NCBI GenBank assembly: GCA_017615595.1
Contig: JAFZZT010000053.1
Coordinates: forward strand, 1 to 49,690
Direction: 5' to 3'
DNA length: 49,690 nucleotides
Origin: Bacteroidales bacterium
Lineage (GTDB): Bacteria; Bacteroidota; Bacteroidia; Bacteroidales; WCHB1-69
The translations under genes were made by a program, and so were the position numbers. Below, piece by piece: positions 1 through 49,690 of this stretch (position 1 is its first letter; each line of letters begins with the position of its first letter). The notes beneath the pieces were generated by a model that was given only the letters and a program-made list of their open reading frames with translations, did not search any database and was not told the origin of the DNA.

Positions 1-534
1 CCGATTCTCGTAGAACTGCCTCAACAGCGGCACCGTAGCCTCATCGCCCAGCGCCCAACGAAACTCCTCGTAATCCATCGGACACATCTCAATCCGCGTC
101 TCCTCGCTTGGAATGATAATGTTTTGCGATTTCTTCCTGATGGATATCAACGAGCCTGTCTCAATATAGTCGTAGCGATGGTCGTCCACCAGCGTCTTGA
201 TAGCCTGGCGAGCTTTAGGGCATTCCTGCACCTCGTCGAAAATAATCACCGACTGCCGCTTCTCCAGTACCACATTGTAGATGGCCTGCAGCCGCAGGAA
301 GATATAATCCAGATCATTCAAATCATCGAACAGCGATTTCACCTCTACCGATGCCTTGGCGAAATCGACTAACATGTACGATTTATATTCGTTGCGGGCA
401 AATTCTTTGACGATGGTTGACTTTCCCACACGTCGAGCGCCTTTAACCAACAGGGCTGTCTTTCCGTTCTCTTCCCTTTTCCATTCCTGTAATTTACTGT
501 ATATCTTGCGTTTGAATATTCTGAACTCTTCCAT
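1..534 (-). CDS. AAA-family ATP-binding protein (AAA_14/DUF4143 type), C-terminus cut by window edge
   Basis: Reading the minus strand from the ATG at 534 gives 178 open codons that run off the left edge. Near residues 30-39 is a P-loop, KGARRVGKST. A Walker B-like segment, SVIIFDEVQECPKA, follows, and then a YIETGS sensor-like stretch. This is the N-terminal half of the AAA_14 ATPases that usually carry a C-terminal DUF4143 domain, which would lie outside the window. Such proteins are abundant in Bacteroidota and their physiological role is poorly known. A -7 box (TATCTTTG on the minus strand) sits about 20 nt upstream, which supports this start. The family call is firm; the function is not known. 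Confidence 0.85.
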   Translation of the reverse strand, partial: MEEFRIFKRKIYSKLQEWKREENGKTALLVKGARRVGKSTIVKEFARNEYKSYMLVDFAKASVEVKSLFDDLNDLDYIFLRLQAIYNVVLEKRQSVIIFDEVQECPKARQAIKTLVDDHRYDYIETGSLISIRKKSQNIIIPSEETRIEMCPMDYEEFRWALGDEATVPLLRQFYENR

Positions 535-555
535 GTTTTTAGTAATTTAACGCTG

Positions 556-563
556 CAAAGATA
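556..563 (-). promoter_or_regulatory. Bacteroidota -7 promoter element for the AAA ATPase
   Basis: TATCTTTG on the minus strand matches the TAnnTTTG consensus and lies about 20 nt from the start codon. No TTTG lies at the usual -33 spacing; the nearest TTTG upstream is only 11 nt away, inside the tandem repeats. Confidence 0.7.
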
Positions 564-571
564 CACATTAT

Positions 572-653
572 TTCCAAATCCTCATAATTTATTACTGCCA
601 AATATTCCAAATTCTCATAATTTATTACTGTTAAATATTCCAAATCCTCACTC
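572..653. repeat. 33-bp tandem repeat, about 2.5 copies
   Basis: Units begin TTCCAAATCCTCATAATTT at 572, 605 and 638, exactly 33 bp apart. Units 1 and 2 differ at only a few bases and the third is cut short after TTCCAAATCCTCA. The array lies directly upstream of the AAA ATPase promoter. Read on the minus strand, each unit holds GGATTTGGAATA-like sequence that resembles the region before the -7 box, so it may be a duplication of promoter-flanking sequence. Confidence 0.85.
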
Positions 654-795
654 TTTTCACCCTTCATTTGTACCAGCTCCAAAAAGTGGACGAAAAATTG
701 GTGTGCGCTGCGGCCTTACGGCCAAGCGGTACCCGAGGACTGATCTCACCCGCAGTAATAGCACGGTTGCGCCCTGTTTGTTTTCAGAAAAATTG

Positions 796-803
796 TACCT
801 TTG
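796..803 (+). promoter_or_regulatory. -7 promoter element TAccTTTG
   Basis: TACCTTTG lies 19 nt before the ATG at 823, with a TTTG at 777-780 as a possible -33 element; the 15-nt spacer is short. It would drive the small membrane protein and the downstream lipoprotein. Confidence 0.65.
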
Positions 804-822
804 CCACCCAAACTAATCTCTC

Positions 823-1023
823 ATGTCAACATCGGAGATCGTGATTCTTGTGGCCGTCATTCTGGCCTATTTCGGATGGGCGCTGTTCAACGGGTTCCTG
901 GCGCGGATGCGGAACCATTCGTTCTGGGCGTGGTTCGGCATCTCGCTGTGCATCCTGCCGCCGTTTGCAATGATCGCGGTGTTGGTCTATTGCAAGGAGG
1001 ACAACACGCATATTATTCCGTGA
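823..1023 (+). CDS. small two-helix membrane protein, unknown function
   Basis: A 66-residue protein. Hydrophobic segments at about residues 5-27 and 36-56 are separated by a short RMRNHSFW loop, so it should be an inner-membrane hairpin. No family is recognised. The start is supported by the -7 box 19 nt upstream. It ends 26 nt before the GH114-like lipoprotein, so the two are probably transcribed together. Confidence 0.7.
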   Translation: MSTSEIVILVAVILAYFGWALFNGFLARMRNHSFWAWFGISLCILPPFAMIAVLVYCKEDNTHIIP

Positions 1024-1049
1024 TGTGAGTCTTTTTGTGTCGGAACAAG

Positions 1050-2027
1050 ATGAAACACCTTATAACGCTAACGATCCTGCTCTTATCAAGCCTGTTGATG
1101 TGCTCCTGCTCACGATCCGAACTCGAGCCTTGCGACGACTATCGGCAGGCGATGCGCGACTTTGTGGTGCGTATCAGCGAGACGGCCCGCGCCCAAAATC
1201 CCGACTTCATCGTCATCCCGCAGAACGGCATAGAATTAGTGACCTTGGGGGAGGATGCCGAAGCAGCCTTAGCCACCGACTATCTGTCCGCCATCGATGG
1301 TCACGGGCAGGAGGATCTCTTCTATGGTTATCGGCGAAATGACACACCCACCCCGGCAAACACCACCGATTATCTGCTCTCCTACCTCCGGCGCTCCAAG
1401 GAGGCGGGCAACACCATCCTGGTGACGGACTACTGCTCCCGTCCCGACTATGTGGCCAACGCCCACACCCAATGCGATGCGGAAGGCTTTGTCTCTTTCG
1501 CAGCTCCCGAGCGCGAGTTAAACGTCATCCCCGCCAGCGTACCGCCGCATGAAAACGCCCAAGACATTGCCAGGCTGAGCGATGCGCAGAACTTTCTGTA
1601 TCTCCTCAACCCAGAAAATTTTGACAGCAGGGCCGATTTCATCCACGCGGTGGCATCCACGAACTATGATGTGATCATCATGGATCTGTTTTTCAACGAT
1701 GGAACCTCTTTCACGGCTGACGAGATTGAGCATCTCAAGCAAAAGGAGAACGGCGGCAAACGACTGGTTATCTGCTATATGTCTATCGGAGAGGCAGAGG
1801 ACTACCGCTATTATTGGCAGGCGTCCTGGAAACAACACAAGCCCGTCTGGCTGGCCCGAGAAAACCACTCGTGGCCTGGTAACTACAAGGTGCGCTATTG
1901 GTATTCCGCTTGGCAGGAGCTCATCTGCGGCCCTGGCGACAGCTATCTGAACCGCATTCTCCAGGCTGGTTTTGACGGAGTATATCTGGACATCATCGAT
2001 GCGTTTGAATACTTTGAAAAACAGTAG
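1050..2027 (+). CDS. lipoprotein with GH114-like (TM1410/MJ1477-type) TIM-barrel domain
   Basis: 325 residues from the ATG at 1050; an in-frame TTG at 1035 is less likely. The N-terminus is a lipoprotein signal with cysteines at 18 and 20 (LLMCSC), so the protein is probably lipid-anchored in the envelope. The rest resembles the TM1410/MJ1477 proteins related to GH114 endo-alpha-1,4-polygalactosaminidases. Visible marks are IIMDLFF, LVICYMSIGEAEDYR, WLARENHSWPGNYKVRYW and GFDGVYLDIIDAFEYF; Asp and Glu on these strand ends are the candidate catalytic residues in the family. The substrate cannot be told from sequence; a galactosaminoglycan-like polymer is the family precedent. It lies just downstream of the 66-residue membrane protein. 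Confidence 0.75.
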   Translation: MKHLITLTILLLSSLLMCSCSRSELEPCDDYRQAMRDFVVRISETARAQNPDFIVIPQNGIELVTLGEDAEAALATDYLSAIDGHGQEDLFYGYRRNDTPTPANTTDYLLSYLRRSKEAGNTILVTDYCSRPDYVANAHTQCDAEGFVSFAAPERELNVIPASVPPHENAQDIARLSDAQNFLYLLNPENFDSRADFIHAVASTNYDVIIMDLFFNDGTSFTADEIEHLKQKENGGKRLVICYMSIGEAEDYRYYWQASWKQHKPVWLARENHSWPGNYKVRYWYSAWQELICGPGDSYLNRILQAGFDGVYLDIIDAFEYFEKQ

Positions 2028-2138
2028 CACTTTTTTTCTTCTCCGATGTCACCTTTGACCCATCTCTCTCGTTTAACAGTTGAATCGATTCGGAAAAATC
2101 AACGAACGGAATTATAAACCTTTAATAATTATATCATT

Positions 2139-2585
2139 ATGGAAAAACCTTTTGAAATCATCATGATCATGGTCATCGTTCTCAGTGTCTGTGTTGCACT
2201 GCCTGTTCTCATCGTTTGGATGACCAACAAACGGAAACAACACGAAATAGACAAGAAATCGGAGATGATGATGTCTCTTTTGGAGAAGCATCCCGACCTC
2301 GACCCGGGCGAGGTGCTCAACAAGTTGAACGTATCAACAAAATCCGTCAAGAAATCGCTGATGGAACGTTTGATGAGCGGATGTATGTTCACTTTTATGG
2401 GCCTTGCCTTCCTGATCCCGCACCTCTGCCATGTCATCTTCTTGGGCAATAAAGAGCAGGGCATCTTTATAGGCGGTTTCTTTTTAGCGATGGGCATGGC
2501 TTACCTCATCTACTATTTTGTGGGCAAAAAGACGTTGCGCAGCGAGATCGAGGCCGAGGAGAGACGGATGAACGAACAGCAATAA
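2139..2585 (+). CDS. DUF6249-type membrane protein
   Basis: 148 residues. A membrane helix at about 8-28 is followed by a charged cytoplasmic-looking segment (residues 30-80) that carries SLLEKHPDLDPGEVLNKL. Two more hydrophobic stretches lie at about 83-103 and 110-130, and a Glu/Arg-rich tail ends the protein. This arrangement fits the DUF6249 family of Bacteroidota. It stops 7 nt before the ECF sigma gene, so the two, and the small membrane gene after them, look like one operon. Function is unknown; the link to a sigma factor suggests a part in signal sensing or sigma control. Confidence 0.75.
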   Translation: MEKPFEIIMIMVIVLSVCVALPVLIVWMTNKRKQHEIDKKSEMMMSLLEKHPDLDPGEVLNKLNVSTKSVKKSLMERLMSGCMFTFMGLAFLIPHLCHVIFLGNKEQGIFIGGFFLAMGMAYLIYYFVGKKTLRSEIEAEERRMNEQQ

Positions 2586-2592
2586 TCGTCTG

Positions 2593-3072
2593 ATGAAGCG
2601 AGAAGCGTTCATAGCCAACATTTCATCCGAGCAGGAGCCCTTGCGAAGGTTCCTGCTTGCCCTTTGCGAAGGTGACCGGATGGAGGCAGAGGACATCGCG
2701 CAGGAAGCGATGATCAAGGCTTACCTCTCCTCCGACCGTTTCGTGGAGCGGTGCAAGTTCTCCACCTGGCTGTTCAAGATCGCCTACAACACCTTCCTCG
2801 ACCATAAGCGGTCGGTGAGAAACCACGAGACAGACCTGGAGGCGGCGGGATTCATGGCCGCCACGCAAAGCGCCGACGACGCCTTCATCTACCAAGAGTT
2901 GTATGAAGCCATCGGCACGCTGCCGCTCAAGGAGAAGTCGGCCATCCTCCTGTTCTACGTCAGCGGATACACCGTAAAAGAGATTTCCAAGATCACCAGC
3001 TGCTCTCAACTTGCTGTCAAACAACAGCTTTCAAGAGGGCGCGACAAACTAAGACAATTATTGAAACAATGA
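2593..3072 (+). CDS. ECF-type sigma-70 family RNA polymerase sigma factor
   Basis: 159 residues. Region 2 spans about residues 10-75, with AEDIAQEAMIKAY and FSTWLFKIAYNTFLDHKR (core binding and -10 recognition). Region 4 spans about 103-155, with LPLKEKSAILLFYVSGYTVKEI and a helix-turn-helix ending in the LSRGRDKLRQLL recognition helix. The length is normal for an ECF factor lacking regions 1 and 3. Its last four bases overlap the ATG of the next gene (ATGA), the usual arrangement of a sigma factor and its membrane regulator. The regulon cannot be inferred. Confidence 0.92.
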   Translation: MKREAFIANISSEQEPLRRFLLALCEGDRMEAEDIAQEAMIKAYLSSDRFVERCKFSTWLFKIAYNTFLDHKRSVRNHETDLEAAGFMAATQSADDAFIYQELYEAIGTLPLKEKSAILLFYVSGYTVKEISKITSCSQLAVKQQLSRGRDKLRQLLKQ

Positions 3073-3440
3073 AAGAGAACACGATAGAAGAGATGTTCGC
3101 CCGCTATCAGCCAGACATGGGCGACAATGATAAATATATGGAGGCTCTCTCCAAGAAGTTGGAGGCGGTGGAGTATGTCAAGAAATACAACGAAGAACAG
3201 GCTCGCCGTCACCGGAAGATGCTGTTGGTGGTGTTCGCGGGTGGCGTCATCACCGGTGCCATCGGCATCGTATTGGCCCTGCTGCACCCCTTCTGGACAC
3301 TGCCGCCCATCAACATTCCCACCCCTGTCACGCAAAGCCCTATTCATCTGCCCAACCTGGCCTTCCTGCTATGTCTATGCCTTACCGGTCTCGGCATCAC
3401 GGGACTGGTGGCGCAAAGAATGGCGCTGCAGGAGAAATAA
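3069..3440 (+). CDS. small membrane protein overlapping the sigma gene, candidate anti-sigma factor
   Basis: 123 residues. The N-terminal 48 residues are charged and helical (YMEALSKKLEAVEYVKKYNE, then a basic RRHRKM). Transmembrane helices lie at about 49-70 and 95-115, with a Pro-rich loop PPINIPTPVTQSP between them. The gene overlaps the upstream sigma gene by 4 nt, so translation is probably coupled. It lacks the HxxxCxxC zinc motif of classical anti-sigma domains. Position and topology suggest a membrane anti-sigma or sensor that holds the sigma factor through its N-terminal helix; this is inference. Confidence 0.7.
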   Translation: MKENTIEEMFARYQPDMGDNDKYMEALSKKLEAVEYVKKYNEEQARRHRKMLLVVFAGGVITGAIGIVLALLHPFWTLPPINIPTPVTQSPIHLPNLAFLLCLCLTGLGITGLVAQRMALQEK

Positions 3441-3530
3441 GAAAAAATCCTATTTTCGCGCACTCCTTGACATGGCAGGATGATGCACCCTGCTATTTTT
3501 ATAATATACTGACAATAAAACCATTACACT

Positions 3531-5228
3531 ATGGCATGGATCAAAACCGACAACTTGAAAGGTGATCTTTTTGGCGGCATCACCGCCGGCATCGTGGCAT
3601 TGCCGTTGGCATTGGCATTCGGCATACAGGCTTTCGGGGGCATTGACGACCCCACCGCCAGCTCCATGGGCGCGTTAGCAGGTCTCATCGGCGCCACCTT
3701 CTTGGGCTTCTTCGCCTCCCTCTTCGGGGGCACGCACTCCCAGATCAGCGGACCCACGGGTCCTATGACCGTCATCACGGCCTCCCTCCTCAGCGGGGTC
3801 TGGGCGGCCCAGCACTCCATGAGCGCCGTGCTCATCAGCATGTCGCTGGCTGGCCTCTTCTGCGGTATCTTCCAGATTCTCTTCGGCATCCTGAAGATCG
3901 GCAAATATGTGCGCTACATCCCCTACCCTGTCCTGTCGGGCTTCATGAGCGGCATCGGTGTCATCATCATCATCCAACAACTGTATCCGCTCATCGGCTG
4001 TAAATCGCCCGTTTTGGTGGTGGACATGATCAAAGAGCTGCCCCTGCGTCTGGCGGGTGGTGTCTCCTTCACTGCCCTGCTACTCGGCTTGGGCACCATC
4101 GCCATCATCTATCTATTCCCATTGATCACCAAGAAGATACCCTCCACACTGGTAGCCTTGTTGGTGATGACTGTCATCTCCCTGTTCCTGAATATGGACG
4201 AGAAGCTGCTCATCGGACAGATCCCTGCGGGCTTCCCGATGCCGGTATTCGCCAAAGAGGGTCTTTCTTTGACGGGTCTCGACTGGGGCGCCATCTTGAA
4301 AGCCTCCATCATCCCAGGCCTCACCCTGGCGGGTCTGGGCAGCATCGACACGCTGCTCACCTCCGTGGTGGCTGACAACATCACCAAGACGCACCACAAC
4401 AGCAACCGCGAGCTCATCGGCCAGGGCATCGGCAATATGATCAGTGGCTTGTTCTGCGGTATCAGCGGCGCCGGCGCCACCATGCGTACCGTCGTGAACG
4501 TCAAGAGCGGCGGCCGCTCCCAGATCAGCGGCATGGTGCACTCCCTGCTTTTGCTCGCTGTCTTGCTGGGACTGGGCAGTCTGGTGCGCTATGTGCCCCT
4601 GTCTGTGCTGGCCGGCATCCTGATCACGGTCGGCTGGGGCATCATCGACTTCAAAGGCTTCAAGGACCTCCTCAAGATCCCGCGCGCCGACGCCGTGGTG
4701 CTCATCATCGTCTTCCTGCTCACCGTCTTCGTGGACCTGCTCACCGCTGTCGGCATCGGCATGGTGATTGCCTGCGTCCTCTTCATGAAACGGGCCAGCG
4801 ACCTGGTGGAAGGCGGCTACAGCTCCGCCGAGATGACCAACTTCGACAAAGAGAGTCCCTGGCAGGATGAAGGCGGCATGCCCGACAAAGTGCAGCACAA
4901 GATCTACATCCAGCGTCTCAACGGCCCCATCTTCTTCGGCACCATCACCAAATTCCAGCATGTGATGACCGATGTGCCGGAAGATGCCAAGATTGTCATC
5001 ATCCGCATGCGTCTGGTCAGCTTCATGGACCAGTCGGGACTGTACGCCATGGAGACGGCCATCAAGGAGCTGCAAGAGCGGGGCGTGCTGGTCTTGATGA
5101 CCATCATCCAGCCGCAACCGATGTACATGCTCAAGACGATGAACGTCATCCCGGCACTGGTACCCGAAGAGCACACCTTCCCCACCTTTGAAGACTGTAC
5201 GGAATTCCTGAAGAAAAGAGTGGGCTAA
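3531..5228 (+). CDS. SulP family inorganic anion transporter with C-terminal STAS domain
   Basis: 565 residues, the normal length for SulP/SLC26 proteins. A hydrophobic transport domain fills residues 10-430 and includes the family-typical GLFGGITAGIVALPLALAFG-like opening and a QISGPTGPMTVI segment. A STAS domain covers about 452-563, with MRLVSFMDQSGLYAME. The protein should sit in the inner membrane and move an anion such as sulfate, bicarbonate or a dicarboxylate by proton or sodium coupling; the substrate is not decided by sequence. The gene stands alone, with a hairpin terminator directly after it, and no sulfate-assimilation or carbonic anhydrase gene is next to it. Confidence 0.92.
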   Translation: MAWIKTDNLKGDLFGGITAGIVALPLALAFGIQAFGGIDDPTASSMGALAGLIGATFLGFFASLFGGTHSQISGPTGPMTVITASLLSGVWAAQHSMSAVLISMSLAGLFCGIFQILFGILKIGKYVRYIPYPVLSGFMSGIGVIIIIQQLYPLIGCKSPVLVVDMIKELPLRLAGGVSFTALLLGLGTIAIIYLFPLITKKIPSTLVALLVMTVISLFLNMDEKLLIGQIPAGFPMPVFAKEGLSLTGLDWGAILKASIIPGLTLAGLGSIDTLLTSVVADNITKTHHNSNRELIGQGIGNMISGLFCGISGAGATMRTVVNVKSGGRSQISGMVHSLLLLAVLLGLGSLVRYVPLSVLAGILITVGWGIIDFKGFKDLLKIPRADAVVLIIVFLLTVFVDLLTAVGIGMVIACVLFMKRASDLVEGGYSSAEMTNFDKESPWQDEGGMPDKVQHKIYIQRLNGPIFFGTITKFQHVMTDVPEDAKIVIIRMRLVSFMDQSGLYAMETAIKELQERGVLVLMTIIQPQPMYMLKTMNVIPALVPEEHTFPTFEDCTEFLKKRVG

Positions 5229-5250
5229 TCAGCCGGCAACCACATCACAC

Positions 5251-5284
5251 AAGGGGCGAAAGTGAAAAACTTTGGCCCCTTTTT
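5251..5284 (+). terminator. Rho-independent terminator after the SulP gene
   Basis: A 13-bp stem (AAGGGGCGAAAGT paired with ACTTTGGCCCCTT, one mismatch) with a 5-nt GAAAA loop runs into TTTTTG. The T tract touches the -7 box of the next gene at 5286. Confidence 0.8.
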
Positions 5285-5285
5285 G

Positions 5286-5293
5286 TATTTTTG
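5286..5293 (+). promoter_or_regulatory. -7 promoter element TAttTTTG for the sigma/WG gene
   Basis: TATTTTTG lies 22 nt before the ATG at 5316 and begins 1 nt after the terminator hairpin's T tract. No well-spaced TTTG element is seen upstream. Confidence 0.7.
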
Positions 5294-5315
5294 CGTCATC
5301 ATAAAAAAAGAGAGC

Positions 5316-6662
5316 ATGCAGGCACAGCGTTTTTGGACGAGGGCATATCAACGCAATATTGGCAAGATGATCGGCGTATGCTACCGCTATGTTGGCAACC
5401 GAGCATTGGCGGAGGACTTGGCGCACGACGCCTTCCTCAAGGCCATTGAGAAATCGGAAAGCTTTCGTCGGCTCGGCAGTTTTGAGGGATGGCTGATGCG
5501 CCTCAACCTGAACAATACCCTCGACTATCTGCGCCGCCAGCCTCAGTTTCAGCCGATAGAGGAGGTCGAAGTGCCAGAGAGTGCCGAGATGGACGACCGT
5601 TGGGATGAGGAAAATCACACGTTACGGGCTGATGACTTTACAGAGGAGGATGTTTTGGAAGCCCTTGGGAAACTACCCGACAAGCATCGCACAGTATTCA
5701 ACCTGTATGTTTTTGAGGATCAAAAGCATACCAAGATTGCCGAGCTTCTCCAGATAGGGGTCAGAAGTTCCAAGCGTTACCTTGCCGAGGCACGTGTGCA
5801 ACTGCAGCATCTTTTAACCGACAAACATCATCACAAAAAATCAAGCATCATGGTCTTACTCTTGTTGATATCGCATCGAAGCCACGCCGTTGACCGGATT
5901 TGTGTGACCAAGTTGAAACATCTGTCCTTGGCACCGGCGAGTCCTTCCCCATTGGGGGCATTGCAGTGGGCTACTGCGCCGAAACCCTCTGCATGGTTAG
6001 CCTTGTCCGCCGCCAAGGCACCTGCCATCGCCACAGGGGTCATCACTACCGCCGTGGCAGGTTCCGTAGCCGTATGGCAAGCCCAGCCTTCGGAGCCGAC
6101 GATCCCCCACAACCCTGGTTTGCCCGTGGATACACTCAGAACGCAAACAATCGAACCGCAACAAGAGTCAGACACCATCTCTGTTGTGGAGACGTTGAGC
6201 ACACCGTCACTTCAAGAGGACGCTTCCAAAGTGTCAGCCCCGTCCATAAGTCTAACTACAGAGCCATCTGCCGAATCATCAACCCCATCATTGTCCGAAG
6301 AGCCACGCACGACCCCGCCATCATCCCATCATAGCCTTACGATATTCTTGCGACACGGCTATTGCGGGTTAGCCGACGAGCAAGGGAATGAGGTCGTGCC
6401 ACCCCTGTTTTCGCACATAGAGCCATTCGACGAATATAGGAGCGGCTGGGCAATGGTGGACCGGTTCGGTTTCAAAGGATTTGTGGACTCCTCTGGAAAG
6501 GAGGTGGTACACCCCCAATATGATGAAATCGGGAAATTCGGTTTCTACCGGGATGGTTGCGCACTGGTGCGGAAGGGCAACTTCTATGGCTTTATCGATC
6601 TGACAGGCAAGGAGGTGGTGCCCGTGATTCACAAAAGGGAAGATTTAATCAATCACCATTAA
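5316..6662 (+). CDS. sigma-70 family factor fused to a membrane helix and C-terminal WG repeats
   Basis: 448 residues from the ATG at 5316; an upstream in-frame start at 5262 is rejected because it lies before the -7 box. Residues 8-75 are sigma region 2 (LAEDLAHDAFLKAIEK, GWLMRLNLNNTLDYLRR). Residues 111-168 are region 4 (ALGKLPDKHRTVFNLYVFE, then a helix-turn-helix). An Ala-rich hydrophobic helix at about 226-255 follows, then a Ser/Thr/Pro-rich linker (257-340) and three WG-type repeats (342-445; YCGLADEQGNEVVPP, FKGFVDSSGKEVVHP, FYGFIDLTGKEVVP). The likely topology is a cytoplasmic sigma domain with a periplasmic WG domain, giving a membrane-tethered sigma factor. The GIN-domain gene starts 12 nt later and is probably cotranscribed. 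Each domain call is firm; the one-protein sensor role is inference. Confidence 0.85.
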   Translation: MQAQRFWTRAYQRNIGKMIGVCYRYVGNRALAEDLAHDAFLKAIEKSESFRRLGSFEGWLMRLNLNNTLDYLRRQPQFQPIEEVEVPESAEMDDRWDEENHTLRADDFTEEDVLEALGKLPDKHRTVFNLYVFEDQKHTKIAELLQIGVRSSKRYLAEARVQLQHLLTDKHHHKKSSIMVLLLLISHRSHAVDRICVTKLKHLSLAPASPSPLGALQWATAPKPSAWLALSAAKAPAIATGVITTAVAGSVAVWQAQPSEPTIPHNPGLPVDTLRTQTIEPQQESDTISVVETLSTPSLQEDASKVSAPSISLTTEPSAESSTPSLSEEPRTTPPSSHHSLTIFLRHGYCGLADEQGNEVVPPLFSHIEPFDEYRSGWAMVDRFGFKGFVDSSGKEVVHPQYDEIGKFGFYRDGCALVRKGNFYGFIDLTGKEVVPVIHKREDLINHH

Positions 6663-6673
6663 AATCCAACATT

Positions 6674-7657
6674 ATGAAAAGAACATTTGTACTATTCGTT
6701 ATGATATTGTCATTCGGTTTGTTGTCTTCGCAGACACGAATAGAGTACGTTTCTCCATCGGTGGTGCCGTCACACGGCAAGACCAGCGATAATACTGTCA
6801 TCAGAGAAATCCTGCTAAAACCCTTCAAGTCGGTGGAAATCAACTATTTCCTCGGTGATGTAGTGATTCGGCAGGGCACTCGGCACGAAGTCACCGTGAC
6901 TGCCGACGACCATGTCATCGACCATGTGCAAGTACTTGTGAAAGACGACAAACTATACATCTGTATGGGGGATGAGAAAATCTCTAACAACAAGGTCAAG
7001 ATTAAGGTGGAGGTTGACGTGCCGCATCTTGAGGAGGTGACCATACAGAATGTTGGCGATGTGACTATTGAAAAACGAGCCGAAGTGAATCTCTCCATTG
7101 TTCTGAACGGCACTGGCGACTGTGTTTTACAATCACAACAAATAGAGAACTCTTTGGAACTTTTCAATCATGGCGTCGGTGATATTGTTGTACCCACTTC
7201 CAGCGTCATCAAAACGGGCTCTCTGCTCATTCACAACTCGGGGGCGGGAGATGTCAGCCTGCATGCCTGTCAGTGTTCAGCCAGTTCTGTGGTGATCAAC
7301 AACACAGGGGTGGGAGATGTGTTTGTGAATATGATGAAGAACGGGGTCGGAGAGCTGGCGTTGCAAAACAAGGCGACAGGAACTCTTAAGGTCCAGAATA
7401 TTAATGCAAAACAACTGGAGGTGAAGAATTTGGGGACGGGCGACGTGGTCCTGAACGGTATTGCAGAATCGATCAGGATTGTTAATGCCGGCACTGGCGA
7501 TGTCTCTGCGCAATACCTAAAGACAACGAAAGCGCACATTACCAATTATGGCACCAGTACTATAAAAGCCAACGTTTCGGACACTGCGTACATCACGAAT
7601 TATTCGGCAGTTGGAAAAGTGGATGTCAGTGGCGGGGCCAAACTGGTGTGGGAGTGA
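6674..7657 (+). CDS. exported GIN-domain (DUF2807) beta-helix protein
   Basis: 327 residues. A signal peptide covers residues 1-20 (MKRTFVLFVMILSFGLLSSQ). From about residue 40 it opens in DUF2807 style (LKPFKSVEINYFLGDVVIRQ). It then has many repeats of about 20 residues, each carrying an N-x-G-x-GDV turn (NVGDVTI, NGTGDCV, NHGVGDIV, NSGAGDVS, NTGVGDVF, NLGTGDVV, NAGTGDVS), which predicts a parallel beta-helix. GIN-domain proteins are often annotated as putative adhesin heads, but function is unproven. It lies 11 nt after the sigma/WG gene in the same direction and ends 2 nt from the convergent DUF5618 gene. Confidence 0.85.
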   Translation: MKRTFVLFVMILSFGLLSSQTRIEYVSPSVVPSHGKTSDNTVIREILLKPFKSVEINYFLGDVVIRQGTRHEVTVTADDHVIDHVQVLVKDDKLYICMGDEKISNNKVKIKVEVDVPHLEEVTIQNVGDVTIEKRAEVNLSIVLNGTGDCVLQSQQIENSLELFNHGVGDIVVPTSSVIKTGSLLIHNSGAGDVSLHACQCSASSVVINNTGVGDVFVNMMKNGVGELALQNKATGTLKVQNINAKQLEVKNLGTGDVVLNGIAESIRIVNAGTGDVSAQYLKTTKAHITNYGTSTIKANVSDTAYITNYSAVGKVDVSGGAKLVWE

Positions 7658-7659
7658 TT

Positions 7660-8061
7660 TTAGGCGCACGCCGTGCCCGGGTACAATAGCGCACAGCGGT
7701 CGATAATGGCGTCTGCTCTCTCGAAACCGGCATCACAGACTTTTTTTTCTTTGTTGCCGTCATAGCCCATCACTAAATGTAGGGTATCATAGCCGAGCAT
7801 GATGAAATGAAGCAGTTTTCGGTCACGCTTGCCAGCTGCTTCTTTGTACTTTTCTATGGAAGGTCTTCCTTTGCCTTCACGCACGTTCAATACGGCATCC
7901 AAGGCCACAAGGCACCCGCACCATAATACATTGCCCGCAGTCTTAATGTATTTGCTGTCGGTGTAACTCTTCAGTTCGGGGTCATAATTGGCCTTTTTGA
8001 TGATTTCCTGCGCATTGGCCACATAGCGTCTGGCCTCTTCAATGGGATTATTCTGTTCCAT
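7660..8061 (-). CDS. DUF5618 family protein
   Basis: 133 residues from the ATG at 8061. A longer frame starting at 8169 is rejected because the -7 box at 8086-8093 lies inside it. The protein is helical, with IEEARRYVANAQEIIKKA at the start and a conserved-looking YIKTAGNVLWCGCLVALDAVL segment ahead of KGRPSIEKYK. This fits DUF5618, a soluble family of Bacteroidota with an unassigned role, probably a helical bundle related to HEPN-like folds (the fold is inference). It is a single-gene unit. Confidence 0.8.
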   Translation of the reverse strand: MEQNNPIEEARRYVANAQEIIKKANYDPELKSYTDSKYIKTAGNVLWCGCLVALDAVLNVREGKGRPSIEKYKEAAGKRDRKLLHFIMLGYDTLHLVMGYDGNKEKKVCDAGFERADAIIDRCALLYPGTACA

Positions 8062-8085
8062 CGTTTTGAGTTTTGAATGAGGCTG

Positions 8086-8093
8086 CAAAGATA
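8086..8093 (-). promoter_or_regulatory. -7 promoter element for the DUF5618 gene
   Basis: TATCTTTG on the minus strand, about 24 nt before the ATG at 8061. This box decides the shorter start. Confidence 0.75.
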
Positions 8094-8186
8094 TAATTTT
8101 TTTTATAAAGGATTTAAAAAAATAAATAATTTTTTCATCGTCATAAAAAATACGGGCAGTTGGATTCAAAAGACAAGGGAAACACT

Positions 8187-9671
8187 CTAGCTCAAGCTTT
8201 GCTCCAGCACCTTTCGCCAGCGTTCGTACGCCTCTGCATAGCGTTCCTGCAGGGCCATGTCGGGTTCTACCACCGCTATTTTCTTCAACGAGGCAAAGGC
8301 CTCCGCGGGGGTGTGGTAGTGGCCGCAGCCCAGCGCCGCGCCAATGGCGGCACCCGTGGCGCCGTTGGTGTCGTACAGCTCGATGACAGCATCAGTGATG
8401 GTGGCTAAGGTGTCCCGGAAGATAGGGCTGAGGAACATATTGGCATGGCCCGCCCGGATGATGCGGGTGCTCATGCCCGTGTCGCGCATGATGTCCATGC
8501 CATATTTGAACGAGAAGGCCACGCCCTCCTGCGCTGCCCGCGCCAGTGTGTGGGCCGTATGGTTGTTGAAGTTGAGTCCGTGTATGGAGGCGCCCACCTG
8601 GCGGTTCTCCAGGATGCGCTCGGCCCCGTTGCCGAAGGGCAGCACCGACACGCCGGCGGAGCCGACCGGGGCTTGCGCCGCCAGCTCGTTGAACTGCTCG
8701 TAGGTGAGCTCCGGCGCCACCAACCGTTTCATCCAGGCATTCTGTATGCCGACCCCGTTGGTGCAGTGCATCATGCCCAGCCGTGGCTCTTCGCTCCGGT
8801 GGTTGACATGGGCGAAGATGTTGATGCGGGAGCACGGGTCCGACTGCACCCTGTCGTGGATGCCATAGACCACGCCCGAGGTGCCCGCCGTGGCCGCCAC
8901 CTCGCCAGGGTTCAGCACGTTGAGCGAGAAGGCGTTGTTGGGCTGGTCGCCGGCACGGTAGCAGATCGGGATGCCCGCCGGAAGGCCCAGCTCCTGCGCG
9001 GCGGACTCCGCCAGCTCGCCCTGTACCCCGAAGGTGGGCACGCAGTCGGCCACCATCTCGGCAGGAATCCCAAAATAGTTCAACAGCGCCGTAGAGACGG
9101 CATTTTCTTTAAAATCCCACAACATGCCTTCCGAGAGTCCGGGCACCGTAGTGCGCACCTCGCCAGTCATGCGCAAGGCCAACCAGTCTCCCGGGAGCAT
9201 CATCTTGTACACCCGCTCGAAGATGTCGGGCTCGTTCTCCCGCACCCACGCCAGCTTGGCCGCCGTGAAGTTGCCGGGCGAGTTGAGCAGATGCGTCAGG
9301 CAGTAGTCGTGCCCCAGCGCTTCGAAAGCCTGCTCGCCGTAGGGCACCGCCCGGCTGTCGCACCAGATGATGCTGGGGCGCAGCACCTGCAAGTCCTTGT
9401 CCACCAGCACCAAGCCGTGCATCTGGTAGGTGATGCCGATGGCCCGGATCTCTTGTCTCGCTATACCAGCCTCGTCCAATGCTTTGTGCAGTGCTGTCTG
9501 GAGGTAGGTCCACCAGTCGGCGGGGTTCTGCTCGGCCCAGCCGTTGCGGAGGGCCATGATGGGGGCCTCCTGTTGCGGGGCGAAGGCGCTGGACACTATG
9601 TTGCCGGTGGCGCCATCCAACAGGGCCACCTTTACCGAAGAACTACCTAAATCTATGCCTAAAAAGTACAT
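8187..9671 (-). CDS. xylB: xylulokinase (FGGY carbohydrate kinase)
   Basis: 494 residues, the usual length. The ATP-binding N-terminus FLGIDLGSSSVKVALLDG starts at residue 3. ITYQMHGLVLVD carries the substrate-side QMHG motif typical of xylulokinases. AGDQPNNAF and AGTSGVVYG mark the second FGGY domain. It phosphorylates D-xylulose to xylulose 5-phosphate in the cytoplasm for entry to the pentose phosphate pathway. No xylose isomerase or xylose transporter is adjacent. Its start lies 28 nt after the DUF5362-like gene, so it may be read from the promoter at 10223. Other FGGY sugars cannot be excluded, but the motifs favour xylulose. Confidence 0.88.
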   Translation of the reverse strand: MYFLGIDLGSSSVKVALLDGATGNIVSSAFAPQQEAPIMALRNGWAEQNPADWWTYLQTALHKALDEAGIARQEIRAIGITYQMHGLVLVDKDLQVLRPSIIWCDSRAVPYGEQAFEALGHDYCLTHLLNSPGNFTAAKLAWVRENEPDIFERVYKMMLPGDWLALRMTGEVRTTVPGLSEGMLWDFKENAVSTALLNYFGIPAEMVADCVPTFGVQGELAESAAQELGLPAGIPICYRAGDQPNNAFSLNVLNPGEVAATAGTSGVVYGIHDRVQSDPCSRINIFAHVNHRSEEPRLGMMHCTNGVGIQNAWMKRLVAPELTYEQFNELAAQAPVGSAGVSVLPFGNGAERILENRQVGASIHGLNFNNHTAHTLARAAQEGVAFSFKYGMDIMRDTGMSTRIIRAGHANMFLSPIFRDTLATITDAVIELYDTNGATGAAIGAALGCGHYHTPAEAFASLKKIAVVEPDMALQERYAEAYERWRKVLEQSLS

Positions 9672-9699
9672 GCTGTATGCGTTTAATCCTTGCAAGAAA

Positions 9700-10194
9700 C
9701 TATAAAGTCGCCACCAGATGGGCAATCATAGAGACAATATACAAAATGATGTAGATAGAAATGATGAGAATGGTGAATATGCCTATAAAAATCCAAAGCG
9801 ACAAGTTGTTATGGAAAAAATCGACCATCGCTTTGTTGTCATGGTCTTGAATCACCTTGTCCAACGCCTTGATGCACTTGTAGAGAGAAAAAAGTGGGAT
9901 CACATAGATGGCCACGCTCACCAGGAGGATGAAAGCCAGATACCAAAAAGGGATGTCACTGTTGGGAAGATTGCCATACACAACCGACCACACCAAGAAT
10001 GTGATTCCGCCAATCACTAAAAAGGCGATCAGGACGACCAGCAGGATAAAGAAAAACTTCATCCACTTGCCCGTGCTTTTCAGGCAAGTTTTGGCTTTTG
10101 TCATCAATTTCTGTTGTTGGGGCGAAAATGACGGGGAGACGGTGTCCTGTGGTGAAATAGTCTTTTCAGCGTTCGAGTCCTTGGGTGCATCCAT
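9700..10194 (-). CDS. multi-helix membrane protein, DUF5362-like
   Basis: 164 residues. A 40-residue polar N-terminus, rich in Ser, Gln and Lys, precedes hydrophobic helices at about 46-70, 84-106 and 130-160. The pattern TGKWMKFFFILLVVLIAF, then a YKCIKALDKVIQDHDNKAMVDFFHNN segment and a final helix, resembles DUF5362 membrane proteins. Function is unknown. The gene is transcribed leftward from a promoter that physically overlaps that of the outer-membrane protein gene on the other strand. Xylulokinase follows 28 nt downstream. Confidence 0.7.
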   Translation of the reverse strand: MDAPKDSNAEKTISPQDTVSPSFSPQQQKLMTKAKTCLKSTGKWMKFFFILLVVLIAFLVIGGITFLVWSVVYGNLPNSDIPFWYLAFILLVSVAIYVIPLFSLYKCIKALDKVIQDHDNKAMVDFFHNNLSLWIFIGIFTILIISIYIILYIVSMIAHLVATL

Positions 10195-10221
10195 ATCTTT
10201 GCATTAAAAATTATGTTGGCC

Positions 10222-10250
10222 GCAAAGATAAAAAAAATGAATATCTTTGC
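10222..10250. promoter_or_regulatory. overlapping divergent promoters on a 9-bp inverted repeat
   Basis: The minus-strand -7 box TATCTTTG (10223-10230) and the plus-strand -7 box TATCTTTG (10242-10249) are the arms of a perfect inverted repeat GCAAAGATA / TATCTTTGC with an 11-nt A-rich spacer. Each polymerase footprint would cover the other's -7 box, so the two promoters cannot be occupied together. They serve the genes starting at 10194 (minus) and 10277 (plus). Confidence 0.75.
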
Positions 10251-10276
10251 AGCATCATTTTTTCCAACCTCCTGTT

Positions 10277-11746
10277 ATGAAAAGACTCATGCTTCGTATC
10301 ACATTCCCACTATTGCTGCTCAGCATGGCACTAACCCTAACGGCACAAGAAGATACCGACACGTTCGATGAAGAAGAGGCTCAGCTGTCTGACGCGCCTG
10401 TTCTTATCGACAATCCCTTCAAGGGGTTCTGTATCGGCATCACCACGCAGACACAATTGACCTTACCAGCCCAAGTAAGCTCACTTTATGGTAACGACTT
10501 CATGGAAAGCAGACCCAGTCTCGGCGGAGAGGTAGGGCTGGAGTTGTCGTATCATTTCAAATATTTCGGCTTTTCGGTCGGCGCTGACTTCGGCACATTT
10601 GCCGTCATCAGGCTCAAGCCCCACTTGGAGCGTATGCCTACTGCCGAACCAGACGACGCTGAATTTCAGATGAAAAACTCCTACTCATTCGATGAGCGAT
10701 ATCACAATGTCTTGTTTCCGATCAAGGCGGAGTTTCACCTCCCTCTGAAAAATCGCTTTTGGCTGACCGGTGACCTTGGTGTGAAACTCTCCCCTTGCTA
10801 TGATCGTGTTTTAACCATAGGCTCCGATTGGATCAACATGACAGGCGTGATAGCTGAGCCAAGTGTGAAAGTGTACACCTCCCTTCTGGCAGATTTGGGA
10901 TTCGCCTACATCTTTCCTTACGGGGACATCCTGCGCTGCTCGGTAGGAACCAATGTCGGGTTCCAGAACACGGCTTCTTTTGACTATTCTATGCCTATCT
11001 GGAATTCCCCTAATGCTGATCGGGGACAGATCAGCACCCGCAACCACTCCCTCAACCTGCAGGTGGCCTATCTGCATACTTTTCACAAATACAAGATGAA
11101 CAAACACGACCAGTCTTGGCGGGAAGTGCTGCCCTCCCACGAGTTCCAGTTCAACATCGGGGATCCCATCCTGACTGCCAACACCAGTTTGTTGGCATTT
11201 TTCAATGGATCAGATGGCATTTTCCATAATTATAACAGTATTTTCGGCTTTTATAATTCTTCATCATCTTCCCCATCATTATGGACATGTCCCTTGGGTG
11301 ACTATGCCGTCACCCGCTATGTACCCGTATTCTCCTTCAACTATCATTATCGGGTAGCCAAATGGTTTTGGGTAGGGGGACTCGCCACCTTCACAGGGGT
11401 TCACAACACCTGGCGCGACCGGCTTACCGACAAGATCACAGGTCATGGCAGCGAATTCACTTGCTCCATCATGCCTGACATCCGTTTCTCCTATCTTAAC
11501 CGCAAGCATGTGACCCTTTACTCGGGATTAGGATTCGGCATGCAGATAGAACACACCAAGGATCCGCATATTTCCCAGTTTTTCTCTGGCGGAACCGATC
11601 AGATGTACAATGCCACCGCCGTTGGCTATGCATACCAGCTGACCGCCCTTGGAGTCAAGGCGGGAGGCAATCATTGGTTTGGCGACTTGGAGTTGGGCAT
11701 AGGATCAAAAGGCTTTGTTTCCGCCGGATTTGGCTATGATTTTTAG
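10277..11746 (+). CDS. outer-membrane beta-barrel-like protein, unknown function
   Basis: 489 residues from the ATG at 10277. A signal peptide ends at about residue 23 (LSMALTLTAQ). After an acidic stretch (DTDTFDEEEA) come alternating polar and aromatic strands: GLELSYHFKYFGFSVGADFG, FWLTGDLGVKLSPCYD, VTLYSGLGFGMQIEH. They end in a terminal GFVSAGFGYDF with a C-terminal phenylalanine, the usual outer-membrane barrel signature. No named family is recognised. It heads a run of three envelope genes in the same direction (lipoprotein at 11768, small barrel protein at 12669). Confidence 0.75.
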   Translation: MKRLMLRITFPLLLLSMALTLTAQEDTDTFDEEEAQLSDAPVLIDNPFKGFCIGITTQTQLTLPAQVSSLYGNDFMESRPSLGGEVGLELSYHFKYFGFSVGADFGTFAVIRLKPHLERMPTAEPDDAEFQMKNSYSFDERYHNVLFPIKAEFHLPLKNRFWLTGDLGVKLSPCYDRVLTIGSDWINMTGVIAEPSVKVYTSLLADLGFAYIFPYGDILRCSVGTNVGFQNTASFDYSMPIWNSPNADRGQISTRNHSLNLQVAYLHTFHKYKMNKHDQSWREVLPSHEFQFNIGDPILTANTSLLAFFNGSDGIFHNYNSIFGFYNSSSSSPSLWTCPLGDYAVTRYVPVFSFNYHYRVAKWFWVGGLATFTGVHNTWRDRLTDKITGHGSEFTCSIMPDIRFSYLNRKHVTLYSGLGFGMQIEHTKDPHISQFFSGGTDQMYNATAVGYAYQLTALGVKAGGNHWFGDLELGIGSKGFVSAGFGYDF

Positions 11747-11767
11747 GAACCATTAAAAATGACAACA

Positions 11768-12586
11768 ATGAAAAGACTGATAAAAGGCATATTCTGCATA
11801 ATAATAGTAGCCCTGCTCACCGCTTGTGAAATTGGAATAGGCGAGATGGGCAAGACCCGTACCGGCAAACAAATATTTGGCGGTTGGGGGAATGACATAA
11901 ACAACCTGTTCAGTACCATTGTGGAACCGGCGCTTCAATTCAACCAATATTTGGAGAATCCAGAAGTTGAGTTGGAAGATTTGTTGCACCGCCATTTCAG
12001 AGATGCCACGATTACTGAGACGGGAGAGCAAAGCTGGCTCATCTTCCATGAAAACTCCAACTCCAAACTATACTTATCGATGTTGCACGGTAACAACCTG
12101 AATGACGAAGGTGCCGTCATGCGCATTTACACGATAGGGCGTAACCTCCCGTCAACGATTGCTGGTACGGTGTTCTTCATGGAAAAAGCGGGCGATGGAC
12201 AATGGGTCTTGCGTAATGGCAACATCTTTCTTCTGACCTTGGATTTTGAAAGCGAAACAATTCCCAACAGCTTGAAAAACAGCAAGCTGTCCATTTCTGG
12301 CAATGGATCTTTCATCCATGACAATTCCACTACCGTTTCAAACAGCGCAAAAACCACCCTTAACTTCCATATTCATAGGGATATGTCGGTCAACCCATAC
12401 GCTGTCAGACTATTGAGTTGGCCCGGGCAATACTATTATAACCCTGTAAAATGGGACAATGGCTCTGTGGAGTTAACCGCCGTCAACCAATCGAATGGGG
12501 AAAGCAATACCGTTGAAGCCCTCATTCTGGACAGCAAAAAGGTGAGCATCACCATCGGAGGAGTGACCCAGGAATGGGATCAATAG
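11768..12586 (+). CDS. lipoprotein of unknown function
   Basis: 272 residues from the ATG at 11768; an in-frame ATG at 11759 is also possible. The lipobox IVALLTAC puts the lipidated cysteine at residue 20. The mature part is beta-rich and acidic, with no recognised domain; TIAGTVFFMEKAGDGQWVLR and the run of short strands before the end suggest a beta-sandwich. It begins 21 nt after the barrel protein, so both are probably one operon. Its C-terminus (VSITIGGVTQEWDQ) is intact. Confidence 0.7.
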   Translation: MKRLIKGIFCIIIVALLTACEIGIGEMGKTRTGKQIFGGWGNDINNLFSTIVEPALQFNQYLENPEVELEDLLHRHFRDATITETGEQSWLIFHENSNSKLYLSMLHGNNLNDEGAVMRIYTIGRNLPSTIAGTVFFMEKAGDGQWVLRNGNIFLLTLDFESETIPNSLKNSKLSISGNGSFIHDNSTTVSNSAKTTLNFHIHRDMSVNPYAVRLLSWPGQYYYNPVKWDNGSVELTAVNQSNGESNTVEALILDSKKVSITIGGVTQEWDQ

Positions 12587-12668
12587 TTGTTAAAGCTTAT
12601 TTGGTAAACGATAGGGCAATAAAAGCAGAAGAATATCGTTATTAAAAATGTTTTTTAAATGTAATATT

Positions 12669-13214
12669 ATGAAGAACAAAAAACTATCTTTTCTCATGGC
12701 GCTTTGTGCGGTCTTTTGCCTGAGTGCCGGTGTGCTGACTGCCCAGGAGCAGCCGGTCAAAAAAGTCCAGTACAACTTCATCAATGAGTATGGCGGATTT
12801 TTCGGCAAAAATGTCGGTTTTACCGGCGTCTTCATCAACGGTGTCATCCTCAACAACCTAGACGCTATCGGTCTGGGTGTCGGCTATGGCATCAACACCG
12901 CCACCTTCCAGGAGGTGCCCCTCTTCGTCAACTACCGTCACTATTTCGACCGTGGCCGCAAATTGATGCCCTGTATCAACGTGGCTGCAGGTGCCGCCTT
13001 CCATTTCTGGGAGGAAGAACACTACTGGTATGACGAGCATGGTTATTACAACTACGAAGACGTCAACAAAAAAGGCGTAGGCCTCTATGGCACCGTCGCC
13101 GGCGGTTTCCGCGTAAAAGCCTTCTCCTTCACGGGTGGCTTCTTCTTCAGAACATTCCCGTCAGACAATTCTTTTAATGGCGGTATCGAAGTGAAAGCCG
13201 GTTATACCTTCTAA
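12669..13214 (+). CDS. small outer-membrane beta-barrel protein
   Basis: 181 residues. A signal peptide ends at about residue 25 (LSAGVLTAQ). The mature chain shows alternating strands (VGFTGVFINGVILNN, IGLGVGYGI, LFVNYRHYFDRGRKLMPCIN, GVGLYGTVAGGFRVK) and ends GGIEVKAGYTF with a terminal aromatic, as expected for an eight-stranded OmpX/OmpW-size barrel. A His/Tyr-rich loop (EEEHYWYDEHGYYNYED) would be surface-exposed. A strong terminator follows at 13235. Function is not recognised. Confidence 0.8.
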   Translation: MKNKKLSFLMALCAVFCLSAGVLTAQEQPVKKVQYNFINEYGGFFGKNVGFTGVFINGVILNNLDAIGLGVGYGINTATFQEVPLFVNYRHYFDRGRKLMPCINVAAGAAFHFWEEEHYWYDEHGYYNYEDVNKKGVGLYGTVAGGFRVKAFSFTGGFFFRTFPSDNSFNGGIEVKAGYTF

Positions 13215-13234
13215 AGACGAGGCCCTAACACAAC

Positions 13235-13269
13235 AAAAAGGGTGATCGACTAATCGGTCACCCTTTTTT
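13235..13269 (+). terminator. Rho-independent terminator
   Basis: AAAAAGGGTGATCGA pairs with TCGGTCACCCTTTTT around a CTAA loop, with one internal mismatch, and the right arm runs into a T tract. It ends the 10277-13214 gene group; the A tract on the left side may let it work for the leftward gene too. Confidence 0.85.
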
Positions 13270-13294
13270 GTTTCATGTGGTTAGCCAAAGATCC

Positions 13295-13744
13295 TTAGAC
13301 CAACTCATCAGGGAACGGAGTGGACGGGATATCCATATCCACATCACTCTCCTGGGTGTTGGTGATTCTCTGCAAAGAAGCAATCAGCGAACCAATCATC
13401 TTGGTCAACTCCACCAACTTGCCACGTGAGAACTCATACTCCTCTTCATTCTGAATACCGATGTTCTTGGCAATCTCGGTGAAAACGACACATTCACGCA
13501 CCGCACTCTTGGCCATCTTGAGATAGTACAAGAACTGGGCCTTGTTGCGGGAGGAACCCTCGGCGGTGTTCAAGGCTATATTATGTGCTGACTTGAGAAA
13601 CGATTTGACTAAAAACCGTTCATTGTCGTTTTTAAATTCCACATTCAACGTGTCATATAACCATGTGAGATAATCCATGGCCTTGGCGTAGATCCTCAAA
13701 TCCTCAAAGCGGAAAAAGGGGACATTGGTTTCTTGCTCATTCAT
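13295..13744 (-). CDS. four-helix bundle protein (23S rRNA intervening-sequence protein family)
   Basis: 149 residues from the ATG at 13744, chosen because the -7 box at 13776-13783 rules out the longer frame. Typical family marks are FRFEDLRIYAKAMDYLTWLY at the start, then FLKSAHNIALNTAEGSSRN and LYYLKMAKSAVRECVVFTEIA. The family forms small four-helix bundles, often of unknown role; some members are encoded in rRNA intervening sequences, but no rRNA is present here. The gene is a single-gene unit convergent with the small barrel gene. Confidence 0.88.
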   Translation of the reverse strand: MNEQETNVPFFRFEDLRIYAKAMDYLTWLYDTLNVEFKNDNERFLVKSFLKSAHNIALNTAEGSSRNKAQFLYYLKMAKSAVRECVVFTEIAKNIGIQNEEEYEFSRGKLVELTKMIGSLIASLQRITNTQESDVDMDIPSTPFPDELV

Positions 13745-13775
13745 AATTTCTAATTTTTTCGTGATTTTTCGGTTA

Positions 13776-13783
13776 CAAAAATA
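13776..13783 (-). promoter_or_regulatory. -7 promoter element for the four-helix bundle gene
   Basis: TATTTTTG on the minus strand, 31 nt before the ATG at 13744. Confidence 0.7.
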
Positions 13784-13996
13784 CAACATTTTTTTTAAAA
13801 ACAACCCTGTTTTCAACATACTGTTGATTTTAATGCACAACAACTTGAAAACAATAAGTTATTATTTTGGCAATCAAATTGTTATAAAAAACAAGATATG
13901 GTGCGTTTTTGTCAATACTACCAAAAAAAATGTAAAAATAATATTTCTGGCACTCTTGGCAAGGAAGATTTTTCGCTAGTTTGCATACAATTTTTG

Positions 13997-14004
13997 TATT
14001 TTTG
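13997..14004 (+). promoter_or_regulatory. -7 promoter element for rarA
   Basis: TATTTTTG, 23 nt before the ATG at 14028. A TTTG at 13980-13983 is a possible -33 element, with a short spacer. The 13784-13996 stretch before it is AT-rich and shows no gene. Confidence 0.7.
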
Positions 14005-14027
14005 CCCTCTAGTATTTTCATCAAGAT

Positions 14028-16313
14028 ATGCAGAAGCCGCTGGCAGAAATATTACGACCGCACACCTTGGATGCCTACATCGGGCAGGAGCACCTGATGG
14101 GCAAAGGGGCCGTGTTGCGTAATGCCATCGAGCAGCGGAGCATCCAGTCGATGATCTTCTGGGGCCCGCCGGGCGTGGGCAAGACCACCCTGGCCCTGCT
14201 CATCGCCGAGCTCACCGACTCAGACTTCTTCCTGCTCAGCGCCATCAACAGCGGCGTCAAGGACATCCGCGATGTCATCGACAAGGCCAAGAAATCAGAG
14301 AAGCGCGCGCTGCTGTTCATCGATGAAATACACCGTTTCTCCAAGTCGCAGCAGGACTCCCTGCTGGGCGCGGTGGAGCAGGGCGTCATCACGCTCATCG
14401 GCGCCACCACCGAGAACCCCTCCTTCGAGGTCATCTCGCCGTTGCTCTCCCGCTGCCAGGTCTATGTGCTGAAAAGCCTCTCGCGAGAGAACCTGGAGAC
14501 CATCCTGCAGACAGCGGTCGATTATCTGTCTGCCCAGATGAGCTGCAAGATAGCGATTGAAGACACCGAAGCGCTCTTGCGCATCTCCGGCGGTGACGCC
14601 CGCAAGCTGCTCAACGCCATAGAGCTGGTCACCTGGATGACCAAGCCCGTGGACGGGGTCATCCACGTCACCCACCAGCAGGTGGTGCATGTCATCCAGC
14701 AGAACCTGGCCATGTACGACAAGAAAGGGGAGCAACACTATGACATCATCTCGGCGTTCATCAAGTCGTTGCGGGGCAGCGACCCCAACGCGGCGGTCTA
14801 TTGGATGGCGCGGATGCTTGTCGGTGGCGAAGACCCGCTCTTCATCGCCCGCCGGATGGTCATCCTGGCCTCCGAAGACATCGGCAATGCGAACCCCAAC
14901 GCGCTGCTGCTGGCCAACAACTGCTTCCAGGCCGTGAATGTCATCGGCATGCCGGAGGCGCGCATCCCCTTGGCGCAGACGGCCATCTACCTCGCCTCCT
15001 CGCCCAAGAGCAACGCCTCCTATATGGCCATCGAAAACGCCTACGCGCTGGTGAAGCAGACCGGCGACCTGCCCGTGCCACTGCACATCCGCAACGCCCC
15101 CACCAAGCTGATGAAGGAGCTGGGCTATCACAAGAACTACCAGTACGCCCACGACTACGAGCACAACTTCGTCAACCAGGAGTTCCTGCCGGAGCAGATC
15201 AGCGGCACCCAGCTATACGACCCGCAGAACAACCCGCGCGAGAACGAGCTGCGGCGCTATCTGAAACAGTGCTGGAAAGAGAAATACCACTATGTGATCA
15301 CGATCCTGGTGGCGCTGAGTTTTTTTTTTAGCATAAACAAGGCCGAGGCCCAAAACTACCATTTCACCCAGTATTACACGCAACCGACAGCGCTTAACCC
15401 TGCCCTGACGGGGGCCTATGACGGGCTCATCCGGGCCGGGCTCACGCAGCGGACCCAGTGGCTCTCCGTGACGGTGCCCTATCTGACCTTCGGGGCCGAG
15501 GTGGATGGCGCCATCTACCGCAACAACCGGAGACAGACGCTCATCGGGGCAGGTCTGGCCTTCAACGGCGACAAGGCCGGCGACCTCAACTACACCTCGC
15601 TGCAGGCGATGGCCTCCCTCTCGCTGATCCGCTACGTGGGCCACCACAACCGCCACAAGATCGGCATCGGCTTTTACGGCGGCATCCTCAACAACGCCTA
15701 CAACCAGTATGCAGCGCGCCTGGACGAGCAGTTCCACAACGGCTACTACGACCCTGAAGCGCCCATCTACGACATCTTCGACAACACGCGGCAGCTCTTC
15801 TTCGACTGCGGCGTGGGAGCCTTCTGGAGCTTCTCGCCCAACAAGACCGACAACTATCAGGCCGGCATGAGCGTGTCGCACCTCAACCATCCCACCGAGG
15901 TCTTCCAGAACGGATACCTGCAGCTGCCCCTGCGCTGGACTGCCCACGCGCTGGCCCGCATCAGCCTCAGCGACAACCTGGCGCTGGAACCGAGTCTCTA
16001 TATGACGTGGCAGCGCCGGTTCAGCGAATACACCTTCGGCACCAACCTAGAATATTTTCAGAAGAAGAACAGCTACACCACCCTGTTCTCGCTGGGCGGC
16101 GGCATCTTCTACCGCTGGAACGACGCCCTCATCGTGGATGCCTTCTTCGACTGGCAGAACCTGCGTATCGGCGTCAGCTATGACGTCAACGTGTCGCGAT
16201 TCTTCACGGCCACGAGCGGCCGGGGCGCCCTGGAGGTCTCCATCACCTACATCTTCCGCAAGAAACGCATCAACCGCATTGGCAAAGAGCCATGTCCTTA
16301 TGATTTAATGTAA
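14028..16313 (+). CDS. rarA: single frame joining RarA (replication-associated recombination ATPase) to a PorP/SprF-type T9SS membrane protein
   Basis: 761 codons without a stop. Residues 1-422 are a complete RarA/MgsA: Walker A GPPGVGKT at 46-53, Walker B LLFIDE at 95-100, sensor GATTEN at 125-130, and a C-terminus LRRYLKQCWKEKYHY where Bacteroidota RarA proteins normally end. RarA is a AAA+ clamp-loader-like ATPase acting at stalled forks. Residues 423-761 begin with a signal-peptide-like VITILVALSFFFSINKAEAQ and continue as PorP/SprF (NYHFTQYYTQPTALNPALTG, then a barrel). A folded cytosolic RarA ahead of an internal signal peptide should not be exported, so the barrel is probably made from an internal start (GTG 15294). 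A lost stop codon, a real fusion or an assembly indel are the alternatives. Confidence 0.85.
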   Translation: MQKPLAEILRPHTLDAYIGQEHLMGKGAVLRNAIEQRSIQSMIFWGPPGVGKTTLALLIAELTDSDFFLLSAINSGVKDIRDVIDKAKKSEKRALLFIDEIHRFSKSQQDSLLGAVEQGVITLIGATTENPSFEVISPLLSRCQVYVLKSLSRENLETILQTAVDYLSAQMSCKIAIEDTEALLRISGGDARKLLNAIELVTWMTKPVDGVIHVTHQQVVHVIQQNLAMYDKKGEQHYDIISAFIKSLRGSDPNAAVYWMARMLVGGEDPLFIARRMVILASEDIGNANPNALLLANNCFQAVNVIGMPEARIPLAQTAIYLASSPKSNASYMAIENAYALVKQTGDLPVPLHIRNAPTKLMKELGYHKNYQYAHDYEHNFVNQEFLPEQISGTQLYDPQNNPRENELRRYLKQCWKEKYHYVITILVALSFFFSINKAEAQNYHFTQYYTQPTALNPALTGAYDGLIRAGLTQRTQWLSVTVPYLTFGAEVDGAIYRNNRRQTLIGAGLAFNGDKAGDLNYTSLQAMASLSLIRYVGHHNRHKIGIGFYGGILNNAYNQYAARLDEQFHNGYYDPEAPIYDIFDNTRQLFFDCGVGAFWSFSPNKTDNYQAGMSVSHLNHPTEVFQNGYLQLPLRWTAHALARISLSDNLALEPSLYMTWQRRFSEYTFGTNLEYFQKKNSYTTLFSLGGGIFYRWNDALIVDAFFDWQNLRIGVSYDVNVSRFFTATSGRGALEVSITYIFRKKRINRIGKEPCPYDLM
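15294..16313 (+). other. PorP/SprF-type barrel region with possible internal GTG start
   Basis: This is the C-terminal module of the fused frame. If translated from the GTG at 15294 it gives a 339-residue protein. A signal peptide of about 19 residues ending KAEAQ precedes the PorP/SprF opening NYHFTQYYTQPTALNPALTGAY-like segment, and a barrel of typical size ends VSITYIFRKK. PorP/SprF proteins are outer-membrane partners of the type IX secretion system, often paired with type B cargo. It overlaps the next gene by 1 nt (TAATG), and that gene encodes a PD40/OmpA-like protein, the usual companion. A T10 tract at 15320-15329 lies in the signal-peptide codons. Confidence 0.75.
15320..15329 (+). 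repeat. T10 homopolymer inside the internal signal-peptide codons
   Basis: Ten T residues in otherwise GC-rich coding DNA encode the end of Ser plus Phe-Phe-Phe. Loss of one T gives a TAA stop within three codons, and gain of one T gives TAG immediately. Confidence 0.85.
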
Positions 16314-17893
16314 TGAAACGGTCTCTTTTGCTCATATTAACTCTTCTGACTACTCTCGTCATACAAGCACAACCTTTGACGGATGCACAAAGGCGTGAGC
16401 AACAGCGTTTTATTGCCAAAGACACCCTGCCCGTAAGGGTGGAACGATTGCCGTCCCGCATCAACTCCCACTTTTCGGAGTACGCCTCCTATCTCGCCCC
16501 CGATTCCACCTTCTACTTCACCTCCATGCGCGCCGACATCGAAGAGGACTACGACCGCTTCTTCGAGACCAGCTGGTACTGCTATCTGTATCAAAGCCAG
16601 CTGCTTGATGACGGGGAATATGCCAAGCCGCAGCCTTTCTCTTCGGTGGTCAACAGCACGAGGATGTTCAACAGCAACTTCTGTTTCAACAGCCGGCACG
16701 ACAAGCTCCTGCTCACCCGCTGTGCGAAAGATGGCGACGGCCTGCTGCAGTGCTCGCTCTGGCAGTCGCAGCTGGGCAAGAAGGGCTGGGAGAAGCCCAA
16801 GATGTTGCCCAAGACCATCAACGCGCCCAACTCCAGCAATATGCAGCCCTGTCTGGTCGAGGCTGACGGCTATGAGGTCTTGTATTTTGTCTCCAACCGC
16901 GAACATGGTGCCGGGGGCCTCGACATCTGGTACTCCATCGTGAAGGACGGCAACTACGACACGCCCATCAACGCAGGGCGGGCCATCAACACCGAGGGCA
17001 ACGAGGTGACGCCCTTCTACTGCCTACCCGAGCAACGACTCTATTTCAGCTCGGACGAGCATCTCGGCATTGGCGGTTACGACATCTTCTACAGTGCGGG
17101 AGCGCTCAGCCAGTGGGGCGAAGTGTCGAATATGGGGGTGCCCTTCAACTCCACCTATCACGACTACTACTTCAACCTCAACCCAGACCTCCGGAGCGGC
17201 TATTTCTCCTCCAACCGGCCCAACGACTATTCTGGCGACCAGGACACCTGCTGCAACGACCTCTATCATTTCCAGTGGGTGCATGAAGACACGGTGAAGC
17301 CGCAGCCCAAGCCCGACACGACCTTGGCGGAACGCATCGCCTCGGTGCTACCCATCACCCTCTACTTCCAAAACGACTACCCGGACCCGCGCAGCACGCG
17401 CGACACCACCGAAGCGCACTATGCCATGCTCTATCGGCAGTATGTGGAAGAGATCGGCCATTATGTGGAGGAGGCCGGCGGCGGCCTGACGGGAGACACC
17501 CTCCGGCAGGTACGGGCCGAAGTGGCCGCCTTCATGCGCGACTCGGTGGCCACAGGCTATGAACGACTCGTGAAGCTGACCCACTATCTGAAAGAGGCGT
17601 TGGAACATGGCGACACCGTCACCATCAAGATCAGCGGGTTCGCCTCACCATTGCACCATAGCGACTACAACCGCCATCTCTCCAGCCGCCGCATCGTCAG
17701 CCTGCTCAACTACCTCCATCAAGTCGAGGGCGGCTTCTTCGTGCCCTACCTGGACGGCAGCGAGCCCGGACTCACCGTCATCACCGACCCGCAAGGGGCC
17801 GTGCAACATCACTTCAGCACCGACTCAGCCAACGAGACCGTCTTCGGACTCCAGGCAGCTAAGGATAGGAAGATTGTGATTACGGGAAAATAG
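16313..17893 (+). CDS. PD40 beta-propeller / OmpA-like envelope protein, partner of PorP/SprF
   Basis: 526 residues with a signal peptide (1-20, LVIQAQ). Residues 45-330 hold WD40-like PD40 blades: FYFTSMRAD, LYFVSNREHGAGGLDIWYS, LYFSSDEHLGIGGYDIFYS, GYFSSNRPN. The C-terminal part, from about 350, is OmpA-like: ITLYFQNDYPDPRS, then VTIKISGFASPLHHSDYNRHLSSRRI with Arg residues where OmpA domains bind peptidoglycan. The arrangement resembles PorE and related T9SS envelope proteins but lacks a visible TPR domain. Its ATG overlaps the stop of the PorP/SprF frame by 1 nt, so translation is coupled. It probably links the outer-membrane machine to peptidoglycan; that is inference. Confidence 0.82.
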   Translation: MKRSLLLILTLLTTLVIQAQPLTDAQRREQQRFIAKDTLPVRVERLPSRINSHFSEYASYLAPDSTFYFTSMRADIEEDYDRFFETSWYCYLYQSQLLDDGEYAKPQPFSSVVNSTRMFNSNFCFNSRHDKLLLTRCAKDGDGLLQCSLWQSQLGKKGWEKPKMLPKTINAPNSSNMQPCLVEADGYEVLYFVSNREHGAGGLDIWYSIVKDGNYDTPINAGRAINTEGNEVTPFYCLPEQRLYFSSDEHLGIGGYDIFYSAGALSQWGEVSNMGVPFNSTYHDYYFNLNPDLRSGYFSSNRPNDYSGDQDTCCNDLYHFQWVHEDTVKPQPKPDTTLAERIASVLPITLYFQNDYPDPRSTRDTTEAHYAMLYRQYVEEIGHYVEEAGGGLTGDTLRQVRAEVAAFMRDSVATGYERLVKLTHYLKEALEHGDTVTIKISGFASPLHHSDYNRHLSSRRIVSLLNYLHQVEGGFFVPYLDGSEPGLTVITDPQGAVQHHFSTDSANETVFGLQAAKDRKIVITGK

Positions 17894-17900
17894 GTGAGAG

Positions 17901-17942
17901 ATAATAGATACTAGTTAATAGTTAATAGATAATAGTTAGAGT
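17901..17942. repeat. heptamer repeat array (TTAATAG / AGTTAAT type)
   Basis: ATAATAG, ATACTAG, TTAATAG, TTAATAG, ATAATAG in 7-bp register, starting 8 nt after the stop codon. It is the AT-richest member of the AGTTnnn heptamer family found at other gene ends here. The rest of 17943-18089 holds nothing recognisable. Confidence 0.7.
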
Positions 17943-18089
17943 TGTGGGGAAGGGATTATGTGAGATTCATGGTTAAGTATTGGATTGGATGGGCTTAGCA
18001 GGAAGCAAGCAGAAGAGTCAGGGTGAGATCAAGAAGTCCGTCACGCACAATGACGGGCACACAATAGGGCAAAATTACAAAAAAAATCA

Positions 18090-18097
18090 TAGTTTTG
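18090..18097 (+). promoter_or_regulatory. -7 promoter element for the prenyltransferase gene
   Basis: TAGTTTTG, 28 nt before the ATG at 18126. Confidence 0.65.
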
Positions 18098-18125
18098 CGG
18101 CCCGATAAATATTAGCAAAAGCAAG

Positions 18126-19127
18126 ATGAAGCGACTCTTATACTGGATACAGAACGCGAGGGCTTACGCGTTGCCACAGAGTGTGTTGCCAGGACTGGTG
18201 GCCCTCTGTCTGCCCATCGGGGATCCCGCCTATTCGGTCTGGCTGGGACTGCTGGCCATCTTCATCGTGGCCATCGCCCACCTCTCCATGAACCTCTTTG
18301 ACGACTACTTCGACTTTCAGACCCGGGGCAACGAGATCCGGGAGGAGCTGGAGCAGCAGGGCATACGCGCCCGCATCGCCAAGAGTCCCTACCTGGTCTC
18401 CGGTGAGGTCACGCCCAAGCAGCTCTTCATCGTGGCCTCCCTCTTTGCCCTGACCGCCTTGCTGCTGGGACTCGTCATCGTCTGGCAGCGCGGCATGGTT
18501 CCGCTCTACATCGCCGCTGCTGCCGGCTTCCTGGGTTATTTCTACTCCGGACGCCCCCTGCGACTCTCCTACCACGGTTTCGGCGAGCTCATCATCGGCA
18601 CCGTCTTCGGTCCCCTGCTCATGTGCGGGGTGTTCTATGCCACAGTCGGCTATCTCAACAGCGAGATTCTCTACCTCTCCTGCGCCATAGGACTGCTGGT
18701 CATCAATATCCTCTTCACCCATTCCATCTTGGACTACAAACCGGACATCGCCAACGGCAAGAGAACGCTGGCGGCTGTTTTGCAACGTCCGGCCCTGAAC
18801 CTGGCAGCCAGCGCCCTCTTCAACTTCATGCCCTATCTGCTCGTTGTCATCGCCGTCGCCACGCATGCGCTGTCGCCCCTCTTCCTGCTCACGCTCCTGC
18901 CGCTGCCCTTGTCGCTGCATTTTTTCTATCTGATGGTCCAGTTCTGCCACCATCCCGAGAAAGAGTTCCCCCGCCAGTGGTGGTTCGGCCCCATCGAGCA
19001 CTGGGATCAGATCGAGGAGGCAGGCCTCGGCTGGTTCGCCATCCGCTGGTTCTATGCCCGCAATATCCTGCAGTGGATCAGCATCCTCATCATCCTCTGC
19101 TCCGTCATCCGGTATTTTCTATCTTAA
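18126..19127 (+). CDS. UbiA-family prenyltransferase, MenA-like
   Basis: 333 residues with about eight to nine hydrophobic helices, an inner-membrane enzyme. The first Asp-rich motif, NLFDDYFD (56-63), and the second, DYKPD (203-207), mark the magnesium-prenyl diphosphate site of UbiA-type enzymes. The spacing and the KSPYLVSGEV segment between them resemble 1,4-dihydroxy-2-naphthoate prenyltransferase (MenA) of menaquinone synthesis. The substrate call is an inference, because no other men gene is nearby. The acyl-ACP thioesterase gene follows after 21 nt in the same direction. Confidence 0.8.
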   Translation: MKRLLYWIQNARAYALPQSVLPGLVALCLPIGDPAYSVWLGLLAIFIVAIAHLSMNLFDDYFDFQTRGNEIREELEQQGIRARIAKSPYLVSGEVTPKQLFIVASLFALTALLLGLVIVWQRGMVPLYIAAAAGFLGYFYSGRPLRLSYHGFGELIIGTVFGPLLMCGVFYATVGYLNSEILYLSCAIGLLVINILFTHSILDYKPDIANGKRTLAAVLQRPALNLAASALFNFMPYLLVVIAVATHALSPLFLLTLLPLPLSLHFFYLMVQFCHHPEKEFPRQWWFGPIEHWDQIEEAGLGWFAIRWFYARNILQWISILIILCSVIRYFLS

Positions 19128-19148
19128 CACAAATATAGACAGTTACTT

Positions 19149-19889
19149 ATGCTACAGCCAGACAATACCTTCATCCGCACCTTCGAGATAGGGTCGCATC
19201 TTGCGGACTTCAACCGGGAGTTGCTCCCCAACCAGCTCTTCAACCTGTTGCAGGAGACGGCGGTCAGCCACTCCGAGACCTTGGGCTGGGGCTGGGATGC
19301 GCTGCACGCGCGCGGCCTCTTCTGGGCTTTGTCGAAAATGGATGTGGAGATCCTTCGCATGCCGACCTGGCTGGAGCGCATCAAGATCATCACCTGGAGC
19401 AAAGAGTACCATCTGCTCGTGCAGCCGCGTGACTTCTTCGTGGAGACGGAGGAGGGTGAACTGCTAGCACGCGCCACCTCCAACTGGGCTCTAGTGGATT
19501 TGGAGGGACGCCCGCACCCCATCGAGGAGGTCAAGGCAGGCCTGCGCCACCGGCCGGACTGTGATGCCTTGGAGAAGCCCGCCACCCGTCTGCGCAAGGT
19601 GACGGAGGGCGTATGGTCGGAGCCGCACGCTGTGGTCTATTCCGACCTGGACCTCAACCAGCATGTCAACAACACCGTCTATATCAGCTGGGTGATGGAC
19701 AACTTCAGCTATGCCTTCCATCAGCAGCATCGTATCCGTTTCATCTCTATCAACTATCTGGTGCAGACCATGCCGGATGCCCGCTATCGCATCCTGCAAC
19801 AGGAGTGCGAGCCCAACCATTTCGTGGCTTCCATTTTTGAAGAAGAAAAAGGTATAGAGCTGTGCCGGATGGCTACCGAGTGGAGGTAG
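19149..19889 (+). CDS. acyl-ACP thioesterase (FatA/FatB-type, double hotdog)
   Basis: 246 residues. It starts RTFEIGSHLADFNRELLPN and contains SDLDLNQHVNNTVYISW, where N170, H172 and N174-N175 form the NxHxNN catalytic signature of the family. It releases free fatty acids from acyl carrier protein in the cytoplasm; bacterial members also act on medium or branched chains. Two hotdog folds are expected, at about residues 5-140 and 150-246. It lies 21 nt after the prenyltransferase, probably in one operon, and ends 5 nt from the convergent symporter gene. Confidence 0.9.
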   Translation: MLQPDNTFIRTFEIGSHLADFNRELLPNQLFNLLQETAVSHSETLGWGWDALHARGLFWALSKMDVEILRMPTWLERIKIITWSKEYHLLVQPRDFFVETEEGELLARATSNWALVDLEGRPHPIEEVKAGLRHRPDCDALEKPATRLRKVTEGVWSEPHAVVYSDLDLNQHVNNTVYISWVMDNFSYAFHQQHRIRFISINYLVQTMPDARYRILQQECEPNHFVASIFEEEKGIELCRMATEWR

Positions 19890-19894
19890 TCGTT

Positions 19895-21505
19895 TCAGCT
19901 CTCTGACGATGGATCCATCCGCGACTCCCAGAATTCAGCCCCTTGAATATCCAGTTTTTTCGGATCAAACTGTGGTTCCTCACCCTGCTTCTTGGCTTGT
20001 TCGTAGTCACGGAGGGCGCGTAACGCCTTGGGTGAGAGCAGCAATATGGCGATCAAGTTGATCCAGGCCATCGTCCCCACGCCGATGTCGCCCAGCGTCC
20101 AGGTGACCCCGCTGGTGGTCAGGGAGCCGACAAAGACAGAGGTGATGGTGCAGAGGCGCAATATCCAGACCACCACTTTCTCACTGCGGTCGTCGCCGAA
20201 GACCCTGTCGGCCTCGTCAGCGGCCTTCTGGGCAGCCTCCATGTCGAGGCCCTTCGCTTTCTTGCGACTCAACTGCCAGCGGCGGAAGCGGCTGAAGAGA
20301 TAGACGAGGTTGGTCTCGGCGTAATAGTAGTAGGCCATGATCGTGGTGAAGGCGAAAAAGAAAAGGGCGATGGAGACGAGGTTGGCGCCGGCGCGTTGGC
20401 CAATGAGGGTGCTGATGGCGCCGATGGTATAGAAGACGCCGGGCTCGCCGGCAGGTGCCCCTGCATTCTGTTGCAGATAGGTGACAGTCGTCTCGCCCGC
20501 GGCCGTCACCTGCACGCTGTCGAGGATGTTGTAGGTCTGGCATGCCAGGATCATCATGGCGGTGGCGGTGCAGACCAGCAGGGTGTCGATATAGACGGAG
20601 AAGGCCTGCACGAGGCCCTGCTTGACGGGGTGGCTCACCTTGGCGGCGGCGGCCACGATAGGTCCTGTGCCCTGGCCGGCCTCGTTGGAGTAGATGCCGC
20701 GCTTCACGCCCCAGGAGATGGTGCTGCCGAGGATGGCGGAGCCTAGCGGTCCCGCGCCCACAGCCCCGCGCAGCATGTCGAGGAAGACCCCCGGCACCAG
20801 CTTGTAATGGACCACGAGGACCACGATGGAGAGCAGGATGTAGAGGATGGCCATGAAGGGTGCGACAATCTGCGCCACGTTGGCGATGCGCTTCACGCCG
20901 CCGATGATGACGAGGGCGATGAGCAAGGCCACGGCGAGTCCGATGATCCAGGGAGCCACGCCGAAGGCTTGCGACATGGAGAGGGCGATGCCGTTGCACT
21001 GTACCGGCGGCATGAAGAGGCCGCAGGCGAAGGCGGTGACGACGGCAAAGACGCACCCGAAGAAGGTGCTGTGCAGCCCCTTCTCGATATAGTAGGCGGG
21101 GCCGCCACGGTACTGGCCGTGGTGGTTCTCCTTGAATATCTGCGCCAGAGTGGCCTCCACGAATGCGCTGCCCGCCCCGAAGAAGGCGATGAGCCACATC
21201 CAGACGATGGCTCCGGGACCGCCAAAGCCGATGGCCGTGGCCACTCCCACGATGTTGCCCGTGCCCACGCGCCCCGACAACGCCATGGCGAAGGCCTGGA
21301 ACGAGGTGATGCCCATCTTCTGCGTCTTGTCAGTGCTGAACAACAGGCGGCACATCTCACCTAAGCGCCGCACCTGCACGAAGCGGGTGCGGAGGGAGAA
21401 ATAGAGCGCCGACAGCAGGCACAAGCCTACGAGGAAAGGACTCCAAATCCAGCTGTAGAGGGTCTCCACTATCTTAGTTGCCCATAATATGTCTGTCAAA
21501 ACCAT
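19895..21505 (-). CDS. alanine/amino-acid:cation symporter (AGCS family)
   Basis: 536 residues from the ATG at 21505; the longer frame is rejected because the -7 box at 21556-21563 lies within it. About ten hydrophobic helices are visible. AGCS marks include SFQAFAMALSGRVGTGNIVG, followed by IGFGGPGAIVWMW, GGPAYYIEKGL and WGVKRGIYSNEAGQGTGPIV. It imports alanine, glycine or a related amino acid with Na+ or H+ across the inner membrane. The C-terminal 90 residues are hydrophilic and include a RRWQLSRKKAKGLDMEAAQK loop. It is a single-gene unit, divergent from the membrane-protein gene at 21631. Confidence 0.92.
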   Translation of the reverse strand: MVLTDILWATKIVETLYSWIWSPFLVGLCLLSALYFSLRTRFVQVRRLGEMCRLLFSTDKTQKMGITSFQAFAMALSGRVGTGNIVGVATAIGFGGPGAIVWMWLIAFFGAGSAFVEATLAQIFKENHHGQYRGGPAYYIEKGLHSTFFGCVFAVVTAFACGLFMPPVQCNGIALSMSQAFGVAPWIIGLAVALLIALVIIGGVKRIANVAQIVAPFMAILYILLSIVVLVVHYKLVPGVFLDMLRGAVGAGPLGSAILGSTISWGVKRGIYSNEAGQGTGPIVAAAAKVSHPVKQGLVQAFSVYIDTLLVCTATAMMILACQTYNILDSVQVTAAGETTVTYLQQNAGAPAGEPGVFYTIGAISTLIGQRAGANLVSIALFFFAFTTIMAYYYYAETNLVYLFSRFRRWQLSRKKAKGLDMEAAQKAADEADRVFGDDRSEKVVVWILRLCTITSVFVGSLTTSGVTWTLGDIGVGTMAWINLIAILLLSPKALRALRDYEQAKKQGEEPQFDPKKLDIQGAEFWESRMDPSSES

Positions 21506-21550
21506 GTTCTCTTTCTTCTGTGACAGCCGCGTTTTCAGGCTGCATTTTGC

Positions 21551-21605
21551 AAGCGCAAAAATACGCATTTTATGTTTGTTCTCAAAAAGTCGTATTTTTG
21601 CGCTT
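21551..21605. promoter_or_regulatory. overlapping divergent promoters on a perfect 15-bp inverted repeat
   Basis: AAGCGCAAAAATACG (21551-21565) and CGTATTTTTGCGCTT (21591-21605) are exact reverse complements around a 25-nt centre. The left arm holds a minus-strand -7 box (TATTTTTG, 21556-21563) with TTTG 19 nt upstream (21583-21586). The right arm holds the plus-strand -7 box (21593-21600), with TTTG at 21575-21578. They serve the AGCS symporter and the 21631 gene. Confidence 0.8.
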
Positions 21606-21630
21606 CATTTTTTCAAACAACAACAGGCCT

Positions 21631-22392
21631 ATGAAGGAAAGCTCATTCAGGGATTGGTTCCGCGGACATTACCATTTTGGAAAGCCACTACCCTCGGCGC
21701 GTCAGGCCTTGCGCGAGGGACTGTTGCCCATCGTCGGCATCCTGCTCATCACGGGCGTCTTGGTGGCTTTGTTTGCCCTGTCGTTGCACTTTGGCAGCGA
21801 CATGAAGCCCATCATCGATCCGCATTACGACGATGGCGAGCTGGTGGATCCCAACCCGATGCGCTTTGTCTTTATGCTGACAGCCTTTGTGGCGGCCTTC
21901 GTCTTTGCCGCTTTTGCCGACCGCAGTGGTATGATGAAAGCCTTTTGGCTAGGATACACCGGTGGCACGCTCTTGTGGCAGTCAACAGGCGAATGTGCGT
22001 GGCATTTCAGCATCCCCACCGAGGAATACATTATGTGTTTTCCGCACATCGAAGGTGCCTCGGCGGTCATCATGGTCATCGTCTGTACGGTCCTGCTGGT
22101 CTATTGTCTGCGCCGGCGAGCCTTCAGCTGGGGTGTGTGGATATTTGTCTTGTCCTTCATCGGCAACTGGTTCGGCCATTTCATCCAGATCGGGAGCTAT
22201 CCGCTGGTTCACCGTATCATGGAGGAGACCAGCTGGTTTGTCATCACAGGGTGGACCTTCGGTCTGGCAAGCATTACCGTAGCGTTGGTGCTCAACTTCT
22301 TCGCGGCACGCACCACCAAGGCGCGGCTATGCTGCGCTCTGCTGGCCTACTTCGGTCTTGGCATCCTGGTAACAGGCGTAGCAGGACTATAG
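21631..22392 (+). CDS. polytopic membrane protein, unknown function
   Basis: 253 residues. After a basic N-terminus (residues 1-30) there are hydrophobic helices at about 31-53, 75-95, 100-120, 135-155, 165-185, 195-225 and 230-250. Conserved-looking polar positions sit inside helices: GGTLLWQSTGECAWHF, NWFGHFIQIG. No named family is recognised. The start at 21631 follows the promoter by 30 nt. It ends next to a heptamer repeat block and is convergent with the TonB-dependent receptor. Confidence 0.7.
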   Translation: MKESSFRDWFRGHYHFGKPLPSARQALREGLLPIVGILLITGVLVALFALSLHFGSDMKPIIDPHYDDGELVDPNPMRFVFMLTAFVAAFVFAAFADRSGMMKAFWLGYTGGTLLWQSTGECAWHFSIPTEEYIMCFPHIEGASAVIMVIVCTVLLVYCLRRRAFSWGVWIFVLSFIGNWFGHFIQIGSYPLVHRIMEETSWFVITGWTFGLASITVALVLNFFAARTTKARLCCALLAYFGLGILVTGVAGL

Positions 22393-22394
22393 AG

Positions 22395-22505
22395 AGTTAG
22401 AAGTTAGCAGTTGTCAGTTAGAAGTTTTCCTTGAGCAGCCCCGTTAGGGGCAAGAGCTCGGTAGAATAATAGTTGTCAGTTTTCAGTTGGGAGTTAGGAG
22501 TTGGA
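22395..22505. repeat. two blocks of five AGTTnnn heptamers flanking a GCCCC-GTTA-GGGGC hairpin
   Basis: Block 1 (22395-22429) and block 2 (22471-22505) are each five heptamers in strict 7-bp register, all beginning AGTT. Between them a perfect 5-bp stem GCCCC/GGGGC has a GTTA loop. The unit fills the gap between two convergent genes and may act as a two-way terminator; this is inference. Confidence 0.8.
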
Positions 22506-22514
22506 GGCTTATCC

Positions 22515-24788
22515 CTAGAACTTTATCCTCAAACCTCCCAGGAAGTTGATGCCGGCCTGCGGGAAATAGTACGGCTCATACAGTATCTCACCGCCATAGT
22601 AGCCCTCGTACAGTGCTGCATTGGACTCATACTTCGTGTTGAAAAGGTTGTTGACATTCAAAAAGAGTTCCAAATCCTTCAATGCCTTGAAATGGAACGT
22701 GTAGGAAAGGCGGAGGTTCGTGTAGGAATACGGCTTCAGAATAAAGGTATCGTCTCCGCTGTTGTCCAAATACTGCTTGCTGACGAACTTGGTAATGAGG
22801 CTGATGTTGAAATCCTTGAGCGGCGTGAAAGTGAAGTCGTTGCCCAACACGATGTTAGGGGAGTAAGCAAGTGGTGTGTTGCCGATTTGCTGCTCCACAT
22901 AGCCACCGTTCTCCCAGTCTTCGATATAGTGCGTATAGTTGAGGACGCGGTTGAGGCTGAAGCCACCGTTGATATGCCATGTGAAGAAGCGCACGGGACG
23001 GTAGGCCGCTGACAACTCGATGCCGACGCGATAGCTCTTATCTACGTTGGTCATGAGCGGGTCGCCGGTCTGGTCCAACTCGCCGGTACGCACCAGCTGA
23101 TCTTTATAGTACATGCCGTACAACGTGGTGTTGAAGAAGAACTTGTTGTTGTGCATCATATAGCTGAATTCCATGTCGTAGAGTGTCTCCGGCTTGGGTT
23201 TACGGTCGTCTGGCGCTCCAATGAGGTCGTTGCGGGTGGCTTCGCGGTTGGCGGTGGCGAAGGAGAGGTCGAAGCTGTGTTTCAACTTGCCTTTATCCAG
23301 ATAATAGTGCAACGCCACTTTCGGGTTGATGAAATTCCAGTGGTACTCCTGCGGAATGGGAGTCAGTTCGTCGGTGATACCCTCAATGGTATAGTCCACC
23401 CGCCGGTACTGCAACTCGCCCGACATGCTGAAATTCTTGATATAGTAGTGTAACTTAGCAAACATCTTGGACTGCAACTTGTTACCCGTACCGCGATACC
23501 ACTCGTACATGGCTGGACAATCGGCCACGCGGTCGGGCTGCACCCAAACTATGTTGCCGTAGTGTTTGCCGTTGTAATTGCTCACATCCAAGCCGGCCAC
23601 CCAACGCAAGCCATGGAAGGCCTCGCTTTTAAATCGTTGACTTCCCCAGTATTCTGCCAAAACGCCATAATAATAGTTATCTAAATATTTCTGAGTGATG
23701 AGGTCGGCGCGTTTCTGGTCTTCATGCAGTGGTTCCAACCCGTATTTGCTCAGTTTCTTGTCATCCTTGTACTGTTCGTAATATCCGTAACCGCGCGTCA
23801 GGTAGGGCATCACCCGTACATTATGCCATTGCTTGCCGAGCTGGCGTAACCATCTTTTCTGGTACTCCAGCTGGTAGAAAGTCTGGGTGTAGTTGTCAAA
23901 GGAATTCTCATAATAATGTTGCACACCGTTTTCATCATAGTATGCACCGCAAGAGTTGTAGGTGCGGTTGGTCTCCAGCATGTCGTAGGGCACGCCGTTC
24001 CAAGCAAGTCCGGATTTCTCCTTGCCAAAGAGCAAGTTAAAGCGCAACGTGCCGTTGTCTTTATTCTTCTTGAAGTTATAGAGGTCGAGTTTCGCTGTGA
24101 GGAAGCCGGAGTTGAGGTGCACACCAGAGTAGTCGATGTAGCCGTCGCTGCGGATGTCGGAGAAGGAGGCCAGCATGGAGAAGCGTTTGCCGATGAGGCC
24201 GGTTCCTGCGCTGACCATGTTATGGAAGGTGTTGAAAGAGCCGTAGGAGCTCCTCGCCTCCGCAAAGGGTTTGACGGGGACGTCGCGGGTGAGGAAGTTG
24301 ATACGGGCACCGTAGGAGGTACTGCCGTCTGAGGTGTTGGCGCCACTCTGCACACTCATGTGCTCGATGTAAGCAGCCATGTCGGGCAGGTTCACCAGCC
24401 AGGAGCCCTGCGATTCCGGGTTGTTGACGGTGACCCCGTTGAGGGTGGTGTTGATACGGGTCTGATCGATGCCACGGATGAAGAGATAGGTGGCGCCCAG
24501 TCCCGTACCCGACTCGGAGGTGGTAACCACGGAGGGCATCATCTCCAACAGGTTGTTGACACTACCGTTGCCCTGTTGAGCGCGGATCTGCGGCATCGAC
24601 ATGGTGGTGACGTTGGCGGCGGTTTGCACCGTGGGCTTGACGAACTCGATGGTCACCTCGTCAAGCTCCCTATGCTGTGCCGTGTCCAGCACCTGGGCAG
24701 ATGCCACGAAGGGCAGCACAAATAGACATGCCACGGCCATCCTCTTGACCATGGTTCTCACAAAAAATAGATTTTTCTGGATTTGCAT
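22515..24788 (-). CDS. TonB-dependent outer-membrane receptor, likely for thiamine
   Basis: 757 residues from the ATG at 24788; MVKRM at 24752 is a second candidate start. The signal peptide ends FVASAQ. A TonB-box-like LDEVTI comes next, then the plug domain (about 60-175: VNNLLEMMPSVVTTSESG, LFIRGIDQTRINTTLNGVTVNN), then a 22-strand-type barrel ending GGLRIKF with terminal Phe. The upstream TPP riboswitch shows control by thiamine pyrophosphate, so the cargo should be thiamine or a precursor. In Bacteroides thetaiotaomicron a TPP-riboswitch-controlled TonB receptor imports thiamine. The longer frame (to 24911) merely translates the riboswitch and is rejected. No thi genes are next to it. 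Confidence 0.9.
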   Translation of the reverse strand: MQIQKNLFFVRTMVKRMAVACLFVLPFVASAQVLDTAQHRELDEVTIEFVKPTVQTAANVTTMSMPQIRAQQGNGSVNNLLEMMPSVVTTSESGTGLGATYLFIRGIDQTRINTTLNGVTVNNPESQGSWLVNLPDMAAYIEHMSVQSGANTSDGSTSYGARINFLTRDVPVKPFAEARSSYGSFNTFHNMVSAGTGLIGKRFSMLASFSDIRSDGYIDYSGVHLNSGFLTAKLDLYNFKKNKDNGTLRFNLLFGKEKSGLAWNGVPYDMLETNRTYNSCGAYYDENGVQHYYENSFDNYTQTFYQLEYQKRWLRQLGKQWHNVRVMPYLTRGYGYYEQYKDDKKLSKYGLEPLHEDQKRADLITQKYLDNYYYGVLAEYWGSQRFKSEAFHGLRWVAGLDVSNYNGKHYGNIVWVQPDRVADCPAMYEWYRGTGNKLQSKMFAKLHYYIKNFSMSGELQYRRVDYTIEGITDELTPIPQEYHWNFINPKVALHYYLDKGKLKHSFDLSFATANREATRNDLIGAPDDRKPKPETLYDMEFSYMMHNNKFFFNTTLYGMYYKDQLVRTGELDQTGDPLMTNVDKSYRVGIELSAAYRPVRFFTWHINGGFSLNRVLNYTHYIEDWENGGYVEQQIGNTPLAYSPNIVLGNDFTFTPLKDFNISLITKFVSKQYLDNSGDDTFILKPYSYTNLRLSYTFHFKALKDLELFLNVNNLFNTKYESNAALYEGYYGGEILYEPYYFPQAGINFLGGLRIKF

Positions 24789-24858
24789 AACTCTAACAGT
24801 TTTAGTTTTTTTTAATGAAACAATACTGAAAGAGGGATTTGAAAATAGAAGCGTTTGT

Positions 24859-24928
24859 CTCCCTACGGCGGCATTATCCGCATCAGGTTCAACGGGTCTG
24901 ATCTCAGCCAAAAAGGCACCCCTTTCAA
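24859..24928 (-). promoter_or_regulatory. TPP (thi-box) riboswitch
   Basis: On the minus strand the sequence shows GGGGTGCC, GGCTGAGAT, ACCCGTTGAACCTGAT, then CGGATAATGCCGCCGTAGGGA in the order and spacing of the TPP aptamer. It lies in the leader of the TonB-dependent receptor, about 70 nt ahead of its ATG, and just downstream of a -7 box. TPP binding is expected to lower expression. Confidence 0.95.
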
Positions 24929-24936
24929 AACGGCGG

Positions 24937-24944
24937 CAAAGATA
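24937..24944 (-). promoter_or_regulatory. -7 promoter element ahead of the TPP riboswitch
   Basis: TATCTTTG on the minus strand, ending about 9 nt before the first aptamer bases, so the riboswitch begins almost at the transcript 5' end. Confidence 0.75.
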
Positions 24945-25006
24945 GGTAAAATATCGATACGTTGGCCATTAGCCTTTAGCTATTAGCTGTAGGCTGTTCG
25001 GAGGGT

Positions 25007-25597
25007 TTAGGGGAGGCCAAGGATTCGGTGAATCTGGAGGGAGAGGCGCCATTGGGGGTTGTGGAGCACGGCCTGCACGCACGCGCGAAGGTTCTGCTCA
25101 CGCAGTTCCTGCACGGACGAGTAGCAGGGCTGCAGGAAACGGTAATTGGCCTGGATGGCCTCGTATTGCGCGAGGTCCTGGCCTGTGAAGACCACCTTGA
25201 GCTCATCGCACGCCTGCAGGATGCAGGGCAACGCATCACCGCCAGGGAATGCGGTCTTGGGAGAGAGCGTCACCCAGTCGAGGTTGGCAGGCAGGGGACA
25301 CGTGCCGTTGGTCTCGATGGCAACCCTCTTGCCCGTCTCACGCTGGAGCGCCTCCACAAAGGGCTCATCAATGAAGAGGGACGGCTCGCCACCCGTGAGC
25401 ACGATCATCGGCGCCTGCGAGTACCGTTGCACCTCCGCCAGGATCTCCTCCAGCGTCATCATCGTCCCGTCTTGATGGTCGGTGTCGCAGAAATGGCACT
25501 GCAGGTTGCATCCGCTGAAGCGGACAAACACGGCGGGCGTTCCCGAATGGAAGCCCTCGCCCTGCAATGAGTAGAATATCTCGTTGATACGGTACAT
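25007..25597 (-). CDS. queE: 7-carboxy-7-deazaguanine synthase (radical SAM)
   Basis: 196 residues from the ATG at 25597. It opens YRINEIFYSLQGEGFHSGTP and carries the radical-SAM cluster C30-x3-C34-x2-C37 (GCNLQCHFCDT) and the glycine-rich TGGEPSLF. It rearranges 6-carboxy-tetrahydropterin to 7-carboxy-7-deazaguanine (CDG) in queuosine synthesis. The start comes 1 nt after the queD stop. It is the last of the four minus-strand que genes in the cluster. Confidence 0.93.
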   Translation of the reverse strand: MYRINEIFYSLQGEGFHSGTPAVFVRFSGCNLQCHFCDTDHQDGTMMTLEEILAEVQRYSQAPMIVLTGGEPSLFIDEPFVEALQRETGKRVAIETNGTCPLPANLDWVTLSPKTAFPGGDALPCILQACDELKVVFTGQDLAQYEAIQANYRFLQPCYSSVQELREQNLRACVQAVLHNPQWRLSLQIHRILGLP

Positions 25598-25598
25598 G

Positions 25599-25949
25599 TC
25601 AGAAGTTCTGCGGGGCATCATCGGCGATGTAGCAGGCTTTGTTGTCGCGCGACTCCCACACATCAGCACGATAGCAGTTGGGGACAGTATCCACAATCCA
25701 GCGGGCAATGTTTTCTGCGGTCGGATTGAAATCCAAGACCTCGTTCAGGTTTTTATGGTCTATCTTGGCATGGATAAGACGCTTGATCTCGGTAAAATCA
25801 CACACCATGCCGTTGGAGTCCAACTCCTTGGCGCGGCAATAGACCTTCACAATCCAGTTGTGGCCGTGGAGGTTCTCGCACTTGCTCTCGTAATCTAAGT
25901 AGAGCTGGTGGCAGGAAGAGATTTCGAGGGTTTTTCTAACGTAATACAT
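25599..25949 (-). CDS. queD: 6-carboxy-5,6,7,8-tetrahydropterin synthase
   Basis: 116 residues. H14, H28 and H30 are the zinc ligands, and C24 in CENLHGHN is the catalytic cysteine with the CxxxHGH spacing of QueD rather than of PTPS proper. DFTEIKRLIHAKIDHKNLNE is the typical central helix. It converts dihydroneopterin triphosphate to 6-carboxy-tetrahydropterin. queE follows after 1 nt. A heptamer repeat array of about 77 bp separates it from queC upstream. Confidence 0.93.
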   Translation of the reverse strand: MYYVRKTLEISSCHQLYLDYESKCENLHGHNWIVKVYCRAKELDSNGMVCDFTEIKRLIHAKIDHKNLNEVLDFNPTAENIARWIVDTVPNCYRADVWESRDNKACYIADDAPQNF

Positions 25950-25953
25950 AATA

Positions 25954-26030
25954 AGTTGTCAGTTATCAGTTATCAGTTATCAGTTTTCAGTTGTCAGTTT
26001 TCAGTTGTCAGTTTTCAGTTGTCAGTTTTT
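25954..26030. repeat. eleven AGTTnnn heptamers between queC and queD
   Basis: AGTTGTC, AGTTATC and AGTTTTC units repeat in exact 7-bp register, followed by a degenerate TAGTTTTT tail to about 26049. The array starts 4 nt upstream of the queD start codon on the minus strand. Confidence 0.88.
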
Positions 26031-26079
26031 TAGTTTTTAGTTTTTTAGTGAACAGTGAATTGTAGTTACTTTTTCAAGT

Positions 26080-26736
26080 TCAGAGTTCGTACACGGTGGT
26101 GTCGGTGATGCCGGCGGCGGCTAGGGCCATGCGGCGTTCGCGACAGGTGCCGCACTTGCCGCAGTGGTGCTCCCCGCCCTTGTAGCAGGAGTAGGTCTCC
26201 GAATAGTCGAGGCCCAGCGCTTTGCCGTGACGGGCGATCTCCACCTTGTCGATATGGGTATAGGGGGCATAGATGGCAATGTTCTCGTAGGTGCCCTGTT
26301 GCATGGCTGCATCCATCGCTTGGATGAAGCCGGGACGGCAGTCGGGGTAGATGGCATGGTCGCCGGCATGGTTGGCGATCATCACGCGCTTCAGCCCATT
26401 GCTCTCCGCAACTCCGCAGGCGACGGCCAGCATGATGCCATTACGGAAAGGCACCACCGTGGATTTCATATTCTCGTCATTGTAGTTGCCTTCGGGGATG
26501 TCATCGGCCGTCATCAGCAAGGCACTTTTGAAGTACTGATGCATGAAAGCCAAAGGAATGGTGATATGCGGGATATGCAACCGCTGGCAATGGGTGATGG
26601 CACACTGCCGTTCGCGTCCGTTCTGCGTGGAGCCATAGTCAAAGGTGATGGCCATGGCTATCTCCTCGCGGTACTCATAGAGCATCGTGGTGGAATCCAT
26701 GCCGCCGGAAAGGATTATCACTGCGTCTTTAGCCAT
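26080..26736 (-). CDS. queC: 7-cyano-7-deazaguanine (preQ0) synthase
   Basis: 218 residues. The PP-loop ATPase motif SGGMDS is at residues 10-15, and the zinc site C184-x7-C192-x2-C195-x2-C198 (CYKGGEHHCGKCGTC) is near the C-terminus. It turns CDG into preQ0 using ammonia and ATP. The start lies 4 nt after the queF stop, so the two are cotranscribed. The length is normal. Confidence 0.95.
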   Translation of the reverse strand: MAKDAVIILSGGMDSTTMLYEYREEIAMAITFDYGSTQNGRERQCAITHCQRLHIPHITIPLAFMHQYFKSALLMTADDIPEGNYNDENMKSTVVPFRNGIMLAVACGVAESNGLKRVMIANHAGDHAIYPDCRPGFIQAMDAAMQQGTYENIAIYAPYTHIDKVEIARHGKALGLDYSETYSCYKGGEHHCGKCGTCRERRMALAAAGITDTTVYEL

Positions 26737-26740
26737 CTTC

Positions 26741-27211
26741 TTAACGGTTTTGCATCACATTCAACATTCTCTCTCTCACCATCTCTTGATGATCCGGGTC
26801 GCCGAAGTTGGCAAAAGGCAGTATCGAGATGCCCCCGCGCGGGTTGAAGCGTCCTTCCACCTCCAGATACTTGGGATCCATGAGCTTGACGAGGTCCTTC
26901 ATGATGATGTTGACGCAGTCCTCATGGAAATCGCCATGGTTGCGGAAGCTGAAGAGATAGAGCTTCAGGCTCTTGCTCTCCACCATGCGGATGCGGGGAA
27001 TATAGCGGATGATGATATGGCCGAAATCGGGTTGACCGGTCTTGGGACACAGCGAGGTGAACTCCGGACAGTCCAACGTGACCAGGTATTCCAGTTCCGG
27101 GTGTTTGTTGTCGAAGGTCTCCAGCACCTCCGGCGTATAGTCATAGCTGTAAACAGTCTGCTGATTGCCCAGCAGGGTGACGCCTTTCAGTTCTTCAGTA
27201 TTTCTGGACAT
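26741..27211 (-). CDS. queF: NADPH-dependent preQ0 reductase
   Basis: 156 residues, the short unimodular form. The catalytic C55 lies in [10 protein letters not shown] (with D62), and the QueF motif ESKSLK (78-83) is followed by [14 protein letters not shown]. It reduces the nitrile preQ0 to preQ1, the base that Tgt inserts into tRNA. It starts 29 nt after the porQ stop and queC follows after 4 nt, so the order is porQ-queF-queC-queD-queE. The first step (GTP cyclohydrolase) and tgt/queA are not in the window. Confidence 0.95.
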
Positions 27212-27240
27212 AGTGTATCGTCTTTAGGCCGCTGACGGTG

Positions 27241-28338
27241 TCAGGGCATCTTTTCTAATTTCTTGGGGTTGTCTTTTTTCTTCCATTGGGACAGCTCGCC
27301 AAAGTTAAGGGCAAGGTTGACGCAGTTGGGAGCAGCGCCCGGGGCGTATTGCAACCGTGAGAAGCCGAATCGCAAGCCCTTGATGTTGAGCATGAATCCG
27401 TAGGAGAAGCCAGCCATCGAGTGACGCGCCAGCACCTTCATCTCCTGATGGATATTATGGTTGTAAGCAAACTGTATGGAGAAATATTTAGAAGGTTCTA
27501 TTTCCAAGCCGAAGATGATATGACGGAAAAAGTTGTCGAAGAACTGCTTTGCTTTGGACGGATAGATGAGGGTGTTGGTGAGCGCGTCAGTCTCCATAAA
27601 GGGGTTGTCGGCACCGTAGTAGTTCATATTCCATCGATATAGAGAATGCAGTGAGATGTGGTAACGGATAGGCACATGGGCGAGGCGCTGGGAGAGGGCG
27701 AACTGCAAGTCGAAGGGCAGACGCTCCAGGTTGCCGGGATAGAAAGGCTTGACCTCCGAGCCGATGTTCTTGGCCAAGAGGGTCAGGGAGAGGTTCTTCT
27801 CCTTGTTGAAATAGCTTCCCGCCACATCCACAGCGAGACCAAAGGAGTGGTAGGCTTCGTAACCGCAATAGACCAACTTGAGATCAGCGCCAATGCTGAA
27901 ATGAGGCGACAGCTCACGGCCCCACCCTAACGTCAGGGCAACATCGTTCACCGAGAAGGTGCCCGTCTCCACCCCGCTTTCGTCAGTGCCGTTGAACTTG
28001 CCATAGTTGACGTACCGTGCCTCCACGGCAAAGCTGCCAGCCTTCGGAAAGGTGTAAGAATAGAGGGCGGAGGCATAGTTGGTGTTGGCAAAGTAGTTGG
28101 TAAAATCCAGGGCCAGGGTGTTGCTGTGGCGCGCCCCGATAAAGGAAGGATTCACCATCAGCAACGTGGGATCATCGTCATACACCGAAATCAAGCCGCT
28201 ACCCAATGCGGTGACACGAGAAGCATAGCTGTAACTCAAAAAATTATAAACGCTATGTCCACCCGTCTGCGCACGCAACTGACCAGCTGTCAGCAGCAGT
28301 AAGAACGCCACTATGAGATGTTTGTATCTTAATACCAT
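27241..28338 (-). CDS. porQ: type IX secretion system protein PorQ
   Basis: 365 residues from the ATG at 28338. A signal peptide ends at about residue 23 (LRAQ). The PorQ-typical start GGHSVYNFLSYSYASRVTALG, then DDPTLLMVNPSFIG, is followed by an outer-membrane barrel whose late strands include MAGFSYGFMLNIKGLRFGFSR. PorQ works with PorU, PorV and PorZ at the outer membrane during T9SS cargo attachment. A hydrophilic KKKDNPKKLEKMP tail ends the protein. It heads the minus-strand unit that carries the queuosine genes, an unexpected pairing. Confidence 0.9.
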   Translation of the reverse strand: MVLRYKHLIVAFLLLLTAGQLRAQTGGHSVYNFLSYSYASRVTALGSGLISVYDDDPTLLMVNPSFIGARHSNTLALDFTNYFANTNYASALYSYTFPKAGSFAVEARYVNYGKFNGTDESGVETGTFSVNDVALTLGWGRELSPHFSIGADLKLVYCGYEAYHSFGLAVDVAGSYFNKEKNLSLTLLAKNIGSEVKPFYPGNLERLPFDLQFALSQRLAHVPIRYHISLHSLYRWNMNYYGADNPFMETDALTNTLIYPSKAKQFFDNFFRHIIFGLEIEPSKYFSIQFAYNHNIHQEMKVLARHSMAGFSYGFMLNIKGLRFGFSRLQYAPGAAPNCVNLALNFGELSQWKKKDNPKKLEKMP

Positions 28339-28348
28339 AAAAAGCGTG

Positions 28349-28356
28349 CAAAAATA
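28349..28356 (-). promoter_or_regulatory. -7 promoter element for porQ-que
   Basis: TATTTTTG on the minus strand, only 10 nt before the porQ ATG, so the leader is very short or absent. No room is left for a preQ1 riboswitch. Confidence 0.65.
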
Positions 28357-28472
28357 ATAAAAATTACTGACTATGGGCGACACCTATTGTTTTTGCAGAT
28401 GAACAGTTGTCAAAACAGCATCAACGCCAGGGAACGCAAAAAAAACATTTATCTGACAATCGCTATTTTTTT

Positions 28473-28480
28473 TATCTTTG
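28473..28480 (+). promoter_or_regulatory. -7 promoter element for the P-loop kinase gene
   Basis: TATCTTTG, 22 nt before the ATG at 28503. Confidence 0.7.
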
Positions 28481-28502
28481 CATTCTCAAAAAACACAAAG
28501 CA

Positions 28503-29048
28503 ATGAAGATTATTGGCATCACAGGCACCTTGGGTGCGGGAAAAGGCACTTTAGTGGATTATTTACGGGATCATTACGGATACAAGCACTACTCCGTGCG
28601 CGGCTATCTCATCGAGGAGGCGGAGCGGCGGGGGTTGCCCATCAACCGCGACACCTTCGTGGAGGTGGCCAACGACCTGCGCGCCACCCACTGTCCCTCC
28701 TTCATCACCGACGAGCTCTACAAACAGGCCGAGGCGGCGGGCACGGACGCCATCATCGAGAGCGTGCGCACCCCGGGTGAGGTGCTCTCCCTCCGCCAGA
28801 ACGAGCACTTCCTCCTCTTTGCCGTCGATGCCGACCCGAAGATACGCTACGAGCGCATCGTGCTCCGCGGCTCCGAGACCGACCACGTCTCCTTCGAGAC
28901 CTTCCTTGAGAACGAACAACGCGAGATGGACTCTGAAGACCCTAACCACCAGAACATCGGACGCTGCATGGAGATGGCCGACGTGGTCTTCCACAACGAC
29001 GGCAGCTTTGAAGATCTCTACCGACAGGTGGAAGAATTCCTTAACTAG
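28503..29048 (+). CDS. P-loop kinase of the dephospho-CoA kinase/NMP kinase type
   Basis: 181 residues from the ATG at 28503. The Walker A GTLGAGKGT lies at 8-16, with the nucleotide-kinase DAIIESVRTPGEV and FAVDADPKIRYERIVLR segments after it. These are shared by dephospho-CoA kinases and related nucleoside monophosphate kinases, but the family marks of CoaE proper are not clear. The substrate is therefore left open. It is divergent from porQ. Its stop codon TAG is already part of the first heptamer of the repeat array that follows. Confidence 0.8.
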   Translation: MKIIGITGTLGAGKGTLVDYLRDHYGYKHYSVRGYLIEEAERRGLPINRDTFVEVANDLRATHCPSFITDELYKQAEAAGTDAIIESVRTPGEVLSLRQNEHFLLFAVDADPKIRYERIVLRGSETDHVSFETFLENEQREMDSEDPNHQNIGRCMEMADVVFHNDGSFEDLYRQVEEFLN

Positions 29049-29158
29049 TTGTCAGTTATCAGTTGTCAGTTTGAAGTTAGGAGTTAGGAGTTTGAAGTTT
29101 GAAGTTAGAAGTTTGAAGTTAGAAGTTTGAAGTTAGAAGTTAGAAGTTGGGAGTTTTC
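29047..29158. repeat. sixteen AGTTnnn heptamers
   Basis: Sixteen consecutive heptamers in strict register: three of the AGTT(G/A)TC type, then AGTTTGA, AGTTAGG and AGTTAGA types, ending with AGTTGGG and AGTTTTC. The first A-G belong to the stop codon of the kinase gene. It fills the gap to the convergent rseC-like gene. Confidence 0.92.
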
Positions 29159-29174
29159 AATTACCCACTAATGG

Positions 29175-29600
29175 CTAAAGCTCCCGTTTCGTCACATAGA
29201 AGGTGAATTGTTTGTCCATCCTGTTTTTGAAATGATAGAGCACCACATAATAGAGGAAGGTGCAGACGAGGCTCACCAGCACGGGGATCCACTCTTTGTC
29301 GGTGAAGAGAAAGGTCAGCAGAAAGGAGGCCAGGAGCACCAGGAAGGGCATCAGGTAGCCTAAAATAACAGCCTTGCGTCCAGAGGAGGACTGCAGGTTC
29401 AGCGTCACGACTTCTCCCACCACAAACTCTTGATTATATGGATTCTGCGCCTCTATGAGTTCCTGTTTCCGTTCGGAGGGCATGCAAATGCTCTTGGCGC
29501 GGCACTCGCCGCACGCGGAGCTGACGGTGATCTCCACGAGGAGATGGTCCTCTTCTATCTTTCTAACGATGCCGTCACGGCAGATGGGTTGTGCTTCCAT
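29175..29600 (-). CDS. RseC/MucC-family (SoxR-reducing system type) membrane protein
   Basis: 141 residues. An N-terminal domain has the cysteine cluster C30-x2-C33-x5-C39 (ACGECRAKSIC) and a short beta region (VVGEVVTLNL). Two membrane helices follow at about 77-97 and 103-124, with a basic tail. RseC-family proteins assist redox complexes, commonly Rnf/Rsx, or envelope stress control. No rnf genes are adjacent here; the gene sits 3 nt after radA and is cotranscribed with it. Confidence 0.88.
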   Translation of the reverse strand: MEAQPICRDGIVRKIEEDHLLVEITVSSACGECRAKSICMPSERKQELIEAQNPYNQEFVVGEVVTLNLQSSSGRKAVILGYLMPFLVLLASFLLTFLFTDKEWIPVLVSLVCTFLYYVVLYHFKNRMDKQFTFYVTKREL

Positions 29601-29603
29601 AAT

Positions 29604-30974
29604 CTATTCAAACAGATTTTTAAACATCTCCTCCACGCGGGCGATGGGGATGAGACGGATGTGATAGTCATTGGGGTTGACCCCTTTCATGTTGTATTTG
29701 GAGACGAACATGCGGGTGAAGCCCAGCTTGTCGGCCTCGGCGATGCGCTGGACGATGCGCGACACCGGGCGCACCTCGCCATTGAGGCCCATCTCGCCGG
29801 AGAAGCAGGTCTTGGAGTCGATGGCGATATCGGTGGCGGAGGAGAGGATGGCGGCGACCACCGACAGGTTGATGGCGGGGTCCTCCACACGCAGGCCGCC
29901 GGCGATGTTCAGGAAGACATCCTTGGCGCCCAGTTTAAAGTTGCACCGTTTCTCCAGCACGGCCAGCAGCATGTTCATCCGTCTGATGTCGTAGCCTGTA
30001 GCCGAGCGTTGCGGCATGCCATAGACGGCCGTGCTGACCAGCGCCTGCACCTCGATGAGCATCGGCCGGTTGCCTTCCAAGATGGTGGCGACGGCCACAC
30101 CGCTATAGTCCTCCTCATGCTGGGACAACAGGATCTCCGAGGGATTGTGAATCTCCCGCAGACCTTCCTGGGACATCTCGAAGATGCCCATCTCGGAGGT
30201 GGAGCCGAAGCGGTTCTTGATGCAGCGCACGATACGGTAACCATAGTGCTGGTCGCCCTCAAACTGCAGCACCGTATCGACGATATGCTCCAGGATCTTG
30301 GGGCCGGCGAGGCTGCCCTCCTTGGTGATATGACCGATCAGGAAAACAGGGATGCCGGTGGTCTTGGCGAGATGTTGGAACTCGGCGGCGCACTCCTTGA
30401 GCTGGGAGATGGAGGCCGCGGCGGAGTCTATCAGGGCGCTTTGGAGCGTCTGGATGGAGTCCACGATGATGAGGTCGGGCTTCTCCGCCTCCACGTGTTT
30501 GAAGATCTGCTGGGTATTGGTCTCGGTGAGCACATAGCAGTGCGGCGCTTTCTCGGAAGAGAGACGGGCGGCGCGCATCTTGAGTTGCATCTCGCTCTCC
30601 TCGCCGGAGACGTAGAGCACCTTGCGGTCGCGCATGCGGAGGGCCATCTGGAGCAGGAGTGTCGATTTGCCGATGCCCGGTTCGCCGCCCAGCAGGATGA
30701 TAGAGCCCGGCACGATGCCCCCGCCGAGGACATTGTCGAACTCCACGAAGCCCGTCTGGATGCGGGGCAGCTGGGTGAGGGAGATCTCGTCGATAGGCTT
30801 AGGGGTGCTCTGCAGGACCTCCGCGGTGGAGCGTCCTTTGGGGGCGGGCGTCTCCCGGACGATCACCTCCTCTTCGAAGGTGTTCCACTCGCCGCAGGAG
30901 GGGCAACGGCCCAGCCACTGCGCCGACTGCGCCCCGCAATTCTTGCAATAATATAAGGTTTTGTTTTTTGCCAT
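29604..30974 (-). CDS. radA: DNA repair protein RadA (Sms)
   Basis: 456 residues. An N-terminal zinc finger has C10, C13, C24 and C27 (YYCKNCG, GRCPSCGEW). The Walker A motif is GGEPGIGKST (96-105), the RadA-specific KNRFG lies near residue 250, and a Lon-like C-terminal domain ends the protein. RadA is a RecA-like DNA helicase/branch-migration factor of recombinational repair. The start is supported by a -7 box 20 nt upstream. rseC-like follows after 3 nt. The gene is divergent from aspS. Confidence 0.96.
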   Translation of the reverse strand: MAKNKTLYYCKNCGAQSAQWLGRCPSCGEWNTFEEEVIVRETPAPKGRSTAEVLQSTPKPIDEISLTQLPRIQTGFVEFDNVLGGGIVPGSIILLGGEPGIGKSTLLLQMALRMRDRKVLYVSGEESEMQLKMRAARLSSEKAPHCYVLTETNTQQIFKHVEAEKPDLIIVDSIQTLQSALIDSAAASISQLKECAAEFQHLAKTTGIPVFLIGHITKEGSLAGPKILEHIVDTVLQFEGDQHYGYRIVRCIKNRFGSTSEMGIFEMSQEGLREIHNPSEILLSQHEEDYSGVAVATILEGNRPMLIEVQALVSTAVYGMPQRSATGYDIRRMNMLLAVLEKRCNFKLGAKDVFLNIAGGLRVEDPAINLSVVAAILSSATDIAIDSKTCFSGEMGLNGEVRPVSRIVQRIAEADKLGFTRMFVSKYNMKGVNPNDYHIRLIPIARVEEMFKNLFE

Positions 30975-30993
30975 CAGGAAGAATTATGAGCGG

Positions 30994-31001
30994 CAAAGAT
31001 A
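30994..31001 (-). promoter_or_regulatory. -7 promoter element for radA
   Basis: TATCTTTG on the minus strand, 19 nt before the ATG at 30974. Confidence 0.75.
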
Positions 31002-31074
31002 TAAAAAAAGCACCAATGGAAGAGTGTTTTTTCAAAAAAGCCCGGAGCCATGCAAAACCCCTTTCATTTTTTTG

Positions 31075-31082
31075 TATTTTTG
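31075..31082 (+). promoter_or_regulatory. -7 promoter element for aspS
   Basis: TATTTTTG, 31 nt before the ATG at 31114. The leader is too short for a T-box or other large leader structure. Confidence 0.7.
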
Positions 31083-31113
31083 CGCCTTCTTTTAAAAATA
31101 TATAAGGCATACT

Positions 31114-32874
31114 ATGTATAGAACTCATACCTGCGGCGAACTGAACATCGCCCATGTCCAGCAGACTGTCACTTTGTGCGGCTGGATCCAGAAAATCCGC
31201 CATCTGGGCGGCATGATTTTCATTGACTTGAGAGATCGCTACGGCATCACCCAGCTGGCCTTCAACCACGAGACCCGTCCAGAGCTCTGCGCCCAGGCCG
31301 AAGAGATGGGCCGCGAGTGGGTCATCCAAGTGACCGGCCAAGTCATCGAACGCTACAGCAAGAACAAGAACATCCCCACCGGCGACATCGAGATCGACGT
31401 GGCGTCGCTGAAGGTGCTCAACCGCTCCCTGGTGCCTCCGTTCACCATCGAGGACGTCTCCGACGGTGGTGACGAGCTGCGCATGAAATACCGCTACCTG
31501 GACATCCGTCGCCGTCCGGTGAAGGAGAACCTCATCTTCCGCCACAAACTCGGACTGGAGATCCGCAAGTATCTGAGCGAGCAGAGCTTCTTGGAGATCG
31601 AGACCCCCTTCCTCGTCAACAGCACCCCTGAGGGCGCCCGCGACTTCCTCGTGCCCTCCCGCATGAACCCGGGCGAGTTCTACGCCCTCCCGCAGTCGCC
31701 CCAGACCCTCAAACAGCTCCTCATGATCTCCGGCATGGACCGCTACTTCCAGATCGTGCGCTGTTTCCGCGATGAGGACCTCCGCGCCGACCGCCAGCCG
31801 GAGTTCACCCAGATAGACTGCGAGATGTCGTTCATCGAACAGGAAGACATCCTGCAGATGTTTGAAGGACTGGTGAAAGACATCTTCAAAAAGTTCAAGA
31901 ACATCGACATCGAGCCCATCGAGCGCATCACCTGGGCCGACGCTATGAAATACTACGGCTCCGACAAGCCCGATGCCCGTTTCGGCATGCGCTTCGTGGA
32001 GCTCAACGACCTGTTGCAACACAAGGACTTCAAGGTCTTCAACGAGGCCGAGCTCGTGGCCGGCATCAAGGTGGATGGCTGCGGCAACTACTCCCGCAAG
32101 CAGCTGGACGGCCTCGTGGAGTTCGTCAAGAGTCCGCAGGTGGGCGCCGGCGGCCTGGTCTATATCCTCTGCAATGCCGACGGCACGTTCAAGTCGTCCG
32201 TGGACAAGTTCTACGACCAAGCCGACCTCAAGGCCGTGGCCGAGCGTTGCGAGGCGAAAGCCGGCGACCTCATCCTCATCATGTCGGGCAAGGCCATGAA
32301 GACCCGCAAGCAGTTGGGCACGCTGCGTCTGGAGATGGGCGACCGTCTCGGACTGCGCAAAGCCGGCGAGTACAAGATCCTCTGGGTCATCGACTTCCCG
32401 CTGTTGGAGTGGGACGAGGAGACCCAGCGTTTCTACGCCATGCACCATCCCTTCACCGCCCCGAAGCCCGAGCATGAGTCCATGTTGGAGAGCGATCCCG
32501 GCGCTGTCAACGCCAACGCCTACGACCTCGTCATCAACGGTTCCGAGATCGGCGGCGGTTCCATCCGTATCCACGACCAGGAGCTGCAGAAGCGGATGTT
32601 CAAGGCCCTCAACTTCAGTGAAGAGCAGGCCCAGGCTCAGTTCGGCTTCCTGATGAACGCCTTCCAATACGGTGCTCCTCCGCACGGTGGCATCGCCTTC
32701 GGCTTCGACCGTCTGTGCGCCATCCTGTCCGACTGCGACTCCATCCGCGACTTCATCGCCTTCCCGAAGAACAACGCCGGCCGCGACACCATGCTGCCCG
32801 CCCCGACCCCAATCGACCCCAAACAGCTCGAAGAACTTTACATCGACATAAAACCCATCCCTAATGGAAAATAA
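31114..32874 (+). CDS. aspS: aspartate--tRNA ligase
   Basis: 586 residues, bacterial-type length. An N-terminal OB-fold anticodon domain covers about 1-105. Class II motif 2 lies in [18 protein letters not shown], a GAD insertion domain sits in the middle (about 290-420), and motif 3 is [13 protein letters not shown] near the end. It charges tRNA-Asp; discriminating from non-discriminating activity cannot be read here. Its last 11 nt overlap the start of the polysaccharide co-polymerase gene, so translation of the two may be coupled. Confidence 0.97.
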
Positions 32875-33892
32875 CAACCAATACAACTCATTTAGCATCA
32901 TCCAGTTCCTGTGGCGTTGGAAATGGTGGCTGCTGGCCATCTGCCTCGCCACCATGATCATCTCCCTCGGATGCTCCATGCTCATCAAGCCGCGGTTCAA
33001 GTCCACGGCCGTCATCTACGCGCCGCGCACCAACTCCACGGCCAAGATCTTGCTCAATGAGGAGAACTACAACGAGCGCCTCGACATCAAAGCCTATGCC
33101 ATCGAGGAGGAGACAGAGCAGATGATGCAAATCCTCAACGCGCAGGAGATCAAGGACTCCCTGATTGCCAAATACGACCTGGCCTCCCACTACGACGTCA
33201 ACACCAACAGCAAGGGATGGAAGACCAAACTCAACAAGATAGTGACCAACAACATCACCATCAAGCGCACGGAGTTTGGCGCCATCACCATCTCCGTCTC
33301 GGACGAGGATCCTCAGATTGCCTGCAATATGACGCAAGACATTCTCCGACTGCTGGACACGGTGAAGAGCCGCGCCGAAGGGGAACGCACCACCGCCGCT
33401 TACTACTCCCTCGTGGAGCAGCTGGACTCCATCAACCGGGAGATTGAACGCATAGACGACACCATCAAACTCTGCATGGAGCACGGTGTCTTTGACGTGG
33501 AGAAACAGTCTGAGCGCATGATGCAACAGTACGCCATCGCAATAGCCGGAGGCAATACCGCCGCCGCCAACCGCATCAAAGAGGAGATGAAGAACATGGC
33601 CGAATGGGGCCCGAAACTCGACGCCGCCCAGAATCTGCAATACTACTTCATCCAATATCAATCGCTCTGCAAGCAGAAGATGATGGATGCCAAACTGGAT
33701 ATGTCGAACCAGATCCCTGTCAAGTTCGTGGTGGACAACCCCACCCCCGCAGACAAGAAGTATTATCCCAAAAAATCCATCATCATGGTGGTCTCCACTT
33801 TCTGCGTCTTCCTCTTATCCATCTTAGCATTATTAATATTCGAAAAGATTAATGAGCCGACTGACAGAAAGGTTGAAACAGTGGACCAGTAA
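32864..33892 (+). CDS. Wzz-type polysaccharide chain-length determinant/co-polymerase
   Basis: 342 residues. A membrane helix at about 20-42 ([18 protein letters not shown]) is followed by a long coiled, mostly periplasmic segment and a second helix at about 305-328 ([19 protein letters not shown]). This is the two-helix Wzz/PCP layout with the Pro/Tyr-rich [15 protein letters not shown] before the second helix. It probably sets polymer length together with the Wzy-like protein encoded next. It starts inside the end of aspS and its own end overlaps the next gene by 41 nt. No tyrosine kinase domain is attached. Confidence 0.85.
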
Positions 33893-35327
33893 GCTCTCGA
33901 TCCGGCACTGTATTCTCGTATGTGTCGGCTTGCTGCTGCTTCTGGTGAATGGTGTTGCCGTCCTCAAAGAGCTGCCCGTCATCCCTCTGATCTCCGCGGC
34001 GGCTCTGCTGGTATATCTGGTCATCTTCCATCTGGATCTGGCCATGTACCTGATGGCCTTCAGCACCCCTTTCTCGATCATTATCAGTCATAAAGAGATT
34101 CACCTGGGACTATCCCTGCCCGCGGAGGCGTTCATGATCGCCATCTCGTTGATGTTTCTGTTCCGCATCCTCTACGACCTGCGGCTGGACAAGAAGATCC
34201 TCACCCACCCCATCTCCATCGCCTTATACGTCTATCTGATCTGGATGCTCTTGACATGCATCACCTCGGAGCTGCCGGTGGTCTCGTTCAAGTTCTGGGC
34301 CTCCAAGCTGTGGTTCACCACCTCCTGCTACTGGATGCTGACGGTGCTCATCAAGGGGGACCATGCCAAAGCGATACGGTTCTTCAACTGCTATGCGGCG
34401 GCACTGGCCATCGTCGTGATCATCACCACCATCAAGCATGGCCTGAGCGGATTTGACAAGCATTATGCGCACTGGGTGATGAGTCCTTTCTACAACGACC
34501 ACACCGCCTACGGTGCCGTGCTCGCCTTCTTCCTGCCCATCACGGCGTGCTGTTTCTTCCTGCCCAAGAACAACATCTTCCATAAGTTCTTCTACGCCTC
34601 CCTGACCGTCCTGTTTGCCCTTGCCCTCTACCTCTCCTTCAGCCGTGCGGCTTGGCTCAGCCTGATCATCGCCATCGGGGTATGGATCGTCCTGAAACTG
34701 CACATCAAATTTTCCTGGCTGGTGGTCGGTGGACTGATTGTCGGCGGACTCCTATACTTCTATGCCGACGACATCCTCTACAAGATGAGCCGCAACAGCC
34801 AAGACTCCTCCACCAGCTTCGTGGAGCATATCAAGTCTATGTCCAACATCTCCACAGACGCCTCCAATGTGGAACGCCTGAACCGGTGGAACTCCGCCTT
34901 CTCGATGATCAAAGAGCGACCTGTGGTGGGATGGGGCCCCGGCACCTACCAGTTTGAGTATGCGCCATTCCAGAAAAGCAAATACAAGACCATCATCTCC
35001 ACCAACTTCGGTGACGGTGGCAACGCACACAGCGAATACATAGGCCCCTGTGCTGAGACCGGCATCCCCGGCGCCTTGACTGTCATCGTGATGTTCTTTA
35101 TGGCCCTCTACACCGGCTTGCGGACCTACAACCACACCAAAGACCCCTACGATCGGCTGTTGGCCCTCATGATGACCTTAGCGCTCATCACCTACTTCGT
35201 CCACGGCACCATGAACAACTTCCTGGACACCGACAAGCTGTCGCTGCCCTTCTGGGGCGCTTTCGCCGTGATTGTCATGACCAATATAAGGATGAACAGC
35301 AACGCCTTGGATCCGCAAGCGCCATAG
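33852..35327 (+). CDS. O-antigen ligase/polymerase (WaaL/Wzy family) membrane protein
   Basis: 491 residues with about eleven hydrophobic helices. The long periplasmic loop near residues 310-410, holding VVGWGPGTYQFEYAPF and GGNAHSEYIGPCAETGIPG, is the Wzy_C/O-antigen ligase signature. LYLSFSRAAWLSL is the helix typically just before it. It should polymerise or ligate surface glycan on the periplasmic side. The start overlaps the Wzz-like gene by 41 nt. It ends 2 nt from the convergent type B cargo gene. Polymerase and ligase cannot be separated by sequence alone. Confidence 0.87.
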   Translation: MSRLTERLKQWTSKLSIRHCILVCVGLLLLLVNGVAVLKELPVIPLISAAALLVYLVIFHLDLAMYLMAFSTPFSIIISHKEIHLGLSLPAEAFMIAISLMFLFRILYDLRLDKKILTHPISIALYVYLIWMLLTCITSELPVVSFKFWASKLWFTTSCYWMLTVLIKGDHAKAIRFFNCYAAALAIVVIITTIKHGLSGFDKHYAHWVMSPFYNDHTAYGAVLAFFLPITACCFFLPKNNIFHKFFYASLTVLFALALYLSFSRAAWLSLIIAIGVWIVLKLHIKFSWLVVGGLIVGGLLYFYADDILYKMSRNSQDSSTSFVEHIKSMSNISTDASNVERLNRWNSAFSMIKERPVVGWGPGTYQFEYAPFQKSKYKTIISTNFGDGGNAHSEYIGPCAETGIPGALTVIVMFFMALYTGLRTYNHTKDPYDRLLALMMTLALITYFVHGTMNNFLDTDKLSLPFWGAFAVIVMTNIRMNSNALDPQAP

Positions 35328-35329
35328 CG

Positions 35330-37789
35330 TTACCGCACTATCGTCAAGGAACCGTTGTAATTGACGGTCTTCATTTTTCCTTTATAGTAAAAGCTGTAAT
35401 AATAGACCCCGTCTGATAGATTGGAGCCATCGAACACCTGGTCGCCCAGAGTGATGACGCCGTCACGGGCAAAGGTGTCGTAGTTCTTCGCCTGATACAC
35501 CTTCTTGCCCCAGCGGTCGTAGATGTAGAGCTTGTTGGTGCGATACTCATCCGGGTCTTCCGGGTTGATATTCGTATTCAGATTCTGGATGGCGAACACA
35601 TCGTTGAAACCGTCTCCGTTCGGGGTGATGACATTGGGGAAGATCAGATCCTGCTCGATGACCACCGTATGGGCGATCTCGCTGTTGCAGCCCGAAGGCG
35701 TGATGATGTTGAGCGTCACGACATAATCGCCCCACTGCGTGTAGGTATGCACAGGTGAGAAGGTGGCGCTGTCGATGGTTCCGTCTCCAAAATCCCAGAC
35801 AACGGAAGCACCGGCCGAGAGAACCGAGTCGGCATAGTTGGTGAAGATCACATTGCCGTCGTTCTCAGCCATGAGGGAGATCTCTGGAGTGGCCTCGAAA
35901 TCTGCCGTAGGCTGGAAATTGGCCTCTATGAAGACAGGCACATACAGGGAATCAACACAGCCGTATGGCGTGGACAGGCGGAGGAACAAAGAAAAAACGC
36001 CCGGCTCAACAAAATCAAAGGTGGGATTCGATTCTACGGAGGCGTATGCCAACTGGCCATCGGCATCGTAGAGATACCACTCGTACAAACAAGAGTCCGG
36101 CGTGCTATTATCGGTGACATGCACCGACAAGGGGATACAGCCCTGCCGCGGTTCAGCCTCGAAATCAATATGGGGTTGCGCCACCGAGATGACCCGGATG
36201 GTGTCGTGGCCAGCGCACTGGTAGAGGCCATTCAGGGAGGTGCCGATGATGCTCACATCATAATAACCATCTGCCAACACATAGATACTGCTGGTGGTAT
36301 CGCCCGTATTCCATTGGATAGATACATCGGAGGGCACGCTGTCCAACGACAGCTCCAGCATGTCGCCATGGCATAGATACACATCTTCTCCCAGATCGGG
36401 ATTCATGCTTTCCACAATCTCCACATTCATCACCACGGCATCGTCCACGCCGTTAGGATTGACCACAACGTGCTCCAAGGAGTCGGATTCCGTAAACGTG
36501 ACGCCATACCAATTGAAAGGCAGGTCGTAGGAGCAGATGGCGGTATCTTCAAAATGGCGCACCAGCACCTGGATGGTATCGGTGACCCCGCAATTGGTCA
36601 ACTTGAAGAAGGAGATGTCGTCCAAACCGAAGTCGTTGCCACCGCCAGCTGTGTTTTGGTTGATGATGGAGATGGTGGCTTGGGTGTTGGTGCCGCTGTT
36701 CCAGACGATATAGAAAAGTTCCCATGTATTGACTTGTCCGTATTGGGACGGGGCGGTGAATATATTGCCTATCTGCTGGCCGTTAATACTGAACTGGAGC
36801 TGTGCCCACGGACTCAGACACACCGAGGTAACCCATGTGGAAAAGGCGTAGTCGGTATAGGGCGTGACAGGGATCGTCTGCGACCAGACAGTCGTGCCTG
36901 GTGAGGTGGCCCCGTTGATGATCATATAATTGCCACTTCCTGTGGTGTGGTCGTGAGAACCTTGGAAATCGGAGTGGTAGTTGTTGGCATTGCTTCCCAC
37001 ATAATAGGTAGCCTCGCCCCAAAGATTCGTGTTGAGGGTGTAACTGCTGGTGAATCCTACGCTTCCCAGCTCAAAGTCACCATTGCCGATGAGGTTGATA
37101 CCCGTGTTATAGCCTGACACGAAGACGTACATCGACTGGTCGGGAGAGCAGACCGTTTGGGAAGAGGTAGTGTTGGACAGGTAGGCGGCAGGCGACCAGA
37201 CGTAATAGTCTGCTCCTGAGGAGGAGAGTGTGATTGTCTGCCCGGGATCCAAAATGGTATCATGCGAAGAGACTATGGTAGGCTGCGGAGTCAGGCTCAG
37301 GTGGAGCGTGATGATACTGTCACAGCCCGTAGGGGTGGGCGCCGTACGCACAAAGGTCAGCTCTGTGCCACTAGCCAGACTGTCAGGAGGCAAGTTAAAG
37401 CCATGTTCGGTATAAGAATACCCTTGGCAGCCAGAACCGTAAACCGTCAGATAGACAGGTTCCCCCACCATCAACGTCATCACCACCACGCTGTCGCTGC
37501 CATCGGAGGCAGTGAGCGTCACCATTTGAATGCCCGCTTGGGAAAAGAGCACCCCATTCCAAATATAGGGCAGCTGATTGGTGCAGATGCCCATCTGGAC
37601 ATAGGTCGTATCACTCAAGGTGCGATGCACATCTTTTATTGGAAACATCTTATTGTCAGCAGCTTGCATATTCTGAATGCCGACCAGCACCAACATCATG
37701 ACCCATAACAAATGAAAACAACCAGACGACAGGCTCCTTCGCGCATGGGATGAAGCAAAACGGACAGATGGGGCTTTCAGCGTGTTCAT
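35330..37789 (-). CDS. PKD-containing protein with gliding-motility-type (type B) T9SS C-terminal domain
   Basis: 819 residues from the ATG at 37789. An N-terminal signal peptide (to about residue 43, IQNMQAA) precedes several beta-sandwich regions, including a GNGDFELGSVGFTSSYTL carbohydrate-binding-like segment near residues 235-405. A PKD-type domain (VVWDFGDGTIDSATF, then VHTYTQWGDYVVTLNI) lies at about 630-720. The last 90 residues are the type B sorting domain: FPNVITPNGDGFNDVFAI, YIYDRWGKKVY, LSDGVYYYSFYYKG. It should be exported by T9SS to the cell surface. Type B cargo is often paired with PorP/SprF, but that module is 19 kb away here. Confidence 0.9.
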   Translation of the reverse strand: MNTLKAPSVRFASSHARRSLSSGCFHLLWVMMLVLVGIQNMQAADNKMFPIKDVHRTLSDTTYVQMGICTNQLPYIWNGVLFSQAGIQMVTLTASDGSDSVVVMTLMVGEPVYLTVYGSGCQGYSYTEHGFNLPPDSLASGTELTFVRTAPTPTGCDSIITLHLSLTPQPTIVSSHDTILDPGQTITLSSSGADYYVWSPAAYLSNTTSSQTVCSPDQSMYVFVSGYNTGINLIGNGDFELGSVGFTSSYTLNTNLWGEATYYVGSNANNYHSDFQGSHDHTTGSGNYMIINGATSPGTTVWSQTIPVTPYTDYAFSTWVTSVCLSPWAQLQFSINGQQIGNIFTAPSQYGQVNTWELFYIVWNSGTNTQATISIINQNTAGGGNDFGLDDISFFKLTNCGVTDTIQVLVRHFEDTAICSYDLPFNWYGVTFTESDSLEHVVVNPNGVDDAVVMNVEIVESMNPDLGEDVYLCHGDMLELSLDSVPSDVSIQWNTGDTTSSIYVLADGYYDVSIIGTSLNGLYQCAGHDTIRVISVAQPHIDFEAEPRQGCIPLSVHVTDNSTPDSCLYEWYLYDADGQLAYASVESNPTFDFVEPGVFSLFLRLSTPYGCVDSLYVPVFIEANFQPTADFEATPEISLMAENDGNVIFTNYADSVLSAGASVVWDFGDGTIDSATFSPVHTYTQWGDYVVTLNIITPSGCNSEIAHTVVIEQDLIFPNVITPNGDGFNDVFAIQNLNTNINPEDPDEYRTNKLYIYDRWGKKVYQAKNYDTFARDGVITLGDQVFDGSNLSDGVYYYSFYYKGKMKTVNYNGSLTIVR

Positions 37790-37959
37790 AACGGGACTTC
37801 TGGTTATCAATTTATAGTCATATTTAATAATTTTGCAAAAAAACAATGTTTTTTCAACAATCACATTATCCAATAGCGTGTAAAAATGTTCCAATACAAC
37901 GATAAAGGTTACGGGCAACGGTGTAAAAATCTTATCGTGCAAAAGTGGTGAAAAATGTG

Positions 37960-37967
37960 TATTTTTG
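37960..37967 (+). promoter_or_regulatory. -7 promoter element for the valS operon
   Basis: TATTTTTG, 26 nt before the ATG at 37994. Confidence 0.7.
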
Positions 37968-37993
37968 CCACCTTTAAAAAATTAACATCAATA

Positions 37994-40627
37994 ATGGAAT
38001 TAGCAACGAAATACAATCCCCAAGAGGTAGAAGACAAATGGTATCAATATTGGATCGAGCATAGACTGTTCCACTCGGAGCCTGACAGCCGTCCGGCCTA
38101 CACCATCGTCATTCCGCCGCCCAATGTGACGGGCATCCTGCACATGGGCCACATGTTGAACAACACCATCCAGGATATCCTGATCCGCCGTGCCCGCAAG
38201 CTGGGCTTCAACGCTGTCTGGGTACCCGGCACCGACCATGCCTCCATCGCCACGGAGGCCAAGGTTGTCAACATGTTGAAAGAAAAAGGGATTGAGAAGA
38301 AAGACCTCTCCCGCGAGGAGTTCTTAAAGTATGCTTGGGAATGGAAGGAAAAGCACGGCGGCATCATCCTCAAACAGCTCCGCAAGCTCGGTGCCTCCTG
38401 CGACTGGGACCGCACCAAGTTCACCATGGACGAGGAACTCTCCGAAGCGGTGATTGACGTGTTCGTGGATCTGTACAACAAGGGCCTCATCTACCGCGGC
38501 GTGCGCATGGTCAACTGGGACCCCAAGGCTCTGACCGCCGTCTCTGACGAGGAGGTCATCTACAAAGAGTTGCAATCCAAGCTCTACTATGTGCGCTATC
38601 AGATCGAGGGCGAGCCGGGCGAGTACATCACCATCGCCACCACGCGTCCCGAGACCATCTTGGGCGACACGGCCATCTGCATGCACCCCGAAGACGAGCG
38701 TTACGCCAAGTACAAGGGCAAACGCGCCATCGTGCCCCTCGTGAACCGTTCCATCCCGTTGATTTATGACGAGTATGTGGAGCGTGAGTTCGGCACGGGC
38801 GCCCTCAAGATCACGCCCGCCCACGATATCAACGACTACAACCTCGGCATCAAGCATCATCTGGAGACCATCAACATCTTCAACGACAACGGCACGCTCA
38901 GCGAGGCCGCGCAGTTCCTGGTCGGCATGGACCGCTTCGAGGCCCGCAAGGCCATCATCCCGTTGCTGGAAGAGAGCGGCAACCTCGTGAAGATCGAGGA
39001 CTACACCAACAAGGTCGGCTTCTCCGAGCGCACCAACGAGGTGATCGAGCCCAAACTCTCCCTGCAGTGGTTCTGCAAGATGGAGTCCTTGGCTAAACCA
39101 GCCCTGGAGGCCGTCATGAAGGACGACATCAGATTCTATCCGGACAAGTTCAAGAACACCTACGCCCACTGGATGGAGAATGTGAAAGACTGGTGCATCA
39201 GCCGCCAGCTGTGGTGGGGACATCGCATCCCCGCTTACTACCTGCCCAACCACGAGTTTGTGGTGGCGCACAATGCCGAAGAGGCCTTGCAGATCGCCCA
39301 GACAAAGTTCCCCGAGCTCAACCTGACCGCCGCCGACCTGAAACAGGACGAGGATGTGATGGACACTTGGTTCTCCTCCTGGCTGTGGCCCTTGTCGGTC
39401 TTCGACGGCATCCGTCATCCCGACAACCCGGAGATCAACTATTACTACCCCACCTCCGCTTTGATCACAGCCCCCGACATCATCTTCTTCTGGGTGGCGC
39501 GTATGATCATGGCTGGCTTTGAGTGGCGCGGCGCCATCCCGTTCAAGGATGTCTATTTCACCGGCACCGTGCGCGACAAGCTGCACCGCAAGATGTCGAA
39601 ACAGCTGGGCAACTCCCCCGACCCCATCCTGCTGATGGAGCAATACGGCGCCGATGGCGTCCGCTTCGGCATGATGCTGAGCTCCCCCGCCGGCAACGAC
39701 CTACTCTTCGACGAGTCGCTGTGCGAACAAGGCCGTAACTTCAGCAACAAGCTGTGGAACGCCTTCCGTCTCGTCAAAGGCTGGACCATCGACCCGAACA
39801 TCCCGCAGCCCATCCACTCCCAGACCGCCGTCCTCTGGATGCGTGAACGTATCCAAGAGGTGCTCGTCAAAGTGGAGGAGTCCTTCAAAGACTACCGTCT
39901 CTCCGAAGCCCTCATGGCCATCTACAAGCTGATATGGGACGACTTCTGCTCCTGCTTCCTTGAGGTGGTGAAGGCTGCCTATCTGCAACCTGTCGATCAG
40001 AAGACTTACGACGAGATCATCGGCATCTTTGAGACGCTAATGGAGATCCTGCATCCCTTCATGCCGTTCATCACGGAAGAGTTGTGGCACGAGTTGCGCG
40101 AGCGCACTGCTGACGCCAGCATCATGGTCACCCCCATACCCAAGGCAACAGGCACGGTCAACCAGGAGCTGCTGGACGATTTCGCCAACACCCGCGAGGT
40201 CATCGAGCAGGTGCGCAGAATCCGTTCCGAGAAAAACATCGCCAACAAGCAGGCGCTCACCCTGCATGTCCACAGCGACAAGCCCGCCAACGAAGGCTTG
40301 GACGCCGTCATCCGCAAACTGGCCAACGTGGAAGAGATCTGCCATGTGGCCCCCGATGCGGAAGTCAACGGTGCCTCCTTCATCCTGCAGAACATCCAGT
40401 ACTCCGTTCCTCTTACCGGCCTCGTCAATGCCGAAGAAGAGATCAAGAAGCTGGAGGCCGACCTGAAGTATGCCGAAGGATTCCTGCAAGGAGTGATGAA
40501 GAAGCTCTCCAACGCCAACTTCGTCAATAACGCCCCGCAAAAGGTGGTCGATATCGAACGGAAGAAACAGGCTGACGCAGAAGAGAAGATCCGGATCATC
40601 AAAGAGCAACTTTCCAAACTGCAATAA
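37994..40627 (+). CDS. valS: valine--tRNA ligase
   Basis: 877 residues from the ATG at 37994; the upstream in-frame ATG at 37955 lies before the -7 box and is rejected. HIGH-type motif HMGH is at 50-53 in [13 protein letters not shown]. The CP1 editing domain lies between, and KMSKQ is at 533-537. A C-terminal coiled coil (about 800-877, [20 protein letters not shown]) is typical of bacterial ValRS. It charges tRNA-Val and edits mischarged Thr. It heads a tightly spaced five-gene operon: 40631, 40831, manA, trmN6-like. Confidence 0.97.
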
Positions 40628-40630
40628 ATT

Positions 40631-40822
40631 ATGAAAGCCACCTTCCGATATTTGCTCCTCATGGCAATATGTCTGGTGCCTGTTACGTTTATGCCTTATA
40701 TCCCTGAACGTTTCCCCATCGTCATCGGCATCGTGCTGGCGGTAACTATTGCCTACTGGGGCAGTTACGCTTACATCGAGAAAAAGAGGAAACAACAGGA
40801 CAAAGACAAGTCACCCTCTTGA
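40631..40822 (+). CDS. small two-helix membrane protein
   Basis: 63 residues with hydrophobic helices at about 4-21 and 29-50 and a highly charged tail (EKKRKQQDKDKSPS). It starts 3 nt after valS and ends 8 nt before the next gene, so it is within the operon. No family recognised. Confidence 0.65.
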   Translation: MKATFRYLLLMAICLVPVTFMPYIPERFPIVIGIVLAVTIAYWGSYAYIEKKRKQQDKDKSPS

Positions 40823-40830
40823 CCTCTTGC

Positions 40831-41781
40831 ATGAGAAAGGCCCTCTGCTATATCATCTTCGCAGCCGTCATCCTGACCGGCCATGCCCAGAAAAACGCTT
40901 CCGCGTTCAGAGTCTGGGAGGACTCCTTGATGGCACTGCGCGACCAAGTGATGCAGGAGCCTGACGAGACCACGCGCCTGTCGTTGAACGAAGACTTCAT
41001 GTCGCTGCTCGAAGAGGTGCTCCAGATGCCCAACTCCTTTCAGTTTGGATGGGACTCCACCCAGAACTACGCTGTGCTCACCTCCCCCGACCATCTTTTC
41101 AAGATCTTCACCTGGTACATAGTCAAGGACAACCAGACGGTCGAGAACTTCGGCTTCATCCAGGTCTATAATGAAGCACGCAAAAAATATGTGCTCTTCC
41201 CCTTGTACGACAAGCGGAATGTCATCGACTTCCCCAAGTCACAAATCGGCAACCACAACAAATGGTATGGGGCGGTATATTACCGGATGATTCCCGTCAA
41301 AGAGAAAAACGCCACCTACTACACCTTGCTGGGATGGAATGGCAACAACCTGTTCACCAACCAGAAGATTATCGAGATCTTGCACTTCAACAAGGATATG
41401 ACGCCGGTTTTCGGGGCGCGGGTATTCAAAGGGTATCCGGAACGCGTCACCCGCGTCATCCTGGAGTACTCCAAGAATGCAACGCTGCACCTCAACTACG
41501 AAGACCAACAATATATGGTCAGCACGGGAAAATTCAACCCGAAGACACAACAAACTGAATACAAACTCGTCAACAGCCCCATGATCATCTACGACGAACT
41601 CATCCCGATGGAAGAAGGGATGGAGGGACTCGCCGCCTATTTGGTGCCGGAGTCGAGTTTGAGCCAGGGCTTTCTGGAACAGGACGGTCAGTGGCACTAT
41701 ATGAAGCGCGTGCGCGGCACCAACCCCGACAGGGTCAAGCCCGAATATCAGTACAAACCCCGACAAATCTATAATCCATAA
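40831..41781 (+). CDS. exported protein of unknown function
   Basis: 316 residues from the ATG at 40831; a TTG at 40819 is less likely. A signal peptide ends at about residue 19 (LTGHAQ). The mature protein is soluble-looking, with WYIVKDNQTVENFGFIQVYN, a GWNGNNLFTNQKIIEIL segment and YKPRQIYNP at the end. I do not recognise a named domain. The gene lies 8 nt after the small membrane gene and 6 nt before manA, so it is in the valS operon. Confidence 0.75.
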   Translation: MRKALCYIIFAAVILTGHAQKNASAFRVWEDSLMALRDQVMQEPDETTRLSLNEDFMSLLEEVLQMPNSFQFGWDSTQNYAVLTSPDHLFKIFTWYIVKDNQTVENFGFIQVYNEARKKYVLFPLYDKRNVIDFPKSQIGNHNKWYGAVYYRMIPVKEKNATYYTLLGWNGNNLFTNQKIIEILHFNKDMTPVFGARVFKGYPERVTRVILEYSKNATLHLNYEDQQYMVSTGKFNPKTQQTEYKLVNSPMIIYDELIPMEEGMEGLAAYLVPESSLSQGFLEQDGQWHYMKRVRGTNPDRVKPEYQYKPRQIYNP

Positions 41782-41787
41782 GCAGTT

Positions 41788-42771
41788 ATGCAGACATTCC
41801 TTTACCCCTTCCTTTTCGAACCCATCTTCAAAGAGAAGATCTGGGGCGGACGGCGTTTCGCCACCGTGTTAGGCAAAGACATTGGTGACATGGAGCATTG
41901 CGGCGAGAGCTGGGAGCTCTCCGGCCTCATCGGTGACGAGTCCGTCATCGCCAACGGTTTCTTGGCTGAGAACAACTTGAATGAAGTGCTGGAGATCTAT
42001 CTTACAGACATCGTGGGCGAGAAGAATTATGAAAAATACGGCTTAGGATTTCCCTTGCTCATCAAGTTCATTGACGCGCAAGATGATTTGTCGGTGCAGG
42101 TGCATCCGGATGATGAGATGGCGCAACAAGAATATGGACAGAATGGCAAGACGGAGATGTGGTATGTGGTGGATGCTGAAGAAGGGGCGGGTCTCTACGT
42201 CGGCTTTCAGCGGCCCGTGGGGGTGCCTGAGTACCTGAAGGCCGTGGCGGAGGGCACCCTGCCGCAGCTGATGCGCTTCTATCCCGTCAAGCCGGGCGAC
42301 ACCTTCATGATCCCCGCCGGCACGGTCCACGCCATCGGCAAGGGCGTGCTCGTGGCAGAGATCCAACAGCCCTCCGATGTCACCTTCCGCATCTACGACT
42401 GGGACCGGGTGGATGACGAGGGGATGCCGCGCGAACTGCACACCGAAGAGGCGCTGAAGGCCATCCACTTTAAGGAGAACAACGCTGACTTCCAAGTCCA
42501 CTACACCCCGAAACTCAACCATACCGTGGACTTGGTCCGCTCGCCCTATTTCAACACCAGCGTGCTGGTCTGTGACGCCCCCATCCAGAAACGCTATGGG
42601 GAGCTGGACTCCTTCGTCATCTACATGTGTCTGGATGGCGACATGGATGTGGTCCACGGCGGCGGGCGCACACGACTGAAGACTGGGGACGTGACGTTGG
42701 TGCCCGCCGCCATCGACACGCTCACCCTGGAGCCGGCACGAACCACCACCCTCCTGGAAATCCACTGCTGA
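41788..42771 (+). CDS. manA: class I mannose-6-phosphate isomerase
   Basis: 327 residues, the short type of ManA. It opens PFLFEPIFKEKIWGGRRF. Zinc ligands are Q104 and H106 (QVHPDD), E123 (NGKTEMWYV) and H181 (PAGTVHAIGKG), with QQPSDVTFRIYDWDR for the substrate side. It interconverts fructose 6-phosphate and mannose 6-phosphate, feeding mannose use or GDP-mannose supply for surface glycans. The stop TGA overlaps the ATG of the following methyltransferase gene by 1 nt. Confidence 0.92.
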   Translation: MQTFLYPFLFEPIFKEKIWGGRRFATVLGKDIGDMEHCGESWELSGLIGDESVIANGFLAENNLNEVLEIYLTDIVGEKNYEKYGLGFPLLIKFIDAQDDLSVQVHPDDEMAQQEYGQNGKTEMWYVVDAEEGAGLYVGFQRPVGVPEYLKAVAEGTLPQLMRFYPVKPGDTFMIPAGTVHAIGKGVLVAEIQQPSDVTFRIYDWDRVDDEGMPRELHTEEALKAIHFKENNADFQVHYTPKLNHTVDLVRSPYFNTSVLVCDAPIQKRYGELDSFVIYMCLDGDMDVVHGGGRTRLKTGDVTLVPAAIDTLTLEPARTTTLLEIHC

Positions 42772-43496
42772 TGCAGTTCCGCTTTCAACACTTCACCCTC
42801 TCCCACGACCGGAGCACGATGAAAATCGGCACGGACGCGGTCTTGTTGGCTACCCTCACCGACACTGCGGGAGTGCGCTCGCTCCTGGACATCGGCTGTG
42901 GCTGCGGCGTGGTGGCCTTCTGTCTGGCCCAGAAAATGCAGGACGTTGGTTCGCAGGCTTCCGTCTGGGGCGTGGATCCTGACGAGCGTTCCATCCTGGA
43001 GGCGCGCGAGAACGCCGAAGCATTCCCCTTGCTTCCAACCTCCTCGTTCCACTTCGAGCAGACCGCCGTACAGGCTTTGGCCATACAGGAAGGCACTCCC
43101 CGCTTCGACCTCATCGTCTCCAACCCGCCCTTCTATAACCGAGATTTAAAACCCACCCGGGAGGACCGCCTCAAAAGCCGCCACCGCGATGGGCAACTCT
43201 CCTTCGAGGCGTTGGCAGACAGTGTGATGCGACTGCTCGAGCCCGGCGGAAGATTCGCCGTCATCCTGCCACCCGTGGAAAGCGAAGAGTTCAGAGAGGT
43301 CGCGGCGGACAGACTCTTTTGCCTCAAGACGGTCAGCGTGCGCCCCACCGCCAACAAGCCCGTCTATCGCCATGTGCGGGAGTACGGATTGTCTCCCGAC
43401 AAAGCAGAGCAGAAATCTACGCTCACCATTCGGGACGACACCTTACAATACACCGATCTTTACCTGTCTCTGATGAAGGACTATCTGCTTTTATGA
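42771..43496 (+). CDS. tRNA1(Val) (adenine-37-N6)-methyltransferase (TrmN6/YfiC-like)
   Basis: 241 residues. It opens FRFQHFTLSHDRSTMKIGTDAVLL, of which TMKIGTDAVLL is typical. The SAM motif LLDIGCGCGVVAF lies at 38-50, and the N6-adenine catalytic NPPF is at 118-121 (VSNPPFYN). It would methylate A37 of tRNA-Val. It closes the operon that starts with valS, the synthetase of the same tRNA, which is a telling pairing. The start overlaps the manA stop by 1 nt. Confidence 0.9.
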   Translation: MQFRFQHFTLSHDRSTMKIGTDAVLLATLTDTAGVRSLLDIGCGCGVVAFCLAQKMQDVGSQASVWGVDPDERSILEARENAEAFPLLPTSSFHFEQTAVQALAIQEGTPRFDLIVSNPPFYNRDLKPTREDRLKSRHRDGQLSFEALADSVMRLLEPGGRFAVILPPVESEEFREVAADRLFCLKTVSVRPTANKPVYRHVREYGLSPDKAEQKSTLTIRDDTLQYTDLYLSLMKDYLLL

Positions 43497-43588
43497 TTGC
43501 CCTAAACACTATTATTCAAAAACTTCATAGCAACAAACAGCTTTCTTACTTTTTTTTAATGAATAGGCTGGGGTATAAAAACAATTGC

Positions 43589-43596
43589 TATTTTTG
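43589..43596 (+). promoter_or_regulatory. -7 promoter element for the large adhesin gene
   Basis: TATTTTTG, 58 nt before the ATG at 43655. Confidence 0.65.
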
Positions 43597-43654
43597 CTAA
43601 TTCATTTTTCATAGAGAAAATTATCCTTATTTATCATTTATAAAACAACCCACA

Positions 43655-46600
43655 ATGAAAAAATTATTATTCCTACTTCTGATGGTATTGGCGGGTTCTT
43701 TTGCCACGCTGTCCGCTCAGGTTACGGTTGCCAACGGCACCGTAGAGAACGAATTTTTGCCTGTGTACGGCCTTTGGCTGGATGCCGACCAACACAATCA
43801 GATCATCTATCCCGAAAGCATGCTTACGGCTTTGCAGGGAGAGACCATCTCCGGCATTATGTTTTATCTGGCAGAACTGCCTTATTCCAGCTGGACCTCC
43901 ACCATCACCCTTGGAATGGGCATTACCACCAACGGCTCTTTTGCTTCTGCCACGTTTGATGCCGCCACGCTGTCCACCTGCTGTACCGGTGTTCCGTTGG
44001 TAGTCAGTGGCAACACCCTGACGCTGGCGTTCAGCACCCCTTTCACCTACAACGGCGGCAACCTGTTGATAGACATTACCACTGTTAGCGGCGACTATGC
44101 TGGCGCCACCTTCTACGGCACCACTTCTACAGGCGGAGGTTTGTATTCCTACAGCTCCTACTATAGCACTGTGATGGACATCGAGAACTTCATCCCCAAG
44201 ACCACCTTTATTTCCGGCGACTGTTCGATGATCGGCGGTCTGACCGTGACAAACATAACCAGCGACTCTGCCACCGTCTCCTGGGCATCCACCTCTTCTG
44301 GATTGTATGACATTTATCTTGGCCATCTCACCGATGACCTCACCAATGTGGTATGGGAGTCCACGACTGACACCTTCTACACCTTCTCCAACTTGAATGC
44401 CAACACCACCTATACCGTTTTTGTAAGAAACAGCTGTAATGGGGAATACAGTGTGGAATCTTCCATCTCCTTTACCACGGCTTGCGGCATCATGAATGTC
44501 CCCTATTACGAAGGATTTGAGACCTCCTCTTTATACTCCGCTCCCTCCTGCTGGACGCAGCTCAACCCTTACAACAATTGGGGCGATCTTTACCCCCTTG
44601 TGGATGATTCTTATGTCCATTCGGGCAACCATGCCTTGATGTTTAATGCAGACGCTGAAGATCCCAACCCGCAATTTGCCGTCTTTCCTCAGTTTGTGCA
44701 AGATATCACAGAACTGCAATTAAGCTTCTTCACCAGAAGAGAGGGCCCCTCTTCCGGTACTTTCTCTGTCGGTTATTTGACGGACCCCAACCAAGCCAGT
44801 TCTTATGTGAGCCTGCTGACCCTCACTGCCAGCCAGATTGGCGACAACGACTATCACAAATATATTGTGGATTTCAGCAACGTGAATGTGGCTCCCAACA
44901 CTCCGGTCTATATAGCCATGGGTTACACCTGTCCCAACTATTGGTATTGGTATGTGGATGATATTGTTGTGGATTTGATTCCGGCTTGTTCCGAGCCCAC
45001 TGGCATGACCGTCAACAACATCACCACCTCCACCGCTACCGTGTCATGGGTTTCCGGCACCGCAACCACTTTCAACCTTTACTACAAGAAGAATACGGAT
45101 ACAGCCTATACGGAAGTGCTCTCCTTGTCCGACAGCAGCTATTTGATCGAATATTTGGATCCATCTTCCACCTACCAATGGTATGTAGCGGCAGTCTGTG
45201 ACGATGGTTCCTTGGTGAATGGTGAGGTTACCACATTCGTTACGGCATGTGCGGCCCTCACCACCCTGCCTTACGCCAATGACTTTGAATCCATCCCCTC
45301 TGACGCCCTTATGCCTCATTGTTGGACAAAAGGCAACGAGAGCACGGATGATCCCTACATTGACGAATATAACGCACACTCCGGCAACAAAAACATTTCC
45401 TTCTACTCCACCAACACTTTGGCCATGCCTGAGATAGATGCAACCGAGATTGACATCACAGAAACGATGCTGTACTTCTATGCCTTCTCGTCGTATGATG
45501 CCACCTCCTTGCAAGTGGGTGTGATGACCAACCCCAATATCTCATCCACCTTTGTTCCGGTAGGCAATCCTATTACCTTAACCGACACCTACCAACAATA
45601 CGAAGTAAGTCTTGCCAGCTATACCGGCAACGGCACCTACATTGCCTTCCGAAATCCTGTCCAATATCAATCCGTCTTTTTGGATGATGTGGTGTTGGAT
45701 TATATCCCCGACTGCGCTCGCCCCACGGCTGTTTGGGCACAACAAGTTGACACCACTTCCGCCACTATTGAGTGGACCACTTTGGATGGCCAAAACGGAT
45801 GGGAAATCGTGTACGGAACCCATGGCTTCTCCCCCGACACCGCCAATGGAGACATCGCAACCACCGGTTCCTACACCCTCGACAATCTTGCCAGCAATAC
45901 CACCTACGACGTTTATGTAAGAACAGATTGCGGCACCGAGTTCAGCCAATGGTCCAATGTGGCGACCTTCACCACCCTGATGGCTGCTCCCGCCATGGTT
46001 CCTTACCTTTGTGACTTTGAAGATTCCACGGAAACCCTTAATTGGATTTTGCTGAATGGCAGTGAAACCAACAAATGGTATGTCGGCACGGCGACAGCCG
46101 CAAGCAACAGCACCCACAGTCTGTACATCTCCCAAGACAATGGAACCACAAATACTTATAATGGAGACACTGCCTCTGTAGTGTGGGCATATCGCGACAT
46201 CCAATTCTCCAATGCGGATGAATTTGAGCTCTCTTTTGACTGGAAATGTTATGGTGAGAGCACATGGGACTTCCTCCGTGTCTATGTAGGCCCTCCCGCC
46301 ACAGTTGTTGCTGGGGACATGACACCTCCTGTCGGTGCAACCCAGCTGGATCAGCTCAATCTATCTACTTCGTGGACGCACGCCGCTTATACGCTAAACA
46401 GCTCTTACAATGGCGCCACCCGCCGTCTCTACTTCATGTGGAGAAATGATTACAGTGTCTCTAACGATCCTCCTATCGCTTTGGACAACATCTCTGTTCT
46501 TGGCTTAAATTGCGCACAACCCATTGGTATTGCGCTCATCAGTTCCGACACAACCTCTGCCACACTCACCGTCACTCCCTCCAGCGCCGACCACTCCGAA

Positions 46601-49267
46601 TGGGAGGTCCTGTATGGCTCGAACGACTCCACCCTGACTTCCCTGACAGTGTCAAACACCACCTTCACCTTGGACAACCTTATTCCCGGAACCCAATATT
46701 TGGTATATGTGAAGACTCTTTGTAACAACGGCGACACCAGTAGTGCTGTCAGTACCTCTTTCTCGACAGAGTGCTCCTACATCTCCACCTTGCCGCAAAT
46801 CTGGGACTTCGAGAGCAACAACACGGGCGGCACCGCGGATTATCCTATGCCTGCTTGTTGGGAAAGAGGGGTTGTCAACACCACTTATCCGTTTGTCTAT
46901 GACTACGAGTCTTACAACGGAACCCACTCCCTCTATTTCTTTAACTACAATCAGAACTTTGCCATTCTGCCTATTATTGACACCAATGTGATTTCCATCA
47001 ACACCTTGCAGCTCTCCTTCTATGCCAGAGCAACTGGCCTGGACTCTTATGATGCTAAATTCATAGTAGGCGTATTTAGCGATTACACCAATCCCTCCAC
47101 CTTTGTTCCCGTTGATACCGTGGAATTGACAGGAAACTATCCGACAACGCCTTATGAGGTTCTCTTCAACCATTATACCGGCAACGGCAATCGCATTGCA
47201 ATCAAGAACTACAGCTCGGATTACTACGCCTTCAACTCCCTTTACATCGACGATGTCACGCTGGATGTGGCTCCGTCCTGTCTGCCCATCTCCAATCTGC
47301 AGATGGTAGGCAATGATCAGACTTCCATCACATTGAACTGGACGGAGGGTGCCTCCGAAACCTCCTGGAATGTGGAATACAAAGAGACTTCCGACACTGA
47401 CTGGACTTCTCTCACTGCTTATTCCATGCCTTTCACCATCTCAGGCCTTACAGGTGCCACAATGTATAACATTCGCGTTCAAGGCGACTGCGGCGGGGGC
47501 GATGTCTCCCCATGGCGTTTGATAGATGCCTACACAAGAGTTTGCGACTCCGCCTCCCAGTGTACTTACTTCCTCACGATGTATGACAGTTTCGGTGATG
47601 GCTGGAATGGCGGTCTGTTGACCTTCAAACAAGCTGGCATCCCGGTAGTAGCCATCTCCCTTTCCAATGGCTCTTCCGCCACCGCACAAATCTCCTTGTG
47701 CGACAATCTGCTCACTACGATTGAATGGTCTTCCGGCTTATATGATGATGAGCCCAGCTTCTCCTTGGCAGATCCTGCCAATGTGGTGATTTACACTTCC
47801 CCCGTCATGGAATCTTATACCACCTACTCCTTCACCTCCGACTGTCTGTTATCGGCATGTTCCGCAACCTCTCTCCCCACCGTCACCAATATCAGCACGA
47901 CCTCGGCCACCGTGGACTGGACAGCCAACGGTAGTGAGACAGCTTGGAATGTAGAGTACAAGACGGCTGACGATGTCAACTGGACTGTAGTACCTGTCAC
48001 TGCTCATCCGCATATTTTGACAGGACTCACTAATGGCACGACCTACACAGTACGTGTTCAGGCCGACTGTGGAGCTGGCGAGGTCTCCTCTTACAGACAG
48101 ACCTCTTTCTCAACGGCCCTGTGCGATGCCACAGACCAGTGCTCCTACACTTTCAACTTGACTGACGGTTTCGGTGATGGTTGGAATGGTGCCAGCATCT
48201 CCGTCATGCAGAATGGTCTGATGGTTGCTTCCGTAGGCGAAACCTTCTCGGGAACCACCTCCACGGAGACCGTGACCTTGTGCGACAACGTGTCCACCTC
48301 CTTGATATGGGTGTCAGGCATGTATGATGACGAGTGCAGCTTCACCGTGACCGACCCAAGCGGTACCGTGATCTTCACCTCTTCCGGCATACCTTTCGGC
48401 ACGATCACCACCTTCACTTCTGATTGTAGTGGCTCTACTCCTTCCGCATGTCCGACCCCTACCGGACTGACCGTCAACAATGTGACGCAGACCGCCGCTA
48501 CTGCCTTTTGGATCGCCGGCGGCACCGAGACATCCTGGAATGTGGCCTACAGACAACTTAACGCTCCCTCTTGGACAACGGTAACCACGAGCATTCCGTT
48601 TTTCACCATGACAGGCCTCACTCCCAACACTACTTATCAAGTAAAAGTTCAAGCAATCTGCGATGCCAAGGGGTTCAGCGACTGGACTGACGCTGTCTCC
48701 TTCACCACTCCAAATGACGACACGCCTACCTGTCCGGCTCCTACGAACCTGACCTACGCAATAGACGAGACCAGCCACACCACGGTGACGCTGACCTGGC
48801 AACAGGAGGCCAACACGGCCAACGAGTGGCAGATCAACTACCGTATCACCTCGGAAGACACTTGGAGCACCGTGACGGCCAACGCCACCTCCTACACGCT
48901 GACCGACCTCACGCCCAATGTGGACTATGTGGCCAACGTGGTGGCGCACTGCACCAATGGCTTGACGAGCGATCCGTCCAACACGGTGACCTTCCACACC
49001 GACAATGTAGGCATCCAAGGCTACCTGGAGAAGAATGTGACACTCTATCCAAACCCGGCTACGGAGATGATTTCCGTGGCAGTGAGCGACGCCAACATCA
49101 TGATCACGGGCGTGGAGGTGTATAACGTCTATGGCCAGTTGATCAACACTATCATCTCTACCGAGAATCCATTGCACATCAACGTCAGCGGTCTGGCCGA
49201 TGGCATGTACTATGTGCGTGTCACAACCGACAGCGGCGTGGTGACGAAGAACTTTGTGAAGAGATAA
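43655..49267 (+). CDS. 1870-residue T9SS type A cargo: fibronectin III / jelly-roll / GDGWNG multidomain adhesin-like protein
   Basis: A signal peptide covers 1-22 (FATLSAQ). After an N-terminal beta domain (about 23-185) come four pairs of fibronectin III plus jelly-roll (choice-of-anchor J/cleaved-adhesin-like): FN3 near 190, 445, 684 and 951, jelly-rolls near 277, 532, 779 and 1039. Then FN3 (1207) + FGDGWNG module (1297), FN3 (1399) + FGDGWNG module (1489), and two more FN3 (1597, 1693). The type A sorting domain is at about 1786-1870 (NVTLYPNPATEMISV, VYNVYGQLI, GLADGMYYVRV). T9SS should export and anchor it; adhesion or protein or glycan binding is inferred from domain type. No enzymatic domain is visible. 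A terminator follows at 49291. Confidence 0.92.
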   Translation: MKKLLFLLLMVLAGSFATLSAQVTVANGTVENEFLPVYGLWLDADQHNQIIYPESMLTALQGETISGIMFYLAELPYSSWTSTITLGMGITTNGSFASATFDAATLSTCCTGVPLVVSGNTLTLAFSTPFTYNGGNLLIDITTVSGDYAGATFYGTTSTGGGLYSYSSYYSTVMDIENFIPKTTFISGDCSMIGGLTVTNITSDSATVSWASTSSGLYDIYLGHLTDDLTNVVWESTTDTFYTFSNLNANTTYTVFVRNSCNGEYSVESSISFTTACGIMNVPYYEGFETSSLYSAPSCWTQLNPYNNWGDLYPLVDDSYVHSGNHALMFNADAEDPNPQFAVFPQFVQDITELQLSFFTRREGPSSGTFSVGYLTDPNQASSYVSLLTLTASQIGDNDYHKYIVDFSNVNVAPNTPVYIAMGYTCPNYWYWYVDDIVVDLIPACSEPTGMTVNNITTSTATVSWVSGTATTFNLYYKKNTDTAYTEVLSLSDSSYLIEYLDPSSTYQWYVAAVCDDGSLVNGEVTTFVTACAALTTLPYANDFESIPSDALMPHCWTKGNESTDDPYIDEYNAHSGNKNISFYSTNTLAMPEIDATEIDITETMLYFYAFSSYDATSLQVGVMTNPNISSTFVPVGNPITLTDTYQQYEVSLASYTGNGTYIAFRNPVQYQSVFLDDVVLDYIPDCARPTAVWAQQVDTTSATIEWTTLDGQNGWEIVYGTHGFSPDTANGDIATTGSYTLDNLASNTTYDVYVRTDCGTEFSQWSNVATFTTLMAAPAMVPYLCDFEDSTETLNWILLNGSETNKWYVGTATAASNSTHSLYISQDNGTTNTYNGDTASVVWAYRDIQFSNADEFELSFDWKCYGESTWDFLRVYVGPPATVVAGDMTPPVGATQLDQLNLSTSWTHAAYTLNSSYNGATRRLYFMWRNDYSVSNDPPIALDNISVLGLNCAQPIGIALISSDTTSATLTVTPSSADHSEWEVLYGSNDSTLTSLTVSNTTFTLDNLIPGTQYLVYVKTLCNNGDTSSAVSTSFSTECSYISTLPQIWDFESNNTGGTADYPMPACWERGVVNTTYPFVYDYESYNGTHSLYFFNYNQNFAILPIIDTNVISINTLQLSFYARATGLDSYDAKFIVGVFSDYTNPSTFVPVDTVELTGNYPTTPYEVLFNHYTGNGNRIAIKNYSSDYYAFNSLYIDDVTLDVAPSCLPISNLQMVGNDQTSITLNWTEGASETSWNVEYKETSDTDWTSLTAYSMPFTISGLTGATMYNIRVQGDCGGGDVSPWRLIDAYTRVCDSASQCTYFLTMYDSFGDGWNGGLLTFKQAGIPVVAISLSNGSSATAQISLCDNLLTTIEWSSGLYDDEPSFSLADPANVVIYTSPVMESYTTYSFTSDCLLSACSATSLPTVTNISTTSATVDWTANGSETAWNVEYKTADDVNWTVVPVTAHPHILTGLTNGTTYTVRVQADCGAGEVSSYRQTSFSTALCDATDQCSYTFNLTDGFGDGWNGASISVMQNGLMVASVGETFSGTTSTETVTLCDNVSTSLIWVSGMYDDECSFTVTDPSGTVIFTSSGIPFGTITTFTSDCSGSTPSACPTPTGLTVNNVTQTAATAFWIAGGTETSWNVAYRQLNAPSWTTVTTSIPFFTMTGLTPNTTYQVKVQAICDAKGFSDWTDAVSFTTPNDDTPTCPAPTNLTYAIDETSHTTVTLTWQQEANTANEWQINYRITSEDTWSTVTANATSYTLTDLTPNVDYVANVVAHCTNGLTSDPSNTVTFHTDNVGIQGYLEKNVTLYPNPATEMISVAVSDANIMITGVEVYNVYGQLINTIISTENPLHINVSGLADGMYYVRVTTDSGVVTKNFVKR

Positions 49268-49290
49268 GCCGGCTGTTAGCTATTAGCTGT

Positions 49291-49330
49291 AAGGACGCTG
49301 GTTCCGATATGGGAACTGGCGTCCTTTTTT
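49291..49330 (+). terminator. Rho-independent terminator after the adhesin gene
   Basis: AAGGACGCTGGTTCC pairs with GGAACTGGCGTCCTT, with two G-U pairs and a GATATG loop, and is followed by six T. It starts 23 nt after the stop. Confidence 0.85.
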
Positions 49331-49372
49331 AGTTGTCAGTTGTCAGTTATCAGTTGTCAGTTACCAGTTTGT
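49331..49372. repeat. six AGTTnnn heptamers
   Basis: AGTTGTC, AGTTGTC, AGTTATC, AGTTGTC, AGTTACC, AGTTTGT in exact 7-bp register, starting in the terminator's T tract and ending just before the transposase stop codon. Confidence 0.85.
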
Positions 49373-49378
49373 CAATGC

Positions 49379-49690
49379 CTAAATAAGGTTGACCGTTTGT
49401 CTCTTATTTGTCATTGCATATTTGTTAAATTCTTCATTCATCTCATTCCAACCTTTTTTGGTGTCAGAGTCCGATTTCATGGCCACCGGGGCCATGAAAT
49501 CGGACTCTGCAAATGTATATTTTTTTTCAAACTGTGCGGGACTCATCCGGTGTAGCTTAATGTGGGGTTTCTCGTTGTTGTAAAGGGTCACGGAACGGTC
49601 AACCTCCTTGACGAGTTTCTCGTAGGAGTTGATATGCTTGTGTTCCAGATAGTTGTTCTTTATCACGCCGTTGACCCGCTCAGCCTTCCC
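49379..49690 (-). CDS. IS3-family transposase (OrfB/integrase core), C-terminal part only
   Basis: The minus-strand frame is open to the right edge and codes for 103 residues before TAG at 49379. The visible KAERVNGVIKNNYL holds the last Glu of the DDE triad, with Lys seven residues later, as in IS150-type transposases. HIKLHRMSPAQFEKKY is the usual family end. About 40 additional residues follow, encoded in part by a 20-bp-arm inverted repeat, which looks added to the usual tail. The start and the rest of the catalytic core are outside the window. Confidence 0.8.
   Translation of the reverse strand, partial: GKAERVNGVIKNNYLEHKHINSYEKLVKEVDRSVTLYNNEKPHIKLHRMSPAQFEKKYTFAESDFMAPVAMKSDSDTKKGWNEMNEEFNKYAMTNKRQTVNLI
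49465..49509. repeat. perfect 20-bp-arm inverted repeat with 5-nt loop in the transposase tail
   Basis: CAGAGTCCGATTTCATGGCC (49465-49484) and its exact reverse complement at 49490-49509 flank ACCGG. On the plus strand the hairpin is followed after 9 nt by a run of eight T. It codes for ESDFMAPVAMKSDSD in the transposase frame. Confidence 0.93.

Follow-up and report, generated by a model that had tools for sequence, protein, structure and literature searches.

The 448-residue protein encoded at positions 5316..6662 (+) of the window, the whole 49,690-nucleotide stretch of DNA analysed here, is probably a single-protein transmembrane ECF signalling receptor resembling IutY, with a sigma factor, an anti-sigma-like segment, a membrane helix and a WG-repeat module in one polypeptide. 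The sequences supply its domains, a conserved fusion, a chain of homology to a stand-alone transmembrane protein, a correlation between module and neighbouring gene, and promoter-like sites; from these we infer membrane insertion, anti-sigma activity, docking, proteolysis, promoter use and a signal. For the broader proposal that Bacteroidota at large possess one-piece transmembrane sigma receptors, we see even chances; these would combine a constant sigma/anti-sigma core with an exchangeable periplasmic module that docks an exported neighbour (WG with DUF2807, a DT tail with a DT outer-membrane protein, or a partner in cis).

Translation gave one uninterrupted frame of 448 residues, and together with Pfam it bears out the layout proposed in the sequence-only reading, in which one frame joins the two sigma regions (2 and 4) to three WG repeats by way of an Ala-rich helix and a Ser/Pro/Thr linker; matches within the genus and an alignment agree. 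Sigma-70 region 2 (residues 11-75, 5346..5540; PF04542 Sigma70_r2, E 3.2e-14) and region 4 (residues 111-163, 5646..5804; PF08281 Sigma70_r4_2, E 1.8e-9) both exceed the curated cut-offs, and TIGR02937 was matched above and TIGR02985 below its own cut-off. They are followed by an anti-sigma-like juxtamembrane segment defined by alignment and profile comparisons (residues about 173-228, 5832..5999), a marginal, Ala-rich predicted single transmembrane helix found by hydrophobicity scan (residues 235-254, 6018..6077), a Ser/Pro/Thr-rich linker evident from the sequence and variable in alignment A1 (residues about 257-340, 6084..6335) and three WG repeats predicted to be periplasmic (residues about 345-440, 6348..6635), all on the + strand. 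The WG_beta_rep family (PF14903) was matched in three stretches with 62.7 bits against a cut-off of 25.6 (E 3.2e-17). Neither a FecR domain, whose place WG takes, nor a zinc-finger anti-sigma domain was matched in Pfam up to E 1, and no solved structure resembled the middle segment up to E 5. The structure look-up with the WG part returned SAKe6BE-L3, which we take to be a designed protein, at E 6.2e-6, the other five matches being at 0.83 or worse. The start is placed at the ATG at 5316, because the orthologue starts and the conserved promoter at 5272-5297 agree on it, and a longer GTG start at 5262 is unlikely. A SulP-type transporter gene lies upstream. On the 3' side, a DUF2807 (head GIN) gene, the proposed partner, starts after 11 bp (6674..7657, +; PF10988, E 3e-26), and its N-terminus resembles a signal peptide by eye.

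The fusion is conserved within the genus. Sixty genomes were searched: 36 of the same genus, the window's included, and 24 belonging to the order but to other families. In 25 of the 36 a full-length match without internal stops was found, the other 24 copies being 50-93% identical to the window protein, and one further copy (G015) is interrupted by an N gap; among the matches listed, no full-length match came from the 24 genomes of other families. The frame is thus no chance ORF and the fusion not a stray one, and the earlier claim that sigma factor and sensor-like part form one polypeptide stands across species. In alignment A1, comprising 19 of the full-length same-genus proteins, invariant residues occur in the sigma, middle and WG parts, those of the middle segment being D193, C196, K199, L200, P207, W218 and W227, and the linker is variable. 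Protein extraction from the loci yielded nothing at L003, L024 and L029, and at L026 it yielded an adjoining DUF2807 protein. Compared with the nearest relative, dN/dS was 0.084 for the sigma part, 0.103 for the middle and transmembrane part and 0.185, from only 5 changes, for the WG part; the value of 2.1 for the linker comes from 7 changes and means little. Along window positions 5316-7657, identity to locus L071, the nearest relative, is 0.83-0.93 in the 5' half and climbs to 0.95-1.0 around 6100-6700, with a dS of 0.59 in the sigma part and 0.05 in the WG part, which suggests that the C-terminal module was exchanged by recombination in this pair. A truncated WG-sigma gene in G031 (L060, 1425-1826; 133 aa) retains the sigma-2 part, with a WG-type promoter still 5' of it. 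The window's genome also encodes another WG-repeat protein (L043, 1075-2187), with an N-terminal transmembrane-like segment by eye and no sigma part.

A scan of named genomes with A1 gave 161 confirmed relatives, of which the best 80 were kept and are described by the following class counts. They derive mostly from Bacteroidales MAGs, many of them from ruminants, and also from Salinivirgaceae MAGs and Cytophagales (Spirosoma, Dyadobacter, Larkinella, Emticicia and Runella). The set comprises 23 WG proteins (one broken by Ns), 4 proteins carrying DUF2807 in cis, 8 Cytophagales proteins with a different C-terminus and 45 others, 43 complete and 2 running off the contig. In all 23 WG relatives the next gene encodes DUF2807; one of these neighbours is truncated at the end of its contig and another lies beyond an N gap. 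The four cis-DUF2807 proteins bear this domain on the sigma protein itself, gave no WG match up to E 1 and have no DUF2807 gene downstream; in a midpoint-rooted tree of the sigma region with 93 rows they nest among the WG proteins, at a fork supported by 100/94 that leaves one WG row out. Since DUF2807 follows in 23/23 WG relatives, the WG domain is unlikely to sense alone, and synteny together with the cis fusion makes the DUF2807 protein the best candidate partner. Of the sequence-only reading, which saw the WG domain as a possible sensor, the fusion of a sensor-like part is retained, and sensing by WG alone is judged unlikely.

A comparable pairing was found in 41 of the 43 complete others, in which a DT-strand tail on the sigma protein is accompanied by a next-door exported protein with a DT-strand N-terminus, the exceptions being L118 (446 aa, different C-terminus) and L140 (unfused). 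The DT motif was present in 13 of 264 other ORFs of the same loci and in none of the 23 WG neighbours; DT and tail patterns had been drawn up after the sequences were seen. Tail and neighbour form a possible beta-strand docking pair. Fused DT-tail sigma genes with a DT neighbour lie at loci L098-L112, L114-L117, L119-L136, L139, L142, L148 and L149, and at L181 from position 1489 on; G688, from another order of the class, encodes a DT-tail protein with a DT neighbour.

The relatives also bear on the middle segment. One subgroup is split: in the four loci used, the sigma gene (about 170 aa) stands apart from a gene for a small transmembrane protein with a DT tail, at least one small lipoprotein-like gene lying between the two, and the DT outer-membrane gene comes next. 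A profile of this transmembrane protein, built from 4 sequences, matched the tails of 10 fused DT-tail paralogues with P 99 and E 7.5e-18, and that of the middle segment (A5; 15 WG and cis-DUF2807 sequences) matched the same tails with P 97 and E 1.2e-10; the direct comparison of A5 with the split transmembrane protein was not significant (P 1.4, E 0.037). Because both match the fused DT-tail paralogues, the middle segment and the split transmembrane protein are linked by homology through this intermediate, and residues 173-228 are probably a built-in anti-sigma with a putative inhibitory activity. The sequence-only reading contrasted the protein with classical ECF systems, which need a separate membrane anti-sigma; the covalent link that it saw is upheld, and an anti-sigma is probably not absent, as the homology chain points to a related segment built into the protein. 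Homologues are not consistently split: the WG orthologues are fused, and the sole split subgroup nests inside fused ones in the tree.

A membrane helix had been claimed at residues 226-255. On a DGpred-style scale, the best-scanning segment of the window protein, residues 235-254, has a predicted insertion energy of +2.19, and nothing beyond the sigma part is more hydrophobic. The 23 WG proteins average +2.01 (range +1.2 to +2.6), compared with 3.13 for shuffled tails and 4.75 for the best segment of the sigma part. Means were +1.40 in the 4 cis-DUF2807 proteins, +0.53 in 42 others, +0.24 in the 8 Cytophagales proteins and -0.74 in 2 members of a second WG family. Because the corresponding helices of homologues are clearer, and in view of the cis-DUF2807 relatives, residues 235-254 are likely a membrane helix; the claim gains from these homologues and is weak in the WG subgroup, where the helix is marginal. 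Lysine plus arginine per 25 residues amounts to 1.70 before and 0.30 after the helix in WG proteins, favouring a cytoplasmic N-side, and is reversed in Cytophagales (n=8, 2.12/3.12) and in the second WG family (n=2, 1.00/1.50); the charge rule backs this orientation in only part of the family.

The search for the same domain order in Bacteroidota returned, besides the same-genus copies, a second sigma-WG fusion in another family. In an order-wide scan of 393 genomes from 206 genera, with up to 4 candidates scored per genome, full-length WG matches came from 3 of the 4 same-genus genomes sampled and from neither of the 2 genomes from other genera of the window's family. The second fusion belongs to genus g84, in which 2 of 3 genomes encode a sigma-WG protein (767 and 769 aa), each containing 10 WG stretches; the next gene encodes an esterase in G220 and is similar-looking in G116, and is not DUF2807. 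A phylum-wide scan of 395 genomes at E 1e-34, again with up to 4 candidates scored per genome, matched only the window's genome and G688, which carries the DT tail, not WG. This second family is distant in the sigma-region tree. A single origin of all sigma-WG fusions, with WG and cis-DUF2807 rows held in one clade, was rejected by the AU test (p 0.0033), for which the group was named after the tree was seen, included the four cis-DUF2807 rows and involved long branches. As one clade is rejected, the fusion probably arose twice, the second time independently.

A motif search placed a predicted ECF-type promoter, TTGGCCCCTTTTT..GCGTC, at 5272..5297 (+), which is probably autoregulatory. Within 3 mismatches the window has no other match, and 100 shuffles gave none. 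A promoter of ECF type before the own gene is frequent, though not universal, among ECF (group 4) sigma factors. By eye, 24 upstream regions from the WG and cis-DUF2807 classes share this motif or a close variant, located some 20 bp ahead of the ATG, with the second box altered in the cis-DUF2807 group; the other classes mostly have TG(C/T)(C/A)ACCTTTT..GC(A/G)TC. According to the section cited of PMC9723704, a CGT box at -10 is regarded as characteristic of Flavobacterium ECF promoters. With each tested class left out of training, a promoter model based on seed patterns drawn up after the sequences had been seen ranked the upstream site within the top 3 of its own locus at 70 of 79 loci (26/26 WG/cis, 28/36 same-genus-type, 8/9 Salinivirgaceae-type and 8/8 Cytophagales). 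The seed site is absent from 11 of the 79 upstream regions; L124, L127 and L128, with sites 86-90 bp upstream, were outside the training and inside the test, and L080 and L097 were left out of the test for too little upstream DNA.

The promoter also points to a target. The sole other close site in the window's genome (up to 3 mismatches; control 0) precedes a gene for an 818-aa TonB-receptor-like protein with carboxypeptidase-regulatory-like, Plug and OMP_b-brl_3 matches and no match to an STN-type domain up to E 0.01. Within the genus, 35 WG-type sites occur in 28 of 40 genomes (control 0). Twenty-nine lie just 5' of a WG-sigma start, one of these being the truncated gene of G031, and all 6 remaining sites lie 85-99 bp 5' of the same receptor gene, encoding proteins of 818-823 aa that are 74-79% identical to the receptor of the window's genome. 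The receptor site was thus seen in only 6 of the 28 genomes having any WG-type site; G003 has a WG-sigma gene with only a diverged promoter site. At 2 of the 4 cis-DUF2807 loci (L093 and L095) the gene immediately after the sigma gene encodes a receptor homologue (52-53% identity); at L091 and L092 different genes, with no receptor, come next. The promoter sites and the adjacency at L093 and L095 are two separate signs that tie the sigma group to this receptor family.

From these observations we propose that the sigma-2/sigma-4 part would be held in the cytoplasm by the fused anti-sigma-like segment and the single membrane helix, and that the long linker would carry the WG module into the periplasm, where it would probably meet the exported DUF2807 protein. 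Binding, loss or stress on that protein or its ligand may then trigger release of the sigma part, most likely in the manner of IutY, through periplasmic trimming and cleavage within the membrane. Once free, the sigma factor would transcribe its own operon (sigma-WG and DUF2807) from 5272-5297 and, in the window's species and close relatives, the outer-membrane TonB-receptor-like gene elsewhere in the genome.

One rival reading keeps the IutY-like tethered sigma factor and lets WG itself sense a small ligand or wall component, with DUF2807 as a co-regulated target and not a partner. It is less likely. In its favour, DUF2807 lies behind the predicted autoregulated promoter and is thus an expected target, the second sigma-WG family lacks a DUF2807 gene next door, and WG and DUF2807 show no specific co-evolution (partial r 0.17, with 83 of 2000 permutations as high; sigma/DUF2807 0.26). 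It is opposed by the four relatives inside the WG set that fuse DUF2807, without WG detected and with none downstream, and by the match between module and neighbour in the DT-tail relatives as well. A membrane-anchored protein that functions without proteolysis, as a tethered sigma factor switched by conformation or as a constitutive one with an autoregulatory loop, we regard as unlikely. The sequence reveals no cleavage site, and no M50 match was found in the window's own MAG (92% complete); this absence is weak, however, because an M50 (RseP-family) protease gene is present in 33 of 40 genus genomes (32 above the cut-off), and IutY, the one characterised protein of this layout, is cleaved.

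It is more improbable still that the helix is not inserted and that the protein is soluble with a cytoplasmic WG part, like other ECFs whose C-terminal regulatory extension is soluble. This would fit the insertion energy, which is positive in all 23 WG proteins. However, the helices of homologues are clearer at the same place (+0.53, +0.24 and -0.74 means), few K/R follow the helix in WG proteins (not so in Cytophagales or the second WG family), the domain of the cis-DUF2807 relatives is borne elsewhere on proteins with signal-peptide-like starts, and IutY provides a precedent (in the section cited of PMC5411451). No evidence favoured a frame accident or an assembly fusion of a sigma gene with an adjoining WG gene, and either was rejected as exceedingly improbable: 25 of 36 same-genus genomes share the one frame, and dN/dS is 0.08 for the sigma part and 0.10 for the anti-sigma/transmembrane part.

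Further observations concern the window and the loci of the relatives. At window positions 2593-3440 a second ECF sigma gene overlaps a gene for a small transmembrane-like protein and resembles an ordinary split sigma/anti-sigma pair. One 761-aa frame at 14028-16313 joins an ATPase-like part, presumably of RarA/MgsA type by eye, to an outer-membrane-protein-like part, presumably PorP/SprF-like, as a fusion or through a frame error. The 80 loci L071-L150 (509 kb) contain 51 palindromes of 28 bp (GTAGAGACG-10 bp-CGTCTCTAC), for example at L079 3289 and 3928 and L080 332, 938 and 1097; there are none in shuffles and none in the window. Of these, 38 are inside ORFs of 90 or more aa, 37 of them in one shared frame (VET..SL), and 26 lie in 17 of the 80 fused sigma genes, at the variable linkers of residues 85-100 or 288-353. 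GTAG- and CGTC-tagged palindromes and in-frame palindromes are described for Rickettsia in the section cited of PMC3733652.

The section cited of PMC7406223 gives a class I anti-sigma neighbour for only 6% of Bacteroidetes ECFs. The fused family offers a testable answer for part of those without such a neighbour and could, if true, be one of the other modes sought for them. It supplies a predicted promoter, partner and target gene, and its natural module exchanges hint at which part talks to which.

Among known systems, IutY of Pseudomonas putida (ECF243) is the fused sigma/anti-sigma of a cell-surface signalling system, activated by Prc and then RseP cleavage, according to the sections cited of PMC5411451, PMC8999054 and PMC9249621. 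The window protein resembles it in apparently joining a cytoplasmic ECF sigma factor, one transmembrane helix (here predicted and marginal) and a periplasmic regulatory part in a single polypeptide, in the presence of M50/RseP-family proteases in its genus and in a TonB-receptor-like gene as predicted target. It differs in its periplasmic part, which is not FecR-like but WG (in relatives, DUF2807 or a DT tail), and in its operon partner, which is DUF2807 and not the receptor; the IutY-type receptor has an N-terminal STN-type signalling domain, for which the predicted target receptor gave no match. The relatives of the sigma-WG protein moreover form a large family in Bacteroidota with exchangeable modules. 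ECF48, ECF52 and ECF53 of Actinobacteria (e.g. SCO4117) likewise have a C-terminal anti-sigma-like part, one or more transmembrane helices and an extracellular part, although theirs includes a zinc-finger anti-sigma domain with no counterpart among the matches of the sigma-WG protein, and ECF57 shares a repeat domain in the C-terminal extension, WD40-like there and WG here (sections cited of PMC8999054). As presented in the part cited of PMC3878776, the ECF/membrane anti-sigma/SusC porin systems of Bacteroides are a likeness in envelope signalling of Bacteroidota, with sigma and anti-sigma as separate proteins, and hybrid two-component systems similarly join split parts in one polypeptide, these being a kinase and a DNA-binding regulator. 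Our literature search (sigma with WG, sigma with DUF2807, and fused ECF/anti-sigma in Bacteroidetes) did not find the family described, and some members may already have an ECF group number. Fused sigma/anti-sigma proteins are thus known, while the layout, the module exchange and the promoter and target links predicted here appear to be new within the literature searched.
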